Origin: Sulfitobacter mediterraneus
Lineage (GTDB): Bacteria; Pseudomonadota; Alphaproteobacteria; Rhodobacterales; Rhodobacteraceae
Reading direction: 5' to 3'
DNA: 64,000 nucleotides
Assembly: GCF_016801775.1 (NCBI RefSeq)
Contig: NZ_CP069004.1
Coordinates: forward strand, 2,666,001-2,730,000
Shown: positions 1 to 64,000 of the stretch, piece by piece
Layout: each line of letters opens with the position of its first letter
Position numbering within the stretch: the first letter of the stretch is position 1
Made by a program: the position numbers and the translations under genes
Notes under the pieces: generated by a model
The model's database searches: none
The model's input: only the letters and a program-made list of their open reading frames with translations
Told to the model about the DNA's origin: nothing

Positions 1-894
1 GCCCAAAACTTCAAGCGACTGCGCCTCAATCTCCAACCCGCAATTGGCCTCGGTGATCTCCGCTTCAACGCTCAAAGCGATGACGCCAGAGCGGCCATTT
101 GTATCACTGGGAAAGCTGTAGACTTCTGCCAGCAGGGGATCACCTGCGTTTGTATCGCCATGCCGCGTCAGAACGCCGCCGTTGCCTGTGACAGCATCGG
201 CAATCTCGCCAGGTGACGCTTCCCACAAATGGCCGGTCTCGCCGTAGCCTGCGCCAAATTCGCGGGCGTGGATCTGAAACCCTGTGTTGCCCTTCCATTG
301 CAGAACCGAGCGGTCAAAATCAGCCAAGTCCTCGACCATGGTCTGCGCCACTGCGCCATCACCATTGGTGAAAGCCATGATAAACACGGCGTCGGTGGCC
401 AAGGCCGGCACGGTCAGGTCCAGTGTTCCGTTAAAAGTTGTCGTCTCGGTGAAAATCATGCCGTTGTGGTGCACTGTCACCCGCTCATTGGGCAGACAGG
501 GCGCTTCCATGCTCAGCTTGACCATCGCCGCCGCAATCGGCTGTGCAACTGCGGAAATGGTGCAGGCGTTGGCCACATCAATCTCCGGCATATCCGGTTC
601 AGGCAGAACGCTCTTGGGTGACGCAACCTTGACCACTTCGGGATCAGCCTGCGGCACGTCAATCGCACTGCTGAACTCCGCCGAAGTCAGCTTGATTTCC
701 TGCACATCCAACAGGGAATTGGCTGGATCGGAGGCATCAATCGTTTTCACCATGGGGATGGCATTGCCAGCCACACCATAGCGTTGCTGTGCGGTATCGG
801 TGCTTTGCATGACAAAGCCGATGGCAAGCGCGCAGGTCAATGTACCTGCTGCGGTTGCGATACCTTTTTTCTGCAAAACAAAAGTCTGCAACAT
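1..894 (-). CDS. Secreted or membrane-anchored protein of unknown function (C-terminal part outside window)
   Basis: An open frame of 298 codons runs from an ATG at 894 to the left edge without a stop, so the C-terminus is missing. The start has AAAGGAACAGGACCC just upstream, a good ribosome binding site. Residues about 11-28 form one hydrophobic segment (ATAAGTLTCALAIGFVM), a signal peptide or membrane anchor. The rest is acidic and polar, with cysteines around NACTISA, EAPCLPN and EANCGLE that could form disulfides in the periplasm. I do not recognise a family. It lies directly downstream of secA on the same strand (105-base gap). Homologues beside secA in related genomes may be labelled translocase, but nothing in the sequence supports that. 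The hydrophobic start and length support a real gene; function unknown. Confidence 0.7.
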   Translation of the reverse strand, partial: MLQTFVLQKKGIATAAGTLTCALAIGFVMQSTDTAQQRYGVAGNAIPMVKTIDASDPANSLLDVQEIKLTSAEFSSAIDVPQADPEVVKVASPKSVLPEPDMPEIDVANACTISAVAQPIAAAMVKLSMEAPCLPNERVTVHHNGMIFTETTTFNGTLDLTVPALATDAVFIMAFTNGDGAVAQTMVEDLADFDRSVLQWKGNTGFQIHAREFGAGYGETGHLWEASPGEIADAVTGNGGVLTRHGDTNAGDPLLAEVYSFPSDTNGRSGVIALSVEAEITEANCGLEIEAQSLEVLG

Positions 895-999
895 GGGTCC
901 TGTTCCTTTAATGGAATCGTTCAGGAACGTTGTCGCAAACAAAAAGGGCCGCCTTATGACCCGTTTAGGCGCAGAATGTGGCGCTTAAGTGTCAGATGT

Positions 1000-3690
1000 T
1001 TAACCCAAACGCCCGTGGCAATGTTTGAATTTCTTACCGGACCCACAAGGGCACATGTCATTTCGGCTGGGGTTACCCCAAGTGGAAGGATCATCCTCGA
1101 CAAACCCATCCACCGCGGCACCCGCTGCGGGCGTTTCCTTGGCCGCTGCCGCGTTCATTGCCAATTGACGCGCTGCCATTTCCTGCATCATCGCGTTCCG
1201 CTCTTCTTCAGTCATCGGCTGAATCTGGGCCAGCTTTTGCGTGACGTCCTGACGCAGGCTGTCGAGCATGGTTTCAAACAGTTGGAAGGATTCATTCTTG
1301 TATTCGTTCAACGGATCGCGTTGCGCATAGCCGCGGAAGCCGACCACAGACCGCAGGTGTTCCAGCGTCAGCAGGTGATCGCGCCACTTGCCGTCAATCG
1401 CTTGCAACAAAAGCTGCTTTTCGATGTTGCGCATATTCTCTTCGCCAAAGACCTCGGCCTTTTGCGCCATCAACCCGTCGGTCGCTTCGATCAGGCGTTC
1501 ACGGATCACGTCGTCATCCACGCCTTCTTCTTCGCACCATTCAACGATGGGCAGATCCATGTTTAACTGTTCGGCAACCGCCGTCTTGAACCCTTCGGTG
1601 TCCCACTGATCGGCATAGGTTTTGGGCGGCATGTACACATCAATCAGATCATCGATCACCTGATGGCGCATATCGGTGACGATCTCGTTCAGATCTTCTG
1701 CTTCCATGATGTCGCGGCGCTGGCCGAATACCACCTTACGCTGCTCGTTCATCACATCGTCGAACTTCAAAAGCTGTTTGCGGATGTCAAAGTTGCGGCC
1801 CTCGACCTTGGCCTGTGCCCGCTCCAGCGATTTGTTCACCCATGGGTGAATGATCGCTTCGCCTTCTTTGAGGCCCAGCGTCGTCAGCACCTTCTCAAGC
1901 CGCTCGGACCCAAAAATGCGCATCAAGTCGTCTTCCAAGGACAAGAAGAACGATGTGCGCCCCGGATCACCCTGACGGCCAGAACGGCCCCGCAACTGGT
2001 TGTCGATGCGGCGGCTTTCGTGCCGCTCGGAGGCCAGAACATAAAGCCCGCCTGCCTCCAGCACCTTTTTCTTTTCATCCGCGTGTTCCGCCTCAATCCG
2101 CGCACGCAGGGCGGCGGGATCGGCATCCGGGTCTGCGTCCAGCGCCTCAAGCACCTTGAGATCGACGTTGCCGCCCAGCTGGATGTCCGTACCGCGGCCC
2201 GCCATGTTGGTGGCGATCGTGACCGCGCCAAGCTTGCCCGCATCCGCGATGATCTGCGCTTCTTGCTCATGCTGGCGGGCGTTCAGTACATTATGCGGAA
2301 TCCCAGCCGCCGTGAGCATCACGCTCAACTGTTCAGACTTTTCAATCGACGTGGTCCCCACAAGGCAGGGCTGGCCCTTGGCATGGGCTTCTTTCACCTT
2401 ATCGATCATCGCCTGGTATTTTTCGTTTGCCGTACGATAGACGGCATCATCCTCATCGACCCGTGCAATTGGCACATTGGTCGGGATCTCGACCACGCCG
2501 AGCCCGTAAATCTCGCCAAATTCTTCGGCTTCGGTCAACGCGGTGCCGGTCATCCCGGCCAGCTTGTCATAAAGACGGAAATAGTTCTGGAACGTCACCG
2601 AAGCAAGCGTGACATTCTCCGGCTGAATGGAGGTGCCTTCCTTGGCCTCGATCGCCTGATGCAACCCATCAGACAAACGGCGGCCCTGCATCATCCGGCC
2701 GGTGAATTCGTCAATCAACATCACCTCACCGTCACGGACGATGTAATCGCGGTCTTTCAGGAACAGCTTGTGCGCCCGCAAACCCTGATTGACGTGGTGA
2801 ACAATGGTCGTGCTCTCGGGATCATAAAGAGTCTGACCCTCTTCAAGCAGACCATGCGCACGGAGTTGCTCTTCGAGAAACTCGTTGCCTTCGTCAGTAA
2901 AGGTCACATTTTTGGTTTTCTCGTCCAGCTCGTAATGTTCTGGCTGCAAGGACGGGATCAGCGCGTCAACGGTCACATACATCTCGGACCGGTCCTGCGC
3001 CGGTCCGGAAATGATCAACGGCGTCCGGGCTTCGTCGATCAGAATACTGTCGACCTCATCCACAATCGCGAAATTGTGCTGCTTTTGCAGGATCTCATCG
3101 AGGTTGGATTTCATGTTATCGCGCAGATAATCAAAACCCAGCTCGTTGTTCGTGGCATAGGTGATGTCGCATTCGTAAGCGGCACGTTTATCGGCCTCAG
3201 GCATCTGCGAGATCGCCGCGCCGGTGGTCATACCAAGTGCGCCAAATACCTTGCCCATCCAATCCGCATCACGCTGAACCAGGTATTCGTTCACGGTCAC
3301 AACGTGAACGCCCTTGCCCGTGAGCGCATTCAGATAAGCGGCCAGAGCGGCAGTGAGGGTTTTGCCCTCACCGGTCTTCTGTTCGGAAATATTACCTTCA
3401 TGCAGAAAAATCGCGGCCAGCATCTGTGTATCAAAGGCGCGAATGCCGAGCGTCCGGCGTGCGGCCTCGCGGCAGTTTGCAAATGCCTCGGGCAGCAGGT
3501 CATCAAGGCTTTCGCCATTCTGGGCGCGTTGGCGCAGATCCGCTGTTTTGTCGATCAACCCTTGGTCGCTCAGCTTTTCGATCTCTGGCTCAAGTGCGTT
3601 GATCTTTGCCACCAGCGGGCGCGTCGCCTTGATCTTGCGGTCGTTTGGTGTGCCAAAGACCTTTTTGGCGATTGTTCCGATACCCAGCAT
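1000..3690 (-). CDS. secA: Preprotein translocase ATPase SecA
   Basis: SecA is the cytosolic motor that pushes unfolded preproteins through the SecYEG channel. The product is 896 residues, normal for the family. Walker A (TGEGKT) is at about 106-111, the DEVD Walker B follows near 210, and helicase motifs such as MAGRGTDI and [11 protein letters not shown] are present. The C-terminus has the zinc/SecB-binding motif [15 protein letters not shown] chose the ATG at 3690 ([12 protein letters not shown]) because GGAGAGC lies just upstream; an in-frame ATG-like start 126 bases earlier would add an unusual arginine-rich leader. A secB gene at 59.4-59.9 kb supplies the matching chaperone. It is transcribed divergently from the parvulin gene at 3867. 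Confidence 0.98.
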
Positions 3691-3866
3691 GTGCTCTCCA
3701 GCCGAAGTTGCAATGTCTGGCGCTGATCTGCTTGCCCAGCGCCTTGTCTGCCCATAGATAGATGGGTGAACGAGCGTCTGAACGGCGCCCATAGGGCGAT
3801 GTAAGGGCCGCACCAAACGCTGTCAATGTAGCAGCCCCCCGGGAGGGGCGAACGATAGGACATTCC

Positions 3867-4715
3867 ATGCATAAACCACGCACTTTTCTGGCATCTCTGG
3901 CACTTTCCGCATGTCTGGCCCTACCGGCGGCCGCGCAGGACGAAGCCGGGTTGGATACCGTTGTTGCCACAGTGAACGGCACAGAGATTACCGTGGGCCA
4001 CATGATCGTCGCCCGCGCGACCCTGCCCGAGCAGTATCAGCAGCTGCCCGATGAGATCCTTTTCAAAGGTATTCTGGATCAGTTGGTGCAACAGACGGCC
4101 CTTGCTGACACCTATCAGGGTGATCTGCCAGCGCGGGTCAGACTGTCGATGGAAAACGAAAACCGTTCCCTTGTGGCGGGTGAAGTGATCGAAGGCGTGA
4201 TGGCTGGCCCCGTTGACGAAGACGCAGTCAAGGCCGCCTATGACGAACAATACGCCAGCGCCGAACAGGGCGATGAATACAACGCCTCTCACATTTTGGT
4301 GGAAACCCAGGAAGAGGCGCTTGCGATCAAGGCTGAACTGGATGGCGGTGCAGACTTTGCCGAGCTGGCCCGCGAAAAATCCACCGGCCCGTCCGGCCCC
4401 GGCGGCGGATCGCTGGGCTGGTTCGGAAAAGGCATGATGGTGCCCAGTTTCGAGGCTGCTGTCATTGCCATGGAAGCAGGCGCGGTGTCTGAACCGGTAG
4501 AGACACAGTTTGGCTGGCATGTGATCATGCTGAACGAGATCCGGAAGACCGAAGCCCCCGCGCTTGACACCGTGCGCGACGAGCTGGAGCTTCAAATCCG
4601 CCAGACCCGCGTCCAGACCACAATCGACAGCATCACCGAAGCCGCCGATGTGGACCGCTCTGCCGCGGAAGGCATTGATCCGGCGATCCTCAAAAACATC
4701 GAATGGCTTGAATAA
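3867..4715 (+). CDS. Periplasmic parvulin-type peptidyl-prolyl isomerase
   Basis: A 282-residue protein with a clear signal peptide (hydrophobic core LASLALSACLALPAAA, cleavage after AAAQ near 24). A parvulin/PpiC rotamase domain spans about 137-232, recognised by ASHILVET, FAELAREKS, GGSLGWFGKG and FGWHVI. The family catalyses cis-trans isomerisation of proline bonds and helps outer-membrane and secreted proteins fold. The N-terminal helical part resembles a SurA/PrsA-type chaperone arm. AGGA lies 6 bases before the ATG. It is 3 bases from argJ, so the two may be cotranscribed, and it diverges from secA; a link to export is inferred from position. Confidence 0.93.
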   Translation: MHKPRTFLASLALSACLALPAAAQDEAGLDTVVATVNGTEITVGHMIVARATLPEQYQQLPDEILFKGILDQLVQQTALADTYQGDLPARVRLSMENENRSLVAGEVIEGVMAGPVDEDAVKAAYDEQYASAEQGDEYNASHILVETQEEALAIKAELDGGADFAELAREKSTGPSGPGGGSLGWFGKGMMVPSFEAAVIAMEAGAVSEPVETQFGWHVIMLNEIRKTEAPALDTVRDELELQIRQTRVQTTIDSITEAADVDRSAAEGIDPAILKNIEWLE

Positions 4716-4718
4716 GAA

Positions 4719-5945
4719 ATGGCAAAAATAACCTCTGTTTCACCGCTCGCGCCTGCACAATTTCCCGATCTGCCTGTGATCGACGGGGTACGCTTTGCAA
4801 CGACAGCCGCTGGTGTTCGATATCAAGGCCGGACAGACGTGATGCTGGCGGTGTTGAACCCCGGTACCAGCATTGCAGGGGTGTTCACCCGCTCCGCCAC
4901 CCGCGCGGCACCGGTTCTTGATTGCCAGGAAAAGATTGGCGGTGCCGCCACTGGCCCTGCCGCGATTTTGGTCAATTCGGGCAATGCCAATGCCTTCACC
5001 GGCCAAGGTGGCGTGCAGAGTGTTCAGGCAATCACGGCGGCGGTGGCCGCCAGTTGTGATATACCGCAGGCGCGTGTCTTCACATCCTCGACCGGTGTGA
5101 TTGGCGAACCGCTGCCACATGACAAGATCACTGCTGTCCTTGGGGATCTGCATGACCGTTTGGATGCAAGCGGGATCGCCGCTGCCGCCAAGGCGATCAT
5201 GACGACCGACACCTTCCCGAAAGGTGCCTCTACCCGCGTGACAGACAACGGCGGAACCGTGCAGATCGCGGGCATCGCCAAAGGCTCCGGCATGATCGCG
5301 CCGGATATGGCCACAATGCTGGTCTACATCTTTACAGATGCGCAGATAGATCAGGCTGATCTGCAATCCATGGTGTCGGAGTTCAACGATGTCACCTTTA
5401 ACTGCATCACCGTTGATAGCGATACATCAACCTCGGACAGCTTGATCATGGCGGCCACAGGCGCTTCCGGTGTCGATATGACCGGCAGTGCCGCGTTCAG
5501 GGAGGCACTGCATGGTCTGATGCTCGATCTGGCACATCAAGTGGTCAAAGACGGCGAAGGCGCAACCAAATTTGTCGAGATTGCCGTCACCGGCGCGGCC
5601 AGTGCCGCAGATGCCAAGACCCACGCGATGGCCATCGCCAATTCACCACTGATCAAGACCGCAATCGCAGGCGAAGATCCCAACTGGGGCCGTGTTGTGA
5701 TGGCCATCGGAAAATCGGGCGCCGCGGCGGACCGTGATCGCCTATCTATCCGCTTCGGCGATATCCAAGTGGCCAAGGATGGCTGGCGCAGCCCCGATTA
5801 TTCCGAAGCGGATGCCGCTGCCCACATGAAAGGCGACCATGTATCCATCGGGGTCGATCTGGGGATCGGAACAGGCTCAGCAACCGTTTGGACCTGCGAT
5901 TTGACCCATGGATATATCGAGATTAACGCGGACTACCGTTCATGA
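4719..5945 (+). CDS. argJ: Bifunctional ornithine acetyltransferase / N-acetylglutamate synthase
   Basis: ArgJ transfers the acetyl group from N-acetylornithine to glutamate, and in the bifunctional form also makes N-acetylglutamate from acetyl-CoA, in arginine biosynthesis. The 408-residue length is typical. The self-cleavage motif is seen as MATMLVY, with Thr199 as the nucleophile that becomes the N-terminus of the beta chain. Other signatures are GNANAFTG near 87 and DPNWGR near 320. It starts 3 bases after the parvulin stop and shares ATGA with mutT (4-base overlap), which implies translational coupling. argG at 33.6 kb is another arginine gene, not in the same operon. Confidence 0.98.
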   Translation: MAKITSVSPLAPAQFPDLPVIDGVRFATTAAGVRYQGRTDVMLAVLNPGTSIAGVFTRSATRAAPVLDCQEKIGGAATGPAAILVNSGNANAFTGQGGVQSVQAITAAVAASCDIPQARVFTSSTGVIGEPLPHDKITAVLGDLHDRLDASGIAAAAKAIMTTDTFPKGASTRVTDNGGTVQIAGIAKGSGMIAPDMATMLVYIFTDAQIDQADLQSMVSEFNDVTFNCITVDSDTSTSDSLIMAATGASGVDMTGSAAFREALHGLMLDLAHQVVKDGEGATKFVEIAVTGAASAADAKTHAMAIANSPLIKTAIAGEDPNWGRVVMAIGKSGAAADRDRLSIRFGDIQVAKDGWRSPDYSEADAAAHMKGDHVSIGVDLGIGTGSATVWTCDLTHGYIEINADYRS

Positions 5946-6340
5946 AGGTGGTCCTTGTTTCAGCGGTCGCGCTGATTGACGTGGATGGTCGGGTCTTGTT
6001 GGCACAACGACCGGAAGGCAAATCCATGGCGGGCCTCTGGGAATTTCCCGGCGGCAAGGTCGAAGCTGACGAGACCCCTGAAACGGCCCTGATTCGCGAA
6101 CTGGAAGAAGAACTGGGCATCAACACTTGGGCATCCTGCCTGGCTCCGCTGACCTTTGCCAGCCACAGCTATGAGGATTTTCATCTGCTGATGCCGTTGT
6201 TCGCCTGCCGCAAATGGGAAGGCACGCCAATGCCGCGCGAGAATCAGGCGTTGAAATGGGTGCGGGCCAATGATTTGCGCAATTATCCCATGCCCCCTGC
6301 CGATGTGCCGCTGATCCCGATCCTTCGCGACTGGCTCTGA
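5942..6340 (+). CDS. mutT: 8-oxo-dGTP diphosphatase MutT
   Basis: A 132-residue Nudix hydrolase. The complete Nudix box is at residues 37-59 (GG, then E at 43, REL..EE..G), giving all the metal-binding glutamates. MutT removes 8-oxo-dGTP from the nucleotide pool. The opening KVVLVSAVALID and WEFPGGKVE are typical of the MutT branch. Its ATG overlaps the argJ stop (ATGA). The argJ-mutT pair is a known arrangement in this order of bacteria, which supports the assignment over other Nudix subfamilies. Confidence 0.95.
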   Translation: MKVVLVSAVALIDVDGRVLLAQRPEGKSMAGLWEFPGGKVEADETPETALIRELEEELGINTWASCLAPLTFASHSYEDFHLLMPLFACRKWEGTPMPRENQALKWVRANDLRNYPMPPADVPLIPILRDWL

Positions 6341-6449
6341 ACCCAAACGCGCTGAAATCTGGATTCGATCCCCTTGGTCTGAGAAACAATCCGCTGGTGT
6401 TTTCCGAATTGTTCACTAAAATGTGAGGTATTCTTTTGGGGGAAAGAAA

Positions 6450-6584
6450 ATGCTGCGAACCATCACTTTGGGAACATGTGTGTCCGTTCAGGGTATCTTC
6501 GTAAAAGATATGCCCGATGGGCGCATCGCTGTGAAAGTAGACGACACCGTCTATGCCGGCAAACCCGTCACCCGCAAGAACTAA
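6450..6584 (+). CDS. 44-residue protein of unknown function
   Basis: ATG at 6450 to TAA at 6584 encodes 44 residues starting MLRTITLGTCVSVQG and ending AGKPVTRKN. GGGGGAAAG lies just before the ATG, a strong ribosome binding site. The protein has one cysteine, no membrane segment, and a beta-rich pattern (RIAVKVDDTVYAGKPV). It sits alone between mutT and a strong terminator at 6607-6639, so it looks like a short independent transcript or the tail of the argJ-mutT one. I do not recognise a family. Evidence is the start signal, the frame-like composition and the terminator; it is too short for stronger claims. Confidence 0.6.
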   Translation: MLRTITLGTCVSVQGIFVKDMPDGRIAVKVDDTVYAGKPVTRKN

Positions 6585-6606
6585 GCGGTTTTCAAACTGT
6601 TCAACG

Positions 6607-6639
6607 AAAAAGGGGCTGCGTCACCGCAGCCCCTTTTTT
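6607..6639. terminator. Bidirectional rho-independent terminator
   Basis: A perfect 9-bp stem GGGGCTGCG/CGCAGCCCC (6612-6620 with 6625-6633) has a TCAC loop, five A on the left and six T on the right. It can end plus-strand transcripts from argJ-mutT and the 44-residue gene, and minus-strand transcripts of the rimP-infB operon, whose last gene stops at 6661. Confidence 0.93.
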
Positions 6640-6660
6640 GATGTCTTGACGTGGCCCGCT

Positions 6661-9141
6661 TTATGAAAGCGTACGGGTCACTTCTTCGCGTTCAAAGATT
6701 TCGATCACGTCATCAGGACGGATATCGTCATAGTTTTCAAACGCCATACCGCATTCCTGACCGGACTGTACCTCTGGCACCTCGTCCTTGAAACGCTTGA
6801 GTGTTTTCAACGTACCCTCATGGATCACCACGTTGTCACGCAGCAAACGCACCCCGGCAGAACGTCGCGCCACGCCTTCGGTAACCAAGCAACCCGCAAC
6901 CTTGCCGACGCCAGTGACCTTGAAGACCTCTTTGATCGACGCGTAGCCGATAAAGTTTTCTTTGATCTCCGCGCTGAGCAAGCCAGAGGCCGCCGCTTTG
7001 ACGTCATCCACGAGGTCATAAATCACAGAATAGTACCGGATCTCGACGCCCTTTTGGTTCGCCGTGTTCCGTGCAGAGGCATTGGCACGAACGTTAAAGC
7101 CCATGATCGGTGCGCCGGATGCCTCAGCAAGACCAACATCGGTCTCGGTGATCGCACCAACACCGGAGTGCAATACGCGCACGCGCACCTCATCGTTGCC
7201 GATCTTCTCCATCGCCTGAACAATCGCTTCGGCAGAGCCCTGAACATCCGCTTTGACCAGAATAGGCAGCTCGCTGACGTTTTCGTCCGCCTTGGCGTTC
7301 GCCATCAACTGTTCAAGTGTCGTCGCCGCACCGGCAGCCGCACGTTTGTCCTTGGCCGCATTTGCACGATAATCCGCGATCTCACGTGCCTGTGCTTCGG
7401 TATCCGTTACGTTCAGAACATCGCCCGCTTCAGGCGTACCGTTCAGCCCCAGAACCTCGACAGGAACCGAAGGTCCGGCTTCCTTGACGCGGTTGCCCTT
7501 GTCATCAATCAGCGCACGGACCTTACCGTACTGCTCACCCACAACAAAGATATCGCCCTGGCGCAGCGTACCGTTCTGAACCAGAACCGTCGCAACTGGG
7601 CCGCGGCCCACGTCAAGCTGTGCCTCAATCACTGCACCAACGGCAGCGCGATCTGGATTGGCTTTCAGTTCCAGAATTTCGGATTGCAGCGCAATCGCTT
7701 CGAGCAGCTCATCAAGGCCCTGACCGGTGATTGCGGAGACTTCAACGTCCTGCACTTCACCCGACATTTTCTCAACAATCACTTCGTGTTGCAGCAGATC
7801 TGTACGCACCTTGTCAGGATCAGCCGCCGGGCGGTCGATCTTGTTGATGGCCACGATCATTGGCACTTCGGCCGCCTTGGCGTGATTGATCGCCTCAATG
7901 GTCTGCGGCATCACAGCGTCATCCGCCGCAACCACCAGAACCACGATATCCGTTACCTGAGCACCGCGCGAACGCATGGAGGTAAAGGCCGCGTGGCCCG
8001 GCGTATCAAGGAATGACAGAACCTGACCACCATCCGTCGTGACCTGATAGGCACCGATGTGCTGTGTGATCCCGCCCGCTTCGCCGGCAACAACCTTGGC
8101 ATTGCGGATCGCATCCAGCAGAGATGTTTTACCGTGGTCAACGTGACCCATGATCGTGATCACCGGTGGACGGCTCACCAGATCAGCCGGATCATCTTCG
8201 ATCTCTTTGATCACATCTTCGACGTCCGCATCGGAAACACGGACCACCTTGTGGCCAAATTCCTCGATGATCAGTTCCGCGGTATCGGCATCAATGGTCT
8301 CGTTTTGCGTAACCATCATGCCGTTCTGCATCAGCGCTTTGACAACGGCGCCTGTCTTTTCGGCCATACGTGCAGCCAATTCGGACACAACAATTGCCGG
8401 TGGCAATTGCACATCACGAATAACCTTTTCGCGCTCAACACTGCCGCCCATCGCCTTTTGGCGTGCGCGTTCCTGCTTCCGCTTCATTTGCGCCATGGAT
8501 CGCTGTCGGCCACCATCACGGCCAGAAAGCGCCTGATTAACCGTCAGCTTGCCAGACCGGCGGCTGTCATCACCACGGTTCTTCTTGTTCGTGTCCTCGC
8601 GGTCACGATCGGTTTTGCGAGGTGTGGCAGCCGGCGCAGGCTTGTTGGCCGGTGCGCGGGCCGCTGGGGCCGCCGCAACAGGAGCCGCAGCCGCCGCTTG
8701 CGCAGCAGCTTCGGCTTCACGGGCTTTGCGCTCGTCTTCCTCGGCCTTTGCCTTGAGGCTTTCTTCGCGCTCGCGTTCTGCCTTTTCTTTGGCTTCGATC
8801 TCGGCGCGGCGGCGTTCACGATCCTCTGCGCGGGCCTTTTCTTCGGCTTCGCGGGCAGCGGCCTCTTCGACCTCACGCGCCTTGGCCGCTTGCACAGCCT
8901 TCAGCCGGCGGGCCATTTCCGCATCTGTAATCCCCGCAGGACGTTTGGACGGATCACCAATAGGAGAGCCTCCAGCCGCACCGGACTTTGCCGCACCCGG
9001 CTTGGGTACAACAACGCGCTTGCGTTTGGTTTCGACCACGACGTTCTTGGTCCGCCCATGGCTAAAGCTTTGCTTTACGTTGCCCGGACGCGCAGGTGCC
9101 CCGCGCAGACCCAATGTTTTCTTGCCGTCAGTATCGCTCAT
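6661..9141 (-). CDS. infB: Translation initiation factor IF-2
   Basis: An 826-residue GTPase that brings fMet-tRNA to the 30S subunit and promotes subunit joining. The N-terminus (GKKTLGLRG, then KRKRVVVPK) is the alphaproteobacterial type. Residues about 80-210 are a long charged Lys/Glu/Ala/Arg linker predicted to be helical and disordered. The GTPase domain follows with GHVDHGKT near 329-336, DTPGHAAF and NKID. Domains II-IV end with the [10 protein letters not shown] region. It is the last gene of the rimP-nusA-ylxR-infB operon and starts 8 bases after the ylxR stop. Confidence 0.98.
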
Positions 9142-9149
9142 TTAGCTCG

Positions 9150-9773
9150 TCATCCTTTCGGCTGGCCGTTGCCAACCTCGTTTTTGCGCACGCCTTTAAG
9201 TCGTTGGGCTTCCTCTACAACACGCAGAGTGAGTCCGCCAGAGGCGAGCGCCCCATGTATCACAGTTTGCCGACCGAATGCCAAACCCAATTCGTCTGCG
9301 GTCAGCCAGCCAATGTAGTGGCCGTAGTGCGGTGTGCTTAGTTTCGATTTGCCGCGGCCTGATCCGTCCACCGCCTGGACCAGCACCTCGGCTTCTTCTG
9401 TTTGCAGCCAGCCTTTGACTTTTTCGTAGCCCGCAACAGCCTTGCCAGATTTACGTTGCAGCGAAATCAGGTCAACGACCCGCCGCGCCAGCTGCCGCTC
9501 AACCTCATCGGCCAAATCATCAGCCACCGTAACCTGCTGTTTGGCCGCACGGGAAAACAGCTTTTTCTTAACGGCCATCTCAATCGCCGCGCGGTCCGAT
9601 GCCACATATATGCCGCGGCCAGGCAGTTTGCCCAGAATATCCGGCACAATCTGCGCATCCGGCCCCACGACAAAGCGCACCAAACCATGCTTTGGTTGCA
9701 CCTCGCCCGTGGCAATGCACTTGCGATCAGGACCGTTTTCCCGGTCTTTTGGAACGCCACCGCGACCCATCAT
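9150..9773 (-). CDS. YlxR-family RNA-binding protein (RnpM/DUF448) with L7Ae-like C-terminal part
   Basis: A 207-residue protein. Residues about 10-80 match the YlxR fold: RKCIATGE, LVRFVVGPD, and the conserved GRGIYV. The second half (LISLQRKSGKAVAGYEKV) resembles the ribosomal L7Ae-like domain often fused to or encoded next to YlxR. YlxR binds RNA; in Gram-positive bacteria it has been linked to RNase P activity. GGAGG sits 6 bases before the first of two tandem ATGs. The position between nusA and infB is the conserved one and ties it to translation. Confidence 0.92.
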   Translation of the reverse strand: MMGRGGVPKDRENGPDRKCIATGEVQPKHGLVRFVVGPDAQIVPDILGKLPGRGIYVASDRAAIEMAVKKKLFSRAAKQQVTVADDLADEVERQLARRVVDLISLQRKSGKAVAGYEKVKGWLQTEEAEVLVQAVDGSGRGKSKLSTPHYGHYIGWLTADELGLAFGRQTVIHGALASGGLTLRVVEEAQRLKGVRKNEVGNGQPKG

Positions 9774-9792
9774 GAACCTCCGAGGCCTGCGA

Positions 9793-11421
9793 TCAGGCCC
9801 CGGTCTCCTCGGTCAGGTCTGCATCTTCGCCGTCCAGCGCCTCTTCTGCGTCTGCTTCCAGTTCTGCCGGATCGACCCAGCCCAGCAGCACGCGGGCTGT
9901 CATGATCATGGTTTGTGCGTCCTCAAGCGAGATGTCGAAAGGTTCGAGAACCCCGTCATCCTTGACCCGCTCACCCTCAACAGTGGTCCAGCCACCGGCC
10001 AGCTCCCAATCCGCGCAGGTTGCGAAATCTTCCAGTGTTTTTACGTCGTCTTTGGCCAGCGCCTCAATCATCTGGGGTGTCAGACCCTCAAATTCAACAA
10101 GGCTGTCCTCGACACCCAATGCACGAGCATTCTCAAGCGCCGCTTTGTTGCGGGCCTCCAACACGTCGCGGGCACGGGCCTGCAGTTCATTCGCAGTGTC
10201 TTCGTCAACGCCGTCGATCACCAACAGTTCGTCAATCTCGACATAGGCCACCTCTTCGAGGTTGGTGAACCCTTCGGAGACCAGCAACTGGGCAAAGAAT
10301 TCGTCCAGATCGAGGTTGTCCATGAACAGCTTGGTGCGCAGTTCAAACTCGGCCTGACGGCGCGCGCTTTCCTGCTCTTCTGTCATGATGTCGATATCAA
10401 GACCGGTCAACTGGGACGCCAGGCGCACGTTCTGACCTCGGCGGCCAATCGCCAGCGACAATTGCTCTTCAGGAACAACAACTTCGATCTTACCAGCTTC
10501 TTCGTCCAAAACAACCTTGGACACTTCGGCAGGCTGCAGCGCATTCACCAAGAAGGTTGGCTGATCTTCGTTCCATGGAATGATGTCGATTTTTTCGCCC
10601 TGAAGCTCGTTCACGACCGCCTGAACCCGAGAGCCGCGCATACCAACGCAAGCCCCAACCGGATCAATCGAACCGTCATAAGAAATCACGGCAATCTTGG
10701 CACGCGATCCGGGATCACGGGCAACCGCCTTGATCTCGATGATGCCGTCATAAATCTCCGGCACTTCCATCTTGAACAATTCGGCCATGAATTCGGGCGC
10801 GGTACGGCTCAGGAAGATCTGCGGGCCACGCTGCTCGCGGCGCACATCCTTGATGTAAACGCGGATCCGGTCGTTCGGACGATAGCTTTCACGGCCGATC
10901 TTCTCGTTGCGGCGCAGGATCGCTTCGCCAGCGCCCACATCCACAATAACGTTGCCATATTCTTCACGCTTGACCAGACCATTGATGATGGTGCCTGCGC
11001 GATCCTTGAACTCTTCGTACTGACGATCACGCTCGGCTTCGCGAACCTTCTGCAAGATCACCTGCTTGGCCGACTGCGCGGCAATCCGGCCCATCTCGAC
11101 CGGTGGCACTTCTTCTACATAGGTGTCGCCAACCGCAGGATTGTCCATGTATTGCTTGGCCTGCTCAACGGTGAATTCCGCCTGATAGTTCTCAAGCTCT
11201 TCATCCTCGACCACGGTGCGCACGCGGGTAAAGGTGGCGCGACCTGTCTTGCGGTCAATCGCCACGCGAATGTCCATTTCCGCGCCATAGCGGGACTTCG
11301 CTGCACGGGCGAGCGATTCTTCCATCGCTTCGACCACCAGATTGGGGTCGATCATCTTTTCACGGGCAACCGCCTCGGCGGTTTGAAGCAGCTCAAGCTG
11401 GTTGGCAGATGTAATGGCCAT
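9793..11421 (-). CDS. nusA: Transcription termination/antitermination factor NusA
   Basis: NusA binds RNA polymerase and nascent RNA and affects pausing, termination and antitermination. The 542-residue product has the N-terminal polymerase-binding domain (VAREKMIDPNLVVEAMEES), an S1 domain (about 135-200), two KH domains (GACVGMRGSRVQAV and IGRRGQNVRLAS), and the acidic C-terminal repeats seen in proteobacteria. It ends in a Glu/Asp-rich tail. Its ATG overlaps the rimP stop by one base (TAATG), so the two are translationally coupled. NusA often regulates its own operon; see the leader hairpin at 12022-12044. Confidence 0.98.
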   Translation of the reverse strand: MAITSANQLELLQTAEAVAREKMIDPNLVVEAMEESLARAAKSRYGAEMDIRVAIDRKTGRATFTRVRTVVEDEELENYQAEFTVEQAKQYMDNPAVGDTYVEEVPPVEMGRIAAQSAKQVILQKVREAERDRQYEEFKDRAGTIINGLVKREEYGNVIVDVGAGEAILRRNEKIGRESYRPNDRIRVYIKDVRREQRGPQIFLSRTAPEFMAELFKMEVPEIYDGIIEIKAVARDPGSRAKIAVISYDGSIDPVGACVGMRGSRVQAVVNELQGEKIDIIPWNEDQPTFLVNALQPAEVSKVVLDEEAGKIEVVVPEEQLSLAIGRRGQNVRLASQLTGLDIDIMTEEQESARRQAEFELRTKLFMDNLDLDEFFAQLLVSEGFTNLEEVAYVEIDELLVIDGVDEDTANELQARARDVLEARNKAALENARALGVEDSLVEFEGLTPQMIEALAKDDVKTLEDFATCADWELAGGWTTVEGERVKDDGVLEPFDISLEDAQTMIMTARVLLGWVDPAELEADAEEALDGEDADLTEETGA

Positions 11422-11999
11422 TAGTCTTCTCCCTCAGCAGACTCATCAGTCTGGATCTCATCGAATTGGGTTTCGTCAATTGCACCTGACGCCTTGCGTT
11501 GGCGCAGCATTTCTTTAATCAGATCATCCGTCAGAACCAGTTTGGCATCCGACAGCCAGTCAAACTTCAGGCCAATGGTGCCCTCTTCGACATTGATCAG
11601 CACTTCGTCATCCTCAACACCCGCCAGCGCACCCTTAAAGCGGCGGCGACCATCGATCAGCTCTTCTGTCTCGATCTTCGCCTCGTAGCCTTCGAACATG
11701 TCAAAGTCTTTGAGACGGGTCAGCGGACGGTCGATCCCCGGCGAGGACACTTCGAGCGTATATTCCTCGACAATCGGATCTTCGACATCAAGAATCGCGC
11801 CGATCGCCTGAGTGATATCACTCAGATGATCCACTTCGATCCCGCCTTCGGGTTTATCGCACATGATCTGAAGCGTTGTGGTTTTGCCGCTCATCAGACG
11901 CACGCGCACCAGTTCAAACCCCAGATCCTCAATCACCGGTGTGATGATCTCGGCCATGCGGCGGTCAATGGCGGCTTTGGCTATCAGGTCGTTGGTCAT
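11421..11999 (-). CDS. rimP: Ribosome maturation factor RimP
   Basis: RimP assists 30S ribosomal subunit assembly. The 192-residue product opens [20 protein letters not shown] and contains the family signature [11 protein letters not shown] near 94-104 and the C-terminal KLVLTDDLI strand. I chose the ATG at 11999; an in-frame extension to 12149 would run through the leader hairpin and is not family-like. The ribosome binding site (GCGAGATC) is weak. It heads the rimP-nusA-ylxR-infB operon, and its stop is fused to the nusA start. Confidence 0.95.
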
Positions 12000-12021
12000 G
12001 ATCTCGCTTGGTATTGGGCAC

Positions 12022-12044
12022 AAAAAAACGGGCGCGCGGCCCGT
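12022..12044 (-). terminator. Terminator-like hairpin in the rimP leader
   Basis: Read on the minus strand, ACGGGC-CGCGC-GCCCGT forms a 6-bp GC-rich stem followed by seven T. It ends only 22 bases before the rimP ATG and begins 90 bases after the solute-binding protein stop. There is no room for a full promoter between it and rimP. It is therefore either an attenuator in the rimP-nusA-infB leader, or the terminator of the upstream gene with rimP served by read-through. Confidence 0.75.
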
Positions 12045-12133
12045 ATCGTGTTTCGGTGGAGCGTTTGGTGTGGACCCGATCGCGCCGCTGTTGAGATGCA
12101 TATAGGGGGATGGGCGCGAAACTGCAAGCCGCT

Positions 12134-12991
12134 TTACCCAAACCACCACCGCTCAGCCGCGCGGAGGTTGTCCAGCGGGCGCAGGTTGCTGATCTGGGCA
12201 GGCTGGGCCAGATCGGCACTGACCGCCTGAACCGGATTGCGGGCATCTGGCAGCAACACGATATCCGGCATCCCGGCCAAGCCTCTGGCATCATGCAGGT
12301 CTGCGGCATCCACAAGGTATTCGCCCAGCGCCTGACCGCGGACCATCTCTGATGGGATCGACGTCAATTCAACCTCATCGAACCACCCCGCACTGCCATC
12401 CTTGTAATGTTGAGACACGCGCGCTGCCAACAACCGCTGCCCCGGCACAAAGCGTTTCACCTGATAAAGGCCCGTGCCAATACCGCTGTCTGGCGCATGT
12501 GCGGGGCGAATCACATGATCTGGCTGCGCCAGTCGAAGGGGAAGGCCCGCGTCGGGCTGTGACAGCGTGATTTGCAACTCAAACGGGCCAAGTGGTACGA
12601 TATCCGCGTCCAACTGCCACGCCAGGCTTGCCGCTGCATCTGCGGATGTGAAGGGCTGACCATCGTGGAACCGCACATCCGGACGCAAATCAAAGATCCA
12701 GATCCGCCCATCCTCGGACGCACGCCAATCCAATGCCAACTCAGGGCGCAACGTGCCATCCGCAGCAACCTCTGTCAGCGTGTCAAAGACCAGCCCCTGC
12801 CGCGCAACCTGCATGAACAGACCTTCACCCATGGTCCAACTGTCATCGCGATTTGCACCAGAAAGCGCCATGCGCAACCGGCCACCCTGCTTTGGCAGGC
12901 CCGACGCCGACATGCCCGACGCCGCCAAAAGCGCCGCAGCTGCACCGCTGGTGAACAAGGCACGCCGGTCGATATGTGACCGCCGGGTCAT
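12134..12991 (-). CDS. Short family-5-like solute-binding protein
   Basis: A 285-residue exported protein. The start has a twin-arginine-like leader ([18 protein letters not shown]). The following [29 protein letters not shown] and [18 protein letters not shown] match extracellular solute-binding proteins of ABC peptide importers (SBP_bac_5). Typical members have about 500 residues, so this covers roughly the first lobe and lacks much of the second. The frame is intact and codon use looks normal, so it appears to be a genuinely short member rather than a decayed gene. No permease or ATPase is nearby. It overlaps pip by 4 bases (ATGA); a role with peptide turnover is inferred from that only. 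Confidence 0.8.
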
Positions 12992-13959
12992 TGCGCCGCA
13001 ATCCTATCCATGGTCCGCACTAGCTCTGCTGAAATCCCCGGCTCTGACAACGCATGCCCTGCGTTCCGCACCATCATCAGTTCGCTTTCTGGCCATGCTT
13101 CCGACAGGGCATAGGCGCTGCTGGGGGGGCAGATCATGTCATAACGCCCCTGCACAATGGTGCCGGGAATATGTTTGATCCGGTCCATATTCGCGATAAT
13201 CTGGCCGTCACTCTCAAGAAACCCGGCATGAGTGAAATAATGGTTTTCCAACCGTGAGAAAGCGCGGGCATAATCCGCCGGCCCCTCATGCACAGACCCT
13301 GCCGAATGAATCGAGGCCAATGCATTTTCCCATGCGGCCCATGCACGGCCATATTGCCGCTCCACCTGCAGATCGCCGGAAAAAAGCCGCCGGTGATAAG
13401 CTGCGATCAGATCATCGCGTTCGTCTTCGGGGATCAAATCCACAAACCGTGCCCAAACTTCGGGCCAGAACTTGCCCGCGCCGCCGCCATAAAACCAATC
13501 CAGCTCGGCCCGGGTCATAAGGAACACCCCTCGCAAGACCAGATGGCGCACTGCTTCGGGATGGCTTTGTGCATAGATCAACGCCAGCGTCGCACCCCAG
13601 GATCCCCCAAAAACGATCCAGTCTGATATGCCAAGCGTTGTGCGAATCAACTCGATATCCGCCACCAGATGCCACGTCGTATTGTCCGTGACCGATGCAT
13701 GGGGCCGCGACCGGCCACATCCGCGCTGATCAAACAAGATCACCCGGTACACCGATGGATCAAAATAACGCCGCATGGACGGGCTGCACCCGCCCCCGGG
13801 GCCGCCATGCAGCACTACAACCGGTATCCCCTCAGGGTTTCCGCATTGCTCGACATAGACCTGATGACCTTGCCCAACCGCCAACATCCGCTGATCGAAC
13901 GGATCAACGGGCGGATAAAGATACTGCACTGCGCGCTTTTGGTCGGGATACTTGTCCAT
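12988..13959 (-). CDS. pip: Proline iminopeptidase
   Basis: A 323-residue alpha/beta hydrolase that cleaves N-terminal proline from peptides. The oxyanion-hole motif HGGPGGG is at 51-57, the nucleophile elbow GGSWGA puts Ser120 in place, and the later GRYDMICPP (Asp) and NAGHALS (His) complete the triad. FDQRGCGRSRPH is a family hallmark. I took the ATG at 13959 (MDKYPDQKRAVQYLYPP), which matches the family start; a longer frame exists but overlaps the ubiG promoter. It is divergent from ubiG with 48 bases between start codons. Confidence 0.95.
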   Translation of the reverse strand: MDKYPDQKRAVQYLYPPVDPFDQRMLAVGQGHQVYVEQCGNPEGIPVVVLHGGPGGGCSPSMRRYFDPSVYRVILFDQRGCGRSRPHASVTDNTTWHLVADIELIRTTLGISDWIVFGGSWGATLALIYAQSHPEAVRHLVLRGVFLMTRAELDWFYGGGAGKFWPEVWARFVDLIPEDERDDLIAAYHRRLFSGDLQVERQYGRAWAAWENALASIHSAGSVHEGPADYARAFSRLENHYFTHAGFLESDGQIIANMDRIKHIPGTIVQGRYDMICPPSSAYALSEAWPESELMMVRNAGHALSEPGISAELVRTMDRIAAQ

Positions 13960-14007
13960 CACGGCCCTATATAGTCTTTCACAACACAAGAGCATAGGGA
14001 GCGTGGA

Positions 14008-14754
14008 ATGCAAACGCCTCAAACAACAGTCGACCCCGCCGAAGTCGCAAAATTCGAAGCGATGGCCGCCGAATGGTGGGATTTGAACGGTAAATTCAAA
14101 CCCTTGCACATGCTTAACCCCTGCCGGTTGGACTATATCACCAACCAGATCGCGGGCGAGTTTGACCGTGATCTGAAATCAGACGCGCCATTCAAAGGCC
14201 TGCGAATCCTTGATATCGGCTGCGGCGGTGGATTGCTGGCCGAACCGATGGCGCGGCTGGGTGCCGATGTGGTGGGAGCAGATGCCGCTGCTGGCAACAT
14301 CCCCGTGGCGCAAGTGCATGCGGCGCAGTCGGGCCTCCAGATTGACTACCGCCACACCACAGCTGAAGCGATGGCCGAGGCGGGCGAACAATTTGACGCG
14401 GTTCTGAACATGGAGGTGGTCGAGCATGTCGCCTCCCCCATTGATTATCTGACCGCTTGCCATGATCTGCTCAAACCCGGCGGATTGCACATCTGTTCGA
14501 CGATCAACCGCAATCCAAAATCCTACATGATGGCCATTGTTGGTGCCGAACACATCATGCGCTGGCTGCCCAAAGGCACACATGAATGGTCCAAGTTCAT
14601 CACCCCGGATGAACTGTTTGACCTGCTGACCCGTGCAGGGCTGACCCCGGTGGATCGCAAGGGATTCGTTTTCAATCCCATCGCCTGGAGCTGGAGCCTG
14701 TCGGACAGGGATCTGAGCGTGAACTACGTCACCGCCAGCACGCGACCCAACTGA
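14008..14754 (+). CDS. ubiG: Ubiquinone biosynthesis O-methyltransferase
   Basis: UbiG carries out both O-methylation steps of ubiquinone synthesis with S-adenosylmethionine. The 248-residue length is normal. The family start [23 protein letters not shown] motif I LDIGCGGG at 68-75, and MEVVEHVA are present, as is [16 protein letters not shown] lies 9 bases before the ATG. It is monocistronic: pip diverges upstream and a MarR gene converges 3 bases downstream. Confidence 0.97.
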
Positions 14755-14757
14755 CCT

Positions 14758-15192
14758 TTAAGCGAGCTGCTTGCGAATGCCGCGCAAGATTGGCAAAGCG
14801 GCGCGCGCCTGTTCTTCGCCCAGATCATCAACCACTTTGTTGATGGTCGGGGTGATCGCAGCAAAGGCATCATCCCGCGCCTGCCGTCCTGCGGGACTGA
14901 TCTGTACGATCTTGCGGCGGGCATCGTCCCAATCCGGGCGCACGTGGATATACCCCGCCCATTGCAGCTTGTTCAGGGTATTGGTCATTGCTCCGCGCGT
15001 CACATTGAACCGCTCCGCCAGCTTGGCAGGCGTGCTTTCCTCGCCCTTGAACGCAAGAACGTTCAGTACCGAAAAATGTGAGATTTCCATCCCTTTTGGT
15101 AGAATCCTGGTCAGACTGCCCCGCACAGCGTGATCTGCGGCAAGCAGTTCACTGAAAAGCAATATAGCGAGGGCATTCTTGTCTTGCGTCAT
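14758..15192 (-). CDS. MarR-family transcriptional regulator
   Basis: A 144-residue winged-helix regulator. The central region ISHFSVLNVLAFKGEES, PAKLAERFNVTRGAMTNTLNKLQ is a classical MarR helix-turn-helix, followed by the wing GYIHVRPDWDDARRKIVQI and the dimerisation helices. Such proteins usually repress a nearby gene until a small ligand binds. It is the last gene of the comF-grxC-nitrilase-marR group and overlaps the nitrilase gene by 4 bases (ATGA). The ligand and targets cannot be read from the sequence. Confidence 0.93.
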   Translation of the reverse strand: MTQDKNALAILLFSELLAADHAVRGSLTRILPKGMEISHFSVLNVLAFKGEESTPAKLAERFNVTRGAMTNTLNKLQWAGYIHVRPDWDDARRKIVQISPAGRQARDDAFAAITPTINKVVDDLGEEQARAALPILRGIRKQLA

Positions 15193-16034
15193 TGGTCTAC
15201 CGGATCAGGGGGCCGAAATTCTCGGGCATTGGACAGGCTCGGCACCCTGCGCCGCGCCGCTTCCCCTTCTTCCATATTCAGATCAAAATTGTAAACGCCC
15301 GGCGCTTCCCCGGCGTCAAGAATCACCTCACCCCAGGGGGAAACGACCAAGGAGTGACCATAAGTATCCCGTGTTTTGCGACTGGCGCTGGCGTGCGTAC
15401 CCGTTTGACCGGGTGCAATCACGAAACACCCTGTCTCAATCGCCCGCGCCCGCAACAAGGCATGCCAATGGGCCGCGCCGGTCACGGGAGAGAACGCTGC
15501 AGGCACCGTGATGATCCGCGCACCGGCATTGGCCAGCGCCTGATACAATTTGGGAAAACGCACATCATAGCAAACGCTCATCCCGATGCGGGCGAAAGGG
15601 GTATCCGCAACCACCGCCTGCGTGCCGGGCCGGTATCCTTCGGATTCGCGGTAGGTCTCGGTCTCATTGATCTGCACATCGAACATGTGGATCTTGTCAT
15701 ACCGTGCTGCCACAGACCCATCGGGCGCAATCAGGAAACTGCGATTGGCAAAGCGCCCGTCAGGGTCGTCTGTCTTAAGACCAAGAGATCCGATCAATAG
15801 CCAGATCCCCGCCTTCGCTGCCTCATCGCAAAGCGCGGCCAGAGTTTGATCCTCGCCCTCATACTGCAGGACATCCTGTTGATGGCGGCGGCTGGTCGAG
15901 ACGCAATTGGTCACTTCGGGGGTCAGAACAAACTCCGCCCCCTGCGCCACCGCGTCCCGGAACATTCCGACAGTCACCGGCAGGTTTTCTGCCGGATCAT
16001 CCGTCACATTCAGCTGAAGCAGGGCCGCCTGCAT
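15189..16034 (-). CDS. Nitrilase-superfamily carbon-nitrogen hydrolase (Nit1-like)
   Basis: A 281-residue amidohydrolase of the nitrilase superfamily. The Glu-Lys-Cys triad is visible: Glu in LTPEVTN (near 38), Lys in YDKIHMFD (near 111), Cys in SVCYDVRFPKLY (near 145). The pattern fits the Nit1/Nit2 branch, which includes deaminated glutathione amidases; a link with the neighbouring glutaredoxin gene would fit that but is inference. I prefer the ATG at 16034 because GAGG lies 7 bases upstream. A GTG two codons earlier would overlap the grxC stop (GTGA) but has the GAGG only one base away. Confidence 0.92.
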   Translation of the reverse strand: MQAALLQLNVTDDPAENLPVTVGMFRDAVAQGAEFVLTPEVTNCVSTSRRHQQDVLQYEGEDQTLAALCDEAAKAGIWLLIGSLGLKTDDPDGRFANRSFLIAPDGSVAARYDKIHMFDVQINETETYRESEGYRPGTQAVVADTPFARIGMSVCYDVRFPKLYQALANAGARIITVPAAFSPVTGAAHWHALLRARAIETGCFVIAPGQTGTHASASRKTRDTYGHSLVVSPWGEVILDAGEAPGVYNFDLNMEEGEAARRRVPSLSNAREFRPPDPVDQ

Positions 16035-16036
16035 AA

Positions 16037-16294
16037 TCACGCCTCAAGCAAAGCGTCGAGCTTGCCTGCCCGTTCGAGCGCGTGCAGATCATCCGACCCG
16101 CCCACATGATCGCCGCCAATAAAGATTTGCGGCACGGTGCGCCCTCCATTGGCACGTTGGATCATCTCGGCCTTGCGGTCGGGATTTGCCAGCACGTCAA
16201 CCTCGGCAAAGCTGACGCCTTTGCTGTTCAAAAGCCGTTTCGCCGCGTGACAGAACCCGCAAAGTGGTGATGTGTAAATCTCGACGGTTTTCAT
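16037..16294 (-). CDS. grxC: Glutaredoxin 3
   Basis: An 85-residue glutaredoxin that reduces disulfides with glutathione. The redox motif is CGFC (residues 12-15), a variant of the usual CPYC. The cis-proline loop GRTVPQIFIGGDHVGGSDDL, typical of GrxC, is at about 50-69. It follows comF after a gap that is almost entirely one 12-bp hairpin (16301-16330), which covers its ribosome binding site. The nitrilase gene follows within a few bases. Confidence 0.95.
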   Translation of the reverse strand: MKTVEIYTSPLCGFCHAAKRLLNSKGVSFAEVDVLANPDRKAEMIQRANGGRTVPQIFIGGDHVGGSDDLHALERAGKLDALLEA

Positions 16295-16300
16295 GAACCG

Positions 16301-16330
16301 ATCCCTTTCAACATAACTGTTGAGAGGGAT
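16301..16330 (-). promoter_or_regulatory. Hairpin covering the grxC ribosome binding site
   Basis: ATCCCTTTCAAC (16301-16312) pairs with GTTGAGAGGGAT (16319-16330), a 12-bp stem (on the minus strand one position is a C/A mismatch) with a 6-base loop. In the comF-grxC mRNA the AAAGGGA ribosome binding site of grxC lies inside the stem. No T tract follows, so it is not a simple terminator. A role in setting grxC translation, or in mRNA stability between the genes, is inferred. Confidence 0.6.
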
Positions 16331-17065
16331 TTAAGCGTCTTTCACCGCCCGCGCCAGTGTTACGACACTGACCGGCCCCGATCCGGCATCCAGACAGGCC
16401 TGAGTCGCCGCAGATAATGTCGCGCCGGATGTCATTACATCATCGACCAAAAGCACCGGACGCCCGATCAATCGGTGTCGCCGACGCGGGTGGACACGCA
16501 TGGCGTCCTGTAAGGTGCGATATCGCGTTTCGCGGTCCATGCCGTCCAGACGGCGTGTTCGCCGATGTCGCTGTAACAGATCAGGCGCCCAGGACAGCCC
16601 GCTCCGCTCTGCCAAAGCCTTGGCCAGAAGGGCCGATTGGTTATAGCGCCGCTGAATCATCCGTTGCCAATGCAAAGGCACTGGCGCGATCAAGGCCTGT
16701 TCTGGCACCAGTCCCTTGATCGTATTGGCCATCCACAAGCCAGCAGGCTGCGCGATTTCTTGTCGGTCGCCATGTTTCAGCGCCAGAACCAAATTGCGCC
16801 CGGTGTCGCGATACAAGAGCGCAGACCGTCCGCGCACCCATGGCCGAGGCGACAGCAAACACGCATCACATTGATGTGAGACATCATCCTCCTCGCCCGG
16901 CAGAGGCACCCCGCAACTGTCACAGACCATGCCCCCGACAAATGCAGTATCGCGCCAGCATTTCCCGCACAGGCCAAAATCGCCATCCACAATATCACCG
17001 CAAGCCAGGCACCGAGGCGGATAAATGGCGTTCAGCCCTGTTTGAAGTCTGCTTGTTATCGTCAT
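16331..17065 (-). CDS. ComF-family phosphoribosyltransferase-like protein
   Basis: A 244-residue ComF/GntX-type protein. The N-terminal zinc-ribbon cysteines are CLACGDIVDG, CGKCW, CDSCGVPL and CDACL. The C-terminal phosphoribosyltransferase fold shows the PRPP-binding loop VLLVDDVMTSGAT near 204-216. In naturally transformable bacteria ComF helps DNA uptake in the cytosol; in others the role is unclear. Its ATG is only 11 bases from the ATG of the divergent methyltransferase gene, so its promoter must lie inside that gene. Confidence 0.92.
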   Translation of the reverse strand: MTITSRLQTGLNAIYPPRCLACGDIVDGDFGLCGKCWRDTAFVGGMVCDSCGVPLPGEEDDVSHQCDACLLSPRPWVRGRSALLYRDTGRNLVLALKHGDRQEIAQPAGLWMANTIKGLVPEQALIAPVPLHWQRMIQRRYNQSALLAKALAERSGLSWAPDLLQRHRRTRRLDGMDRETRYRTLQDAMRVHPRRRHRLIGRPVLLVDDVMTSGATLSAATQACLDAGSGPVSVVTLARAVKDA

Positions 17066-17076
17066 ATCTACCCCGG

Positions 17077-17895
17077 ATGACCCAGAATCCTGTTCTTACC
17101 GACCTGACGGCACTGCACCTTCACCGCGCCCGCGCCAATGCGGACGGGATGTTCCTGCACCAGACCGCCGCCGATGAAGTGGAGGATCGCCTGCAACTGG
17201 TTAAAAAGCCGTTTAGCAAGATGGGATTGATCACCGGCTTTGCTGATTTCTGGGAATCACGCCTGCCAAACATGACCACTCTGCCTGACGACGACACCCT
17301 TTCGGTTGAGCCTGCCAGTTATGACATGCTGGTTCATGCGATGGCCCTGCATTGGGCGAATGATCCGGTTGGCCAACTCATCCAATGCCGCCGCGCCTTG
17401 CGGCCAGATGGCTTGTTCCTGTCCGTCGCTTTTGGCGGTCAGACCTTGCATGAGCTGCGGGCCTGCCTTGGCCAGGCCGAATCCACAGTAACCGGAGGCA
17501 TGTCACCGCGCATCGCACCGATGGCAGAATTGCGCGATATGGGTGCCCTGCTGCAGCGGGCCGGTTTTGCCCTGCCCGTTGCAGACAGCCTGCCGCTTAC
17601 CGTGGAATATGCCAACGCGTGGCATCTGATGCGTGATTTGCGCAGCATGGGCGAGACAAATGCCCTGACCGGTCGTTTGCGCCGCCCAACCGCCCGCCGC
17701 GTACTGGAGACAACTGCGCAGCTTTATCAGGACAATTACCAGGGCACGAACGGGCGGATCACTGCGACCTTTGAACTGATCTTCCTCACCGGGTGGGCCC
17801 CTGACGAAAGCCAACCCAAGCCCTTGCGCCCCGGTTCGGCCCAACAACGGCTGGCCGATGCCCTAAAGACCGATGAGACAAAACTGCCTATTTGA
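17077..17895 (+). CDS. NDUFAF5/BioC-like methyltransferase-fold protein
   Basis: A 272-residue protein of the class I methyltransferase fold. The layout (LTALHLHRARANADGMFLHQTAADEVEDRL, then SYDMLVHAMALHWANDPV and ALRPDGLFLSVAFGGQTLHEL) matches the NDUFAF5 group, which in mitochondria hydroxylates an arginine of complex I, and is also BioC-like. The glycine-rich SAM-binding motif I (usually DLGCGTG) is replaced by MGLITGFADF near 45-54, so cofactor binding may be altered. The family start supports the ATG at 17077. It is divergent from comF and 54 bases upstream of hemH, on the same strand. Confidence 0.85.
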   Translation: MTQNPVLTDLTALHLHRARANADGMFLHQTAADEVEDRLQLVKKPFSKMGLITGFADFWESRLPNMTTLPDDDTLSVEPASYDMLVHAMALHWANDPVGQLIQCRRALRPDGLFLSVAFGGQTLHELRACLGQAESTVTGGMSPRIAPMAELRDMGALLQRAGFALPVADSLPLTVEYANAWHLMRDLRSMGETNALTGRLRRPTARRVLETTAQLYQDNYQGTNGRITATFELIFLTGWAPDESQPKPLRPGSAQQRLADALKTDETKLPI

Positions 17896-17949
17896 CCCCA
17901 AGGGCAAAGCGTCTATTTCAGCAAGATCACCTTTTTAGGATTTTCCCAC

Positions 17950-18996
17950 ATGCAGCCTGCCCGACCACCCCATGCCAATGCTGACCACCCCGCTTTGCCG
18001 AAACAAAAGGTGGGTGTTCTGCTGGCCAATCTGGGAACGCCGGACAATTACGATTATTGGTCGATGCGCCGCTATCTGAGCGAGTTTTTGTCGGATCGCC
18101 GCGTGATCGATTATTCCCCCTGGCTGTGGCAGCCGCTTTTGCAGGGGATCATCCTGACCAAACGCCCGTTTACATCCGGTGCGGCCTATAAATCCATCTG
18201 GAACGAAGAGGCCGGCGAAAGCCCCTTGATGACCATCACCAAGGCGCAAACCGCCAAGATCACGGCGCGGATGCAGGAACAATACGGTGATGACGTGATG
18301 GTGGATTTCTGCATGCGTTACGGCAACCCGTCCACCCAATCAAAGGTCGAGGCGATGACCAAGGCAGGATGTTCCAAGATCTTGTTTTTCCCGCTTTATC
18401 CGCATTATGCCGGGGCCACATCCGCAACCGCTTGCGATGCATTCTTTGCAGCTTTGAGCAAAGAAAAATGGCAACCCATTGCGCGCGTGGTTGAGCCCTA
18501 TTTCGACCGCCCCGATTATATCGAAGCTTTGGCGCAATCTGTCGAGCGGGGCTATGCGGCAGCGGAAAACAAGCCGGACACTCTGATTTGCTCCTACCAC
18601 GGTTTGCCGGAACGCTATCTGATGGAGGGCGACCCCTATCATTGCCAATGCCAGAAAACCACGCGGCTGCTCAAGGAACGGCTGGGTTGGGACAACACCC
18701 AGATCATGACCACATTCCAGTCCAAGTTCGGACCCGAAGAATGGCTGCAACCCTACACGGTGGAAGAGGTCGCGCGGCAAGCCAAGGCTGGCAAAACAAG
18801 CATCGCGGTCTGCGCACCGGCGTTCTCTGCCGATTGCATTGAAACGCTCGAAGAGATCAACGAAGAGATCAAGGAAAGCTTTGAGGAGGCGGGCGGCAAA
18901 CACTTTACCTATATTCCCTGCCTCAATGATGACGACGCACATATCGGCGCGCTGACCAATACCATTACCGAAAACCTGCGCGGCTGGCTGGACTGA
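17950..18996 (+). CDS. hemH: Ferrochelatase
   Basis: HemH inserts ferrous iron into protoporphyrin IX, the last step of heme synthesis. The 348-residue protein shows VGVLLANLGTPDNYD at about 20-34, YGNPSTQSKVEAM, the catalytic histidine region CSYHGLPERYL, and the C-terminal CAPAFSADCIETLEEI. AGGA lies 11 bases before the ATG. hemJ (protoporphyrinogen oxidase) is at 55.9 kb, and hemW, a heme-related protein, at 47.8 kb. A terminator follows at 19031-19059. Confidence 0.98.
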   Translation: MQPARPPHANADHPALPKQKVGVLLANLGTPDNYDYWSMRRYLSEFLSDRRVIDYSPWLWQPLLQGIILTKRPFTSGAAYKSIWNEEAGESPLMTITKAQTAKITARMQEQYGDDVMVDFCMRYGNPSTQSKVEAMTKAGCSKILFFPLYPHYAGATSATACDAFFAALSKEKWQPIARVVEPYFDRPDYIEALAQSVERGYAAAENKPDTLICSYHGLPERYLMEGDPYHCQCQKTTRLLKERLGWDNTQIMTTFQSKFGPEEWLQPYTVEEVARQAKAGKTSIAVCAPAFSADCIETLEEINEEIKESFEEAGGKHFTYIPCLNDDDAHIGALTNTITENLRGWLD

Positions 18997-19030
18997 GCCT
19001 TTGCGGGCAAAAACCTACCCTTCAGACACA

Positions 19031-19059
19031 AAAAAGGCGGTACCGAGGTACCGCCTTTT
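19031..19059. terminator. Bidirectional terminator between hemH and the 60-residue gene
   Basis: GGCGGTAC pairs with GTACCGCC (19036-19043 with 19048-19055) around a CGAG tetraloop, flanked by five A and four T, which extend the pairing. It serves hemH on the plus strand and the small gene ending at 19082 on the minus strand. Confidence 0.92.
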
Positions 19060-19081
19060 CCGTTTTAGTTGTCGATACCGA

Positions 19082-19264
19082 TTAGTCGGCAGCAACAGCC
19101 GCAGCAACGATTGCCAGCAGGATCAGCGGCAGCAGGATGCCGGAAGAAGAGCCAGTGGCTTCTTCAACAACAACAGGTGCTTCGATGACCGGGTCTGCAA
19201 GCGAACCAGCGTATGCGGTCGATGCGGCAGCTGTCAGTGCAGCGGCGAGAACGAGTTTTTTCAT
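19082..19264 (-). CDS. 60-residue secreted or membrane protein of unknown function
   Basis: Starts MKKLVLAAALTAAASTAYAG, a textbook signal peptide with cleavage after AYA near 19. A short acidic linker (DPVIEAPVVVEEATGSSS) leads to a second hydrophobic segment, ILLPLILLAIVAAAVAA, that ends at the C-terminus. The mature form would be about 41 residues with a C-terminal membrane anchor. GGAGGTTATGTT precedes the ATG, a strong ribosome binding site. It has its own terminator at 19031-19059. I know no function. Confidence 0.8.
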   Translation of the reverse strand: MKKLVLAAALTAAASTAYAGSLADPVIEAPVVVEEATGSSSGILLPLILLAIVAAAVAAD

Positions 19265-19405
19265 AACATAACCTCCAGAAAAGGCGTGCCACATCAATGT
19301 GCGGACACGCACCCAAGACTTACCTCGTAGTTCTGTCTAAACAGCATATACAGCGGATTGCAAACCCGGATTCCATTCAGACAACCTACAATCACCCAAA
19401 TGTCG

Positions 19406-20017
19406 TCAAATTAGCAACACTTGAGTGCCCACTTCGGCCATCCCGAACAGCTCAGCAATATGTTCGTTGTACAGGCCAATACATCCGTTGGAGGATTTGC
19501 GCCCGATCTTGCGGGTGTCATGGGTGCCGTGGATCCGGTAATATGTCCAGCTGAGGTAAAGCGCATGCGTTCCCAGAGGGTTCTCCGGGCCGGGCCCAAT
19601 GAACGGAGGCCATTCCGGATTGCGCTTGAGCATGGATGGCGTTGGCCGCCAGCTTGGCCCTTCGACCTTTTGCACAACTTTCGTCCGGCCACGACGGGTC
19701 AGATCCTCGGTCAGTGGCACGCTGGACGGATACAATTTGTAGATGCTCTGATCCTCTGACCAGTAATGCACCGCGCGGCTGTCGATATCGACCAGAATCG
19801 CGCCATTGTTGGTGTTGTCGAAATAGGGTTGCCAATCCAACGTCCGAAAGCTGGAGATATTCCGGCGGACAGTTTCCGTCAGATCCCGCTCATTCTCTGT
19901 GGTTGTCGAAGAATTGACGGCGCCGGTATCCTGCGCCAGCGCAGGGGTGGCCAACATCGCGGCGCTTCCGGCCAGAAACGCACGGCGGCCACCGTTGGAA
20001 AATTGACTGTCAGACAT
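19406..20017 (-). CDS. L,D-transpeptidase (YkuD family), probable Tat substrate
   Basis: A 203-residue exported enzyme. The leader GGRRAFLAGSAAMLATPALAQ fits the twin-arginine pathway. The catalytic YkuD motif is HGTHDTRKIGRKSSNGCIGL (about 172-191), with the nucleophile Cys in NGCIGL. These enzymes form 3-3 cross-links in peptidoglycan or attach proteins to it. AGGGAGACATATC gives a good start. It lies near a second L,D-transpeptidase (20714-21211) with a CAP lipoprotein gene between, which suggests a cell-wall group. The sequence does not tell the exact substrate. Confidence 0.94.
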   Translation of the reverse strand: MSDSQFSNGGRRAFLAGSAAMLATPALAQDTGAVNSSTTTENERDLTETVRRNISSFRTLDWQPYFDNTNNGAILVDIDSRAVHYWSEDQSIYKLYPSSVPLTEDLTRRGRTKVVQKVEGPSWRPTPSMLKRNPEWPPFIGPGPENPLGTHALYLSWTYYRIHGTHDTRKIGRKSSNGCIGLYNEHIAELFGMAEVGTQVLLI

Positions 20018-20188
20018 GATATGTCTCCCTCATTGGGCAATTTCACTATTTTACAGACATATATGGCGCGAAAGACGCAGTATCAAATCAAACCACCGTT
20101 AACTGGCAGACTCACGCTGATGTGCGTTTGAACTGCAACGCAACCCAATGTAGGAGAGGCAGAACACCGATTTTGCTGGAGCAAAGCT

Positions 20189-20698
20189 ATGATCCGTATC
20201 CTGTCTGTCTTGATGGCAATTGCCTTGGCTGCCGCTGCCTGTGCGCCGGTTGAACCCGGCATTGGAACAGACGGCAAGCCGCTGCCAAAGGTCTATCGGA
20301 TCAGCCGCGGCGACGCGGGCAAGATCCCGTTCCGGATGGTCGATAGTGTCAATGCCCTGCGCAGCGCCGCGGGCCGGGCGCCGGTTACACTGGATTCAAA
20401 ATTGAACGCAGCAGCGGCAACCCATTCCAAGGACATGTCACGCCAGAATCGCCCATGGCATTTTGGCTCTGACGGCTCTTCCCCGATCGACCGGATCAGC
20501 CGTGTTGGCTATGCTGGGCGTCTTGTGGGCGAAACCATCTCGGAAACCTACGAATCCGAACTCGAAACCCTTGCGGCGTGGATGGACCAGCCAGACACGC
20601 GCCGCGTGATCATGTCGCCCGATGCACGCAACATGGGCTTTGCCTGGCATCAGGAATCGGGCGGTAAAATCTGGTGGACGCTGGTGATGGGCAACTGA
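20189..20698 (+). CDS. CAP/SCP-domain lipoprotein
   Basis: A 169-residue protein with a lipoprotein signal (hydrophobic core SVLMAIALAAAAC; lipidation expected at Cys19). The remainder is a small CAP domain: VNALRSAAGRAPVTLDSKLNA, AATHSKDMSRQNRPWHFG with the CAP histidines, and VGETI..Y. Bacterial CAP proteins of this type are envelope proteins, several linked to cell-wall binding; none of these functions is proved here. GGAG sits 8 bases before the ATG. Its promoter region (about 170 bases) is shared with the divergent transpeptidase. Confidence 0.9.
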   Translation: MIRILSVLMAIALAAAACAPVEPGIGTDGKPLPKVYRISRGDAGKIPFRMVDSVNALRSAAGRAPVTLDSKLNAAAATHSKDMSRQNRPWHFGSDGSSPIDRISRVGYAGRLVGETISETYESELETLAAWMDQPDTRRVIMSPDARNMGFAWHQESGGKIWWTLVMGN

Positions 20699-20713
20699 CC
20701 CAACATCTTTGTT

Positions 20714-21211
20714 CTATGGGTTGATCTGGATTGGCGTTCCATCCCTGACCATGGCATAGATATCTTCCATCTGCTTGTTGGTCACCGAGATACAGCCCCA
20801 GGTCCAATCCCCCTTGTCCCTTTTCAGGGGGTTCTTTTGCCCGTGAATAAAGATATCTCCGCCAGGTTCCTTACCGATGGACTTAGCATAGGCGCGATCT
20901 GCATCATTGGGATAGGAAATGCCCAAAGACAGATGGAACTGGCTGTTGGGATTGCGACGGTCAATAAGATAGATCCCTTCTGGCGTGCGCCCGTCCCCTT
21001 CGATCTGTTTGTGACCGATAGGGGCAAAACCCAGCTTGATGTCATAATCCTCAAGCACCTTGTCATGATGCAGCAGGTACATGCGCCGCGCCTCTTTGTT
21101 CACCACCACATAGGTGACTTCAGGCCCGTTGTAGCGTTTGAATTTGCTGCTGCTGCATGCGCCCAGCGCGACAAGCGCGGTGCCGCCAAGGATGACTGTT
21201 CTGCGGTTCAT
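20714..21211 (-). CDS. L,D-transpeptidase (ErfK/YbiS-like)
   Basis: A 165-residue YkuD-domain protein with a lipoprotein-like leader (VILGGTALVALGAC, Cys19). The substrate-side strands TYVVVNKEARRMYLLHHDKV and GDGRTPEGIYLI, then FIHGQ and the active-site motif WTWGCISVTN (Cys near 147), are all present, so it should be active. It converges with the CAP gene (15-base gap). Together with the enzyme at 19406 it forms a short envelope cluster. Confidence 0.94.
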   Translation of the reverse strand: MNRRTVILGGTALVALGACSSSKFKRYNGPEVTYVVVNKEARRMYLLHHDKVLEDYDIKLGFAPIGHKQIEGDGRTPEGIYLIDRRNPNSQFHLSLGISYPNDADRAYAKSIGKEPGGDIFIHGQKNPLKRDKGDWTWGCISVTNKQMEDIYAMVRDGTPIQINP

Positions 21212-21345
21212 CTGTACTGCCTAATTTGCCAGGCGATTTTTGCCCTTTGTTATGGCGCTATCATATAGCCCAATTGCCCGCAGTCAAAAAGCTGTGATTG
21301 CCGCGATTTTGAAACATCTGCGCAAACCGGCAAATCACCGCCGGA

Positions 21346-22566
21346 TCAGGTTGGCGCGGTCAGGCTTGCCGCCAGTTCAACATGAGATGACCAGCGGAAC
21401 TGATCAACAACCTGCACCCAGTTCAACGTGTAACCTGCGCTGACCATCGTCTGGGCATCGCGGGCAAAGGTCACCGGATTGCACGACACATAGGCCACCT
21501 GCGGCACGCGGGCGGTCACAATCTCGGCCACCTGCCGCTCGGCACCGGCGCGAGGTGGGTCCAGAACGACCGCATCCAGTTTGCGCATCTCATCGGGCAA
21601 CAGCGGCCGCCGAAACAGATCCCGGGTCTCTGTTGTCACAGGCTTGAGGCCCTCTGCCATCCGCCAGCCATGATCCAGCGCTGTCATCATTTCCGCAACG
21701 CTTTCAACCGCATGCACACGCGCAGTTTCTGCAAGCGGCAGTGCAAATGTGCCGCAACCGGCAAACAGATCGGCCAATGCATCCGCCCCCGCAACCGCCT
21801 CTTTGACCGCAGACAACAATGCCGCCTCACCGTCCTGCGTGGCTTGCAAAAACGCACCAGGTGGCGGGGTAACGGCGGCGCGGCCAAAGGCCTGCACCGG
21901 TGCATGGCGCATCGCAATCACCTCATCGTCCCAGCTGAGACGCGCCAAACCGCGCCGCTCGCAGAGACTGGCCAATTCTTGCCGCAGCGGCCCATCAAGC
22001 GGTTTGCCATGCGCCACCGCGACATCCAGCCCGTTGGCCGATACCGTCACAGTCACGGCAAGCGCCGCCTTGCGGCTGGTCCCGACCAGCGCCAGATCTT
22101 CGGCCACGGCGCGGCCTTCCAAGACCTCGGGCGCCAGCAACTTACAGTCTGGAATTTCAATCAACACGTCCGAGCCACGGCCATAAAACCCTGCCATTGC
22201 GCCTTTTTTGGTGCGCCTTGCTGCAAAGGTCGCCCGGCGTCTGGACTGGGGAGGCGACGTGTGAAGCGGCTTAAAAACAGTCTCTAACCCATGCGCGTCC
22301 AGCGCATGTTTCACCACGTCTTGCTTCCAGCCCGCGACCAGATCATCCGATGCATGCTGCAACTGGCATCCACCGCAGGATTTGAAATGCCGACAGGGCG
22401 GCGCGACCCGATCGTCAGACGGTTTCAGGATACGCACATCCGTCAGGGTGTTTCCCGAAACTGTGCCGGACACCACCTCTCCGGGAAGGGTCAGCGGCGC
22501 AAAGATCGGGCCATCGGCGATACCATCGCCGTGGTGGCCCAGTCGAAGAATTTGATGTTCTGTCAT
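21346..22566 (-). CDS. TrmA/RlmD-family RNA (uracil-5-)-methyltransferase
   Basis: A 406-residue class I methyltransferase of the RlmD/RumA/TrmA group, which methylates C5 of uracil in rRNA or tRNA. A 4Fe-4S cysteine pattern is seen in CRHFKSCGGCQLQH (about 55-68) with a fourth candidate in IPDCKLL. The catalytic cysteine is in VSCNPVTFARD near 367. SAM-binding residues are in LADLFAGCGTFALPLA. I chose the ATG at 22566 (MTEHQILRLGHHGDGIADG) because it aligns with the TRAM-like start; another in-frame codon lies 30 bases upstream. The exact RNA target is not clear. Confidence 0.93.
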   Translation of the reverse strand: MTEHQILRLGHHGDGIADGPIFAPLTLPGEVVSGTVSGNTLTDVRILKPSDDRVAPPCRHFKSCGGCQLQHASDDLVAGWKQDVVKHALDAHGLETVFKPLHTSPPQSRRRATFAARRTKKGAMAGFYGRGSDVLIEIPDCKLLAPEVLEGRAVAEDLALVGTSRKAALAVTVTVSANGLDVAVAHGKPLDGPLRQELASLCERRGLARLSWDDEVIAMRHAPVQAFGRAAVTPPPGAFLQATQDGEAALLSAVKEAVAGADALADLFAGCGTFALPLAETARVHAVESVAEMMTALDHGWRMAEGLKPVTTETRDLFRRPLLPDEMRKLDAVVLDPPRAGAERQVAEIVTARVPQVAYVSCNPVTFARDAQTMVSAGYTLNWVQVVDQFRWSSHVELAASLTAPT

Positions 22567-22603
22567 GCCCCGCCTTACCGCGCCACAGTCCGGCACAAAA
22601 CCC

Positions 22604-24436
22604 CTATTCAGCCGCCTTTACATTCAGGAACCCGCCCGACTGCCGCTGCCAATAGCGGGCATAAAGGCCATTTTCGGCCAAAAGGGCGTCGTGACTGCCG
22701 GTTTCGACAATCCTCCCCTGATCCATTACGATAATGCGGTCCATCTCCGTCAGCGTCGAGAAACGGTGCGCAATCGCCAAAACGGTTTTGCCCTCCATCA
22801 CACGGGTCAGCGCGGTTTGAATGGCCGCCTCAACCTCACTGTCGAGGGCGGATGTGGCCTCGTCCAGCACCAGAATGGGCGCATCCTTGAGAATGGCCCG
22901 CGCAAGTGCGATCCGTTGGCGTTGTCCGCCGGACAATTTTACACCCCGTTCACCCAAATGCGCCTCATACCCACGGCGCCCGCGATGGTCTTCAAGCTCT
23001 TGAATAAACTCATGCGCTTCGGCCCGTTCAGCGGCCGCTCTGATCTCAGCCTCGGTCGCGTCGGGTCGGCCATAAAGGATGTTGTCCCGAGCCGAGCGAT
23101 TGAACATCGCGGTCTCTTGCGTGACCATCCCGATATTGCGCCGAAGGCTCTCTTGTGTGGTCTCCCGCACATCAAGACCATCAATCAATATGTGACCCTG
23201 CTCCGCATCATAGAGCCGCAGAAGAAGCGATACGAGCGTCGATTTCCCCGCGCCGGACGCGCCGACAATCCCAAGCTTTTCACCCGGTTCTATCGTAAGA
23301 TTGATCCGCTCAACGCCGCCTGCCTCGCGGCCATAGGCAAACCCCAGATCATGCATTTCAATCCGGCCCTCGACGGCATCCAGCACTTTTGCGTCGGGGT
23401 CGTCCTCCAACCTCACACGGGGAGTCAAGGTCTTCATCCCGTCCTCAACCTCACCCACGTTGGAATAGATTGCCATCAAGGTAAAGCTGACCCATCCGGT
23501 CATCTGCGCGATCCGGATCGCCACGGCGCCTGCCGCAACAATATCGCCCTCACTGGCCAGACCACGTTGCCACAAAAGGATCGTGCCGCCCAAAAGAACC
23601 ACCGGCAAAAGCCCCGCCAAAGTCATCAAGGTCAGCCGGAAACCGGCCGCAAGGTAGCCAAATTCCAGCGCACGTTCCCGAAAGGTTTTCATGGCGCCCA
23701 AGGCAGCGCGATCTTCATGATCCGCATGGGCAAACAATTTCACCGTCTTGATGTTGGTGATCGTATCCACAACCTGCCCCGACACCATCGCCCGAGCGCC
23801 GGCACGGCCCGCAGACCGTTTGCGCACGCGCGGCAAGAACCAGTTGATCACCGCAAAGTACAGAACCAGCCAAAGCAAGAATCCAACGGCCACACGCCAA
23901 TCAATCGCCACGAGCAACGCAAGTGAGCCCAGCAAGGATGCCAGCGCAAAAGCCACCACATTGATCAGCTCAGACGCAATGTCGGTCACTGCACGCGCTG
24001 CCTGCATCTGTTTTTGTGCAATGCGCCCCGCAAAATCATCATCAAAAAAGCCGACATTCTGGCCCAACGTCCAGCGATGCAACCGCGACAGAACCAGCGG
24101 ATTCACATTCGGCTGAACCATGATCGCATTCGACGCAGAGCTGAGGGCAAACAGGATCGGTCTCAGGATCAGGAAAAACCCAATCGCACCAAGGATCAGC
24201 GCCAGATTTTGCCCATCGAAAAACGCCTCCGGCCCTGCGCTGACCGTGGCATCGATGACCCGGCCCAGGATCAACGCTGTACCCGCCTCCATCACTCCGG
24301 CAGCGGCAGACAGCAACGCGGCAAGCCACAGCACCGGCCAAGCGCCAGACAAGCACCACCGCAAAAACGCCCCCAGCGTTTGTGGCGGCGGCCCTTCGGC
24401 GGCACGAAACGGGTTGATCCAATTGCCAATGCTCAT
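22604..24436 (-). CDS. ABC-type half-exporter, second of a pair
   Basis: A 610-residue protein with a six-helix membrane domain (about 25-330) and a C-terminal ATPase. Walker A GASGAGKST, signature LSGGQ, Walker B ILVLDEATSALD and the H-loop AIAHRFST are all consensus. The N-terminus (INPFRAAEG) resembles that of its upstream partner, so the two arose by duplication. It overlaps that gene by 4 bases (ATGA), which suggests equal synthesis and a heterodimer. Substrate is unknown; lipid or drug export is typical of the family. Confidence 0.93.
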   Translation of the reverse strand: MSIGNWINPFRAAEGPPPQTLGAFLRWCLSGAWPVLWLAALLSAAAGVMEAGTALILGRVIDATVSAGPEAFFDGQNLALILGAIGFFLILRPILFALSSASNAIMVQPNVNPLVLSRLHRWTLGQNVGFFDDDFAGRIAQKQMQAARAVTDIASELINVVAFALASLLGSLALLVAIDWRVAVGFLLWLVLYFAVINWFLPRVRKRSAGRAGARAMVSGQVVDTITNIKTVKLFAHADHEDRAALGAMKTFRERALEFGYLAAGFRLTLMTLAGLLPVVLLGGTILLWQRGLASEGDIVAAGAVAIRIAQMTGWVSFTLMAIYSNVGEVEDGMKTLTPRVRLEDDPDAKVLDAVEGRIEMHDLGFAYGREAGGVERINLTIEPGEKLGIVGASGAGKSTLVSLLLRLYDAEQGHILIDGLDVRETTQESLRRNIGMVTQETAMFNRSARDNILYGRPDATEAEIRAAAERAEAHEFIQELEDHRGRRGYEAHLGERGVKLSGGQRQRIALARAILKDAPILVLDEATSALDSEVEAAIQTALTRVMEGKTVLAIAHRFSTLTEMDRIIVMDQGRIVETGSHDALLAENGLYARYWQRQSGGFLNVKAAE

Positions 24437-26271
24437 GCGTCTTCATCCAGTTTGAGGAACCCACCCGACTGGCGAGACCAGAAATCTGAATATAGCCCGC
24501 CGCGCGCCAAAAGCGCGTCATGAGACCCCTCTTCGACTATGCGCCCTTCATCCAACACCAGAATACGGTCCATTTCGGCAATAGTTGAAAGGCGATGCGC
24601 GATGGCAATCACGGTTTTGCCTGCCATCATGCCGTAAAGCGTTTCCTGAATTGCCGCCTCCACCTCGCTATCAAGGGCAGAGGTCGCCTCATCCAAAAGT
24701 AAAATCGGCGCATCCTTGAGGATCACCCGCGCCAGAGTGATCCGTTGGCGTTGGCCACCCGACAGTTTGACACCCCGCTCCCCAACCCGTGCATCATAGC
24801 CGTGACGCCCTTCTGGATCGGACAGATCCTGAATAAACTCATGCGCCTGCGCCTGTTTCGCGGCCGCGATCATCTCTTCTTCGCTGGCGTCCGGACGACC
24901 ATACAAAATGTTCTCCCGCACCGAACGGTGCAACAGAGAGCTGTCTTGCTGGACCATTCCGATATGCCGGCGCAGGCTGTCTTGGGTCACGTCATTGATG
25001 TCCTGACCGTCGATCAGAATACGCCCGCCTTCGGCTTCATAGAACCGCAAAAGGAGTTTGACCAAGGTGGATTTGCCCGCACCAGACCGGCCAATCAGGC
25101 CAATCCGCTCCCCCGGAGCGATCTCAAGATCGACCCCCTGCAATCCGCCCGATGTACGCCCGTAATGATGGGTCAACCCTTGCATTTCGATCCGCCCGTC
25201 GGACAATTCCAACGGCTTTGCATCCGGCGCATCCACCAAGGTAATAGGCTGTGCAATGGTCTCCATCCCTTCTGCCACCACCCCAAGTTGGCGGAAGAAA
25301 GAGGAAAGCGCCCACATGATCCATCCGGTCATCGCGTTCAGCCGCAGTGTCAACGCCGCAGCGGCCGCAACAACACCCACGCTGGCCTCGCCTGTCGTCC
25401 AAAGCCAAAGCGCCCAACCGACTATGCCAACAATCAACAACCCGTTCAGCGCCACCAGAAAGACATCCATGATGGTGAAAATGCGCATCTCGATTTGAAA
25501 GGTGCGGCGCGCCTCTTCGATGGCGTCCTTGGCAAAACCCAGTTCCAGATCATGGTGGGCAAACATCTTGACCGAGTGGATATTCGTATAGGCATCAACA
25601 ACCCGCCCCGTTACGGCAGACCGCGCATCAGACGCGTCCTTGGCAGCGGGGCCAACCCGCGCCAGGGTCCAGCGCACCAAAAACCCGTATAGGACAAACC
25701 ACCCCAGCAAAGGCACCAGCAAGCGCAAATCCGATAAGGTAAGCAGAATCGCTGCGCCGATCAGATAGGCCAGTGAATAGGAAATCGCGTCAAAGACTTG
25801 AAAAACCACCTCGCCCGCCGCTGGCGGGGTTTGCATGATCCGGTTGGCGATCCGTCCGGCAAAGTCATTCTCAAACCAGCCGACCGATTGCCGCAACACC
25901 TGCTTATGCGCCCTCCAACGGATCAACGTTCCAAAGTTCGGCATGATCGCATTGTTCAAAAGCAGCACGTCCAAACCTTGTAGCGCCGGCCGGATCAGCA
26001 ACACAAAGAGCGCTACGAGGATCAGTTCAGTGCCGTAGGTCTGCCAAAGCAGCGCGGGATCACTGCCCAGCAGATCCACCAAACGACCCATGTAATAGAT
26101 CAGCCAGATCTCGATCGCCGCAACGACGATGGACATGAATGCGGTCAGCGCAAACACCTTTTTAAACGGTTGGGAGTAGTCCCACAAAAACGGCCACAAC
26201 TTTTGCGACGGTTTGTCGTGTTCGGTGTAGGTTACATAAGGATTGATAAGGTTTTCAAAGAAACGGAACAT
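24433..26271 (-). CDS. ABC-type half-exporter, first of a pair
   Basis: A 612-residue MsbA-like half-transporter: membrane domain at about 30-330, then ATPase with GRSGAGKST, LSGGQ, LLLDEATSALD and AIAHRLST. Both ATP sites of the predicted heterodimer appear canonical, unlike heterodimers with one degenerate site. I chose the ATG at 26271 (MFRFFENLINPYVTYTEHD); a frame extension to 26316 adds a non-typical cysteine-rich leader. The 170-base upstream gap would hold the promoter. The gene pair stands alone between the RNA methyltransferase and the CCA-transferase. Confidence 0.93.
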   Translation of the reverse strand: MFRFFENLINPYVTYTEHDKPSQKLWPFLWDYSQPFKKVFALTAFMSIVVAAIEIWLIYYMGRLVDLLGSDPALLWQTYGTELILVALFVLLIRPALQGLDVLLLNNAIMPNFGTLIRWRAHKQVLRQSVGWFENDFAGRIANRIMQTPPAAGEVVFQVFDAISYSLAYLIGAAILLTLSDLRLLVPLLGWFVLYGFLVRWTLARVGPAAKDASDARSAVTGRVVDAYTNIHSVKMFAHHDLELGFAKDAIEEARRTFQIEMRIFTIMDVFLVALNGLLIVGIVGWALWLWTTGEASVGVVAAAAALTLRLNAMTGWIMWALSSFFRQLGVVAEGMETIAQPITLVDAPDAKPLELSDGRIEMQGLTHHYGRTSGGLQGVDLEIAPGERIGLIGRSGAGKSTLVKLLLRFYEAEGGRILIDGQDINDVTQDSLRRHIGMVQQDSSLLHRSVRENILYGRPDASEEEMIAAAKQAQAHEFIQDLSDPEGRHGYDARVGERGVKLSGGQRQRITLARVILKDAPILLLDEATSALDSEVEAAIQETLYGMMAGKTVIAIAHRLSTIAEMDRILVLDEGRIVEEGSHDALLARGGLYSDFWSRQSGGFLKLDEDA

Positions 26272-26441
26272 GGCAAAAGGCCTTGGAATACAAATTGCAA
26301 AATGGTCAGGACACACAATTGCGCCCCGATAGGAATACGCGCTTGGGGGAGCGTTAGCTCAACCAGATCCCGCGATACATTTTGCAATCCTCCGTGTTCA
26401 TATGCATTTGCATAGAGAATTCCGGGCGGGCTGTCGACCCT

Positions 26442-27599
26442 TCAGGGTAATTTCAGCAACTCTTCCCGTGACAGGGCAAAATCAGAATTGATCCAAGCCT
26501 GTTCCAAATGCTTCAACCGCTGGCCCAGCGCAGGGCCGGAGAACGCAGGCATAAGATCCACCGCATTCACCGGAAAGGTTTTGGCTGCGGCCTGATTGAT
26601 CGTCTCTAATACGAACAGTTCCGGCACTTTTTCCGCGATCACGGACCGGAGCAGCAGCGCCTGCCGCGCCGTTTCTGCGCCGTGCCGATAGGCCAGTTCC
26701 GGCAGGCGCGGACCGGCGAATCCAAGCTCTCGCAACAGGGCAAGCTGTTTGCCATAAGCTTTGCTCAGCCGCAAACGTACGGCCGCATCCTCACCGCCCA
26801 ATACGGATAGCCGGGTAAGCCAATTGGGCGAGAGCCCTATCGCGTCTTCCATATGCACCAGAACAGCCAGCCATCGGTCATCGCTGCCCGGCAACAGCGC
26901 TGCCAACACGCCGGTTTGACGCATCACCGCGACCGCTGGCGCAGGATCCGGCGCTGCCAGCAACTTGGTCATTTCCTGACCCACACGCTCAGCCGAAAGT
27001 GTCTCTAAACCTTGGGTATTTGCAGAAATTGCGGCCAAGGCCTCTTCGTCGAAGCCTTCTTGTTGATCGCCAAACCAGGCCGAAAACCGAAAGAACCTCA
27101 GAATGCGCAAATAGTCTTCCTGGATGCGAGCAGCCGGATCTTCGATAAATCTGATCCGCCGCGCCAAAAGATCGGGAAGACCGTTCAATGGGTCCACAAC
27201 CGCGCCCAGCGCATCTGCATAAAGCGCATTCATCGTAAAATCCCGGCGGCGCGCGTCGTCGGTGATGTCTTTGGAAAACGCCACAGTCGCGCGGCGCCCG
27301 TCTGTCTCGACATCTCGCCGGAAGGTGGTGATTTCAAATGGTTTGCCGCCCGCAACGACGGTCACGGTGCCATGGTCGATCCCGGTTGGGATCGCCTTCA
27401 TGCCTGCGTCCTTTGCCAATTGAATGACCTCTGTCGGCAAAGCGTCGGTTGACATGTCCACATCGCTGTCTGCCAGACCCAAAAGCGCATTGCGCACGCA
27501 GCCGCCGACATAGAAAATCCGGTGCCCGCCCTCTTGGATCACCCGGCAAACAGCCTGTGCATCCTTGTCCTTCAGCCAGCTTGTGCCGGGAGGAATCAC
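26442..27599 (-). CDS. CCA tRNA nucleotidyltransferase / poly(A) polymerase family
   Basis: A 385-residue class II nucleotidyltransferase that adds or repairs the CCA end of tRNA. FYVGGCVRNALLG near 30-42 and DSDVDMSTDA give the nucleotide-binding loop and the metal-binding Asp-x-Asp. RRDFTMNALYAD and the head-domain helices follow. I prefer the GTG start at 27599, which shares GTGA with the Nudix gene stop; an ATG at 27620 would add seven residues and overlap more. It is the last gene of the hslO-Nudix-CCA group. Confidence 0.93.
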   Translation of the reverse strand: MIPPGTSWLKDKDAQAVCRVIQEGGHRIFYVGGCVRNALLGLADSDVDMSTDALPTEVIQLAKDAGMKAIPTGIDHGTVTVVAGGKPFEITTFRRDVETDGRRATVAFSKDITDDARRRDFTMNALYADALGAVVDPLNGLPDLLARRIRFIEDPAARIQEDYLRILRFFRFSAWFGDQQEGFDEEALAAISANTQGLETLSAERVGQEMTKLLAAPDPAPAVAVMRQTGVLAALLPGSDDRWLAVLVHMEDAIGLSPNWLTRLSVLGGEDAAVRLRLSKAYGKQLALLRELGFAGPRLPELAYRHGAETARQALLLRSVIAEKVPELFVLETINQAAAKTFPVNAVDLMPAFSGPALGQRLKHLEQAWINSDFALSREELLKLP

Positions 27600-28192
27600 A
27601 ATGTCATTTGATTTGACCATGCCCGCAACATACGCGCGGTTGCGCCCCAGATGTAATAGGGTCCGTAGGGCACAACAAAATAATGCCGCCGGGTGCCCCG
27701 CCAGCGCCGAGACTGCACCAGATAATTACCCGGATCAAGCACATGGTCCAGCGGCACAGAGAACACCTCTTCGACCTCACCGGGCTCTGGTTTGATCTCG
27801 AATCTGTCTCTAACAAAGGCAATTACAGGTGTGACATCAAAACTGGTGACAGTTTCATGCGTGGGCAGAACACCCAGAACATCCACAATATCACGTGGCA
27901 GGCCGATCTCTTCTTCGGCCTCACGCAGGGCCGCGGCAATCACGTCGACATCGCCTTCGTCCTGCTTGCCACCCGGAAAGGCGATTTGCCCCGGATGGTG
28001 TTTGAGCGCTGATGACCTTTTGGTGAGGATCAGCTCAAGCCTGCCATCAACCTCATGAATCGGCGCCAGAACCCCCGCCGGGCGCAATGTGCGCCCCTCA
28101 GGTAAAACCACATCAGGGTTCAGATCGAAATCCGATGATGACGATCCACTGCGCAGCAAGGCCGCGCGGATATCGTCAATCTGTTTATGCAC
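27596..28192 (-). CDS. Nudix hydrolase, coenzyme A pyrophosphatase type
   Basis: A 198-residue Nudix protein. The Nudix box FPGGKQDEGD, ALREAEEEIGL is complete, and the preceding ILTKRSSALKHHPGQIAFPGG is the NudL/YeaB (CoA pyrophosphatase) signature. The start has no ATG: GTG codons at 28192 and 28195 follow a GAGG, and a TTG lies at 28216. I use 28192. It overlaps the hslO stop by 8 bases and the CCA gene by 4, so the three are coupled. Confidence 0.9.
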   Translation of the reverse strand: MHKQIDDIRAALLRSGSSSSDFDLNPDVVLPEGRTLRPAGVLAPIHEVDGRLELILTKRSSALKHHPGQIAFPGGKQDEGDVDVIAAALREAEEEIGLPRDIVDVLGVLPTHETVTSFDVTPVIAFVRDRFEIKPEPGEVEEVFSVPLDHVLDPGNYLVQSRRWRGTRRHYFVVPYGPYYIWGATARMLRAWSNQMTL

Positions 28193-29180
28193 CACCTGTT
28201 TCGGCCTCAAACCCAACGCTTGCCGGATCCATATCGTAATGCGCTCCGCAGAACTGGCAGTCCGCTGTCACGCGCCCGTCATCGGTGGTCATCTTTTCGA
28301 TGTCCTTGGCAGAATAGATCGACAGGCTTTGCCGCACACGATCTTCGGAACAGGTGCAGCCAAACCGCACGGCCTGAGCATCGAATACGCGCGGTTGCTC
28401 TTCATGGAACAATCGCAGCAGCAGATCTGTTGGCGGCACGCTTGGCCCGATCAATTCGAAATCTTCAACCGTGTTGAGCAACATGTTCACACGGTTCCAG
28501 TTCTCTTCCTCATCGCCGTCCACCAGATCGCTGGCGCTCAGCACATCGCCATTTCCCTCTCCCGATGCGGCAAAGGGCGACGCTTTGGGCATATGTTGAA
28601 GCATCACGCCACCTGCCCGCCAATGCTCGGCCTTGTCGGGGCTGGAAGACCGGCCAAAGCTCAGCGAAAAACGTGTTGGCAATTGTTCGGACTGCGCAAA
28701 ATACGCCTCTGCACAAGACGCCAATGACTCTCCCGTGAGCGGGGTAATACCCTGATAGGGAGTCATGCCCTCGCCCTGATCGATCATGATTGCAAAGTAC
28801 CCTTCGCCGACCTGATCAATCGGCGCACCATCCGTCAGGCGATCCGTGTCATAGCTGGCATAAGCTCGAATGCGGGCTGAACGGCCATCTTCGTCCGGGC
28901 CGTAATAATCAGTGGCGATCATCCGCACTGGCCCTTTCGACTGTACCTGCAAGGACAGTTTCCAACGCAGTTTCATGGTCTGGCCGATCAATGCGGTCAG
29001 CAAGGCCATCTCTGCCACCAGCGCTTCGACCTGCGCAGGATAGTCGTGTTGTTTGAGAATGCCATCAAGCACACCGTCAAGCCGCGCCACACGGCCACGG
29101 ATATCCGCGTGATCCAACTGAAACGGCAGAACGCTGTCGTCCCATGCGAGCTGTTGAGTGGGCTGGTGAGGAGAGGTCAT
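28185..29180 (-). CDS. hslO: Redox-regulated chaperone Hsp33
   Basis: Hsp33 is a cytosolic holdase switched on by oxidation. The 331-residue length is a little above the usual 290. The zinc-binding cysteines are seen as CTCSED and CQFCGA near the C-terminus (CxC and CxxC). The N-terminal region LDGVLDGILKQHDYPAQVEALVAEM is typical. Context: it leads a three-gene operon (hslO, Nudix CoA pyrophosphatase, CCA-transferase) and diverges from another Nudix gene. Confidence 0.96.
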   Translation of the reverse strand: MTSPHQPTQQLAWDDSVLPFQLDHADIRGRVARLDGVLDGILKQHDYPAQVEALVAEMALLTALIGQTMKLRWKLSLQVQSKGPVRMIATDYYGPDEDGRSARIRAYASYDTDRLTDGAPIDQVGEGYFAIMIDQGEGMTPYQGITPLTGESLASCAEAYFAQSEQLPTRFSLSFGRSSSPDKAEHWRAGGVMLQHMPKASPFAASGEGNGDVLSASDLVDGDEEENWNRVNMLLNTVEDFELIGPSVPPTDLLLRLFHEEQPRVFDAQAVRFGCTCSEDRVRQSLSIYSAKDIEKMTTDDGRVTADCQFCGAHYDMDPASVGFEAETGGA

Positions 29181-29272
29181 GGGGGTTTCCTTATCGGGGG
29201 CCGCTTGGCATACCGCGTCTATATAGGGGCGGCAACCCGTGGATAAAGGGGCCGTTTCAACAGGAGGCGTTG

Positions 29273-29716
29273 ATGATCAGACGGATTGGGGAAACACCCC
29301 GCTGGGACAAGTCTTATCGCGTCCGGCCAGGGGCTTATGCGATCTTGCCGTTGAAGGGTCGCTTTTTGATGACCGCGCAGATGGAGCCGCAGGTTGATGT
29401 GCAGCTGCCCGGCGGCGGCATTGATCCCGGCGAATCGCCCTTGCAGGCCCTGCACCGCGAGGTTCTCGAAGAGATCGGCTGGCGCATCGCGCAACCCCGG
29501 CGCTTGGGGGCGTTCCGGCGTTTTGTGTTCATGCCTGAATATGACCTTTGGGCAGAAAAGCTGTGCCATGTTTATGTCGCACACCCCGTGCGCCAGATCG
29601 CGGATCCGATTGAACCGGATCATGCGACGCTGGTCTTGTCCGGCTCTGACGCGGTGACGGCGTTGGGCAACGATGGCGATCGGATGTTCTTGTCGCGCTA
29701 CTTGGGCCAGCGTTAG
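29273..29716 (+). CDS. Nudix hydrolase of unknown substrate
   Basis: A 147-residue Nudix protein with box GGGIDPGESPLQALHREV, LEEIGW (about 43-66), with all metal ligands. It is short with a simple fold and no other domain. Its ATG at 29273 follows CAGGAGG, the strongest ribosome binding site in this part. It diverges from hslO and converges with the REC-PP2C gene, overlapping its stop by 4 bases. It is too divergent from MutT, RppH and CoA pyrophosphatase to assign a substrate. Confidence 0.88.
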   Translation: MIRRIGETPRWDKSYRVRPGAYAILPLKGRFLMTAQMEPQVDVQLPGGGIDPGESPLQALHREVLEEIGWRIAQPRRLGAFRRFVFMPEYDLWAEKLCHVYVAHPVRQIADPIEPDHATLVLSGSDAVTALGNDGDRMFLSRYLGQR

Positions 29717-30990
29717 TCAGGCCCGGAGAATTCGAAAAGGATGCCGGAAATGTCATCGGGAAACTCGTTTGTGCCCGAAAAGCAGGACAGTTCCCAAACC
29801 AAAGCCTCAAACAGGTCATGACCATTAACCCCCTGCAATGCATTGAGGATTGCCGCCAACCCGTCCTCATCCAACATCTGATCATTGGCGTCAGGGCATT
29901 CTGTCACCCCGTCTGACAATATCAGCAAACGATCACCGGGGCGCAGAGACAATTCAAACTGCTCAAAGGGGATGCCCTGCAATAATCCCACAGGAAAACC
30001 ACCCGTGCCGGATTGTTCGATTGTGCCGTCGGCCCGTTGCACCACCGGATGCGGATGACCCGCCTGGGCGATCTGCACGTTGCCAGTACTCAGATCAATA
30101 TTGGCGAGCATCAGTGTGAAATAATGCTCCGTTTCCATTTCGTTCAGCACAAGTTGATTTAGAGCAGTGACCACTTCAGCAGGCGGGCGCAGGGCATAAA
30201 CCCCATCTTCCGACCGCTGCAACGCGATGTTCTGATCCGGGGCGGTGGCGGACAGATAACCGGCCAACCGCGCCGTCATCAGGGCCGAACTGATACCATG
30301 GCCGGACACATCGATTGCAAACAGGCCCAGCTGACGGTCCCCCACAGGGTAAAACCCGACCAGATCCCCCCCGACATGGCCACTTGGCCGTAGCAAAAGC
30401 GACAATTGCCCTTGGTCAAACGTGGCGCTGCGTTGACGCAGGAGGGATTGCTGCAGCTTTTTCGCCTCAAGAAGATCAGAATCGAGAGAATCGTAGACAC
30501 GCTGCAATTCATCCAGTGTTTCGCTGATCACCCGGTTGGTGTGCGACAGCTCTCGCTGCATATCGATGATCCGTTCGCCCGCCGTAATGCGGGCCCGCAA
30601 TTCATTGGCATCAACCGGCTTGGTCAAAAAATCATCAGCACCTGAATCAAGCCCCTTGGCCACCTCCGCCTTTTCGCTTTTGGAGGTCAGAAGGATAAAA
30701 TAGGTATAGCTCTCATTTTCCAGATCACGGAACACTTCGCAAAATTCCAGACCGGACATACCCGGCATCATCCAATCGCTTAATATCAGATCGGGCATTC
30801 GTTTGCGGCAGGCCGCCAGCGCCTCCTCGCCCGATGCGGCCTCGATCACCTCAAACCCCCACCGCGCCAAAGACGACATCAGGATGCGCCGTTGCAGGCG
30901 GCTGTCATCAACAACCAACACCACCCTTACGGCGGCCTCATGTGCATCCAACCGGCCTTGACCGATAGATGCCGTTATACCCTGAACCAT
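29713..30990 (-). CDS. Response regulator with C-terminal PP2C (SpoIIE-type) phosphatase, RbaY-like
   Basis: A 425-residue two-domain protein. The receiver domain has the acidic pair VVDDS at 26-30 and the phospho-acceptor Asp72 in SDWMMPG, with ILLTSK later. After a coiled-coil linker (about 150-200) comes a PP2C domain with GGDLVGFYPVG, DVSGHGISSALMTA and LILSDGVTE, all metal-binding motifs intact. The architecture is that of RbaY of Rhodobacter capsulatus, which acts with an anti-sigma partner-switch and affects gene-transfer-agent production. No kinase or antagonist gene is nearby. It diverges from an Hpt gene, the likely source of phosphate. Confidence 0.93.
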   Translation of the reverse strand: MVQGITASIGQGRLDAHEAAVRVVLVVDDSRLQRRILMSSLARWGFEVIEAASGEEALAACRKRMPDLILSDWMMPGMSGLEFCEVFRDLENESYTYFILLTSKSEKAEVAKGLDSGADDFLTKPVDANELRARITAGERIIDMQRELSHTNRVISETLDELQRVYDSLDSDLLEAKKLQQSLLRQRSATFDQGQLSLLLRPSGHVGGDLVGFYPVGDRQLGLFAIDVSGHGISSALMTARLAGYLSATAPDQNIALQRSEDGVYALRPPAEVVTALNQLVLNEMETEHYFTLMLANIDLSTGNVQIAQAGHPHPVVQRADGTIEQSGTGGFPVGLLQGIPFEQFELSLRPGDRLLILSDGVTECPDANDQMLDEDGLAAILNALQGVNGHDLFEALVWELSCFSGTNEFPDDISGILFEFSGPD

Positions 30991-31137
30991 AGGCCCCCAG
31001 CACAGATGATGGCGAATGGCGCTTGTTATGGTCCGGGGTCTTAAGACCGGGTGAAAGCTAAAATCCAACGCAATCTCCACAAAAATCGCAGGAGATTATT
31101 CAGGTTCAAGGCGGACAATTGGCCTTGAAAGGATCTT

Positions 31138-31473
31138 ATGATGCTGGATTGGGATCGCATTTCAAACCTGCGAAACGAAGTCGGCCCGGACGATTTTGGC
31201 GAGGTCGTGGATCTCTTCCTCGAAGAGGCGGACAGCGTGACGTTGACCCTTACTGCACAAGCAGGCGACCGAAACCTGGAAGAGGCCCTGCACTTTCTCA
31301 AGGGCAGCGCGCTAACGCTCGGGTTTTGCGATCTCTCCGATCTATGTCAAATCAGCGAAACCCTTGCTTCAAAAGGGCGCGCCCATGAGATTGATCTTGG
31401 GCCGATTTTGGTATCTTACGAGACCTCAAAATCACGATTTCTGGCGGAGTTGCCAAGCGCCTTTGACCCTTAA
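31138..31473 (+). CDS. Histidine phosphotransfer (Hpt) domain protein
   Basis: A single-domain 111-residue Hpt protein. The phosphorylatable histidine is His52 in LHFLKGSALTLGF, the HxxKGSA pattern of Hpt domains. Such proteins shuttle phosphate between receivers. AAAGGA lies 6 bases before tandem ATGs. It is divergent from the REC-PP2C gene with about 147 bases between starts, so the pair probably shares control and a phosphorelay. Its donor kinase is not in the window. The C-terminus overlaps the SDR gene by 4 bases, tail to tail. Confidence 0.9.
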   Translation: MMLDWDRISNLRNEVGPDDFGEVVDLFLEEADSVTLTLTAQAGDRNLEEALHFLKGSALTLGFCDLSDLCQISETLASKGRAHEIDLGPILVSYETSKSRFLAELPSAFDP

Positions 31474-32282
31474 ACCAGCTTGTAAAACGACTCGACGCTG
31501 ATCTCGCCAAAGGTGTCTTTTGCCTTGGCCCGCAACATCTGCATCCCACCGATCCACCGGTCATGATCCAGTGCCCGGTGGCGGGTGTATTCCGCCACAT
31601 CGGGATGCGACAAAATCAGAAACCTGTCTGCCTCGACCCCCTCAACAACAGCCGCCGCCACATCGTCCGCTGTCAGCAGATTGGCCTGCGCGGCGGCATC
31701 GGCGTCAGACAACCCCAGCAAAGGCGTCGCCACATATTGCGGACAAACAACGGAGGCTTTGATCCCATCCGCCCCATGCGTGATGGCCAAGGATTCTGCA
31801 AAGCTGACCGCGGCATGTTTGGTCGCGGAATAGGCTGCGTCGCCGATCTGGTTCAGCAATCCTGCCGCGGACGCCACATTGACCAGATGCCCTGATTTTC
31901 GCGCAATCATATCCGGCAGCAAAGCCCGGCAAGCATAAACATGCGCCATCACATGCACCTGCCAATTCAACATCCAATGCTCATCCGGTTGCGATGCTGC
32001 ATGGCTTGGATCACCTCGCCCAAGCCCCGCATTAGAGACAAAAATATCAACCGGTCCGTGGGCCGCTTCGGCCTTCGTAATCAGCTTTTGAATAGCGTTT
32101 TCGTTGCGCACATCACAAGGCACCGCGACCCCGCCAATCTCTTGTGCAACTGACTTTGCCTTGTCGCCGTCAATGTCCGAAACGGTAACTCGCGCGCCCT
32201 TTGTCGCGGCCAAGCGGGCCAAGGCCGCCCCGATCCCACTGCCCGCACCGGTGATGACAACGGATGCATCTTTAAACTTCAT
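31470..32282 (-). CDS. Short-chain dehydrogenase/reductase
   Basis: A 270-residue SDR. The cofactor motif TGAGSGIG is at 11-18, NAG near 89, and the catalytic Ser and YxxxK (AYSATKHAA, near 152) are present. The acidic residue after the second strand (VSDIDGDK) favours NAD over NADP. The substrate is unknown: SDRs are too diverse to assign. It is 9 bases downstream of ilvA on the same strand, and may be cotranscribed with it. Confidence 0.92.
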   Translation of the reverse strand: MKFKDASVVITGAGSGIGAALARLAATKGARVTVSDIDGDKAKSVAQEIGGVAVPCDVRNENAIQKLITKAEAAHGPVDIFVSNAGLGRGDPSHAASQPDEHWMLNWQVHVMAHVYACRALLPDMIARKSGHLVNVASAAGLLNQIGDAAYSATKHAAVSFAESLAITHGADGIKASVVCPQYVATPLLGLSDADAAAQANLLTADDVAAAVVEGVEADRFLILSHPDVAEYTRHRALDHDRWIGGMQMLRAKAKDTFGEISVESFYKLV

Positions 32283-32291
32283 ATCGGCCCC

Positions 32292-33524
<1,233 letters not shown>

Positions 33525-33647
33525 AAAACCGCCTTTACCAGTGTTTTCTGTCGATAGGGCGGCAATACGCCCCGGTCAACGGCCCCTTATCTTGCCCGTG
33601 CCCTGAAAAAACGCTAGGCCGCGAGACGAACTGGAAAGGGAATCTTC

Positions 33648-34916
33648 ATGTCCGCGCCTAAAAAAGTTGTGCTCGCCTACTCCGGCGGGCTTGATACCTC
33701 GATCATCCTCAAGTGGCTGCAAACCGAATATGGCTGTGAGGTTGTCACATTCACCGCCGATCTCGGCCAGGGAGAAGAGCTGGAGCCAGCCCGCGCCAAG
33801 GCTGAAATGATGGGTGCATCCGAAATTTTCATCGAAGATGTGCGCGAAGAATTTGTGCGCGATTTCGTATTCCCGATGTTCCGCGCCAATGCGGTCTATG
33901 AGGGGCTCTACCTGCTTGGCACCTCCATCGCGCGCCCCTTGATTTCCAAGCGTCTGGTTGAGATCGCCGAAGCAACCGGCGCTGATGCCGTGGCCCATGG
34001 TGCAACCGGAAAAGGCAACGATCAGGTGCGATTTGAACTGGCCGCCTATGCCTTGAACCCGGAAATTAAAGTAATCGCCCCTTGGCGTGAATGGGATTTG
34101 ACCAGCCGGACCAAGCTGATCGACTTTGCCGAAAAGAACCAGATCCCGATTGCCAAGGACAAACGCGGCGAGGCACCCTTTAGCGTTGATGCCAACCTGC
34201 TGCACACCTCATCCGAAGGTAAAGTGCTTGAAGATCCGGCCGTGGATGCACCTGACTATGTCTATCAGCGCACCGTGAATCCCGAAGATGCGCCCGATAC
34301 GCCGGAATTCATCGAAGTTGGTTTTGAAAAAGGTGATGCCGTTTCGATCAACGGCGAGGCGATGAGCCCTGCCGAGATCCTGACCAAGCTGAATGAACTG
34401 GGCGGCAAGCACGGTTGTGGCCGTCTGGATCTGGTTGAGGGCCGTTTTGTTGGCATGAAATCACGTGGCATCTATGAAACGCCCGGCGGCACACTGCTAC
34501 TTGAGGCGCATCGCGGCATCGAATCGATCACCCTTGATCGCGGCGCGGCACATCTCAAGGATGAGTTGATGCCACGCTATGCTGAACTGATCTACAACGG
34601 CTTCTGGTTCAGCCCGGAGCGCGAGATGCTGCAGGCGGCCATCGACAAGAGCCAGGAACATGTGTCCGGTACGGTGCGTTTGAAGCTGTACAAAGGATCC
34701 GTGCGCACTGTTGGTCGTTGGTCCGACGAAAGCCTCTATTCCGAACAGCACGTGACCTTCGAAGATGACCGCGGTGCCTATGACCAGAAAGATGCCGAAG
34801 GGTTTATCCGGATCAACGCCCTCCGTCTGCGCCTGCTGGCCGCCCGTGATCAGCGGCGCGGTGAGGCAACTGGCAAAGATGTTGTGCCGGATCGCGGTCT
34901 GCCACGGTTCGATTGA
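33648..34916 (+). CDS. argG: Argininosuccinate synthase
   Basis: ArgG joins citrulline and aspartate with ATP in arginine synthesis. The 422-residue product carries the ATP loop AYSGGLDTS at 9-17, and [14 protein letters not shown]. The normal end RLRLLAARD is followed by about 20 extra residues ([20 protein letters not shown]), which is longer than the usual 400-407. AAGGGA precedes the ATG. It diverges from ilvA. argJ at 4.7 kb is the other arginine gene in view. Confidence 0.97.
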
Positions 34917-34928
34917 TCGATATCCGAT

Positions 34929-34958
34929 AAAAAAGGCCCGGACAGGTTTTGTCCGGGC
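34929..34958 (-). terminator. Terminator of the 137-residue secreted protein gene
   Basis: GCCCGGACA (34936-34944) pairs with TGTCCGGGC (34950-34958) around a GGTTT loop, 9 bp. Read on the minus strand the stem is followed by six T after one C, so it fits the gene ending at 35012. On the plus strand, after argG, only the stem is present, without a T tract. Confidence 0.85.
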
Positions 34959-35011
34959 AAGTTAGCAACGGCGCCGCCCCTTCTGGCAACGAAAGGCACG
35001 GCGCCCAGCCG

Positions 35012-35425
35012 TTACTTGGCGGTGATGACTGTCATCACCAGCTTCCCATCAGGTTTGATCGGGCCGTCCTCTTTGGCACCCAGCGTGTATTCAAACACCC
35101 CGGTTTTCATCCCGCCTGCCTCGGCATGAACCATAAGCATCAGCATCTCGCCGGGTTTGACCTCTTCTTGCAAGATCGCGGCAACATCAGCGGTTTCACC
35201 AGCACGCAGTGGTGCATAGCCCACAACCGGACCCGGCTTCATGTCGGCACCAGTGCGATGCACAACCAGCCAACCGTTTTCGCCTGCGACAACTTTTTCT
35301 GCGCTGACCACGCCGTTTGACACGTCCTGATCAGACGCTTCGACCATTGGTGTTGCGTGGGCGGCAGCAAAGGCGGCACCCGTGCTCAAAACCAGTGCAG
35401 CGGCGGCATTCCATAGAGTATTCAT
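35012..35425 (-). CDS. Secreted protein of unknown function
   Basis: A 137-residue protein with a signal peptide (MNTLWNAAAALVLSTGAAFAAA, cleavage near 22). The mature part is a single beta-rich domain (KVVAGENGWLVVHRT, VVGYAPLRAGETADVAAIL, VMTVITAK). It resembles the DUF7282-type periplasmic domain, but I am not certain. AAGGGAGATCGTA precedes the ATG. It has its own terminator (34929-34958), so it is probably monocistronic. Confidence 0.85.
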   Translation of the reverse strand: MNTLWNAAAALVLSTGAAFAAAHATPMVEASDQDVSNGVVSAEKVVAGENGWLVVHRTGADMKPGPVVGYAPLRAGETADVAAILQEEVKPGEMLMLMVHAEAGGMKTGVFEYTLGAKEDGPIKPDGKLVMTVITAK

Positions 35426-35496
35426 TACGATCTCCCTTGTTAATGATGGTGAAGGCACGAAGGTGCTGTAGGGAGAGTTTCAAAAAATTTGTAAAA

Positions 35497-36189
35497 TTAT
35501 TTCATGCGGCGGTCCCAAAGCCGCTGATAATGCGGCAACGCCTGATCCAGCAAGGGCTGCAAATTCACAGGCAAGTCCGGTAATGGCCCCTCTGCTCCGG
35601 CAAAACCGGTGCTTTGGTGCACCGCCCCATACCAGTGCGACGCCCAAATCCCATCCTCGACGCGCGGCCCCGCCGGCCAATGCAGCATCGCCGGATCAAA
35701 CGGAAGATCAATGGCAGCGCAAAGTTTGCGCAACATCGCGTCTGGGTCGGCGCGGATATCGGTGCTGTCGATCACCAAACCGCCAATGCGATCAAACAAT
35801 CGCGTTTGTTGCGCATAGCCGATATCATGCAACGTCGGCGCTTCGCGTTTCGCCGCATAGCTGGCAATCACCCGTGCCGGATGGCGGATCAGGTGAATAT
35901 TGACGCATTCCTCCGCCCACTCCATGGGAAATCCGTCAATCATATGGTGTGGCATATGTTTCATATACAAATGCGGCGTCCCGCCTTCACGGCAGGTTTG
36001 TGCAACCTTGACCGGATCATTCTCATGGGCGTCCAGAATGTCATGCCGCATCGGGTGTTCGATGCCGGTATGTAGCAGATAGGGCGCATAGAACGGCTCA
36101 TCCATCACTGCAAAATCCGGGCGTGCACCAAAACTGTACATCATTGCCGTGCTCAGATTGCGTGGCCCCGACCACATCGCAATTCGCAT
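35497..36189 (-). CDS. Sulfotransferase-family protein
   Basis: A 230-residue cytosolic protein. WSGPRNLSTAMMYSFGARPD at 6-25 is a P-loop-like 5'-phosphosulfate binding region, and HLIRHPARVIASY near 113 matches the second PAPS motif (3'-phosphate loop). Members transfer a sulfo group from PAPS to a small molecule; the acceptor is unknown. The start at 36189 is chosen because MRIAMWSGPRN aligns with the family; a longer frame would cross the msrA promoter. It is divergent from msrA. Confidence 0.87.
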   Translation of the reverse strand: MRIAMWSGPRNLSTAMMYSFGARPDFAVMDEPFYAPYLLHTGIEHPMRHDILDAHENDPVKVAQTCREGGTPHLYMKHMPHHMIDGFPMEWAEECVNIHLIRHPARVIASYAAKREAPTLHDIGYAQQTRLFDRIGGLVIDSTDIRADPDAMLRKLCAAIDLPFDPAMLHWPAGPRVEDGIWASHWYGAVHQSTGFAGAEGPLPDLPVNLQPLLDQALPHYQRLWDRRMK

Positions 36190-36353
36190 CTCTTTTCTCT
36201 CTTTTTCTCGTCGCAGACCAAGGGCGACGCTAGAAATGTTACGACAGCAAGCCAAGCGGTAAATTGCCTTCACCACCGCGTGACTTGGCGGGAGTCGCTC
36301 TTGCGCTAGCTCAGTCTGAACGGCAGCCTCATCGCATCCAAGAGGAGCAGACA

Positions 36354-37019
36354 ATGACGAAACTCTCCAACTTCAAGGCCATTGCCCTAGCCGCATTGAT
36401 CGTGATCGGCATTTGCGCCCGTGCCCCCCATGCTTATGCTGCTGGCACCGAAACGCTCGTGGTCGCTGGCGGCTGTTTCTGGTGCGTTGAATCAGACTTT
36501 GAATCTGTCAAAGGGGTCAAGGAAGCGGTGTCAGGTTTCGCTGGCGGCACAACCAAGAACCCTACCTACAAGCAGGTGACATCCGGCGGCACCGGTCATT
36601 ACGAAGTGGTCCAGATCCAGTTCGACCCCGCGGTGGTCAGCCGTGATACGATCCTGTCGCTGTTTTTCCGATCCATCGATCCGACGGACGCGGGCGGGCA
36701 ATTCTGTGACCGCGGTCCGACCTACCGTTCAGCAATCTTTGCCAATGGGCCCGCCCAGAAAGCCGCCGCTGAAAAGGCCAAGGCAGAGGCCCAGGCCGCA
36801 TTGGGGCAAAAAGTCGTCACCCCGATCCTGCCCGCTGCACCATTCTATGCCGCCGATGATTATCATCAGGATTATTACAAAAGCAGTGAACGCCTCGCCT
36901 TCAGCAGCGTCGGAGTTGGTGTGAAAAAGGCGGTTGCATACAAACGGTATCGCAAGGGCTGTGGCCGTGACAAACGGGTCAAACAGCTGTGGGGTGCAAA
37001 TGCGCCCTTCGTGAACTAG
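36354..37019 (+). CDS. msrA: Peptide methionine sulfoxide reductase MsrA, exported form
   Basis: MsrA reduces methionine-S-sulfoxide. The active-site motif GCFWC (Cys41, Cys44) and the TGHYEVVQ and YHQDYY signatures are present in a 221-residue protein. A signal peptide precedes them (IALAALIVIGICARAPHAYAAG, cleavage near 30), so it probably works in the periplasm. AGAGGAG lies 8 bases before the ATG. No msrB is adjacent. Its end overlaps the ribokinase stop by 4 bases, tail to tail. Confidence 0.95.
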   Translation: MTKLSNFKAIALAALIVIGICARAPHAYAAGTETLVVAGGCFWCVESDFESVKGVKEAVSGFAGGTTKNPTYKQVTSGGTGHYEVVQIQFDPAVVSRDTILSLFFRSIDPTDAGGQFCDRGPTYRSAIFANGPAQKAAAEKAKAEAQAALGQKVVTPILPAAPFYAADDYHQDYYKSSERLAFSSVGVGVKKAVAYKRYRKGCGRDKRVKQLWGANAPFVN

Positions 37020-37888
37020 CCAAAGTCGTGATCCAGGATCTCTTTGAGGTCCGGAATGACATCTGCGGTGCCGTGCCGCGCCACCATGAGCGCCCCGGCC
37101 CGCATCGCCAGATCAATTGCATCAGCCATCTCCATTCCGCGATCCAGTCCGGCGACTAGATAACCGGTAAAGGTATCGCCCGCCCCGGTCGTATCAACCG
37201 GATCGGCGGGGTAAGCCGCATAGGTCTGTGTGACATTCACCTTGTTAGAGACCCATCTGCATCCGTCACCGCCAAGCGTGACCACAACATCATCCACCGG
37301 CAGATCGGTCAATTCCTGCCCGGTTGCCGCGAGCAACTGCGCTGCCTCGACTTCATTCAAGATCAGTAGATCCGCCAGTGCTGCCATTTCGGCTACAACA
37401 TCGGTATCAAAGGGCGCGGCGGCATAGGCCACCCGTAACCCCAAGGTACGCGCTGTATCTGCCGCATATTTCTGGCCCAGCGTTTCGTTCTGCATCAAAA
37501 CAAAATCCCCCGGCGATGCCTCTGCCAATGCCGCGCCGATCATCTGTTCGGTGATGGCATGATTGGCACCCGGATAAAGAACGATGCTGTTTTCACCCGC
37601 CGGATCGACGCAGATATTGGCATGGCCTGTGGGGGTATCGACCTCTGAGATATGCTGCGTATCTACGCCATATTCCAACAAACGGTCCTTGGCCCATCCG
37701 CCATCGGCACCGACAGCGCCGATATGCACCACGCGCGCCGCAGCGCGCGCTGCTGCGACCGACATGTTTGCGCCCTTGCCGCCAAGCCCCCGGTCAAATC
37801 CGGTCGCGGCAAGGGTTTCCCCAGGTTCAGGCAAATGCGGCACACGATAGAAGTTGTCCGCGTTAATCGAACCAAGGTTCCAGATCAT
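37016..37888 (-). CDS. PfkB-family sugar kinase, ribokinase-like
   Basis: A 290-residue kinase of the ribokinase family. GLGGKGANMSVAAARA near 34-49 and the catalytic DTTGAGDTFTGYLVAG near 240-255 (base Asp in GAGD) are signatures. The substrate could be ribose or another sugar or nucleoside; no transporter is nearby to settle it. It overlaps the malic enzyme stop by 4 bases, so the two are probably cotranscribed. Confidence 0.9.
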   Translation of the reverse strand: MIWNLGSINADNFYRVPHLPEPGETLAATGFDRGLGGKGANMSVAAARAAARVVHIGAVGADGGWAKDRLLEYGVDTQHISEVDTPTGHANICVDPAGENSIVLYPGANHAITEQMIGAALAEASPGDFVLMQNETLGQKYAADTARTLGLRVAYAAAPFDTDVVAEMAALADLLILNEVEAAQLLAATGQELTDLPVDDVVVTLGGDGCRWVSNKVNVTQTYAAYPADPVDTTGAGDTFTGYLVAGLDRGMEMADAIDLAMRAGALMVARHGTADVIPDLKEILDHDFG

Positions 37889-40143
37889 TTGCCGACCTTA
37901 CAGGCCGCAAGAATCGCCATATTCGAGATGTCATTGGCCGTTGCGTTGGTCGAGCAAATCTGGATGGACTGATCCAAGCCGGTCAAGATTGGCCCGATCA
38001 CCGTTGCACCGCCCATTTCCTGCATCAATTTCACCGAAATACTGGCAGAGTGCCGCGCCGGCACAACCAGAATATTCGCTGGCCCCGTCAACCGCGAGAA
38101 CGGATAGCTTTTTTGTGCCGCAACATTCAGCGCCACATCGACGGTCATTTCGCCCTCGTACTCAAAATCGACACCGCGGGCGTCCAGAACGTTCGGTGCG
38201 AGGTGCATTTTTTCCGCACGCTCCGACACAGGATAGCCAAAGGTAGAGAAGCTGACGAAGGCCACACGCGGCTCCAGCCCCATATGCCGCGCAACCCGTG
38301 CGCCGCTTTCTGCGATATTGGCCAAATCGTTTTCATCCGGCCATTCATGCACCAGTGTATCGGCGATAAACACGATCCGCCCTTTGTGCATCAGCGCGGT
38401 AAACCCTGCCGCGCCATGTTCGGCATTTGCCTCAAACACATGGTTAATCCGCTCAAGCACATGCGCCGATTTGCGCGTTGCACCGGTCACAAGGCCATCG
38501 CCATGCCCATGCGCCAGCATCAATGCACCAAACACATGACGGTCTCGGGCGGCGAGGCGATGGATGTCTTTCTTGTCAAATCCGCGCCGTTGCAACCGGC
38601 CATAAAGGTAATCTTTGTAGCTGTCCAAATGCATGGTGTTCGCGGCGTTCACCACCTCCAGCTCGCGGACTGCATCCCCCATTCCGGTGGATTCAAGCTT
38701 GGCCTTCACATCATCAGGCCGTCCTACAACCAAGGCTTTGCCGAGACCCGCACGCTGATACATCACCGCGGCCCGCAAGACCCGTGGATCATCCCCTTCG
38801 GCGAAGACCATCCGCGCCTGATTGGCCCGTGCGCGAGCGTTTATGCCGCGCAAGATGTTGGCGGTCGGATCCATGCGGGATTTCAGGTTCAATTCATAGG
38901 CGTCCATGTCGATAATCGGACGCCGCGCCACGCCGGTATCCATGCCGGCCCGTGCGACCGCTGGCGGAATACGGTGAATAAGACGTGGATCAAACGGCGT
39001 TGGAATAATGTAATCGCGACCAAAGCTGAGAGTCTTGCCGTAAGCCACGGCAACCTCATCTGGCACGTCCTCGCGTGCGAGATTGGCAAGCGCATGGGCA
39101 CAGGCGATCTTCATCTCGTCGTTGATCGCACGGGCATGAATATCCAATGCTCCGCGGAACAGATAGGGAAAGCCCAAAACGTTGTTCACCTGATTTGGAT
39201 AATCACTGCGCCCGGTGGCCACGATGGCGTCCATGCGCACCTCATGCGCCTCTTCGGGCGTGATCTCCGGATCAGGGTTTGCCATTGCAAAGATCACCGG
39301 ATTGTCCGCCATGCTGGCCACCATATCGGGGGTCACGGCACCTTTGACCGACACACCGAGGAACACATCGGCGTCTTTCATCGCCTCTTCCAAAGTACGC
39401 AGCTTGGTGTTTGCCGCATGCGCCGATTTCCACTGGTTCATACCTTCGGTACGGCCCTGGTAGATCACACCCTTGGTGTCACACATGATGCAATTGTCAT
39501 GTTTTGCGCCCATCGCCTTGAGCAGCTCAAGACAGGCAATACCTGCTGCACCGGCACCGTTCAGAACGATTTTGACATCTTCGATCTTTTTTCCGGAAAT
39601 ATGCAAAGCGTTCAGCAGTCCCGCCGCACAGATCACCGCAGTGCCATGCTGATCATCGTGAAAGACAGGGATATCCATCTCTTCTTTCAGGCGCTGCTCA
39701 ATGATAAAGCATTCCGGCGCCTTGATGTCCTCAAGATTGATGCCACCAAAGGTGGGTCCCATCAATTTGCACGCGTTGATAAAGGCCTCGGTATCTTCGG
39801 TATCCAGCTCAATATCGATGGAATTCACATCAGCGAAACGCTTGAACAGGACGGCCTTGCCTTCCATCACCGGCTTGGAGGCCAGCGCCCCAAGATTGCC
39901 CAAGCCCAAAACCGCTGTCCCGTTGGAGATCACCGCCACAAGGTTGCCCTTGTTGGTATAATCATAAGCAGTTTCAGGCGCTTCAGCGATGGCCTCGCAG
40001 GGCACGGCAACACCGGGCGAATAGGCCAGGCTCAAATCGCGCTGGGTGGTCATCGGGACGGTTGCGCTGATCTCGAACTTGCCGGGGCTGGGTTCGAGGT
40101 GGAAGGCAAGCGCTTCTTCTGAGGTGATACGGTTTTTGGTCAC
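37885..40143 (-). CDS. maeB: NADP-type malic enzyme with C-terminal phosphotransacetylase-like domain
   Basis: A 752-residue enzyme: residues 1 to about 425 are malic enzyme (malate to pyruvate with CO2 release; FHDDQHGTAV, GAGAAGIACLEL), and the rest is a phosphotransacetylase-like domain that is regulatory in homologues. The start codon is GTG at 40143 (MTKNRITSEEALAFHL); no nearer ATG fits the family start. It precedes the ribokinase gene with a 4-base overlap. In roseobacters it links the TCA cycle to pyruvate/acetyl-CoA. Confidence 0.95.
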   Translation of the reverse strand: MTKNRITSEEALAFHLEPSPGKFEISATVPMTTQRDLSLAYSPGVAVPCEAIAEAPETAYDYTNKGNLVAVISNGTAVLGLGNLGALASKPVMEGKAVLFKRFADVNSIDIELDTEDTEAFINACKLMGPTFGGINLEDIKAPECFIIEQRLKEEMDIPVFHDDQHGTAVICAAGLLNALHISGKKIEDVKIVLNGAGAAGIACLELLKAMGAKHDNCIMCDTKGVIYQGRTEGMNQWKSAHAANTKLRTLEEAMKDADVFLGVSVKGAVTPDMVASMADNPVIFAMANPDPEITPEEAHEVRMDAIVATGRSDYPNQVNNVLGFPYLFRGALDIHARAINDEMKIACAHALANLAREDVPDEVAVAYGKTLSFGRDYIIPTPFDPRLIHRIPPAVARAGMDTGVARRPIIDMDAYELNLKSRMDPTANILRGINARARANQARMVFAEGDDPRVLRAAVMYQRAGLGKALVVGRPDDVKAKLESTGMGDAVRELEVVNAANTMHLDSYKDYLYGRLQRRGFDKKDIHRLAARDRHVFGALMLAHGHGDGLVTGATRKSAHVLERINHVFEANAEHGAAGFTALMHKGRIVFIADTLVHEWPDENDLANIAESGARVARHMGLEPRVAFVSFSTFGYPVSERAEKMHLAPNVLDARGVDFEYEGEMTVDVALNVAAQKSYPFSRLTGPANILVVPARHSASISVKLMQEMGGATVIGPILTGLDQSIQICSTNATANDISNMAILAACKVGK

Positions 40144-40199
40144 GGGATCGGCTTTCTGCTGTTTAGACGAGTCATAGACAGCAAAGCACGCGCATACAA

Positions 40200-41930
40200 T
40201 CAGGTGACGTATTTGACCCAGTTATGTGCGGTAACGAAATTCTCGTGCCGTTCAGGGAAATCGCGCTCAAGCCGGGATAGGGCCCATCGGATCACTTGCG
40301 GGCGCTCACACCGGTTCGCGCACCAGATCATCCGCACCAAGGTCTGCCAACGGCTGCGATCTGCCTTATAGGCCAAATCCAGCGCCACCAATTCTGACTT
40401 GGGTTCATCCAGTTCCTTGTGGCAATCCGCCTTGATCAGGCAAAGCTCTGCGTCGCGGTCCAGAAATTCGGCATGATGGTCAATAAGATCTGCCGCTTTC
40501 TCCGGCGCTCCTGCCTGCAAAGCACGAGTGGCGGTTTCGATCAAAATCGCCAGTTTGGTCAATTTCGGATAATGCCCCAACAAGGTAACGACAAAGGCCA
40601 TAATCTCCGCTGTTGCAGCCTCACCAAGACGCACGGGAACAATGCCGTCCTGACTGAAGTTCGGCTCTAACAAAGGGTTTTCTGTGTTGTGGTCTGCAAA
40701 AAAACTGATGTAACGACATTGCGCAGCGTTCGCCAAAGGCCAGAAATCCCCCCAACGAAACTGCGCGGTTTGCAATGTCCCAAGCTCGATCACATAGGTA
40801 TCAGGATTGGCAAACAACATGTTGGTAAAGCCGGCCCCATGATAGGAAATCATCACTTCTGCCTGGGCCATGATCGCCACCTGCTCTAGCGGTGACAGGT
40901 TTTCAAACACAACATATTCAAAATCAAACAGGCGCAGATGATCAAACAACAGATCCTCACCTTCCATGTGCCGCGCTCGACTTTGGCGATCATCGCGGCC
41001 CACAAAGAACCGCTTGGGCAAATAACTAAAATCCTGCCCCTCGATCGCCGCCAAACCGCGGTTGCGCAGGGCAATCAGTGGCGAACTGACGCAGTTCATC
41101 GCCAGAACCGCCTGACCACGCACATCCGTCAAACCACCCCCCTCAACAAACGGTTTTGGCGCGAAATCACCTATCCCACTGACGCTTTCACGTGGCGCCT
41201 GATAGTGGCCACCCAAAAAATCATAGGTCGATATGACGCTGTCGTATTCTTTCGGCGCCCGCTCAAAAAACACCCGCCCCGCGAGCTCAGGAAACAACGC
41301 ATCCACAAAAGCCCTGGCGAAGGGTCTTTGTTTGTCTTCCTGGTTCGGAAAATGGAAATAGACATCTCCGGTGAAGTTATGCCCATCCAGAACCGTCAGC
41401 TGTGACAGAGACTCGGTGATAAAATGATAGAAGTTGAACGTGTTTCGGCATTCGATAGCAACGTCAGTATTAGGCTCTAAATCGGCCAGACTCGACGGAA
41501 TTTCACGCTCCGTGTTCTCATTTTGACAACCTGCAAGATAGGTCTGAACCTGATCAACGCTGTCAATCTCAGCCTCTTCATTTTCCCAACGAAACCGGTT
41601 GATCAACCGCACCCCGGAGGCGCCGTTAAGCAACATTCTGTCCTGCACCATGATGTGGGATTTACGAAAACTCGCCTGCTCCAGATAAATCGGGGCGGCA
41701 GCGTATTCGATCGCCTTGCTAAAGGTCTTTTGCCGCTTGGTGACCGTCAGGAATGATCGGATCTTCTTGTTGATCTGCGCATGTTCGCTTACCGCAAATC
41801 CTTCGATGATGGCGCGCTCTTTGGGTCGCCAGATAAATTCCGGCCTCTTCAGCAGAAAAAACCCCGGATCGCTCCAGGGGTTGTGAAACAAGGTTTCTGG
41901 CGGCAACGACAGGTCAATCTTGTTGCGCAC
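40200..41930 (-). CDS. GT61-like glycosyltransferase with C-terminal helical repeats
   Basis: A 576-residue protein. The central part (KRFFVGRDDRQSRARH, then FEYVVFENLSPLEQVAIMAQAEVMISYHGAGFTNMLF) matches DUF563/glycosyltransferase family 61, which transfers sugars onto glycans or proteins. Residues about 445-570 are helical with TPR-like spacing. There is no signal peptide. The start is a GTG at 41930 with a weak ribosome binding site. No other polysaccharide gene is near, so this appears to be an orphan glycosyltransferase. It is between maeB and mutS. Confidence 0.8.
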   Translation of the reverse strand: MRNKIDLSLPPETLFHNPWSDPGFFLLKRPEFIWRPKERAIIEGFAVSEHAQINKKIRSFLTVTKRQKTFSKAIEYAAAPIYLEQASFRKSHIMVQDRMLLNGASGVRLINRFRWENEEAEIDSVDQVQTYLAGCQNENTEREIPSSLADLEPNTDVAIECRNTFNFYHFITESLSQLTVLDGHNFTGDVYFHFPNQEDKQRPFARAFVDALFPELAGRVFFERAPKEYDSVISTYDFLGGHYQAPRESVSGIGDFAPKPFVEGGGLTDVRGQAVLAMNCVSSPLIALRNRGLAAIEGQDFSYLPKRFFVGRDDRQSRARHMEGEDLLFDHLRLFDFEYVVFENLSPLEQVAIMAQAEVMISYHGAGFTNMLFANPDTYVIELGTLQTAQFRWGDFWPLANAAQCRYISFFADHNTENPLLEPNFSQDGIVPVRLGEAATAEIMAFVVTLLGHYPKLTKLAILIETATRALQAGAPEKAADLIDHHAEFLDRDAELCLIKADCHKELDEPKSELVALDLAYKADRSRWQTLVRMIWCANRCERPQVIRWALSRLERDFPERHENFVTAHNWVKYVT

Positions 41931-42070
41931 GGGCGGGCGGAGCTCTCATCATGTGGTGTTAACCCGATTTTATCACGAAGAATGCCCCGGTCTACCAACA
42001 TCTCTGGGCGTGGCCCTCTTTCCTCAGACCGCATGGTTTTGTACAGACAGACATGCGCGGGGAGAATGCA

Positions 42071-44716
42071 GTGAGCGAAGAAAAAGTCACGCCGATGATG
42101 GCGCAATATCTTGAGCTTAAGGCCGGATATGCCGACGCCCTGCTGTTCTACCGGATGGGCGATTTTTACGAGATGTTTTTTGATGATGCGGTCGCTGCCG
42201 CAGAGGCATTGGATATCGCGCTGACCAAACGCGGCAAACATGCGGGCAAGGATATCCCGATGTGCGGTGTCCCCGTTCATGCCGCCGAAGGGTACTTGCT
42301 CACGCTGATCCGCAAAGGGTTTCGCGTTGCGGTGTGCGAACAAATGGAAAGCCCGGCCGAGGCGAAGAAGCGCGGGTATAAATCGGTAGTCAAACGCGAT
42401 GTTGTCCGCCTTGTCACCCCCGGCACCCTGACCGAAGAGGCCTTGCTCGAACCGCGCCGCCACAATTACCTTGCTGCATTTGCCGAGGTACGTGATGTAT
42501 CGGCGCTGGCTTGGGTCGATATCTCTACCGGTGCCTTTCACGTCATGCCCTTGGCAACCGTTCGGTTGAGCCCGGAACTGGCCCGCCTCACCCCATCCGA
42601 ATTGATCGTGTCCGAAGCCAAAGAGCAGGAATTTGCCGATTTAGTTTCTGATTTCGGCCTCGCTTTAACCGGGATCGCCCGCTCCGCCTTTGACAGCACC
42701 GCAGCCGAAAAACGCATCTGTAATCTGTTCGGCATTGCAACCCTTGATGCCTTCGGAAGCTTTTCCCGCGCCGAAGTTTCCGCAATGGGTGCATTGATCG
42801 ATTATTTGGAGATCACTCAAAAAGGCAAACTGCCCCTCCTGCGCTCGCCCCAGAAGGAAAGCGAAGCCCGCAGCGTTCAGATTGACGCCGCTACCCGACG
42901 CAACCTGGAATTGACCCATAGCATGACAGGTGGTCGCGCTGGATCGCTTTTGTCGATCATGGATCGCACCTGTACCGCCGGCGGCGCGAGACTGCTGGAG
43001 CGCCGGATCGCAAGCCCCTCGCGGTCTTTAGAGACTGTTATCAACCGTCTTAATGCGATTTCCTTCTGCACCGAACACCGTCGCCTTGTTCAGGATATCC
43101 GTGATCATCTGCGCAAGGTGCCTGATCTTGACCGCGCCTTGTCTCGGCTTTCTCTGGATCGGGGTGGTCCGCGCGATATCGCCGCAATCCGCAATGGCCT
43201 CGCAGAGGCAGAACAACTCCAAAACCTGATCTCGCCATCTGATCTGCCAGATCTGCTTGCCACTGCGGCAAAAGGTTTGACCGGCCATGCCGATCTCGTT
43301 GACCTTTTGGATGCCGCGCTGGTTGCAGAGCCGCCGCTCCTGGCCCGCGATGGCGGATTCATCGCCGAAGGCTATGACGAAGAACTGGATGCTTCGCGCA
43401 AACTGCGCGATGAAGGGCGTTCTGTCATCGCAGAAATGCAACAGAATTTCGTCTCTATCACGGGCATCTCGACACTGAAGATCAAGCACAACAATGTGCT
43501 GGGATATTTTATTGAAACCACCGCAACCCATGCAGACAAGATGCTGGCGCCACCCCTGTCCGAGACCTTTATCCATCGTCAGACAACTGCAAATCAGGTA
43601 CGCTTCACAACGGTAGAATTGTCCGAAATGGAGACAAAGATTCTCAATGCGGGGAACCACGCGCTTGAGATCGAGAAACGGCTATTTGAATCCCTCAAAG
43701 CCGCCATTCTTGAAAGCGCCGCGCAGATCGGTGTCACCGCAACCGCGCTGGCCGAGATTGATCTGGCCTCGGGCCTGGCCGATCTTGCGTTGGCGGAAAA
43801 CTGGACACGCCCCAAGGTTGACAACAGCCGCGCCTTTGACATCAAGGGTGGTCGTCATCCCGTGGTGGAACGCGCCCTCGCCCAACAATCGGGTGAACCG
43901 TTTATCGCCAACGATTGTGACCTCAGCGCATCGGATCAGGATGCGAATATTTGGTTGCTGACCGGCCCCAATATGGCCGGTAAATCTACATTTCTGCGCC
44001 AGAACGCGCTGATCGCCCTGATGGCTCAAATGGGCAGCTTCGTCCCCGCCGCTTCTGCGCATATCGGCATGATCAGCCAGCTTTTCAGCCGGGTGGGTGC
44101 TTCGGATGACCTGGCGCGCGGCCGCTCCACATTTATGGTCGAAATGGTTGAAACCGCCGCGATTCTCAACCAAGCGGACGACCGCGCCTTGGTAATCCTC
44201 GATGAAATTGGTCGCGGCACAGCGACTTATGATGGGTTGTCGATCGCTTGGGCCACGCTTGAACATCTGCATGATGTGAACAAATCTCGGGCGCTCTTTG
44301 CCACCCATTATCACGAAATGACCGCCCTTTCCGGTAAATTGAACGGCGTTGATAACGCCACAGTCGCGGTGAAAGAATGGGAAGGCGAGGTGATCTTTCT
44401 GCACGAGGTGCGCAAGGGCGCGGCGGATCGATCTTATGGCGTACAAGTGGCGCAACTTGCCGGTTTGCCTGATGCGGTGATCGCCCGCGCCCGTGTTGTT
44501 CTTGATGCGCTGGAAAAAGGCGAACGCGAAGGTGGCGCAACCCAGAAAACCCTGATCGACGATCTACCACTTTTCTCGGTGAGCGCCACGCCGGCCCCTG
44601 CTCCGACCCAAAAGTCCGAGGTTGAAGAACAACTCAAGACGATCATGCCAGATGAGCTGACCCCGCGTGAGGCACTTGATCTGCTGTACAAACTAAAAGA
44701 GGCGGTCAAAGACTGA
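42071..44716 (+). CDS. mutS: DNA mismatch repair protein MutS
   Basis: MutS recognises base mismatches. The 881-residue protein has the mismatch-reading FYRMGDFYEMF near 27-37, the ATPase Walker A TGPNMAGKST near 637, DEIGRGTATYDG and the signature THYHEM. I choose the GTG at 42071 because GGGGAG lies 6 bases upstream and SEEKVTPMMAQYLELKAG fits the family; an ATG at 42053 would add six residues. Its last codons form part of a terminator (44696-44732). Confidence 0.96.
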   Translation: MSEEKVTPMMAQYLELKAGYADALLFYRMGDFYEMFFDDAVAAAEALDIALTKRGKHAGKDIPMCGVPVHAAEGYLLTLIRKGFRVAVCEQMESPAEAKKRGYKSVVKRDVVRLVTPGTLTEEALLEPRRHNYLAAFAEVRDVSALAWVDISTGAFHVMPLATVRLSPELARLTPSELIVSEAKEQEFADLVSDFGLALTGIARSAFDSTAAEKRICNLFGIATLDAFGSFSRAEVSAMGALIDYLEITQKGKLPLLRSPQKESEARSVQIDAATRRNLELTHSMTGGRAGSLLSIMDRTCTAGGARLLERRIASPSRSLETVINRLNAISFCTEHRRLVQDIRDHLRKVPDLDRALSRLSLDRGGPRDIAAIRNGLAEAEQLQNLISPSDLPDLLATAAKGLTGHADLVDLLDAALVAEPPLLARDGGFIAEGYDEELDASRKLRDEGRSVIAEMQQNFVSITGISTLKIKHNNVLGYFIETTATHADKMLAPPLSETFIHRQTTANQVRFTTVELSEMETKILNAGNHALEIEKRLFESLKAAILESAAQIGVTATALAEIDLASGLADLALAENWTRPKVDNSRAFDIKGGRHPVVERALAQQSGEPFIANDCDLSASDQDANIWLLTGPNMAGKSTFLRQNALIALMAQMGSFVPAASAHIGMISQLFSRVGASDDLARGRSTFMVEMVETAAILNQADDRALVILDEIGRGTATYDGLSIAWATLEHLHDVNKSRALFATHYHEMTALSGKLNGVDNATVAVKEWEGEVIFLHEVRKGAADRSYGVQVAQLAGLPDAVIARARVVLDALEKGEREGGATQKTLIDDLPLFSVSATPAPAPTQKSEVEEQLKTIMPDELTPREALDLLYKLKEAVKD

Positions 44717-44732
44717 CCACCTCTTTCTTTTT
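44696..44732. terminator. Terminator overlapping the end of mutS
   Basis: AAAGAGG (44696-44702) pairs with CCTCTTT (44720-44726) and GGTCA (44704-44708) with TGACC (44714-44718), around a 5-base loop, with one C/A mismatch between the two stems. A CTTTTT tract follows on the plus strand. The mutS stop (44714-44716) lies inside the stem. On the minus strand it follows grpE (ends 44770), with a shorter T run. Confidence 0.85.
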
Positions 44733-44769
44733 GGCTCAATAAATACTCTCGCCGAAGGCAAGAAATCTC

Positions 44770-45333
44770 TTATCCCGCAGGTTGCGACGAAACCCCAACC
44801 TGAGCGGGACGAAGCAAGCGGTCATGCAACATGAAACCTTCTGCCGCGACCTGGATAATGTCACCCGCTTTGGTGCCCGGCACCGGCGCTTCGAACATGG
44901 CCTGATGATGCTGCGGATCGAATTTATCGCCGACTTCCGGCGCGATCACTTCGATCCCGTGTTTCTTGAACACATTCAGCAGCTCGCGCATGGTCAGCTC
45001 CACACCCTCAAGCAATGGGCCGGACACCTGCCGCTGCTCTTCTGTGGCGGCCTCAAGGGCGCGTTTCATATTGTCGTAAACAGGCAGCATGTCACGGGCC
45101 AGCTTTGACCCGCCATAGTTCTCCGCCTCACGGCGATCCTTGTCAGACCGCTTACGTGCATTCTCGGCATCGGCCAGCGCCCGCATGAAACGGTCTTTGT
45201 ATTGATCCCGGTCTGCACGAAGCTGTTCAAGCTCCAGCGCTTCATCATCAATCTCGGCCGCGTCCTCGGCAAATTCCTCTGCCATCGCTTGCTCAATATC
45301 GTCGAGAAAATCGTTTTCCTTAGGCTCTGCCAT
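44770..45333 (-). CDS. grpE: Nucleotide-exchange factor GrpE
   Basis: GrpE releases ADP from DnaK in the Hsp70 cycle. The 187-residue product has an acidic N-terminus, a long charged helix (LRADRDQYKDRFMRALADAENARKRSDKD) and the C-terminal beta domain with FDPQHHQAMF near 132-141. GAGGTGAAAA precedes the ATG. It lies 9 bases downstream of hrcA, as in many bacteria, so both belong to one heat-shock operon. dnaK and dnaJ are elsewhere. Confidence 0.97.
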   Translation of the reverse strand: MAEPKENDFLDDIEQAMAEEFAEDAAEIDDEALELEQLRADRDQYKDRFMRALADAENARKRSDKDRREAENYGGSKLARDMLPVYDNMKRALEAATEEQRQVSGPLLEGVELTMRELLNVFKKHGIEVIAPEVGDKFDPQHHQAMFEAPVPGTKAGDIIQVAAEGFMLHDRLLRPAQVGVSSQPAG

Positions 45334-45342
45334 TTTTCACCT

Positions 45343-46413
45343 CTAACTCCGATCAGACACCAGTTTTCCGACCAGCTGTGCCGTGTAATTCACAATCGGC
45401 ACGATACGTCCATAGTTCAGGCGAGTGGGGCCAATCACGCCGACCGCACCAATCACCTTTCGATCAGCGTTCATATAAGGGGAAAACACCAGAGAGGAAC
45501 CCGAAAGTGAGAAAAGTTTGTTTTCTGAGCCGATAAAAATGCGCACACCCTCGCCGCCCTCGGCCAAATCAAGAAATTCGGCGATGTCACGCTTACGTTC
45601 CAGATCATCAAACAGGCTGCGAATACGTTCCAGATCCTCGGCTTCCGCTTCCGTCCCCAGCAGATTCGACCGACCTCGGACGATCAAACGCTCCGTGTTG
45701 GTATCCTCGCCTTGCCACAGTGCCAGACCACTTTCCACCATGTCGCGGGCCAGAACATCAATCTCTTGTCGCCTTTGTGCGATCTCCCGCTCAATGGTTT
45801 TTTGAAGCTCGCTGATGGTTTTACCTTCAACCAGCGCATTGAGGAAATTTGCCGCCTCCCGCATGGAACTCGGCGTTTGCCCAGGGGGCGGCGTGAACAG
45901 TCGATTTTCCACATGACCGTCCGAAAACACCAGAACAACGAGTGCCCGATCCTGCGACAGGGACACAAATTCGATATGTTTTATAGGGGCTTCGTGCTTG
46001 GGCGTCATAACCAGTGACGCCCCTTGCGTGACTCCCGACAAGGCAGAGCCAACACGATCAAGCAGACCGCCAACATCCGATGCATTGTCGCCAAGGGTTG
46101 CATCAATCTTTTCGCGGTCGGTCTCTGTCGGATCACCCAGTTCGATCATCCCGTCGACGAACATCCGCAGGCCCAGTTGTGTAGGAATACGCCCGGCGCT
46201 GACGTGCGGCGATCCCAAGACACCAAGGTACTCAAGATCCTGCATCACGTTCCGGATTGTTGCCGCACTGACCTTTTCACTGAAATCCCGTGTCAGGGTT
46301 CGTGACCCGACAGGATCACCATTGGCCAGATATCCTTCGACCACCCGGCGAAACACTTCGCGGGATCGGTCATTCATCTCGTTGAGTAGGTCAGAGGTCT
46401 CTGTCATCTTCAT
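45343..46413 (-). CDS. hrcA: Heat-inducible transcription repressor HrcA
   Basis: HrcA represses chaperone genes by binding CIRCE elements. The 356-residue protein has a winged-helix N-terminus ([37 protein letters not shown]) and the GAF-like inducer domain, ending in [19 protein letters not shown], a family hallmark. The first ATG (46413) and a second at 46407 are both usable. I see no clear CIRCE inverted repeat upstream of its own gene, and other promoter signals are not clear. Confidence 0.96.
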
Positions 46414-46518
46414 ACCTGTTTAGGAGATAATAAAGGTGCAGCAAGGGTAAACGTCAATCGGGCTTGCATACAGCATAGGTCGGGCGCTATCCCCGGTTCA
46501 AACTGTAAAGGAATGAAT

Positions 46519-47232
46519 ATGCGTCCCTCTGGCCGGAAACTTGATGAAATGCGTGCTGTCTCTGTTGAGGTAGGCTTTACCAAACATGCCGAAGGGTCGG
46601 CGCTGATCAAGATGGGGGATACCCATGTCTTGTGTACTGCAACCATCGAAGATCGCGTTCCGCCGTTTATCAAAGGTTCCGGTTTGGGTTGGGTCACCGC
46701 AGAATACGGCATGCTGCCCCGCGCCACCAACACCCGGATGCGCCGTGAGGCCACAGCGGGCAAGCAAGGCGGCCGCACTGTTGAAATTCAACGCCTGATT
46801 GGCCGGTCTTTGCGGGCAGGTGTTGATCGCGTTGCGCTGGGCGAACGTCAGATCACCGTGGATTGCGATGTTTTGCAGGCCGATGGCGGCACCCGCTGCG
46901 CGTCGATCACCGGCGGCTGGATTGCGCTGCGTCTTGCGGTCAACAAATTGATGAAGGCCGGCGATGTGATCACCGATCCGCTGGTTGATCCAGTCGCCGC
47001 AATCAGCTGCGGCATTTACGCGGGTCAGCCCGTGCTTGATCTCGATTATCCTGAAGATTCAGAAGCAGGGGTAGACGGCAACATCATCATGACCGGCTCA
47101 AAGCGATTGATCGAAGTTCAGATGAGCGCTGAGGGCTCCACTTACTCGCGCGATCAAATGAACCAATTGATGGACCTGGCCGAAAAAGGCGTGTCCGAAC
47201 TCGTCGCGATCCAAAAGGACGTCACTGCGTGA
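46519..47232 (+). CDS. rph: Ribonuclease PH
   Basis: RNase PH trims the 3' end of tRNA precursors with phosphate. The 237-residue protein starts [17 protein letters not shown], which is the family start. AAAGGA lies 6 bases before this ATG (46519); an ATG at 46513 has it only 1 base away, so I reject it. [16 protein letters not shown] and GGWIALRLA support the family. It diverges from hrcA and overlaps rdgB by 4 bases (GTGA). Confidence 0.96.
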
Positions 47233-47840
47233 CCCGGAAATTCACAGAAACCCGCATCCTGATTGCCACCCACAACGCTGGCAAACTGGAGGAAATGCAG
47301 CAATTGTTCGCTCCGCGCGGCGTTTCTGTGGTCGGCGCGGCCGAGATGAACCTACCAGAGCCGGAAGAGACCGAGACCACCTTTGTTGGCAATGCACGGA
47401 TCAAGGCACATGCCGCAGCGCAAGCCACCGGCCTGCCTGCCCTGTCCGACGATTCAGGGATCGAGGTGGAAGCGTTGGACAATGCGCCCGGCGTGTACAC
47501 TGCAGATTGGGCGGAAACCCCGACCGGCCGCGATTTCACGATGGCGATGACCAAGACGCACAATCTGCTTGAAGAAAAATCGGCACCGCACCCCCGGCGC
47601 GCCCGGTTTTGCGCCACGCTGGTTCTGGCCTGGCCCGATGGCCATGACGAAGTATTTGCGGGCCGCGTTAACGGCACTTTGGTTTGGCCGATCCGGGGCA
47701 AATTAGGCCATGGATATGACCCGATGTTCATGCCGGACGACCATGACATCACCTTTGCCGAAATGGATGCCGATCAGAAAAACGCGATCAGCCACCGTGC
47801 TGACGCCTTTTCCAAGCTGATCACAGCTTGTTTTGACTGA
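47229..47840 (+). CDS. rdgB: Non-canonical purine NTP pyrophosphatase (RdgB/HAM1)
   Basis: RdgB removes dITP, XTP and related nucleotides from the pool. The 203-residue product shows [14 protein letters not shown] (10-23), [19 protein letters not shown] near 76-94, and [19 protein letters not shown]. The start is GTG, sharing GTGA with the rph stop. The rph-rdgB-hemW order is a common operon in alphaproteobacteria. Confidence 0.96.
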
Positions 47841-48990
47841 AGATTGGCAAAACGGCGGCTTCGGGCTTTATATCCATTGGCCGTTTTGCGAGGCGAAATG
47901 CCCGTATTGTGATTTCAACAGCCATGTCAGCAGACAAATTGACCAACGCGCATGGCGTGATGGCTATTTGTCAGAACTCAAACGCACCGCTGCTGAAACC
48001 AAGGGCCGTGTGCTGAATGCAGTGTTCTTTGGTGGTGGGACGCCCAGCCTGATGGACCCTGATGTTGTTGCAGATGTCATCAGCGCCATCAAAACACACT
48101 GGCCCACAGCCAACGATCTTGAAATCACGCTCGAAGCAAACCCCAGTTCCGTCGAGGCGGGCCGCTTTGCCGCGTACCGTGACGCCGGGATCAGCCGCGT
48201 TTCCATGGGAATACAAGCTTTGAACGACGAAGATCTCCGCCGCCTTGGCCGTATTCATACTGCAAAAGAGGCCCTGACCGCCTTTGACGTCGCAAGGGCC
48301 GCGTTTGACCGTGTCAGTTTTGATCTGATTTACGGACGCCAGAACCAAACCGCTCAGGACTGGAAGGTAGAGCTAAGGCAGGCTCTAAACCTCGCGATAG
48401 ACCATATATCGCTCTACCAACTCACTATTGAAAAAGGTACAGCATTTGGCGATCGTTATGCCCGTGGTGGATTACGCGGATTGCCCGATGAAGATCTGGG
48501 CGCCGATCTCTATACCCTTACCCAAGACATTTGCGACGAAATGGGAATGCCGGGATACGAGGTGTCAAATCACGCCCGCGACGGGGCGCAATCGCGACAT
48601 AATCTGATCTACTGGCGATATGGTGATTACATCGGAATCGGGCCCGGCGCCCATGGTCGGGTTACGACTGAAAGCAACCGCTTTGCAACAGAATGCTTCA
48701 GCAATCCCAAAATCTGGCTTGAGAGATCAACTGATGGGACGACGGAGAAGCCACGGAGCCTGCTCGATTCATCCGAACAAGCCATCGAATTCTTGTTGAT
48801 GGGCTTGCGGTTAAAGGAAGGCATTGATCCAAAGCGGTTTGCACGAATTGCTGGTAAACCGGTTTCCAAAGAAAAGATCGATCATCTGAGCGAGATCGGG
48901 ATGATCAGCGCGACAGATGATCGGATTATCGTTACAAATCAGGGATTTAACGTTCTGAACGCGGTGATCGAGAACCTTATACCTGACTAA
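47833..48990 (+). CDS. hemW: Radical-SAM heme chaperone HemW
   Basis: A 385-residue radical SAM protein. The CxxxCxxC cluster motif is Cys19, Cys23, Cys26 (CEAKCPYC), and GGGTPSLM near 67 and the TIEKGT region follow. HemW binds heme; earlier annotations as oxygen-independent coproporphyrinogen oxidase are usually wrong, because the added cysteine of HemN is missing. The start must be TTG at 47833 (no ATG or GTG is in frame before the CxxxCxxC motif), overlapping rdgB by 8 bases. It converges with parB with a 4-base overlap. Confidence 0.95.
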   Translation: MTEDWQNGGFGLYIHWPFCEAKCPYCDFNSHVSRQIDQRAWRDGYLSELKRTAAETKGRVLNAVFFGGGTPSLMDPDVVADVISAIKTHWPTANDLEITLEANPSSVEAGRFAAYRDAGISRVSMGIQALNDEDLRRLGRIHTAKEALTAFDVARAAFDRVSFDLIYGRQNQTAQDWKVELRQALNLAIDHISLYQLTIEKGTAFGDRYARGGLRGLPDEDLGADLYTLTQDICDEMGMPGYEVSNHARDGAQSRHNLIYWRYGDYIGIGPGAHGRVTTESNRFATECFSNPKIWLERSTDGTTEKPRSLLDSSEQAIEFLLMGLRLKEGIDPKRFARIAGKPVSKEKIDHLSEIGMISATDDRIIVTNQGFNVLNAVIENLIPD

Positions 48991-49886
48991 GCACCGCTCA
49001 GCACGCGGCACAATTCATCCAACTCATCCAATGAATCGTAATGCACGGTCAGCTGGCCCTTTTCTTGGCCGGGCTTATGGTTCAACACAACTTTCATCTT
49101 AAGTGCTGCTGTAAGATCGCCCTCCAACGCTTTGGTATCGGCGTCTTTCTCAACTTTGGCCGCCGGCTTTTTGCCATCGACCACGTCGCTGGCATCCGCT
49201 TGCTGTTCTTTCTTAACCAACGCCTCAGCTGCGCGAACGGACAGCCCCTTTTTAACAATCTCTCGGGCCAATTTGACGGGGTCTTGCGCGGGCACCAAAG
49301 CACGCGCATGCCCTGCACTTAGATCGCCATCCCGGACCATATCCAGGACTGGCTGTGGCAGGTTCAAAAGGCGCAGCAGGTTCGCAATATGGCTCCGGCT
49401 TTTGCCAAGCGCTTCGGCCATTTTTTCCTGGGTATGGCCAAACTTGTCCATCAATTGCCGATAACCTGCGGCCTCTTCAATCGGGTTCAGGTCGGCGCGC
49501 TGAATATTCTCGATGATTGCCACCTCGAGAACTTCAACATCTGTAAATTCACGGATCACGACCGGCAGTTCATGTAGCTGCGCCAGCTGCGCTGCACGCC
49601 AGCGGCGCTCGCCAGCGACGATCTCATAGGATTCATCGCTCCGCTTGCGCACGATCAAAGGCTGAATGACGCCTTTCTCCTTGATCGACGCAGCCAGATC
49701 ATCCAGATCTTCCTTAGCAAAACGCTTCCGCGGCTGTTCCGGGTTCGGAGAAATCCGCTCAATCGGGATATATTGCTCCGTCGCGACGGGCCCTTGTGCG
49801 GTTGTCGCTTCAGTTTCCGCGACATCCGCCATCAATGCGGACAGCCCGCGACCTAATCCGCGTTTGCGATCTTGTTTATCTGCCAT
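48987..49886 (-). CDS. parB: Chromosome partitioning protein ParB
   Basis: ParB binds parS and spreads on DNA using CTP, forming the partition complex. The 299-residue protein has the GERRWRAAQ CTP-binding motif (92-100), a helix-turn-helix (EKMAEALGKSRSHIANLLRLL near 150-170) and a C-terminal dimer domain. The start region KRGLGRGLSALM is typical. It is last in the mnmE-mnmG-rsmG-parA-parB run. Two perfect parS sites lie 1.4 and 3.3 kb away (51257 and 53144). Confidence 0.97.
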   Translation of the reverse strand: MADKQDRKRGLGRGLSALMADVAETEATTAQGPVATEQYIPIERISPNPEQPRKRFAKEDLDDLAASIKEKGVIQPLIVRKRSDESYEIVAGERRWRAAQLAQLHELPVVIREFTDVEVLEVAIIENIQRADLNPIEEAAGYRQLMDKFGHTQEKMAEALGKSRSHIANLLRLLNLPQPVLDMVRDGDLSAGHARALVPAQDPVKLAREIVKKGLSVRAAEALVKKEQQADASDVVDGKKPAAKVEKDADTKALEGDLTAALKMKVVLNHKPGQEKGQLTVHYDSLDELDELCRVLSGA

Positions 49887-49896
49887 CTCTGCATCC

Positions 49897-50694
49897 TCAG
49901 ACGTTATTTTTGATCAATTCTCTAGCCAGATCCCGATAAGCCTCAGCCCCCTTGGACTGAGGATCATAGGCCAGCACTGGCATAGCATAGCTTGGCGCTT
50001 CGCTCACTCTTACATTTCGTGGGATCATTGTTTCAAACACCAGATCACCCAGATTACTGCGTGCATCCTGCTCCACCTGCTGTGAAAGGTTGTTCCTTTT
50101 GTCGTACATCGTCAGCACCACGCCCTCAATCCGAAGATCCTTATTGCCGGTTTGGCGCACTTCGCGGATGGTCATCATCAGTTGTGACAATCCCTCCAGC
50201 GCAAAAAACTCGCTTTGCAGCGGGACAAGGATCGAATGGGACGCGATCATTGCATTCACGGTCAGCAAGTTAAGCGACGGCGGGCAATCAATCAGGATAT
50301 AATCCAGCGCATAGCGATCCATCTGTGTTTGCCGCAATGCGTCATGCAGTAGAAAACTGCGCTTTTCATTTGCAATCAGCTCAATATCAGCGGAACTCAG
50401 ATCAACGGTCGCGGGAACGATCAACAAACCTTGATAATCCGTTTCCTGAACGACCTCATCCAGATCAATATCTTCCAAAAGCAGTTCATAAGTTGTGTAA
50501 ACCCTGTCCTCCAACTCGATTCCAAGTCCTGTGGAGGCATTGCCCTGCGGATCAAGATCAACAAGCAGCACCCGTTTGCCTTCCTCAACCAATGCAGCGG
50601 CGAGATTGATCGCGGTGGTCGTCTTGCCAACTCCGCCTTTTTGGTTGGCAACAGCGATAATCTTGGGGCCATCGGGGCGGGATAAGTCAGACAC
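49897..50694 (-). CDS. parA: Chromosome partitioning ATPase ParA
   Basis: ParA is the nucleoid-bound ATPase that moves ParB-parS complexes. The 265-residue protein has the deviant Walker A NQKGGVGKTTT at 17-27, with the signature lysine, and LVDLDPQGNAS near 46-56. The start is GTG at 50694 with AAGGA 9 bases upstream, and overlaps rsmG by 8 bases. The parA-parB spacing is 10 bases. Confidence 0.97.
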   Translation of the reverse strand: MSDLSRPDGPKIIAVANQKGGVGKTTTAINLAAALVEEGKRVLLVDLDPQGNASTGLGIELEDRVYTTYELLLEDIDLDEVVQETDYQGLLIVPATVDLSSADIELIANEKRSFLLHDALRQTQMDRYALDYILIDCPPSLNLLTVNAMIASHSILVPLQSEFFALEGLSQLMMTIREVRQTGNKDLRIEGVVLTMYDKRNNLSQQVEQDARSNLGDLVFETMIPRNVRVSEAPSYAMPVLAYDPQSKGAEAYRDLARELIKNNV

Positions 50695-51292
50695 GGGAAA
50701 TTTCCTTGATACTCAGGATCGCAGCATCAGCGCTGGTTCTACTTTTGACAGGTTCACAATCGTAGGACCACAGCTTCCGCGCCTCTTGATCCTCTTTTTT
50801 CCACTGTGCCCCCTTCGGGAACAGAGCCAAACCGCCCGGCGAAAGATGTCGTTCGGCAAAACCCAATAGAACAGACAGATCCGCCAGGGCACGGGCACTC
50901 AGGATGTCGGCGCCCAATGGATCAATTTCCTCAATTCGTTCGGATTGCACTGTGATCCCCAGATCCAGCTCTCTGGACGCTGTTCGCAGGAATGCGCATT
51001 TACGCTGATCGCTCTCAACCAACGTGAATTTAACTGGATCTGGACCTTCTGACGCTAGAATTGCCAAGACCACACCTGGAAAGCCACCTCCACTACCCAG
51101 ATCAACCCAGTGTCCTTGCTTTGGCGCCAAGTCATAGATTTGTACTGAATCCACAATGTGCCTGTCCCAGATATGAGGAACGCTTGCTTTGGATATCAGA
51201 TTGATTTTGACCGTCCACTTTTCAACGAGCGCAACAAATGCCTCAAGCTTGTCCAATGTTTCACGTGAAACATCCAAATCCATATCGCTCAT
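50687..51292 (-). CDS. rsmG: 16S rRNA (guanine527-N7)-methyltransferase
   Basis: RsmG (GidB) methylates G527 of 16S rRNA. The 201-residue product shows the SAM-binding loop [16 protein letters not shown] near 65-80. Residues 8-12 (VSRET) are encoded by the parS site 51257-51272. Its ATG overlaps the mnmG stop (ATGA). It lies between mnmG and parA, as in many alphaproteobacteria. Confidence 0.97.
51257..51272. repeat. parS site 1 (perfect consensus)
   Basis: TGTTTCACGTGAAACA, a perfect 16-bp palindrome equal to the bacterial parS consensus. It lies in the 5' part of rsmG, so it is also protein code (VSRET). ParB should bind here. Confidence 0.97.
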
Positions 51293-53160
51293 GCAGTTTT
51301 CTTCCCAACATCCCGACGCAACCGCGCCAGAAGAAGTGTCAATGCTGCAGGGGTCATGCCGTCAATACGCGCAGCTTGCGCCAGTGTTTCCGGTTGTGCC
51401 GACATCAGTTTCATCTTGAGCTCATTGGACAACCCGTCAAGTGCCTCATATTGAAACCCGACCGGTATTTTCTGCGCTTCATCCTTGCGCAGGGCATCAA
51501 TATCCTTTTGCTGCCGCGCGAGATAGTTGGAATAGAGCGCGTCACGCTCAATCTGTTCTGAGATTTCAGAGGAGACGCCTTCAAGCTCCGGAACCAATGG
51601 CAGAATATCTTCAAACGTCATGTCAGGAAAAGAAAGCAACTGAAACGCACTTCGCCTGTTGCCATCCTGGCTGATCGAAATCCCGGCCTGAATGGCTTCT
51701 TTTGGTGTGAAAGTGGCAGAGGAAAGGATTTCCTTTACCCGCAACAGCTCATTCAGTTTGGACTGAAAAGCAGATTTTCGTTGGTCGGAAACGCAACCGA
51801 GCTGCATCGCGATTGGCGTCAAGCGCTGGTCGGCGTTGTCCGCGCGTAAGGAGAGCCGGAATTCGGCCCGTGAGGTGAACATCCGATAGGGTTCGCTGAC
51901 CCCACGCGTTGTCAGGTCGTCAATCATCACGCCGATATAGCTGTCTGCACGGCTAAAGGTGATCTGATCTTTGCCCTGTGAAGAGAGCGCTGCGTTCAAT
52001 CCCGCGACCAAGCCTTGTGCGGCGGCTTCTTCATATCCGGTGGTGCCATTTATCTGCCCCGCCAGATACAGGCCCGGTACTTTTCGAACCTCCAGTGTCG
52101 CCTTCAGCGCGCGTGGATCAATGTAGTCATACTCAATCGCATATCCCGGTTGAAGAATGACGGCATTCTCAAGACCCTTCATCGAACGCACGTATTCTAG
52201 CTGCACTTCTTCGGGCAAAGACGTCGAAATGCCATTCGGATAGACGGTGTAATCATCTGCGCCTTCCGGCTCCAGGAAAACTTGATGGGAATCCTTATCG
52301 GCAAATCGGACCACCTTATCCTCGATCGAGGGGCAATAGCGGGGGCCAACCCCATCAATATGTCCGCCATACATCGCGGATCGCTCGAGATTGGTGCGAA
52401 TGATGTCATGGGTCTTTTCGTTGGTGTGCGTAATACCACAAGAGATTTGCGGTGCTGATGTTTGCTTGGACAAAAAGGAAAACAGGACCGGCTCTTCGTC
52501 ACCGGGCTGTTCATCCAAGACATCCCAATTGATCGTGCGGCCGTCCAACCTTGGTGGTGTCCCGGTTTTGAGCCGTCCCATTGGTAGGTCAAACCCATCA
52601 ATCGTTTCAGCCAATTTTTCGGACGCCTTGTCACCCATTCGGCCGCCAGACCGCGAAACCTCCCCGATATGAATGACACCGCGCAAAAACGTGCCAGTGG
52701 TCAAGATCACTGCATCCGCTGTGATCTGCTCACCGTCAGCAAGGACAATCCCGCAAACTCTGCCATTCTCAACAATCAGATCGACAACCTCACCAATCAC
52801 GATGGTCAGGTTATCTTGCTTCTGGGTCTCCAAGAGCATCTGTTCGCGATAGATTTTGCGATCGGACTGCGCCCGTGGGCCTTGAACCGCCGGACCTTTG
52901 CGTCGGTTCAACAACCGGAATTGGATTCCGGCCTTATCTGCGACGCGTCCCATAACGCCGTCCATCGCATCAATCTCGCGCACAAGATGGCCTTTTCCAA
53001 GGCCACCAATTGCCGGATTGCATGACATAACGCCGATCCCCGCCTCGGTCATCGTTACAAGGGCGGTGTCTGCAGACATCCGTGCCGCAGCATGTGCAGC
53101 CTCCGCCCCAGCGTGACCGCCGCCAATCACAACAACTTCAAAATGTTTCACGTGAAACAC
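51289..53160 (-). CDS. mnmG: tRNA uridine 5-carboxymethylaminomethyl modification enzyme MnmG
   Basis: MnmG (GidA) works with MnmE on the wobble uridine of some tRNAs. The 623-residue FAD protein shows [10 protein letters not shown] (12-21) and [17 protein letters not shown] near 44-60. The start is a GTG at 53160, and the first codons (MFHVKH) are the parS site 53144-53159. It is 4 bases downstream of mnmE and shares ATGA with rsmG. Confidence 0.97.
53144..53159. repeat. parS site 2 (perfect consensus)
   Basis: TGTTTCACGTGAAACA again, identical to site 1, 1,887 bases away. It covers all but one base of the first codons of mnmG and encodes MFHVKH. Confidence 0.97.
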
Positions 53161-53164
53161 TCCA

Positions 53165-54451
53165 TTATTTTCCCAAGCAGAAGCTGGAGAATATTTCGTC
53201 CAGAAGGCTTTCTACATCAATGCGACCGACCAACGTTTCCAAGGTTCGAATCGACGACCGCAGCTCTTCCGCAGCTATATCATAATGATCGGAGCCCCGC
53301 CCCAGTATCGCACGCACAGCGTCCAAGTTCTCCGAAGCACGTTCCATCGCTATTCGGTGGCGCTCGTGCGTGGCGAGCCCCGCGCCCAAGCTCCGTTCCG
53401 ACAGCTGATCCTGAACGCGCTTGACCAAAGCATCAATCCCCTGCCCCGTCTTACCAGATATCGCGTCCTGGCTGTCATCCAATAGGTCCGCCTTCGGGCG
53501 CACAACGATATCGCCCTTCACCGGCTCAAGCATCAGAGCTTCTCCCGGTGACGCAAGAAAAATCCGGAGATCCGCGGCCCTAGCACGCGATACCGCGAGA
53601 TCAACGCCAAGGGCCTCGATGACGTCATCACTCTCGCGCAAGCCAGCCGTGTCAAGCAAGGTCACTGGAAGTCCGCCAAGATCCATTCGCACCTCGATGA
53701 TATCCCTGGTCGTGCCCGCAATCTCCGATGTGATAGCCGCATCACGCCCCGCAAGTGCGTTGAGTAGTGTCGATTTCCCCGCATTCGGCGCGCCAACAAT
53801 GGCCACCTCAAAACCGCTGCGAATCCGCTCAGCAATCTTTGTGCCGGCAATTTCACTATCCAGATCGGACATGACGCCCTTCAGCAAAGCATTTACTTCT
53901 GGCGTCACATCAACGGGCACATCTTCATCAGCGAAATCGATTGTAGCTTCCAGAAGGGCCGCCGCACGAATCAAGTCTTTTCGCCAGCGTTCTACCTGAT
54001 CTCCGAGATGACCGGACAGAACACGAAATGCCTGTTTGCGCTGCGCTTCGGTCTCCGCATCAATCAGATCGGCAAGTCCCTCCACCTGCGCCAGATCCAA
54101 GCGCTCGTTTTCGAGGGCGCGACGGGTGAACTCACCCGCCTCAGCCAGGCGTGCATCTGGAAAGGACGCGAGCAGTTCAAGACAGGACCGGACCACAGCG
54201 ATACTGCCATGCAATTGGAATTCGACAACGTTTTCACCGGTAAAGCTGTTGGGGCCGGCAAAAGGCAGGATCAACGCTTCGTCAATCACCTCTCCGGTCT
54301 GCGTTCTTACCGAACGCAGCCCCGCGCGATGGGATTTGGGCAATGGGCCTGCGATCTTTTCCGCGATTTCAAAGGCGGACGGCCCCGACAAGCGGACGAC
54401 AGAAACGCCAGCCCGCCCCCCAGCCGTCGCTTGGGCAAAGATCGTGTCCAT
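53165..54451 (-). CDS. mnmE: tRNA modification GTPase MnmE
   Basis: MnmE (TrmE) is the GTPase partner of MnmG. The 428-residue product has an N-terminal formyl-THF-binding domain, GTPase motifs GAPNAGKST (about 217), GTTRD and DTAGLRES, and ends in FCLGK, the variant of the conserved C-terminal C-x-G-K. Length is slightly below the usual 440-455. It sits 31 bases downstream of rho. Confidence 0.97.
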
Positions 54452-54482
54452 AAATCATAACCTATTGTTATTATTAAATAAC

Positions 54483-55754
54483 TCAGGTGTTCATCGAATC
54501 GAAGAAATCCGAATTGGTCTTGGTTTGTTTGAGTTTTCCAATCAGGAATTCAATCGCATCCGTCGTCCCCATCGGGTTGAGGATCCGGCGCAGAACAAAG
54601 GTTTTCTGCAGATCGATCTTATCAACCAACAGATCTTCTTTTCGTGTGCCGGATTTGAGGATGTCGATGGCCGGGAACACACGCTTGTCAGCGATCTTGC
54701 GATCGAGAACAATCTCGGAGTTGCCCGTGCCCTTGAACTCTTCAAAGATAACTTCGTCCATCCGGCTGCCTGTGTCGATCAGGGCCGTGGCGATGATGGT
54801 CAGCGAACCGCCCTCTTCGATGTTTCGTGCCGCACCGAAGAAACGCTTGGGGCGTTGCAGGGCGTTGGCATCCACACCACCTGTCAGAACTTTACCGGAG
54901 GAAGGAACAACGGTGTTGAACGCACGACCAAGTCGCGTGATGGAATCGAGCAAGATCACCACGTCGCGCTTGTGTTCAACCAGACGCTTAGCCTTTTCGA
55001 TGACCATGTCGGAAACCGCCACGTGACGCGTCGCCGGTTCGTCAAAGGTAGAGGACACAACCTCCCCTTTCACGGACCGTTGCATATCGGTGACTTCTTC
55101 CGGCCGTTCGTCGATCAGCAGGACAATCAGATAACACTCAGGATGGTTCTTTTCGATCGAGTTGGCGATATTTTGCAGCAGAACCGTCTTACCGGTACGC
55201 GGCGGCGCGACGATCAAGGAACGCTGTCCTTTACCGATGGGCGACACCAGATCAATGATCCGCGCGGAGCGGTCTTTGACTGTCGGATCTTCAACTTCCA
55301 TCGTCAGACGCTCATCAGGGTAAAGCGGTGTGAGGTTTTCGAAAGCAACCTTGTGACGCGCCTTCTCAGGCTCTTCAAAGTTGATCTTTGTGACCTCGGT
55401 CAGGGCGAAGTACCGTTCACTGTCGTCAGGAGCCTTGATCAGCCCCTCAATGGTGTCTCCGGTCCGCAGGGACCACTGACGGATCATCTCGGGCGAGACA
55501 TAGATATCATCCGGGCCCGGAAGATAGTTCGCCTCCGGAGAGCGCAGAAAGCCAAATCCATCCTGCAAAACCTCCAAAACGCCGTCACCGGAAATTTCCC
55601 AACCCTCATCCGCGCGTTCGCGCAGGATTTGGAACATCATTTCGCCCTTGCGCATCGTGGAGGCGTTTTCGATCTCAAGATCTTCGGCCATCGCCAAAAG
55701 GTTCTTGGGCGTTTGCGCCTTTAGGTCAGCGAGGTTCAGCGTATCGGTTGTCAT
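54483..55754 (-). CDS. rho: Transcription termination factor Rho
   Basis: Rho is the hexameric RNA helicase that ends many transcripts. The 423-residue product contains the RNA-binding cold-shock-like domain ([20 protein letters not shown]), Walker A APPRTGKT near 180, and [11 protein letters not shown]. Normal length for the family. It lies in the group transcribed away from the AT-rich region at 56.4 kb. Confidence 0.97.
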
Positions 55755-55877
55755 GAATAATCCTGTGCAGCCCAGGCAAAAGCGGGGCTGTGCGTCATTG
55801 GAATGTAAATGCTAGGTCGCCCTCCCGGACGGGAAGGTGCGCTTGGTATAAGCAGAGGCCAAGAGACTGTCAATATT

Positions 55878-56327
55878 TCAGAATTTAACCACCACAGAGA
55901 TCACGATCACGATCAGCAGAACAGTTGGCACTTCGTTCATCATGCGGAATTGCCGACCTGTGATGTGGTTCTCGCCTCGTTGAAATGCTTTCATGCGGAT
56001 AACGAGCCAAGTGTGAAACAACGTCATCAGAATAACGCAGATTGCTTTGCTATAGGGCCAGACCGCAGACCAATCGACGATCCCTGGTGTGAAGGCCAAA
56101 AGCAGGCCAAAGGTCCAGGTGGCATGCATGGCGGGCCGCATGATCACATTGGCCAGTTTGAATTCCATCATTGCAAAGAGATCATGCTTTTCTCCGCTTA
56201 GCCCAGCCTGTTCGGTATGATGCACAAACAATCGCGGCAGATAGAACAGCGCGGCCATCCAAGCGATGACCGAGATGATATGAAAGGATTTCGTCCAAGG
56301 GTAAGCAAGGGCAAGCAGATCAGACAT
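55878..56327 (-). CDS. hemJ: Protoporphyrinogen oxidase HemJ
   Basis: A 149-residue membrane protein with four hydrophobic segments. HIISVIAWMAALFYLPRLFVHH (about 16-37) and the conserved RPAMHATWTFGL near 83-94 match the UPF0093/HemJ family, which oxidises protoporphyrinogen IX in bacteria without HemY/HemG. The conserved His and Lys residues expected for the heme site are present in this segment. GGAGTGGGAT precedes the ATG. hemH (18 kb) acts next in the pathway. Confidence 0.93.
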   Translation of the reverse strand: MSDLLALAYPWTKSFHIISVIAWMAALFYLPRLFVHHTEQAGLSGEKHDLFAMMEFKLANVIMRPAMHATWTFGLLLAFTPGIVDWSAVWPYSKAICVILMTLFHTWLVIRMKAFQRGENHITGRQFRMMNEVPTVLLIVIVISVVVKF

Positions 56328-56352
56328 ATCCCACTCCGTTCTTTCGGCCCTT

Positions 56353-56370
56353 CTTATAATAATAAGAAAG
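56353..56370. repeat. AT-rich inverted repeat upstream of hemJ
   Basis: TTCTTAT (56353-56359) and ATAAGAA (56364-56370) form a perfect 7-bp inverted repeat with an AATA spacer. It sits 26 bases before the hemJ start. It could be a protein-binding site or part of the origin; I do not know which. Confidence 0.5.
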
Positions 56371-56481
56371 ATAAGAAAGGTGATGTTGTTTGTAGGGAGC
56401 AGAAAATCTGTGGATTAAAGAATTACTCAAGGTTTATCCCGAACTGAAGAACTCTGAACCTGTTCTGTGCATATAAATTGA

Positions 56482-56496
56482 TTAAAGGAAATTTAA
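56482..56496. promoter_or_regulatory. TTAA-N7-TTAA motif (CtrA-like)
   Basis: TTAA (56482-56485), seven bases, TTAA (56493-56496) is an exact match to the CtrA recognition pattern of alphaproteobacteria. It is inside the A/T tract, where TTAA is common by chance, so weight is limited. Confidence 0.4.
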
Positions 56497-56723
56497 TTAA
56501 ATTAAATCAAATGGTTAAGACATAAAATGGGTAAAAATATCGTGGATAACTCAAGGGATAAACTGCGCCATAACCGATTCCTCCCACGTCGAGAGTTTTC
56601 CTTATCCTATTGGGTGGGAATCGCGAACAAACCAGCGGTTTTGGCAAAAACCGTCAAACCTGCCCTCAGCTTTTGAATTCTGCATCAGAAGTCCTTAAGA
56701 AATGCCTAACGTCACACACAAGG

Positions 56724-56732
56724 TTATCCACA
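56724..56732 (+). promoter_or_regulatory. Perfect DnaA box next to the maf start
   Basis: TTATCCACA exactly matches the strong DnaA box. Its last base is the A of the maf ATG (56732), so it lies in the ribosome-binding region of that gene. Confidence 0.85.
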
Positions 56733-57331
56733 TGCCACAGCCGTTCATCCTGGCCTCCGGCTCTGTAATCCGCCACAAGCTGCTGGATCAGGCTGGTGTG
56801 ATGCATCAGATCACCAAACCGCGTGTTGATGAAGAGATGATCAAAGCCGCGCTTTTGGCAGAGGAGGCAACGCCTCGCGATATTGCCGATGCCCTGGCCG
56901 AGATGAAAGCCACAAAGATCAGCGAAAAACACCCCGGTGCCTTGGTTTTGGGTTGTGATCAGGTGCTGGACCATCGCGGCACTTTGTTGTCCAAGCCCGA
57001 AACTCCCCAGGACGCCATCACCCAACTTCAATCATTGCGAGGGGATCGGCACAGTTTGCTGTCGGCTGCCGTCCTTTGCGAAGATGGCAAACCGATCTGG
57101 CGGCATGTCGGACAAGTACGTTTGCGGATGCGCGAAATCAGTGATGCCTATCTGCAAGACTATGTTGAACGCAACTGGGAGAGTATTCGCCACGCGGTTG
57201 GTTGCTATAAACTCGAAGAAGAAGGTGTACGTCTGTTTTCCAACATACAGGGGGATTACTTTCATGTCCTTGGTATGCCACTTTTGGAACTGCTCAATTA
57301 CCTGACCCTGCGCGGAGATCTTCCCACATGA
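56732..57331 (+). CDS. Maf-family nucleotide pyrophosphatase
   Basis: A 199-residue protein of the Maf/YhdE family, which hydrolyses nucleoside triphosphates, often modified ones. LASGS near 7-11, LGCDQVLD and the C-terminal IQGDYFHVLGMPL are family marks. I chose the ATG at 56732 (MPQPFILASGS) over 56702 because it aligns with the family and has AAGG upstream. It shares ATGA with aroE. First gene on the right side of the candidate origin. Confidence 0.93.
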   Translation: MPQPFILASGSVIRHKLLDQAGVMHQITKPRVDEEMIKAALLAEEATPRDIADALAEMKATKISEKHPGALVLGCDQVLDHRGTLLSKPETPQDAITQLQSLRGDRHSLLSAAVLCEDGKPIWRHVGQVRLRMREISDAYLQDYVERNWESIRHAVGCYKLEEEGVRLFSNIQGDYFHVLGMPLLELLNYLTLRGDLPT

Positions 57332-58161
57332 CTTTGGCAAAAATACCCTTGGCCGGCGTGATTGGATCTCCGATCGCGCATTCCAAATCGCCGCAGGTTC
57401 ATGGGCATTGGCTCAAGACCTATGGCATTCAGGGGCATTATATTCCGATGGATGTCGCCGCCGCTGATCTTGAACAGGTGATCCGAAGCTTGCCTCGCAT
57501 GGGATTTGTCGGGGTGAACGTGACAATCCCCCACAAGGAAGCGGTGATGCAGATTGCGGACCTTGTGACGGACCGCGCCATCCTTATCGGTGCATCAAAC
57601 ACGCTGATATTCCGCAAAGATGGCAAAATTCATGCAGACAATACAGATGGTTATGGGTTTCTCGAAAACCTGAAGACGGGCGCTCCAAACTGGCAACCGA
57701 AGTCAGGGCCTGCCGCGATCCTGGGTGCTGGCGGCGCGGCGCGGGCGGTGATTGCGTCACTTTTGGATGCGGGTGTGCCAGAAATTTACATTTCCAACCG
57801 CACGCGCGTCCGGGCTGAAAAACTGGTGTCGGATTTTGGCAATCGTCTGCGCGTGTTTGACTGGGTTCAGGCGGGCAACATGTTCGACGATGCCGCGCTG
57901 GTGGTGAACACCACATCACTTGGTATGGTCGGCAAAGGTGAATTGCGTGTCCCGCTGGATGGCCTGACAAAAAACACCGTGGTCACTGATCTGGTCTATG
58001 CGCCGCTGAAAACCAACCTTCTGGCAACCGCAGAAGAGATGGGGTGCACCACTGTCGATGGCTTGGGCATGTTGTTGCATCAAGCGGTGCCGGGCTTTGA
58101 ACGTTGGTTTGGCAAACGACCCGAAGTGGACCGCGCCACCCGTGCGGCGGCGTTGCGCTAA
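57328..58161 (+). CDS. aroE: Shikimate dehydrogenase
   Basis: AroE reduces 3-dehydroshikimate with NADPH in aromatic amino acid synthesis. The 277-residue product has the catalytic Lys70 in NVTIPHK, Asp in ADNTDGYGF and the nucleotide loop GAGGAARAV. It overlaps maf by 4 bases and coaE by 1 (TAATG). Confidence 0.97.
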   Translation: MTLAKIPLAGVIGSPIAHSKSPQVHGHWLKTYGIQGHYIPMDVAAADLEQVIRSLPRMGFVGVNVTIPHKEAVMQIADLVTDRAILIGASNTLIFRKDGKIHADNTDGYGFLENLKTGAPNWQPKSGPAAILGAGGAARAVIASLLDAGVPEIYISNRTRVRAEKLVSDFGNRLRVFDWVQAGNMFDDAALVVNTTSLGMVGKGELRVPLDGLTKNTVVTDLVYAPLKTNLLATAEEMGCTTVDGLGMLLHQAVPGFERWFGKRPEVDRATRAAALR

Positions 58162-58751
58162 TGTTTCTGCTGGGGCTGACCGGATCTATCGGTATGGGCA
58201 AATCCACGACTGCCCAGATGTTCGCCGACGAAGGCTGCGCCGTTTGGGATGCGGATGCGGCGGTACATCGGCTTTATGCAAAGGGGGGGGCAGCGGTGCC
58301 GTTGTTCGCTGAGGTCTTTCCGCAAGCCATCGTCGATGGCGCGGTGTCTCGACCAGCCCTCAAAGATATCATCGCAAGTGACCCCAACGCCTTGAAACAG
58401 ATCGAACAGATTGTGCATCCGCTGGTCGGTCAGGACCGAGCCGATTTCATCGCAGCCGCGAACACCGATATCATCGTCTTGGACATCCCGATCCTGTTTG
58501 AAACCGGCGGTGACGCCCAGATGGATGCGGTGGCCTGTGTGACCGTCGATCCACAAATCCAAAAAGAACGGGTGATGGCACGCGGCACCATGACCGAAGC
58601 GCAATTGGAAACAATCCGCGCCAAGCAGATGCCGAACGACGAAAAATGCGCACGATCAGATTTTGTTATCCCCACGGACACCCTTGAAACAGCGCAAAAA
58701 GCAGTAAAATCCACACTGCGCAGCATTCGGGAGAGGCTAAACCATGCGTGA
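58161..58751 (+). CDS. coaE: Dephospho-CoA kinase
   Basis: CoaE makes coenzyme A by phosphorylating dephospho-CoA. The 196-residue protein starts MFLLGLTGSIGMGKST, the P-loop (8-15). The start at 58161 fits the family and follows the aroE stop as TAATG. A run of eight G (58283-58290) encodes Gly-Gly in the sequence KGGAAVPLF. It overlaps dnaQ by 8 bases. Confidence 0.96.
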   Translation: MFLLGLTGSIGMGKSTTAQMFADEGCAVWDADAAVHRLYAKGGAAVPLFAEVFPQAIVDGAVSRPALKDIIASDPNALKQIEQIVHPLVGQDRADFIAAANTDIIVLDIPILFETGGDAQMDAVACVTVDPQIQKERVMARGTMTEAQLETIRAKQMPNDEKCARSDFVIPTDTLETAQKAVKSTLRSIRERLNHA

Positions 58752-59430
58752 GATTGTTCTCGATACGGAAACAACGGGCTTTGATCCCGAGAGCGGCGAC
58801 CGGATTGTCGAAATCGGCGCGGTGGAACTGATGGGGCATGTCGCCACCGGCGAAACCTATCATGTTTACATCAACCCTGAACGCTATATGCCCGATGAGG
58901 CGTTTCAGGTGCATGGGCTTGGGGATGAGTTTCTTGCTGACAAACCCAAATTTGCGGAAATTGGCCAGAGCTTTCTGGATTTTATTGGCGATTCCAAACT
59001 GATCATTCACAACGCCTCGTTCGACATCAAGTTTCTCAATGCAGAGCTGAAATGGATGAACCTGCCGCAGATCCCTTGGGAACAGGCCATTGATACGCTG
59101 GCCATCGCCCGCAAACGGTTCCCCGGTTCCCCGGCATCGCTGGATGCGTTGTGCCGCAGGTTTGGCATCGACAACAGCTCCCGCACCTTGCACGGCGCTT
59201 TGCTCGACAGTGAAATTCTGGCGGAAGTCTATCTGGAGTTGATCGGCGGCCGACAGCCGGATTTTGCACTGTCATCAGCACCGGATCAGAAATCTGGGAC
59301 GGTTGTCGAGGCCTGGAAAGCCAAACCACGGCCAAACCCCCTGCCCTCACGGCTCAGCGAGGAAGAAGCCGCCGCCCATGCCGAGTTTCTCGGGCAACTG
59401 GGCGACGACGTGCTTTGGTCTAAACTTTAA
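58744..59430 (+). CDS. dnaQ: DNA polymerase III epsilon subunit (proofreading exonuclease)
   Basis: DnaQ is the 3'-5' exonuclease of the replicative polymerase. The 228-residue product has Exo I DTETTGF (7-13), Exo II HNASFDIKFL near 88, and Exo III LHGALLDSEIL near 152. Motifs are complete. It is last of the maf-aroE-coaE-dnaQ operon and converges with secB (4-base overlap). Confidence 0.97.
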   Translation: MREIVLDTETTGFDPESGDRIVEIGAVELMGHVATGETYHVYINPERYMPDEAFQVHGLGDEFLADKPKFAEIGQSFLDFIGDSKLIIHNASFDIKFLNAELKWMNLPQIPWEQAIDTLAIARKRFPGSPASLDALCRRFGIDNSSRTLHGALLDSEILAEVYLELIGGRQPDFALSSAPDQKSGTVVEAWKAKPRPNPLPSRLSEEEAAAHAEFLGQLGDDVLWSKL

Positions 59431-59909
59431 GCGTTCTCGGGAGACGCCTCGGAGGCTTCTGCCTGACGGCGGGCCACTTCGTTGCGATACATGGACATGA
59501 AGTCGATGTTTTCGAGGTTCAGCGGCGGGAAGCCACCGTCACGGGTAACATCGCTGACCACGCGGCGCAGGAACGGGAAGATCATACGCGGGCATTCGAT
59601 CAACAAGAACGGGTGGATCTGGTCGTCTGGCACATTCTCGATGTGGAAAATGCCGACATAGTCGATCTCAAGCACAAACAGCGTCGTATCCGTGCCTTTG
59701 TTCTTGGACGTTACGTTCAGCTTGATCGCGCTTTCGTACTGGTGGTCTGTGCCGTGTTTTTTCGCATCAAGGTTCACCTGAACCTGCACATCTGGCTGCA
59801 CGTCAGACGGAGCGCCCTGTTGTGCCATGATGTTTTCGAAAGACATGTCGCGGATATATTGCCCCAAGACACGCATTTGTGGTTGTGCTGGTGCTGCTTC
59901 TTCGGCCAT
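59427..59909 (-). CDS. secB: Protein-export chaperone SecB
   Basis: SecB keeps preproteins unfolded and passes them to SecA. The 160-residue product shows QYIRDMSFENI near 17-27, and CPRMIFPFLRRVVSDVTRDGGFPPL, the SecB core. I chose the ATG at 59909 with GAGGGAA upstream. It converges with dnaQ. SecA at 1-3.7 kb carries the matching C-terminal zinc motif. Confidence 0.97.
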   Translation of the reverse strand: MAEEAAPAQPQMRVLGQYIRDMSFENIMAQQGAPSDVQPDVQVQVNLDAKKHGTDHQYESAIKLNVTSKNKGTDTTLFVLEIDYVGIFHIENVPDDQIHPFLLIECPRMIFPFLRRVVSDVTRDGGFPPLNLENIDFMSMYRNEVARRQAEASEASPENA

Positions 59910-59967
59910 CGGATTTTCCCTCAAGAAATATAAATCTCAGGGGACTTAGCAGGTTGGCACGCGGCCC

Positions 59968-60447
59968 TCAATGCTTTGTCCAGCCTGAGGGGCCACTGTC
60001 CCGGTCAGCCGGTTCGGAAATTTCGTGGTAGTCGCCATCAATGATCTCGTCCTTATGCGGATCAGATCGGGGCGGGCCGCTGCGTTGTGTGAAGCCTTGA
60101 ACAGTAAACCGCGCTCGGATTGCACGGAATGCGGCCTGTCTGAACTGCGGCACCAACAACGCGAACCCAACGGCATCGGTGAAAAAACCCGGCGTCAGCA
60201 ACAAAGCGCCGGCAAAAAGGATCATCGCACCGTGCACCAGCGGTTCGGTGGGATCGCGCATATCGGAAAAAGAGCTGCGAAGTTGTCCCAAGGCCATTAT
60301 CCCCTGATTGCGCACCAACCATGTGCCCAAGACCGCTGTGACAAGCACAATTGCCAAGGTCCAGCCAAGACCAATGGCACCCCCGATTTGGATAAACAGG
60401 CTGATCTCGATCAGGGGTACAGCGATAAATGCGATCAAAAGCCACAT
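59968..60447 (-). CDS. FxsA-family membrane protein
   Basis: A 159-residue membrane protein. The N-terminus MWLLIAFIAVPLIEISLFIQ and the following GLGWTLAIVLVTAVLGTWLVRNQG match FxsA, whose overexpression alleviates phage T7 exclusion by the F plasmid in E. coli. Three to four hydrophobic segments are followed by a charged tail. The ATG at 60447 has AAAGGAC upstream. It diverges from the Tim44-like gene. Confidence 0.9.
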   Translation of the reverse strand: MWLLIAFIAVPLIEISLFIQIGGAIGLGWTLAIVLVTAVLGTWLVRNQGIMALGQLRSSFSDMRDPTEPLVHGAMILFAGALLLTPGFFTDAVGFALLVPQFRQAAFRAIRARFTVQGFTQRSGPPRSDPHKDEIIDGDYHEISEPADRDSGPSGWTKH

Positions 60448-60551
60448 ATGCAAACGTCCTTTCAGGTGGGGCGGAGTGGACTTGCCCCAGTCAAGCACCT
60501 ACATAAGAGCTTAACTGATATGTTTCCATGGTTTGCCCAAATGAGGTCCCG

Positions 60552-61211
60552 ATGAATTCACCTATAATACAGCTTCTGGTCTTGGCCGGTATTGCGGTAT
60601 TCCTGATTTTGCGCCTGAAAAACGTGTTGGGAACGCGCGAGGGTTTTGAAAAACCTCCCGTCATCGATCATGAGCCGGCACGCCGTTCTGGCCCTGCTTT
60701 CGAAGTGATCGAAGGTGGGCCGGATCTGGACATCACCGACCACGTTCCAGAAGACAGCGACGCTGCCAAGGCGCTGGCCGAGATGAAGCGGCTTGAGCCT
60801 TCCTTTGGCGTCAGTGATTTTCTCGGCGGCGCACGCGGCGCCTATGAAATGATCGTAATGGGCTACGAGCGTGGCGAATTGGCCGAGATCCAGCCATTCC
60901 TGTCCGAAGATATCTATGAAAGCTTTGTTGACGGCGTGGCTGCTCGCGAAGATCAGGGACTGACCATTGAAGCCAACTTTATCGGCGTGCGTGAGATGGA
61001 GTTGGTGAATGCCACACTTGATCCGGACACCAAGGAGGCGGAGATGACGATCCGTTTCGTGGCTGAACTGACGTCTGCCGTGCGTGATCGTGGCGGTGAT
61101 ATCGTTGAGGGCAGCGTCACGGACATCAAACGCCAGAAAGACACCTGGGTGTTTGCCCGCATCATGGGCTCGGATGATCCGAATTGGCTGCTGGTCTCTA
61201 CAGACGGGTAA
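60552..61211 (+). CDS. Tim44-like domain protein
   Basis: A 219-residue protein with an N-terminal membrane segment (IIQLLVLAGIAVFLILRL) and a C-terminal Tim44-like domain (about 85-215; FLGGARGAYEMIVMGYERGELAEI, FIGVREMELVNATL). Mitochondrial Tim44 anchors Hsp70 at the import channel; bacterial members are of unclear function. GAGG lies 6 bases before the ATG at 60552. mltA starts within its last codons. Confidence 0.9.
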   Translation: MNSPIIQLLVLAGIAVFLILRLKNVLGTREGFEKPPVIDHEPARRSGPAFEVIEGGPDLDITDHVPEDSDAAKALAEMKRLEPSFGVSDFLGGARGAYEMIVMGYERGELAEIQPFLSEDIYESFVDGVAAREDQGLTIEANFIGVREMELVNATLDPDTKEAEMTIRFVAELTSAVRDRGGDIVEGSVTDIKRQKDTWVFARIMGSDDPNWLLVSTDG

Positions 61212-62245
61212 CCGGTGCGCTTGCCGCACTGGCCATGGCGGGGATCGCTGAGGTGAGCCCTGCAAACGCCAGTGATGTGACCTATCAAGTGTTGTCCTTT
61301 GAACAGCTGAACGGCTGGGCAAAGGACGATCACGGCAAGGCGCTCAAGGTTTTTCTCAACACCTGCCGTGACATGAAAGACCCCGATTGGCGGTCATTGT
61401 GCCAGTTTGCCGAAGCCGATCCCGAACCGCGCCAGTTTTTCGAATTGTTCTTTCGCCCTGTTCTGATCGAGGACGGCCAAGACCCCCTTTTCACTGGCTA
61501 TTTCGAGCCGGAGCTGGACGGCGATCTGTATCGGTCGTCCCGCTATCGCTATCCGGTTTACAAAATGCCGCCAGAGGCATTGCGCAGCAATCCCTGGCTG
61601 ACCCGCCGGGAGATCCTGACCAGTGACGTGATGACGGGCCGCGGGCTTGAAATTGCATGGGTCGATGATCCGGTAGAGTTGTTCTTCTTGCAAATCCAGG
61701 GATCTGGTCGCATCCGCCTGCCCGGTGGGCGGTCCATACGCGTTGGCTATCGCGGCTCCAACGGGCATCCCTATAGATCCATCGGTGTGGAATTGGTGCG
61801 CCGCGGTATATATGACGCCCATCAAGTGAGTGCGCAGGTGATCAAAAACTGGGTGCGGCGCAACCCGGTGCAGGGGCGCGATCTTTTGTTTCACAATCCC
61901 TCTTACGTGTTCTTCCGCGAGGTCAGCAAAGTGCCTGCAGATCAAGGGCCATTGGGCGCCATGAATCGCTCGGTGACAGACATGCGATCTGTGGCTGTTG
62001 ACCCGCGATATGTAACATTGGGTGCGCCCGTTTGGTTGGAGAAAGACGGCAAAAACCCATTACGCCGTTTGATGATTGCGCAAGACACAGGATCCGCGAT
62101 CAAGGGCGCGCAGCGGGCCGATATCTTCTTTGGCACCGGTGATCGCGCCGGTCGGGCGGCGGGCAAGCTGCGCGATCCCGGACGCATGGTTGTGCTGATG
62201 CCGATCCAACGCGCCTATGCTCTGCTACCGGAAAGCGCGATATGA
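61184..62245 (+). CDS. mltA: Membrane-bound lytic murein transglycosylase A
   Basis: MltA cleaves the glycan strands of peptidoglycan. The 353-residue product shows LFTGYFEPELDGDLYRSSRYRYPVY, FFLQIQGSGRI and the catalytic aspartate near the C-terminus in IAQDTGSAIKGAQRADIFFG. The start is probably the TTG at 61184, because it yields a signal peptide (VTGALAALAMAGIAEVSPANAS); an ATG at 61235 removes it. It then overlaps the Tim44-like gene by 28 bases. Shares ATGA with the next gene. Confidence 0.92.
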   Translation: MAAGLYRRVTGALAALAMAGIAEVSPANASDVTYQVLSFEQLNGWAKDDHGKALKVFLNTCRDMKDPDWRSLCQFAEADPEPRQFFELFFRPVLIEDGQDPLFTGYFEPELDGDLYRSSRYRYPVYKMPPEALRSNPWLTRREILTSDVMTGRGLEIAWVDDPVELFFLQIQGSGRIRLPGGRSIRVGYRGSNGHPYRSIGVELVRRGIYDAHQVSAQVIKNWVRRNPVQGRDLLFHNPSYVFFREVSKVPADQGPLGAMNRSVTDMRSVAVDPRYVTLGAPVWLEKDGKNPLRRLMIAQDTGSAIKGAQRADIFFGTGDRAGRAAGKLRDPGRMVVLMPIQRAYALLPESAI

Positions 62246-62823
62246 AAAAGCGTGGTTTGAACGACGAAGATCTGGCGCTCTGGCGCAGGGTAACGGACCG
62301 GACAGAGCGGCTTGACCTCAAATCGCTGTTCCGGGCCGAGATTGACGCCCCCCACCCGACCGCGCCCGCCATCCGCCGCGCCCAAGCTGCGCTGAGCGGT
62401 AAGGGCAGCGGGATGCCGCGCAAGGCGCCCACATCTGTTTCGCCGGCTTTTGCTGATCCGCTTGGGCCGGCTTCGGTTCAGATGGACAAGAAAGCCTTTA
62501 CCAAGCTCAAGCGCGGCAAGATCAAACCCGAAGGCAAGATCGACCTGCACGGCATGACCCTTGATCAGGCGCATCCGGTGCTCAACCGGTACATTCTGAA
62601 CGCCCATCGCAATGGCAAACGTCTGGTTCTGGTGGTCACCGGCAAGGGCAAGCGCCGCGATGAGGGTGGGCCAATTCCCGTTCGATATGGTGTGTTGCGC
62701 CATCAGGTTTTGCACTGGCTGAATGCGCCGCCCCTGTCATCCGTGGTGATGCAGGTCAGCCAGGCCCATGTCAGCCATGGGGCCGATGGTGCCTACTATG
62801 TCTACCTCAGGCGGCACCGCTAG
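62242..62823 (+). CDS. Smr-domain protein
   Basis: A 193-residue protein with a C-terminal Smr domain (about 100-185; KIDLHGMTLDQAHPVLNRYI, VLVVTGKGKR), the nuclease-like domain also found at the end of MutS2. The N-terminal half is charged and low complexity. It overlaps mltA by 4 bases and converges with the MFS gene with 4 bases overlap. Role unknown. Confidence 0.9.
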   Translation: MKKRGLNDEDLALWRRVTDRTERLDLKSLFRAEIDAPHPTAPAIRRAQAALSGKGSGMPRKAPTSVSPAFADPLGPASVQMDKKAFTKLKRGKIKPEGKIDLHGMTLDQAHPVLNRYILNAHRNGKRLVLVVTGKGKRRDEGGPIPVRYGVLRHQVLHWLNAPPLSSVVMQVSQAHVSHGADGAYYVYLRRHR

Positions 62824-64000
62824 CGGCCCAAAGTGGGCCGGTATTTGACGATGCCAAATGTTGCAAGGCCCGCGGCGGCAAAATAATAGACGGCGATGGG
62901 CAACATTTGATCGGGAAAATCCACCCCAAAATCAATGAACGCACCGGTGATACCCGGCCCAATCGCAGACCCGAATACCATCAGCGCCGCCGCGACAGAT
63001 TTGATCGATCCGATATGGCGCGTGCCATAATATTCGGGCCAGAATGCTGAGGCGCCGGTGGATTGGAGCCCCTGCCCCACACCAAAGATCATCAAACCGA
63101 TGCCCGCCCAAAAGATCGTATCGGCATAGGCCAACACCGCAAAGCCGAGGCCGAACGGGATCATCTGAACCGGCACAACGCGGCTGACACCAAAGCGGTC
63201 AATCGCCCAGCCCGAGGCGAAGGTCGCAACCACCGCAGCCAGCGTATAGACCGGCATCAAGGCGACAAAGGCGACAAGTTCCCATCCCTTAACCTCGACA
63301 AGATGCACTTGCTGAAAAAACAGTGCGGTGCCCCAGGCGGAAGGGCCGACTACCATCGGAATCATCAGGAAAAACAAGCCAGAGCGCAACATTTCACCGC
63401 GCGTCCAATGACGGCCATGCATCCCGGCGATCTGCGCCTCGTCCGCCATGCTTTGCGGTGTACGCTCTTGGCGCAGGAGGATCAGCAGGAATGGAATGGT
63501 CAGGATCACCAGCGCCGCCGCAAGCAGCCAAAGATCGCGCCAATGCATCACGGCAAAGAGCGCGACAAACACAACCGGCAAAATCGCCTGCCCCGCTGCG
63601 AAACCCATGGAGGCGAGCGACAACGCCTTGCCGCGCGATGCCTCGAACCAACGCACCATCGCCACCGCGCCCAGCTGTGACATCATCCCCTGTCCCGTCA
63701 GCCGCAGCGCATAGATGACAAGAACCAGAAATATCCATTGGGTCACCCAAGCCATCGCAACACAGGCCAAGGCGAGACCAACCATCACCAACAGCGCCAA
63801 TGCCCGCACACGAAACCGGTCCGTCAGGACGCCTGCCCAGATCATTGTGATCGCGGAAAGGGTTGTCCCGATGGTGTAAATGCCGCCCCATTGTCCGTCA
63901 GACAGGCCAAAATCACCTTTGATTTCACCCGCGAACAACGAGATGAAATAGGTTTGCCCATAGGACGAGGTGAATGTGATCAGAAAGCCGGCCAGCAAAA
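62820..64000 (-). CDS. MFS transporter (N-terminus outside window)
   Basis: About 393 codons of a Major Facilitator Superfamily protein; the frame continues to the right edge, so the start is missing. Ten or more hydrophobic segments are visible, with GGIYTIGTTLSAITMIWAGVLTDRFRVRAL matching the motif A loop (G..AD..GRR-like) between segments 2 and 3. The substrate is unknown; the first helix is absent. Confidence 0.9.
   Translation of the reverse strand, partial: LLAGFLITFTSSYGQTYFISLFAGEIKGDFGLSDGQWGGIYTIGTTLSAITMIWAGVLTDRFRVRALALLVMVGLALACVAMAWVTQWIFLVLVIYALRLTGQGMMSQLGAVAMVRWFEASRGKALSLASMGFAAGQAILPVVFVALFAVMHWRDLWLLAAALVILTIPFLLILLRQERTPQSMADEAQIAGMHGRHWTRGEMLRSGLFFLMIPMVVGPSAWGTALFFQQVHLVEVKGWELVAFVALMPVYTLAAVVATFASGWAIDRFGVSRVVPVQMIPFGLGFAVLAYADTIFWAGIGLMIFGVGQGLQSTGASAFWPEYYGTRHIGSIKSVAAALMVFGSAIGPGITGAFIDFGVDFPDQMLPIAVYYFAAAGLATFGIVKYRPTLGR

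Follow-up and report, generated by a model that had tools for sequence, protein, structure and literature searches.

Where on its chromosome does Sulfitobacter mediterraneus begin replication, and which DNA would the initiator DnaA open there? An initial annotation of a 64,000-nt stretch of contig C1 (C1:2666001-2730000; hereafter the window, with position 1 as its first letter) proposed a probable chromosomal origin in a gene-free gap beside hemJ. The gap indeed spans 404 bases (56328-56731) between two open reading frames, hemJ (55878-56327, minus strand, start at 56327) and maf (56732-57331, plus strand, start at 56732). This maf start is the one common to relatives, and an alternative in-frame ATG lies upstream at 56702. 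The name hemJ was taken from the initial annotation and fits the way the gene is arranged with rho, maf and aroE in relatives; maf and the genes after it, which we take to be aroE, coaE and dnaQ, were named largely from the same source. All genes from parB to hemJ lie on the minus strand and those from maf to dnaQ on the plus strand, such that transcription diverges from the gap as had been described. The open frames named parB (48987-49886) and parA (49897-50694) in the annotation, both on the minus strand, and two perfect parS matches (TGTTTCACGTGAAACA) at 51257-51272 and 53144-53159, 5.1 kb and 3.2 kb from the gap, were likewise found where the annotation had placed them, within 8 kb. In alphaproteobacteria parAB usually lie near the origin (PMC8116508), and parAB proximity was a criterion when Ori-Finder called 101 Rhodobacteraceae oriCs (PMC6699656).

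To locate the gap relative to the chromosome arms, GC skew was sampled in 39 stretches of 20 kb from the 3,797,566-bp contig and fitted with two switches, the window being excluded. The fit placed a minus-to-plus switch at 2.62-2.75 Mb, an interval that spans the gap at 2.722 Mb, and a plus-to-minus one at 0.82-0.91 Mb; the two are about half a chromosome apart, as expected of origin and terminus. Mean skew was +0.022 in the 20 stretches of the right arm versus -0.049 in the other 19, and within the window it was -0.074 to the left and +0.009 to the right of position 56530. Two details count against an origin in the gap: skew of the right arm is weak and turns negative (-0.001 to -0.025) in 5 of the 20 stretches, and the cumulative minimum within the window, at 55656, lies 0.7 kb to the left of the gap. 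The displaced minimum would suit an origin elsewhere, the gap then being merely AT-rich DNA within a conserved gene cluster. We consider this highly improbable given that both the skew fit and a cluster of DnaA boxes fall at the gap, and that the gap is orthologous to the one between hemE and COG1806 in which the Caulobacter origin was mapped (PMC1914354). An origin at dnaA itself was rejected, as that gene lies 98 kb away (C1:2820010-2821368) and the block model described below has no match there.

The annotation had counted one perfect and several near-perfect DnaA boxes in the gap, and our scan agreed. The perfect box (TTATCCACA; 56724-56732, plus strand) extends onto the first base of maf, and two minus-strand boxes carry one mismatch each: TAATCCACA at 56409-56417, found at this position in all 21 congeneric gaps, and TTATCCACG at 56541-56549. 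Allowing two mismatches raised the total from three to five. Dinucleotide shuffles of the gap held 0.15 boxes (at most one mismatch) on average and none of 500 held three, placing the cluster beyond chance. When 405-nt windows were scanned in steps of 50 over 844 kb (the 39 sampled stretches and the window, about one fifth of the genome), at least three such boxes occurred only in windows of this gap, and no other gap with more boxes was found in that sample. Gaps from relatives averaged 3.18 boxes versus 0.13 in shuffles (n = 99, near-identical genomes included), a count in which one base, the maf start, was added to the observed gaps and not to the shuffled ones. These 99 gaps comprise 21 congeneric and 78 named ones and were not deduplicated; L044 and L073, for example, are the same or near-identical, as are L058 and L077. 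The gap also contains an AT-rich region, from which unwinding is predicted: its GC content is 0.388 versus 0.564 for the window, only 1 of 12,719 405-nt windows being lower, and each of the 78 gaps that could be measured exceeds its own locus in AT content. Taken with the open frames, the skew and the relatives, boxes and composition indicate that 56328-56731 is very probably the bidirectional chromosomal origin, oriC, and that as an origin it is an ordinary one.

The annotation had further held that the position between hemJ and maf differs from the hemE-side origin of Caulobacter. To evaluate this claim, gene order was compared within the genus, the family and the class. The genus was represented by 24 genomes including our own, of which 22 were used; G004 had no Maf match and G017 a distant match only. 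The order rho, hemJ, gap, maf, aroE occurred in 21 of the 22 loci of the genus that have a Maf orthologue (the remaining one is cut off) and in 73 of 80 named loci; five of the 80 had rho, the gap and maf without hemJ, and two were cut off. Gap length was 370-455 nt in 73 loci, 67 of these falling within 390-430 nt. No hemE was detected left of maf in any of the 80 named loci (up to 4 kb searched, two loci cut off), the query being an open frame of 459 aa extended at its front end; the 341-aa match served as query for the other families. In loci from ten other alphaproteobacterial families, hemE, hemH and/or COG1806 lay left of maf in nine, with hemE itself there in seven (tblastn); hemH and COG1806 at these loci are presumptive names, given from translations. 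The tenth locus, L159, has rho directly before maf. In the S. mediterraneus genome the only hemE (PF01208) match lies on contig C3, away from the gap, and PF03618 (COG1806) has no match. Since the hemE match is confined to C3 and none was obtained for PF03618, we read the gap as the Caulobacter site with genes lost. Judged by gene order, the hemJ-maf position is the usual arrangement of the family and corresponds to the ancestral Caulobacter site minus hemE, hemH and COG1806; the claim of a new origin position was thus overturned by the class comparison.

In its likeness to the Caulobacter crescentus origin, Cori, the gap occupies the orthologous position, from the rho-hemJ side to the maf-aroE-coaE-dnaQ side, and has DnaA boxes and an AT-rich region; it also carries CtrA-like and IHF-like matches, of kinds present in a minority of the 99 gaps though above shuffles. 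It differs in that hemE and COG1806 do not flank it, hemE, hemH and COG1806 being missing and hemJ and maf being direct neighbours, and in that five CtrA-like sites are reported in Cori (PMC1914354) versus one exact site here. Between rho and maf, hemJ is missing from five Rhodobacteraceae loci (L095, L096, L113, L121 and L147); in these the gap still adjoins maf, so the origin can stay in place when a neighbouring gene disappears.

Two further observations were made on these loci and on the hemE contig. Records titled Nocardioides marinus (L098) and Verrucomicrobia bacterium (L145) have typical Rhodobacteraceae origin neighbourhoods, and the two assemblies are probably misnamed or contaminated. 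Contig C3 (120,730 bp) carries the hemE match at C3:89971-90993 (L162:9971-10993), a RepC (PF03428) match and, beside hemE, an open frame on the minus strand (L162:8926-10020) that we take from its translation to be hemC-like. Haem genes thus apparently reside on a repABC-type replicon. In seven of eight congeners examined, hemE and maf share one contig.

We then asked which part of the gap is conserved. Mean pairwise identity within the genus was 0.65-0.78 over 56348-56427 versus 0.31-0.46 over 56428-56587. Conservation is concentrated in a core block of about 70 nt (56348-56419, plus strand) that contains, in order, an A-rich tract (56354-56378), a trinucleotide repeat (56379-56397), a G-rich spacer and the DnaA box at 56409-56417. 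The A-rich tract, whose bin at 56357 averages 0.87 A+T across 93 loci, is part of a probable DNA-unwinding element. A block profile seeded on GTARG and TGTGGAT (39 seeds) matched 93 of the 99 gaps at E<=1e-3, the exceptions being L108, L127, L128, L133, L137 and L147, and had no match elsewhere in the 844-kb sample of our genome at E<=10. Because of this seeding, the seed letters are partly built into block counts; the T-centred part of the repeat was absent from the seed. A sequence-only model of 74 positions, R1, was made from 62 of 69 blocks picked among the 93, the rows for L146, L131, L138, L118, L101, L106 and L144 being omitted, mostly for other spacing. R1 matches 56349-56419 (E 1.7e-14), and nowhere else in the genome did it match at E<=10 among the 150 of 376 first-look candidates that were scored.

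Across the family R1 matched 209 of 295 genomes, nearly one per genus and drafts included, with a single match in each except G210, which had two. That it missed 86 of the 295 at E<=0.01 under strict filters counts against it. Class-wide, 79 of 190 genomes had matches at E<=0.1, many of them weak and often several per genome. Of 27 out-of-family loci fetched, 16 proved to lie in the orthologous gap and 11 did not; the 16 comprised 11 hemE-COG1806, three rho-maf, one rho-dnaQ and one hemE-maf gap. Since R1 was built only from Rhodobacteraceae, these 16 loci are an independent sign of both the element and the site. As far as the Ori-Finder study is drawn on here, its oriCs are predictions of the same kind as ours, and the conserved block and repeat are not described in it (PMC6699656). 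The reading of the gap as chromosomal origin is therefore supported by the skew switch, the box cluster, the gene order and the conservation of the block.

With its beginning 20 nt from the start codon of hemJ and its place beside hemE in 12 out-of-family loci, the block might be a regulatory leader or promoter of hemJ (of hemE elsewhere) with no part in initiation. Such a role is very unlikely in view of the retention of the block in four of the five named loci without hemJ (L095, L096, L113 and L121; not L147) and of its single match in our genome, which falls at the skew switch. A known leader RNA was ruled out, as no Rfam family matched within 55700-57400.

How might DnaA use this block? 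In the basal unwinding system (BUS), boxes are followed by a GC-rich spacer and DnaA-trios; the spacer to the first trio peaks at 10-13 nt with a limit of 16, and tandem boxes are the most frequent arrangement (PMC8287927). The letters of the Bacillus BUS are given in PMC10316083. The core block resembles that of B. subtilis in the order and orientation of A/T-rich tract, repeat, G/C-rich spacer and box, in a spacer within the published range and in a box-proximal TAG. On the plus strand, where we place the functional repeat, the trios GTG, ATG and TTG (G at 56382, 56385 and 56388) are followed by a canonical TAG at 56393-56395 and a G-rich step, GGG. This TAG is one base out of register with the T-centred trios, and the extra base is absent in 36 of 62 blocks. 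A possible degenerate second box occupies 56400-56408 (minus strand), the register of the proximal box in Celeribacter L146. In L146 a good box adjoins the G-rich step and a second box comes after it, the tandem arrangement given as commonest in PMC8287927; in our genome the outer box is good and the inner register degenerate.

The T-centred trios were well conserved. Across the 62 family blocks that were aligned, T was central in 60 of the trios ending at 56382 and in 58 of those ending at 56385, and all 62 blocks had the G of both; TGNTG persisted in 56 of 62 blocks within the family and in 15 of 16 outside it. The longest G-phased run averaged 3.67 in the family versus 2.62 in shuffles (n = 93) and 4.75 versus 2.50 out of family (n = 16); runs of at least four phased G occurred in 42 of the 93 blocks of the family (mean 9.9 and maximum 17 in shuffles) and in 11 of the 16 from outside it (mean 2.1 and maximum 5 in shuffles). 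In the blocks with at least four phased G, which alone were used for these counts, the trio centre was T in 112 of 152 family and 33 of 51 out-of-family trios, while TAG made up 16 of the 152 and 5 of the 51. In our searches no T-centred repeat in alphaproteobacterial origins was reported in the titles and abstract openings among the matches listed, and one may be in print.

An ordinary BUS offers a simpler account, in which DnaA reads the conserved proximal TAG and the T-centred repeats are merely easily melted DNA. Box, G-rich spacer and repeat do stand in the published order, the TAG at 56393-56395 hardly varies (T 62, A 56 and G 62 of 62 blocks), and the 13 nt between it and the box fall within the published peak and the 16-nt limit (PMC8287927). 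However, the published DnaA-trio rule, applied as a box with at least three central-A trios (3'-NAN-5') within 16 nt, held in only 27 of 93 family blocks, compared with 56.2 after the upstream part was shuffled, and in 3 of 16 out-of-family blocks, compared with 1.4. The rule is therefore not enriched in the family; the value of 56.2 is an unfair null for depletion, because shuffling brings the A-rich tract next to the box. Our own block satisfies the rule only through a match in the spacer, GAGCAGAAA, and otherwise has fewer than three central-A trios. On these counts a fully canonical DnaA-trio array was set aside. The near-universal retention of TGNTG, together with the lack of TAG in the stretch examined in 6 of 16 out-of-family blocks, also argues against DnaA reading the TAG alone, and we regard the ordinary BUS as unlikely.

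Since the further trios here are T-centred, (A/T)TG, and those of Bacillus A-centred, the residues of DnaA that face the repeat were compared. In the solved DnaA chains, whose organisms we take to be B. subtilis, T. maritima and A. aeolicus, alignment places Asn at the 187 position in the first two and Gln in the third. The single PF00308 match in our genome, DnaA, has Tyr at the position of B. subtilis Asn187. We examined 50 of the 56 class genomes with a match, consisting of the 30 best-scoring sequences, including our own, and 20 others. Among the 30, the 187 position was Tyr in 29 and Phe in one, Lys replaced Arg202 in all 30, and Glu228 was kept in all 30; among the 20, there were 14 Tyr, two Phe and one each of Asn (G346), Leu (G333), Gln (G363) and Arg (G027), with Lys at 202 in 18 and Glu228 in 20. 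Altogether, an aromatic residue (Tyr or Phe) stood at the 187 position in 46 of 50 alphaproteobacterial DnaAs. In B. subtilis the central adenine contacts Asn187, T or G at that base slows strand separation while C is tolerated, and Arg202 and Glu228 contact guanine (PMC10721633). Compared with the B. subtilis protein, DnaA here keeps Glu183 and Glu228 and has Tyr for Asn187 and Lys for Arg202.

These substitutions suggest, tentatively, that in alphaproteobacteria the unwinding repeat is mainly T-centred, 3'-GT(A/T)-5', lying in Rhodobacteraceae behind one 3'-GAT-5' next to the boxes, and that DnaA co-changed with it through an aromatic residue for Asn187 and Lys for Arg202 with Glu228 kept. 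We hold this reading to be somewhat less probable than even, and our confidence was lowered slightly because a recount showed that the proximal TAG hardly varies in the family. Coupled change of the origin repeat and the pocket of DnaA is a plausible fit, and shared ancestry alone could look identical. If co-change did occur, the base-capture code of the class would differ from that of Bacillus and a central-A search rule would largely miss the repeat.

Other initiators also read single-strand motifs beside boxes. T. maritima needs three TAG repeats, the authors of that study suggest a general preference of DnaA proteins for TAG repeats, and E. coli DnaA binds TTGT (single-strand motifs TTGT/TTATT; PMC10316083). 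The T. maritima eTrio and the E. coli motifs thus resemble the present repeat, which itself contains TTGT. They differ in that T. maritima requires TAG repeats and has a DnaA with Asn where Tyr is found here, and in that the E. coli motifs are not presented as a trinucleotide array in the sections of PMC10316083 drawn on here.

The likeness to E. coli bears on the A/T tract that the annotation had listed. Its AT-richness was upheld, the lowest-GC 40-mer starting at 56471 (56471-56510) within a second AT-rich tract (56471-56520) that is also AT-rich on average in relatives (the bin at 56497 averages 0.76 A+T across 93 loci). As a conserved core, however, the mid-gap tract was rejected, as relatives share its composition and not its sequence; the conserved element lies beside hemJ instead. 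In an E. coli-type loop-back, 56471-56520 would melt, an IHF-like protein would bend the DNA, and box-bound DnaA would capture the T-rich strand (TTGT/TTATT). The composition of the tract, an IHF-like match to WATCAAN4TTR at 56505-56517 (plus strand) and the TTGT of the plus-strand repeat, a motif bound by E. coli DnaA (PMC10316083), are consistent with such a mechanism. Genus identity, however, is only 0.31-0.38 over 56448-56507, far below that of the core block, and IHF-like sites, although above the 1.2% of shuffles, occur in just 7 of 99 gaps, which makes loop-back opening improbable.

Further sites were examined across the gap. An exact CtrA-like site (TTAA-N7-TTAA) lies at 56482-56496 (plus strand), a position not common to relatives, and it was dismissed as a conserved site. 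What relatives share is a position 33-41 nt left of maf, represented here by a one-mismatch match at 56695-56709 (plus strand), 37 nt from the gene. There, exact sites occurred in 13 of 99 gaps and sites with at most one mismatch in 26, compared with means of 0.1 (maximum 2) and 1.1 (maximum 6) in 30 control windows of the same width elsewhere. Exact sites anywhere in the gap occurred in 18 of 99, above shuffles and a minority. The CtrA-like site near maf may serve in control of the origin or belong to the maf promoter. A tandem half-box, TTTTCCTTATCC, lies at 56596-56607 (plus strand); its pattern recurs in 51 of the 99 gaps, usually some 135 nt from maf, compared with a frequency of 0.002 in shuffles.

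From these features a working scheme for initiation can be proposed. The location of the gap, its box cluster, the skew switch and the conservation of block and gene order come directly from the computation; we infer the direction of the filament, the strand held by DnaA and the role of the repeat as the single strand contacted. DnaA would anchor on the minus-strand box at 56409-56417 and extend leftward as a filament that crosses the G-rich spacer to reach the repeat on the plus strand (56379-56397); the adjoining A-rich tract at 56354-56378 would open next to hemJ. The boxes at 56541 and 56724 and the tandem half-boxes would bind additional DnaA, and parS/ParAB, 3 to 7.4 kb away, would segregate the copies.

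An oriC at this locus was to be expected; what the analysis adds is a probable core element, together with a profile able to recover it from 209 of 295 Rhodobacteraceae genomes. Should the T-centred repeat prove linked to the change from Asn to Tyr, the reading of single-stranded origin DNA by DnaA would not follow one universal code, which bears on how one conserved protein opens such different bacterial origins.
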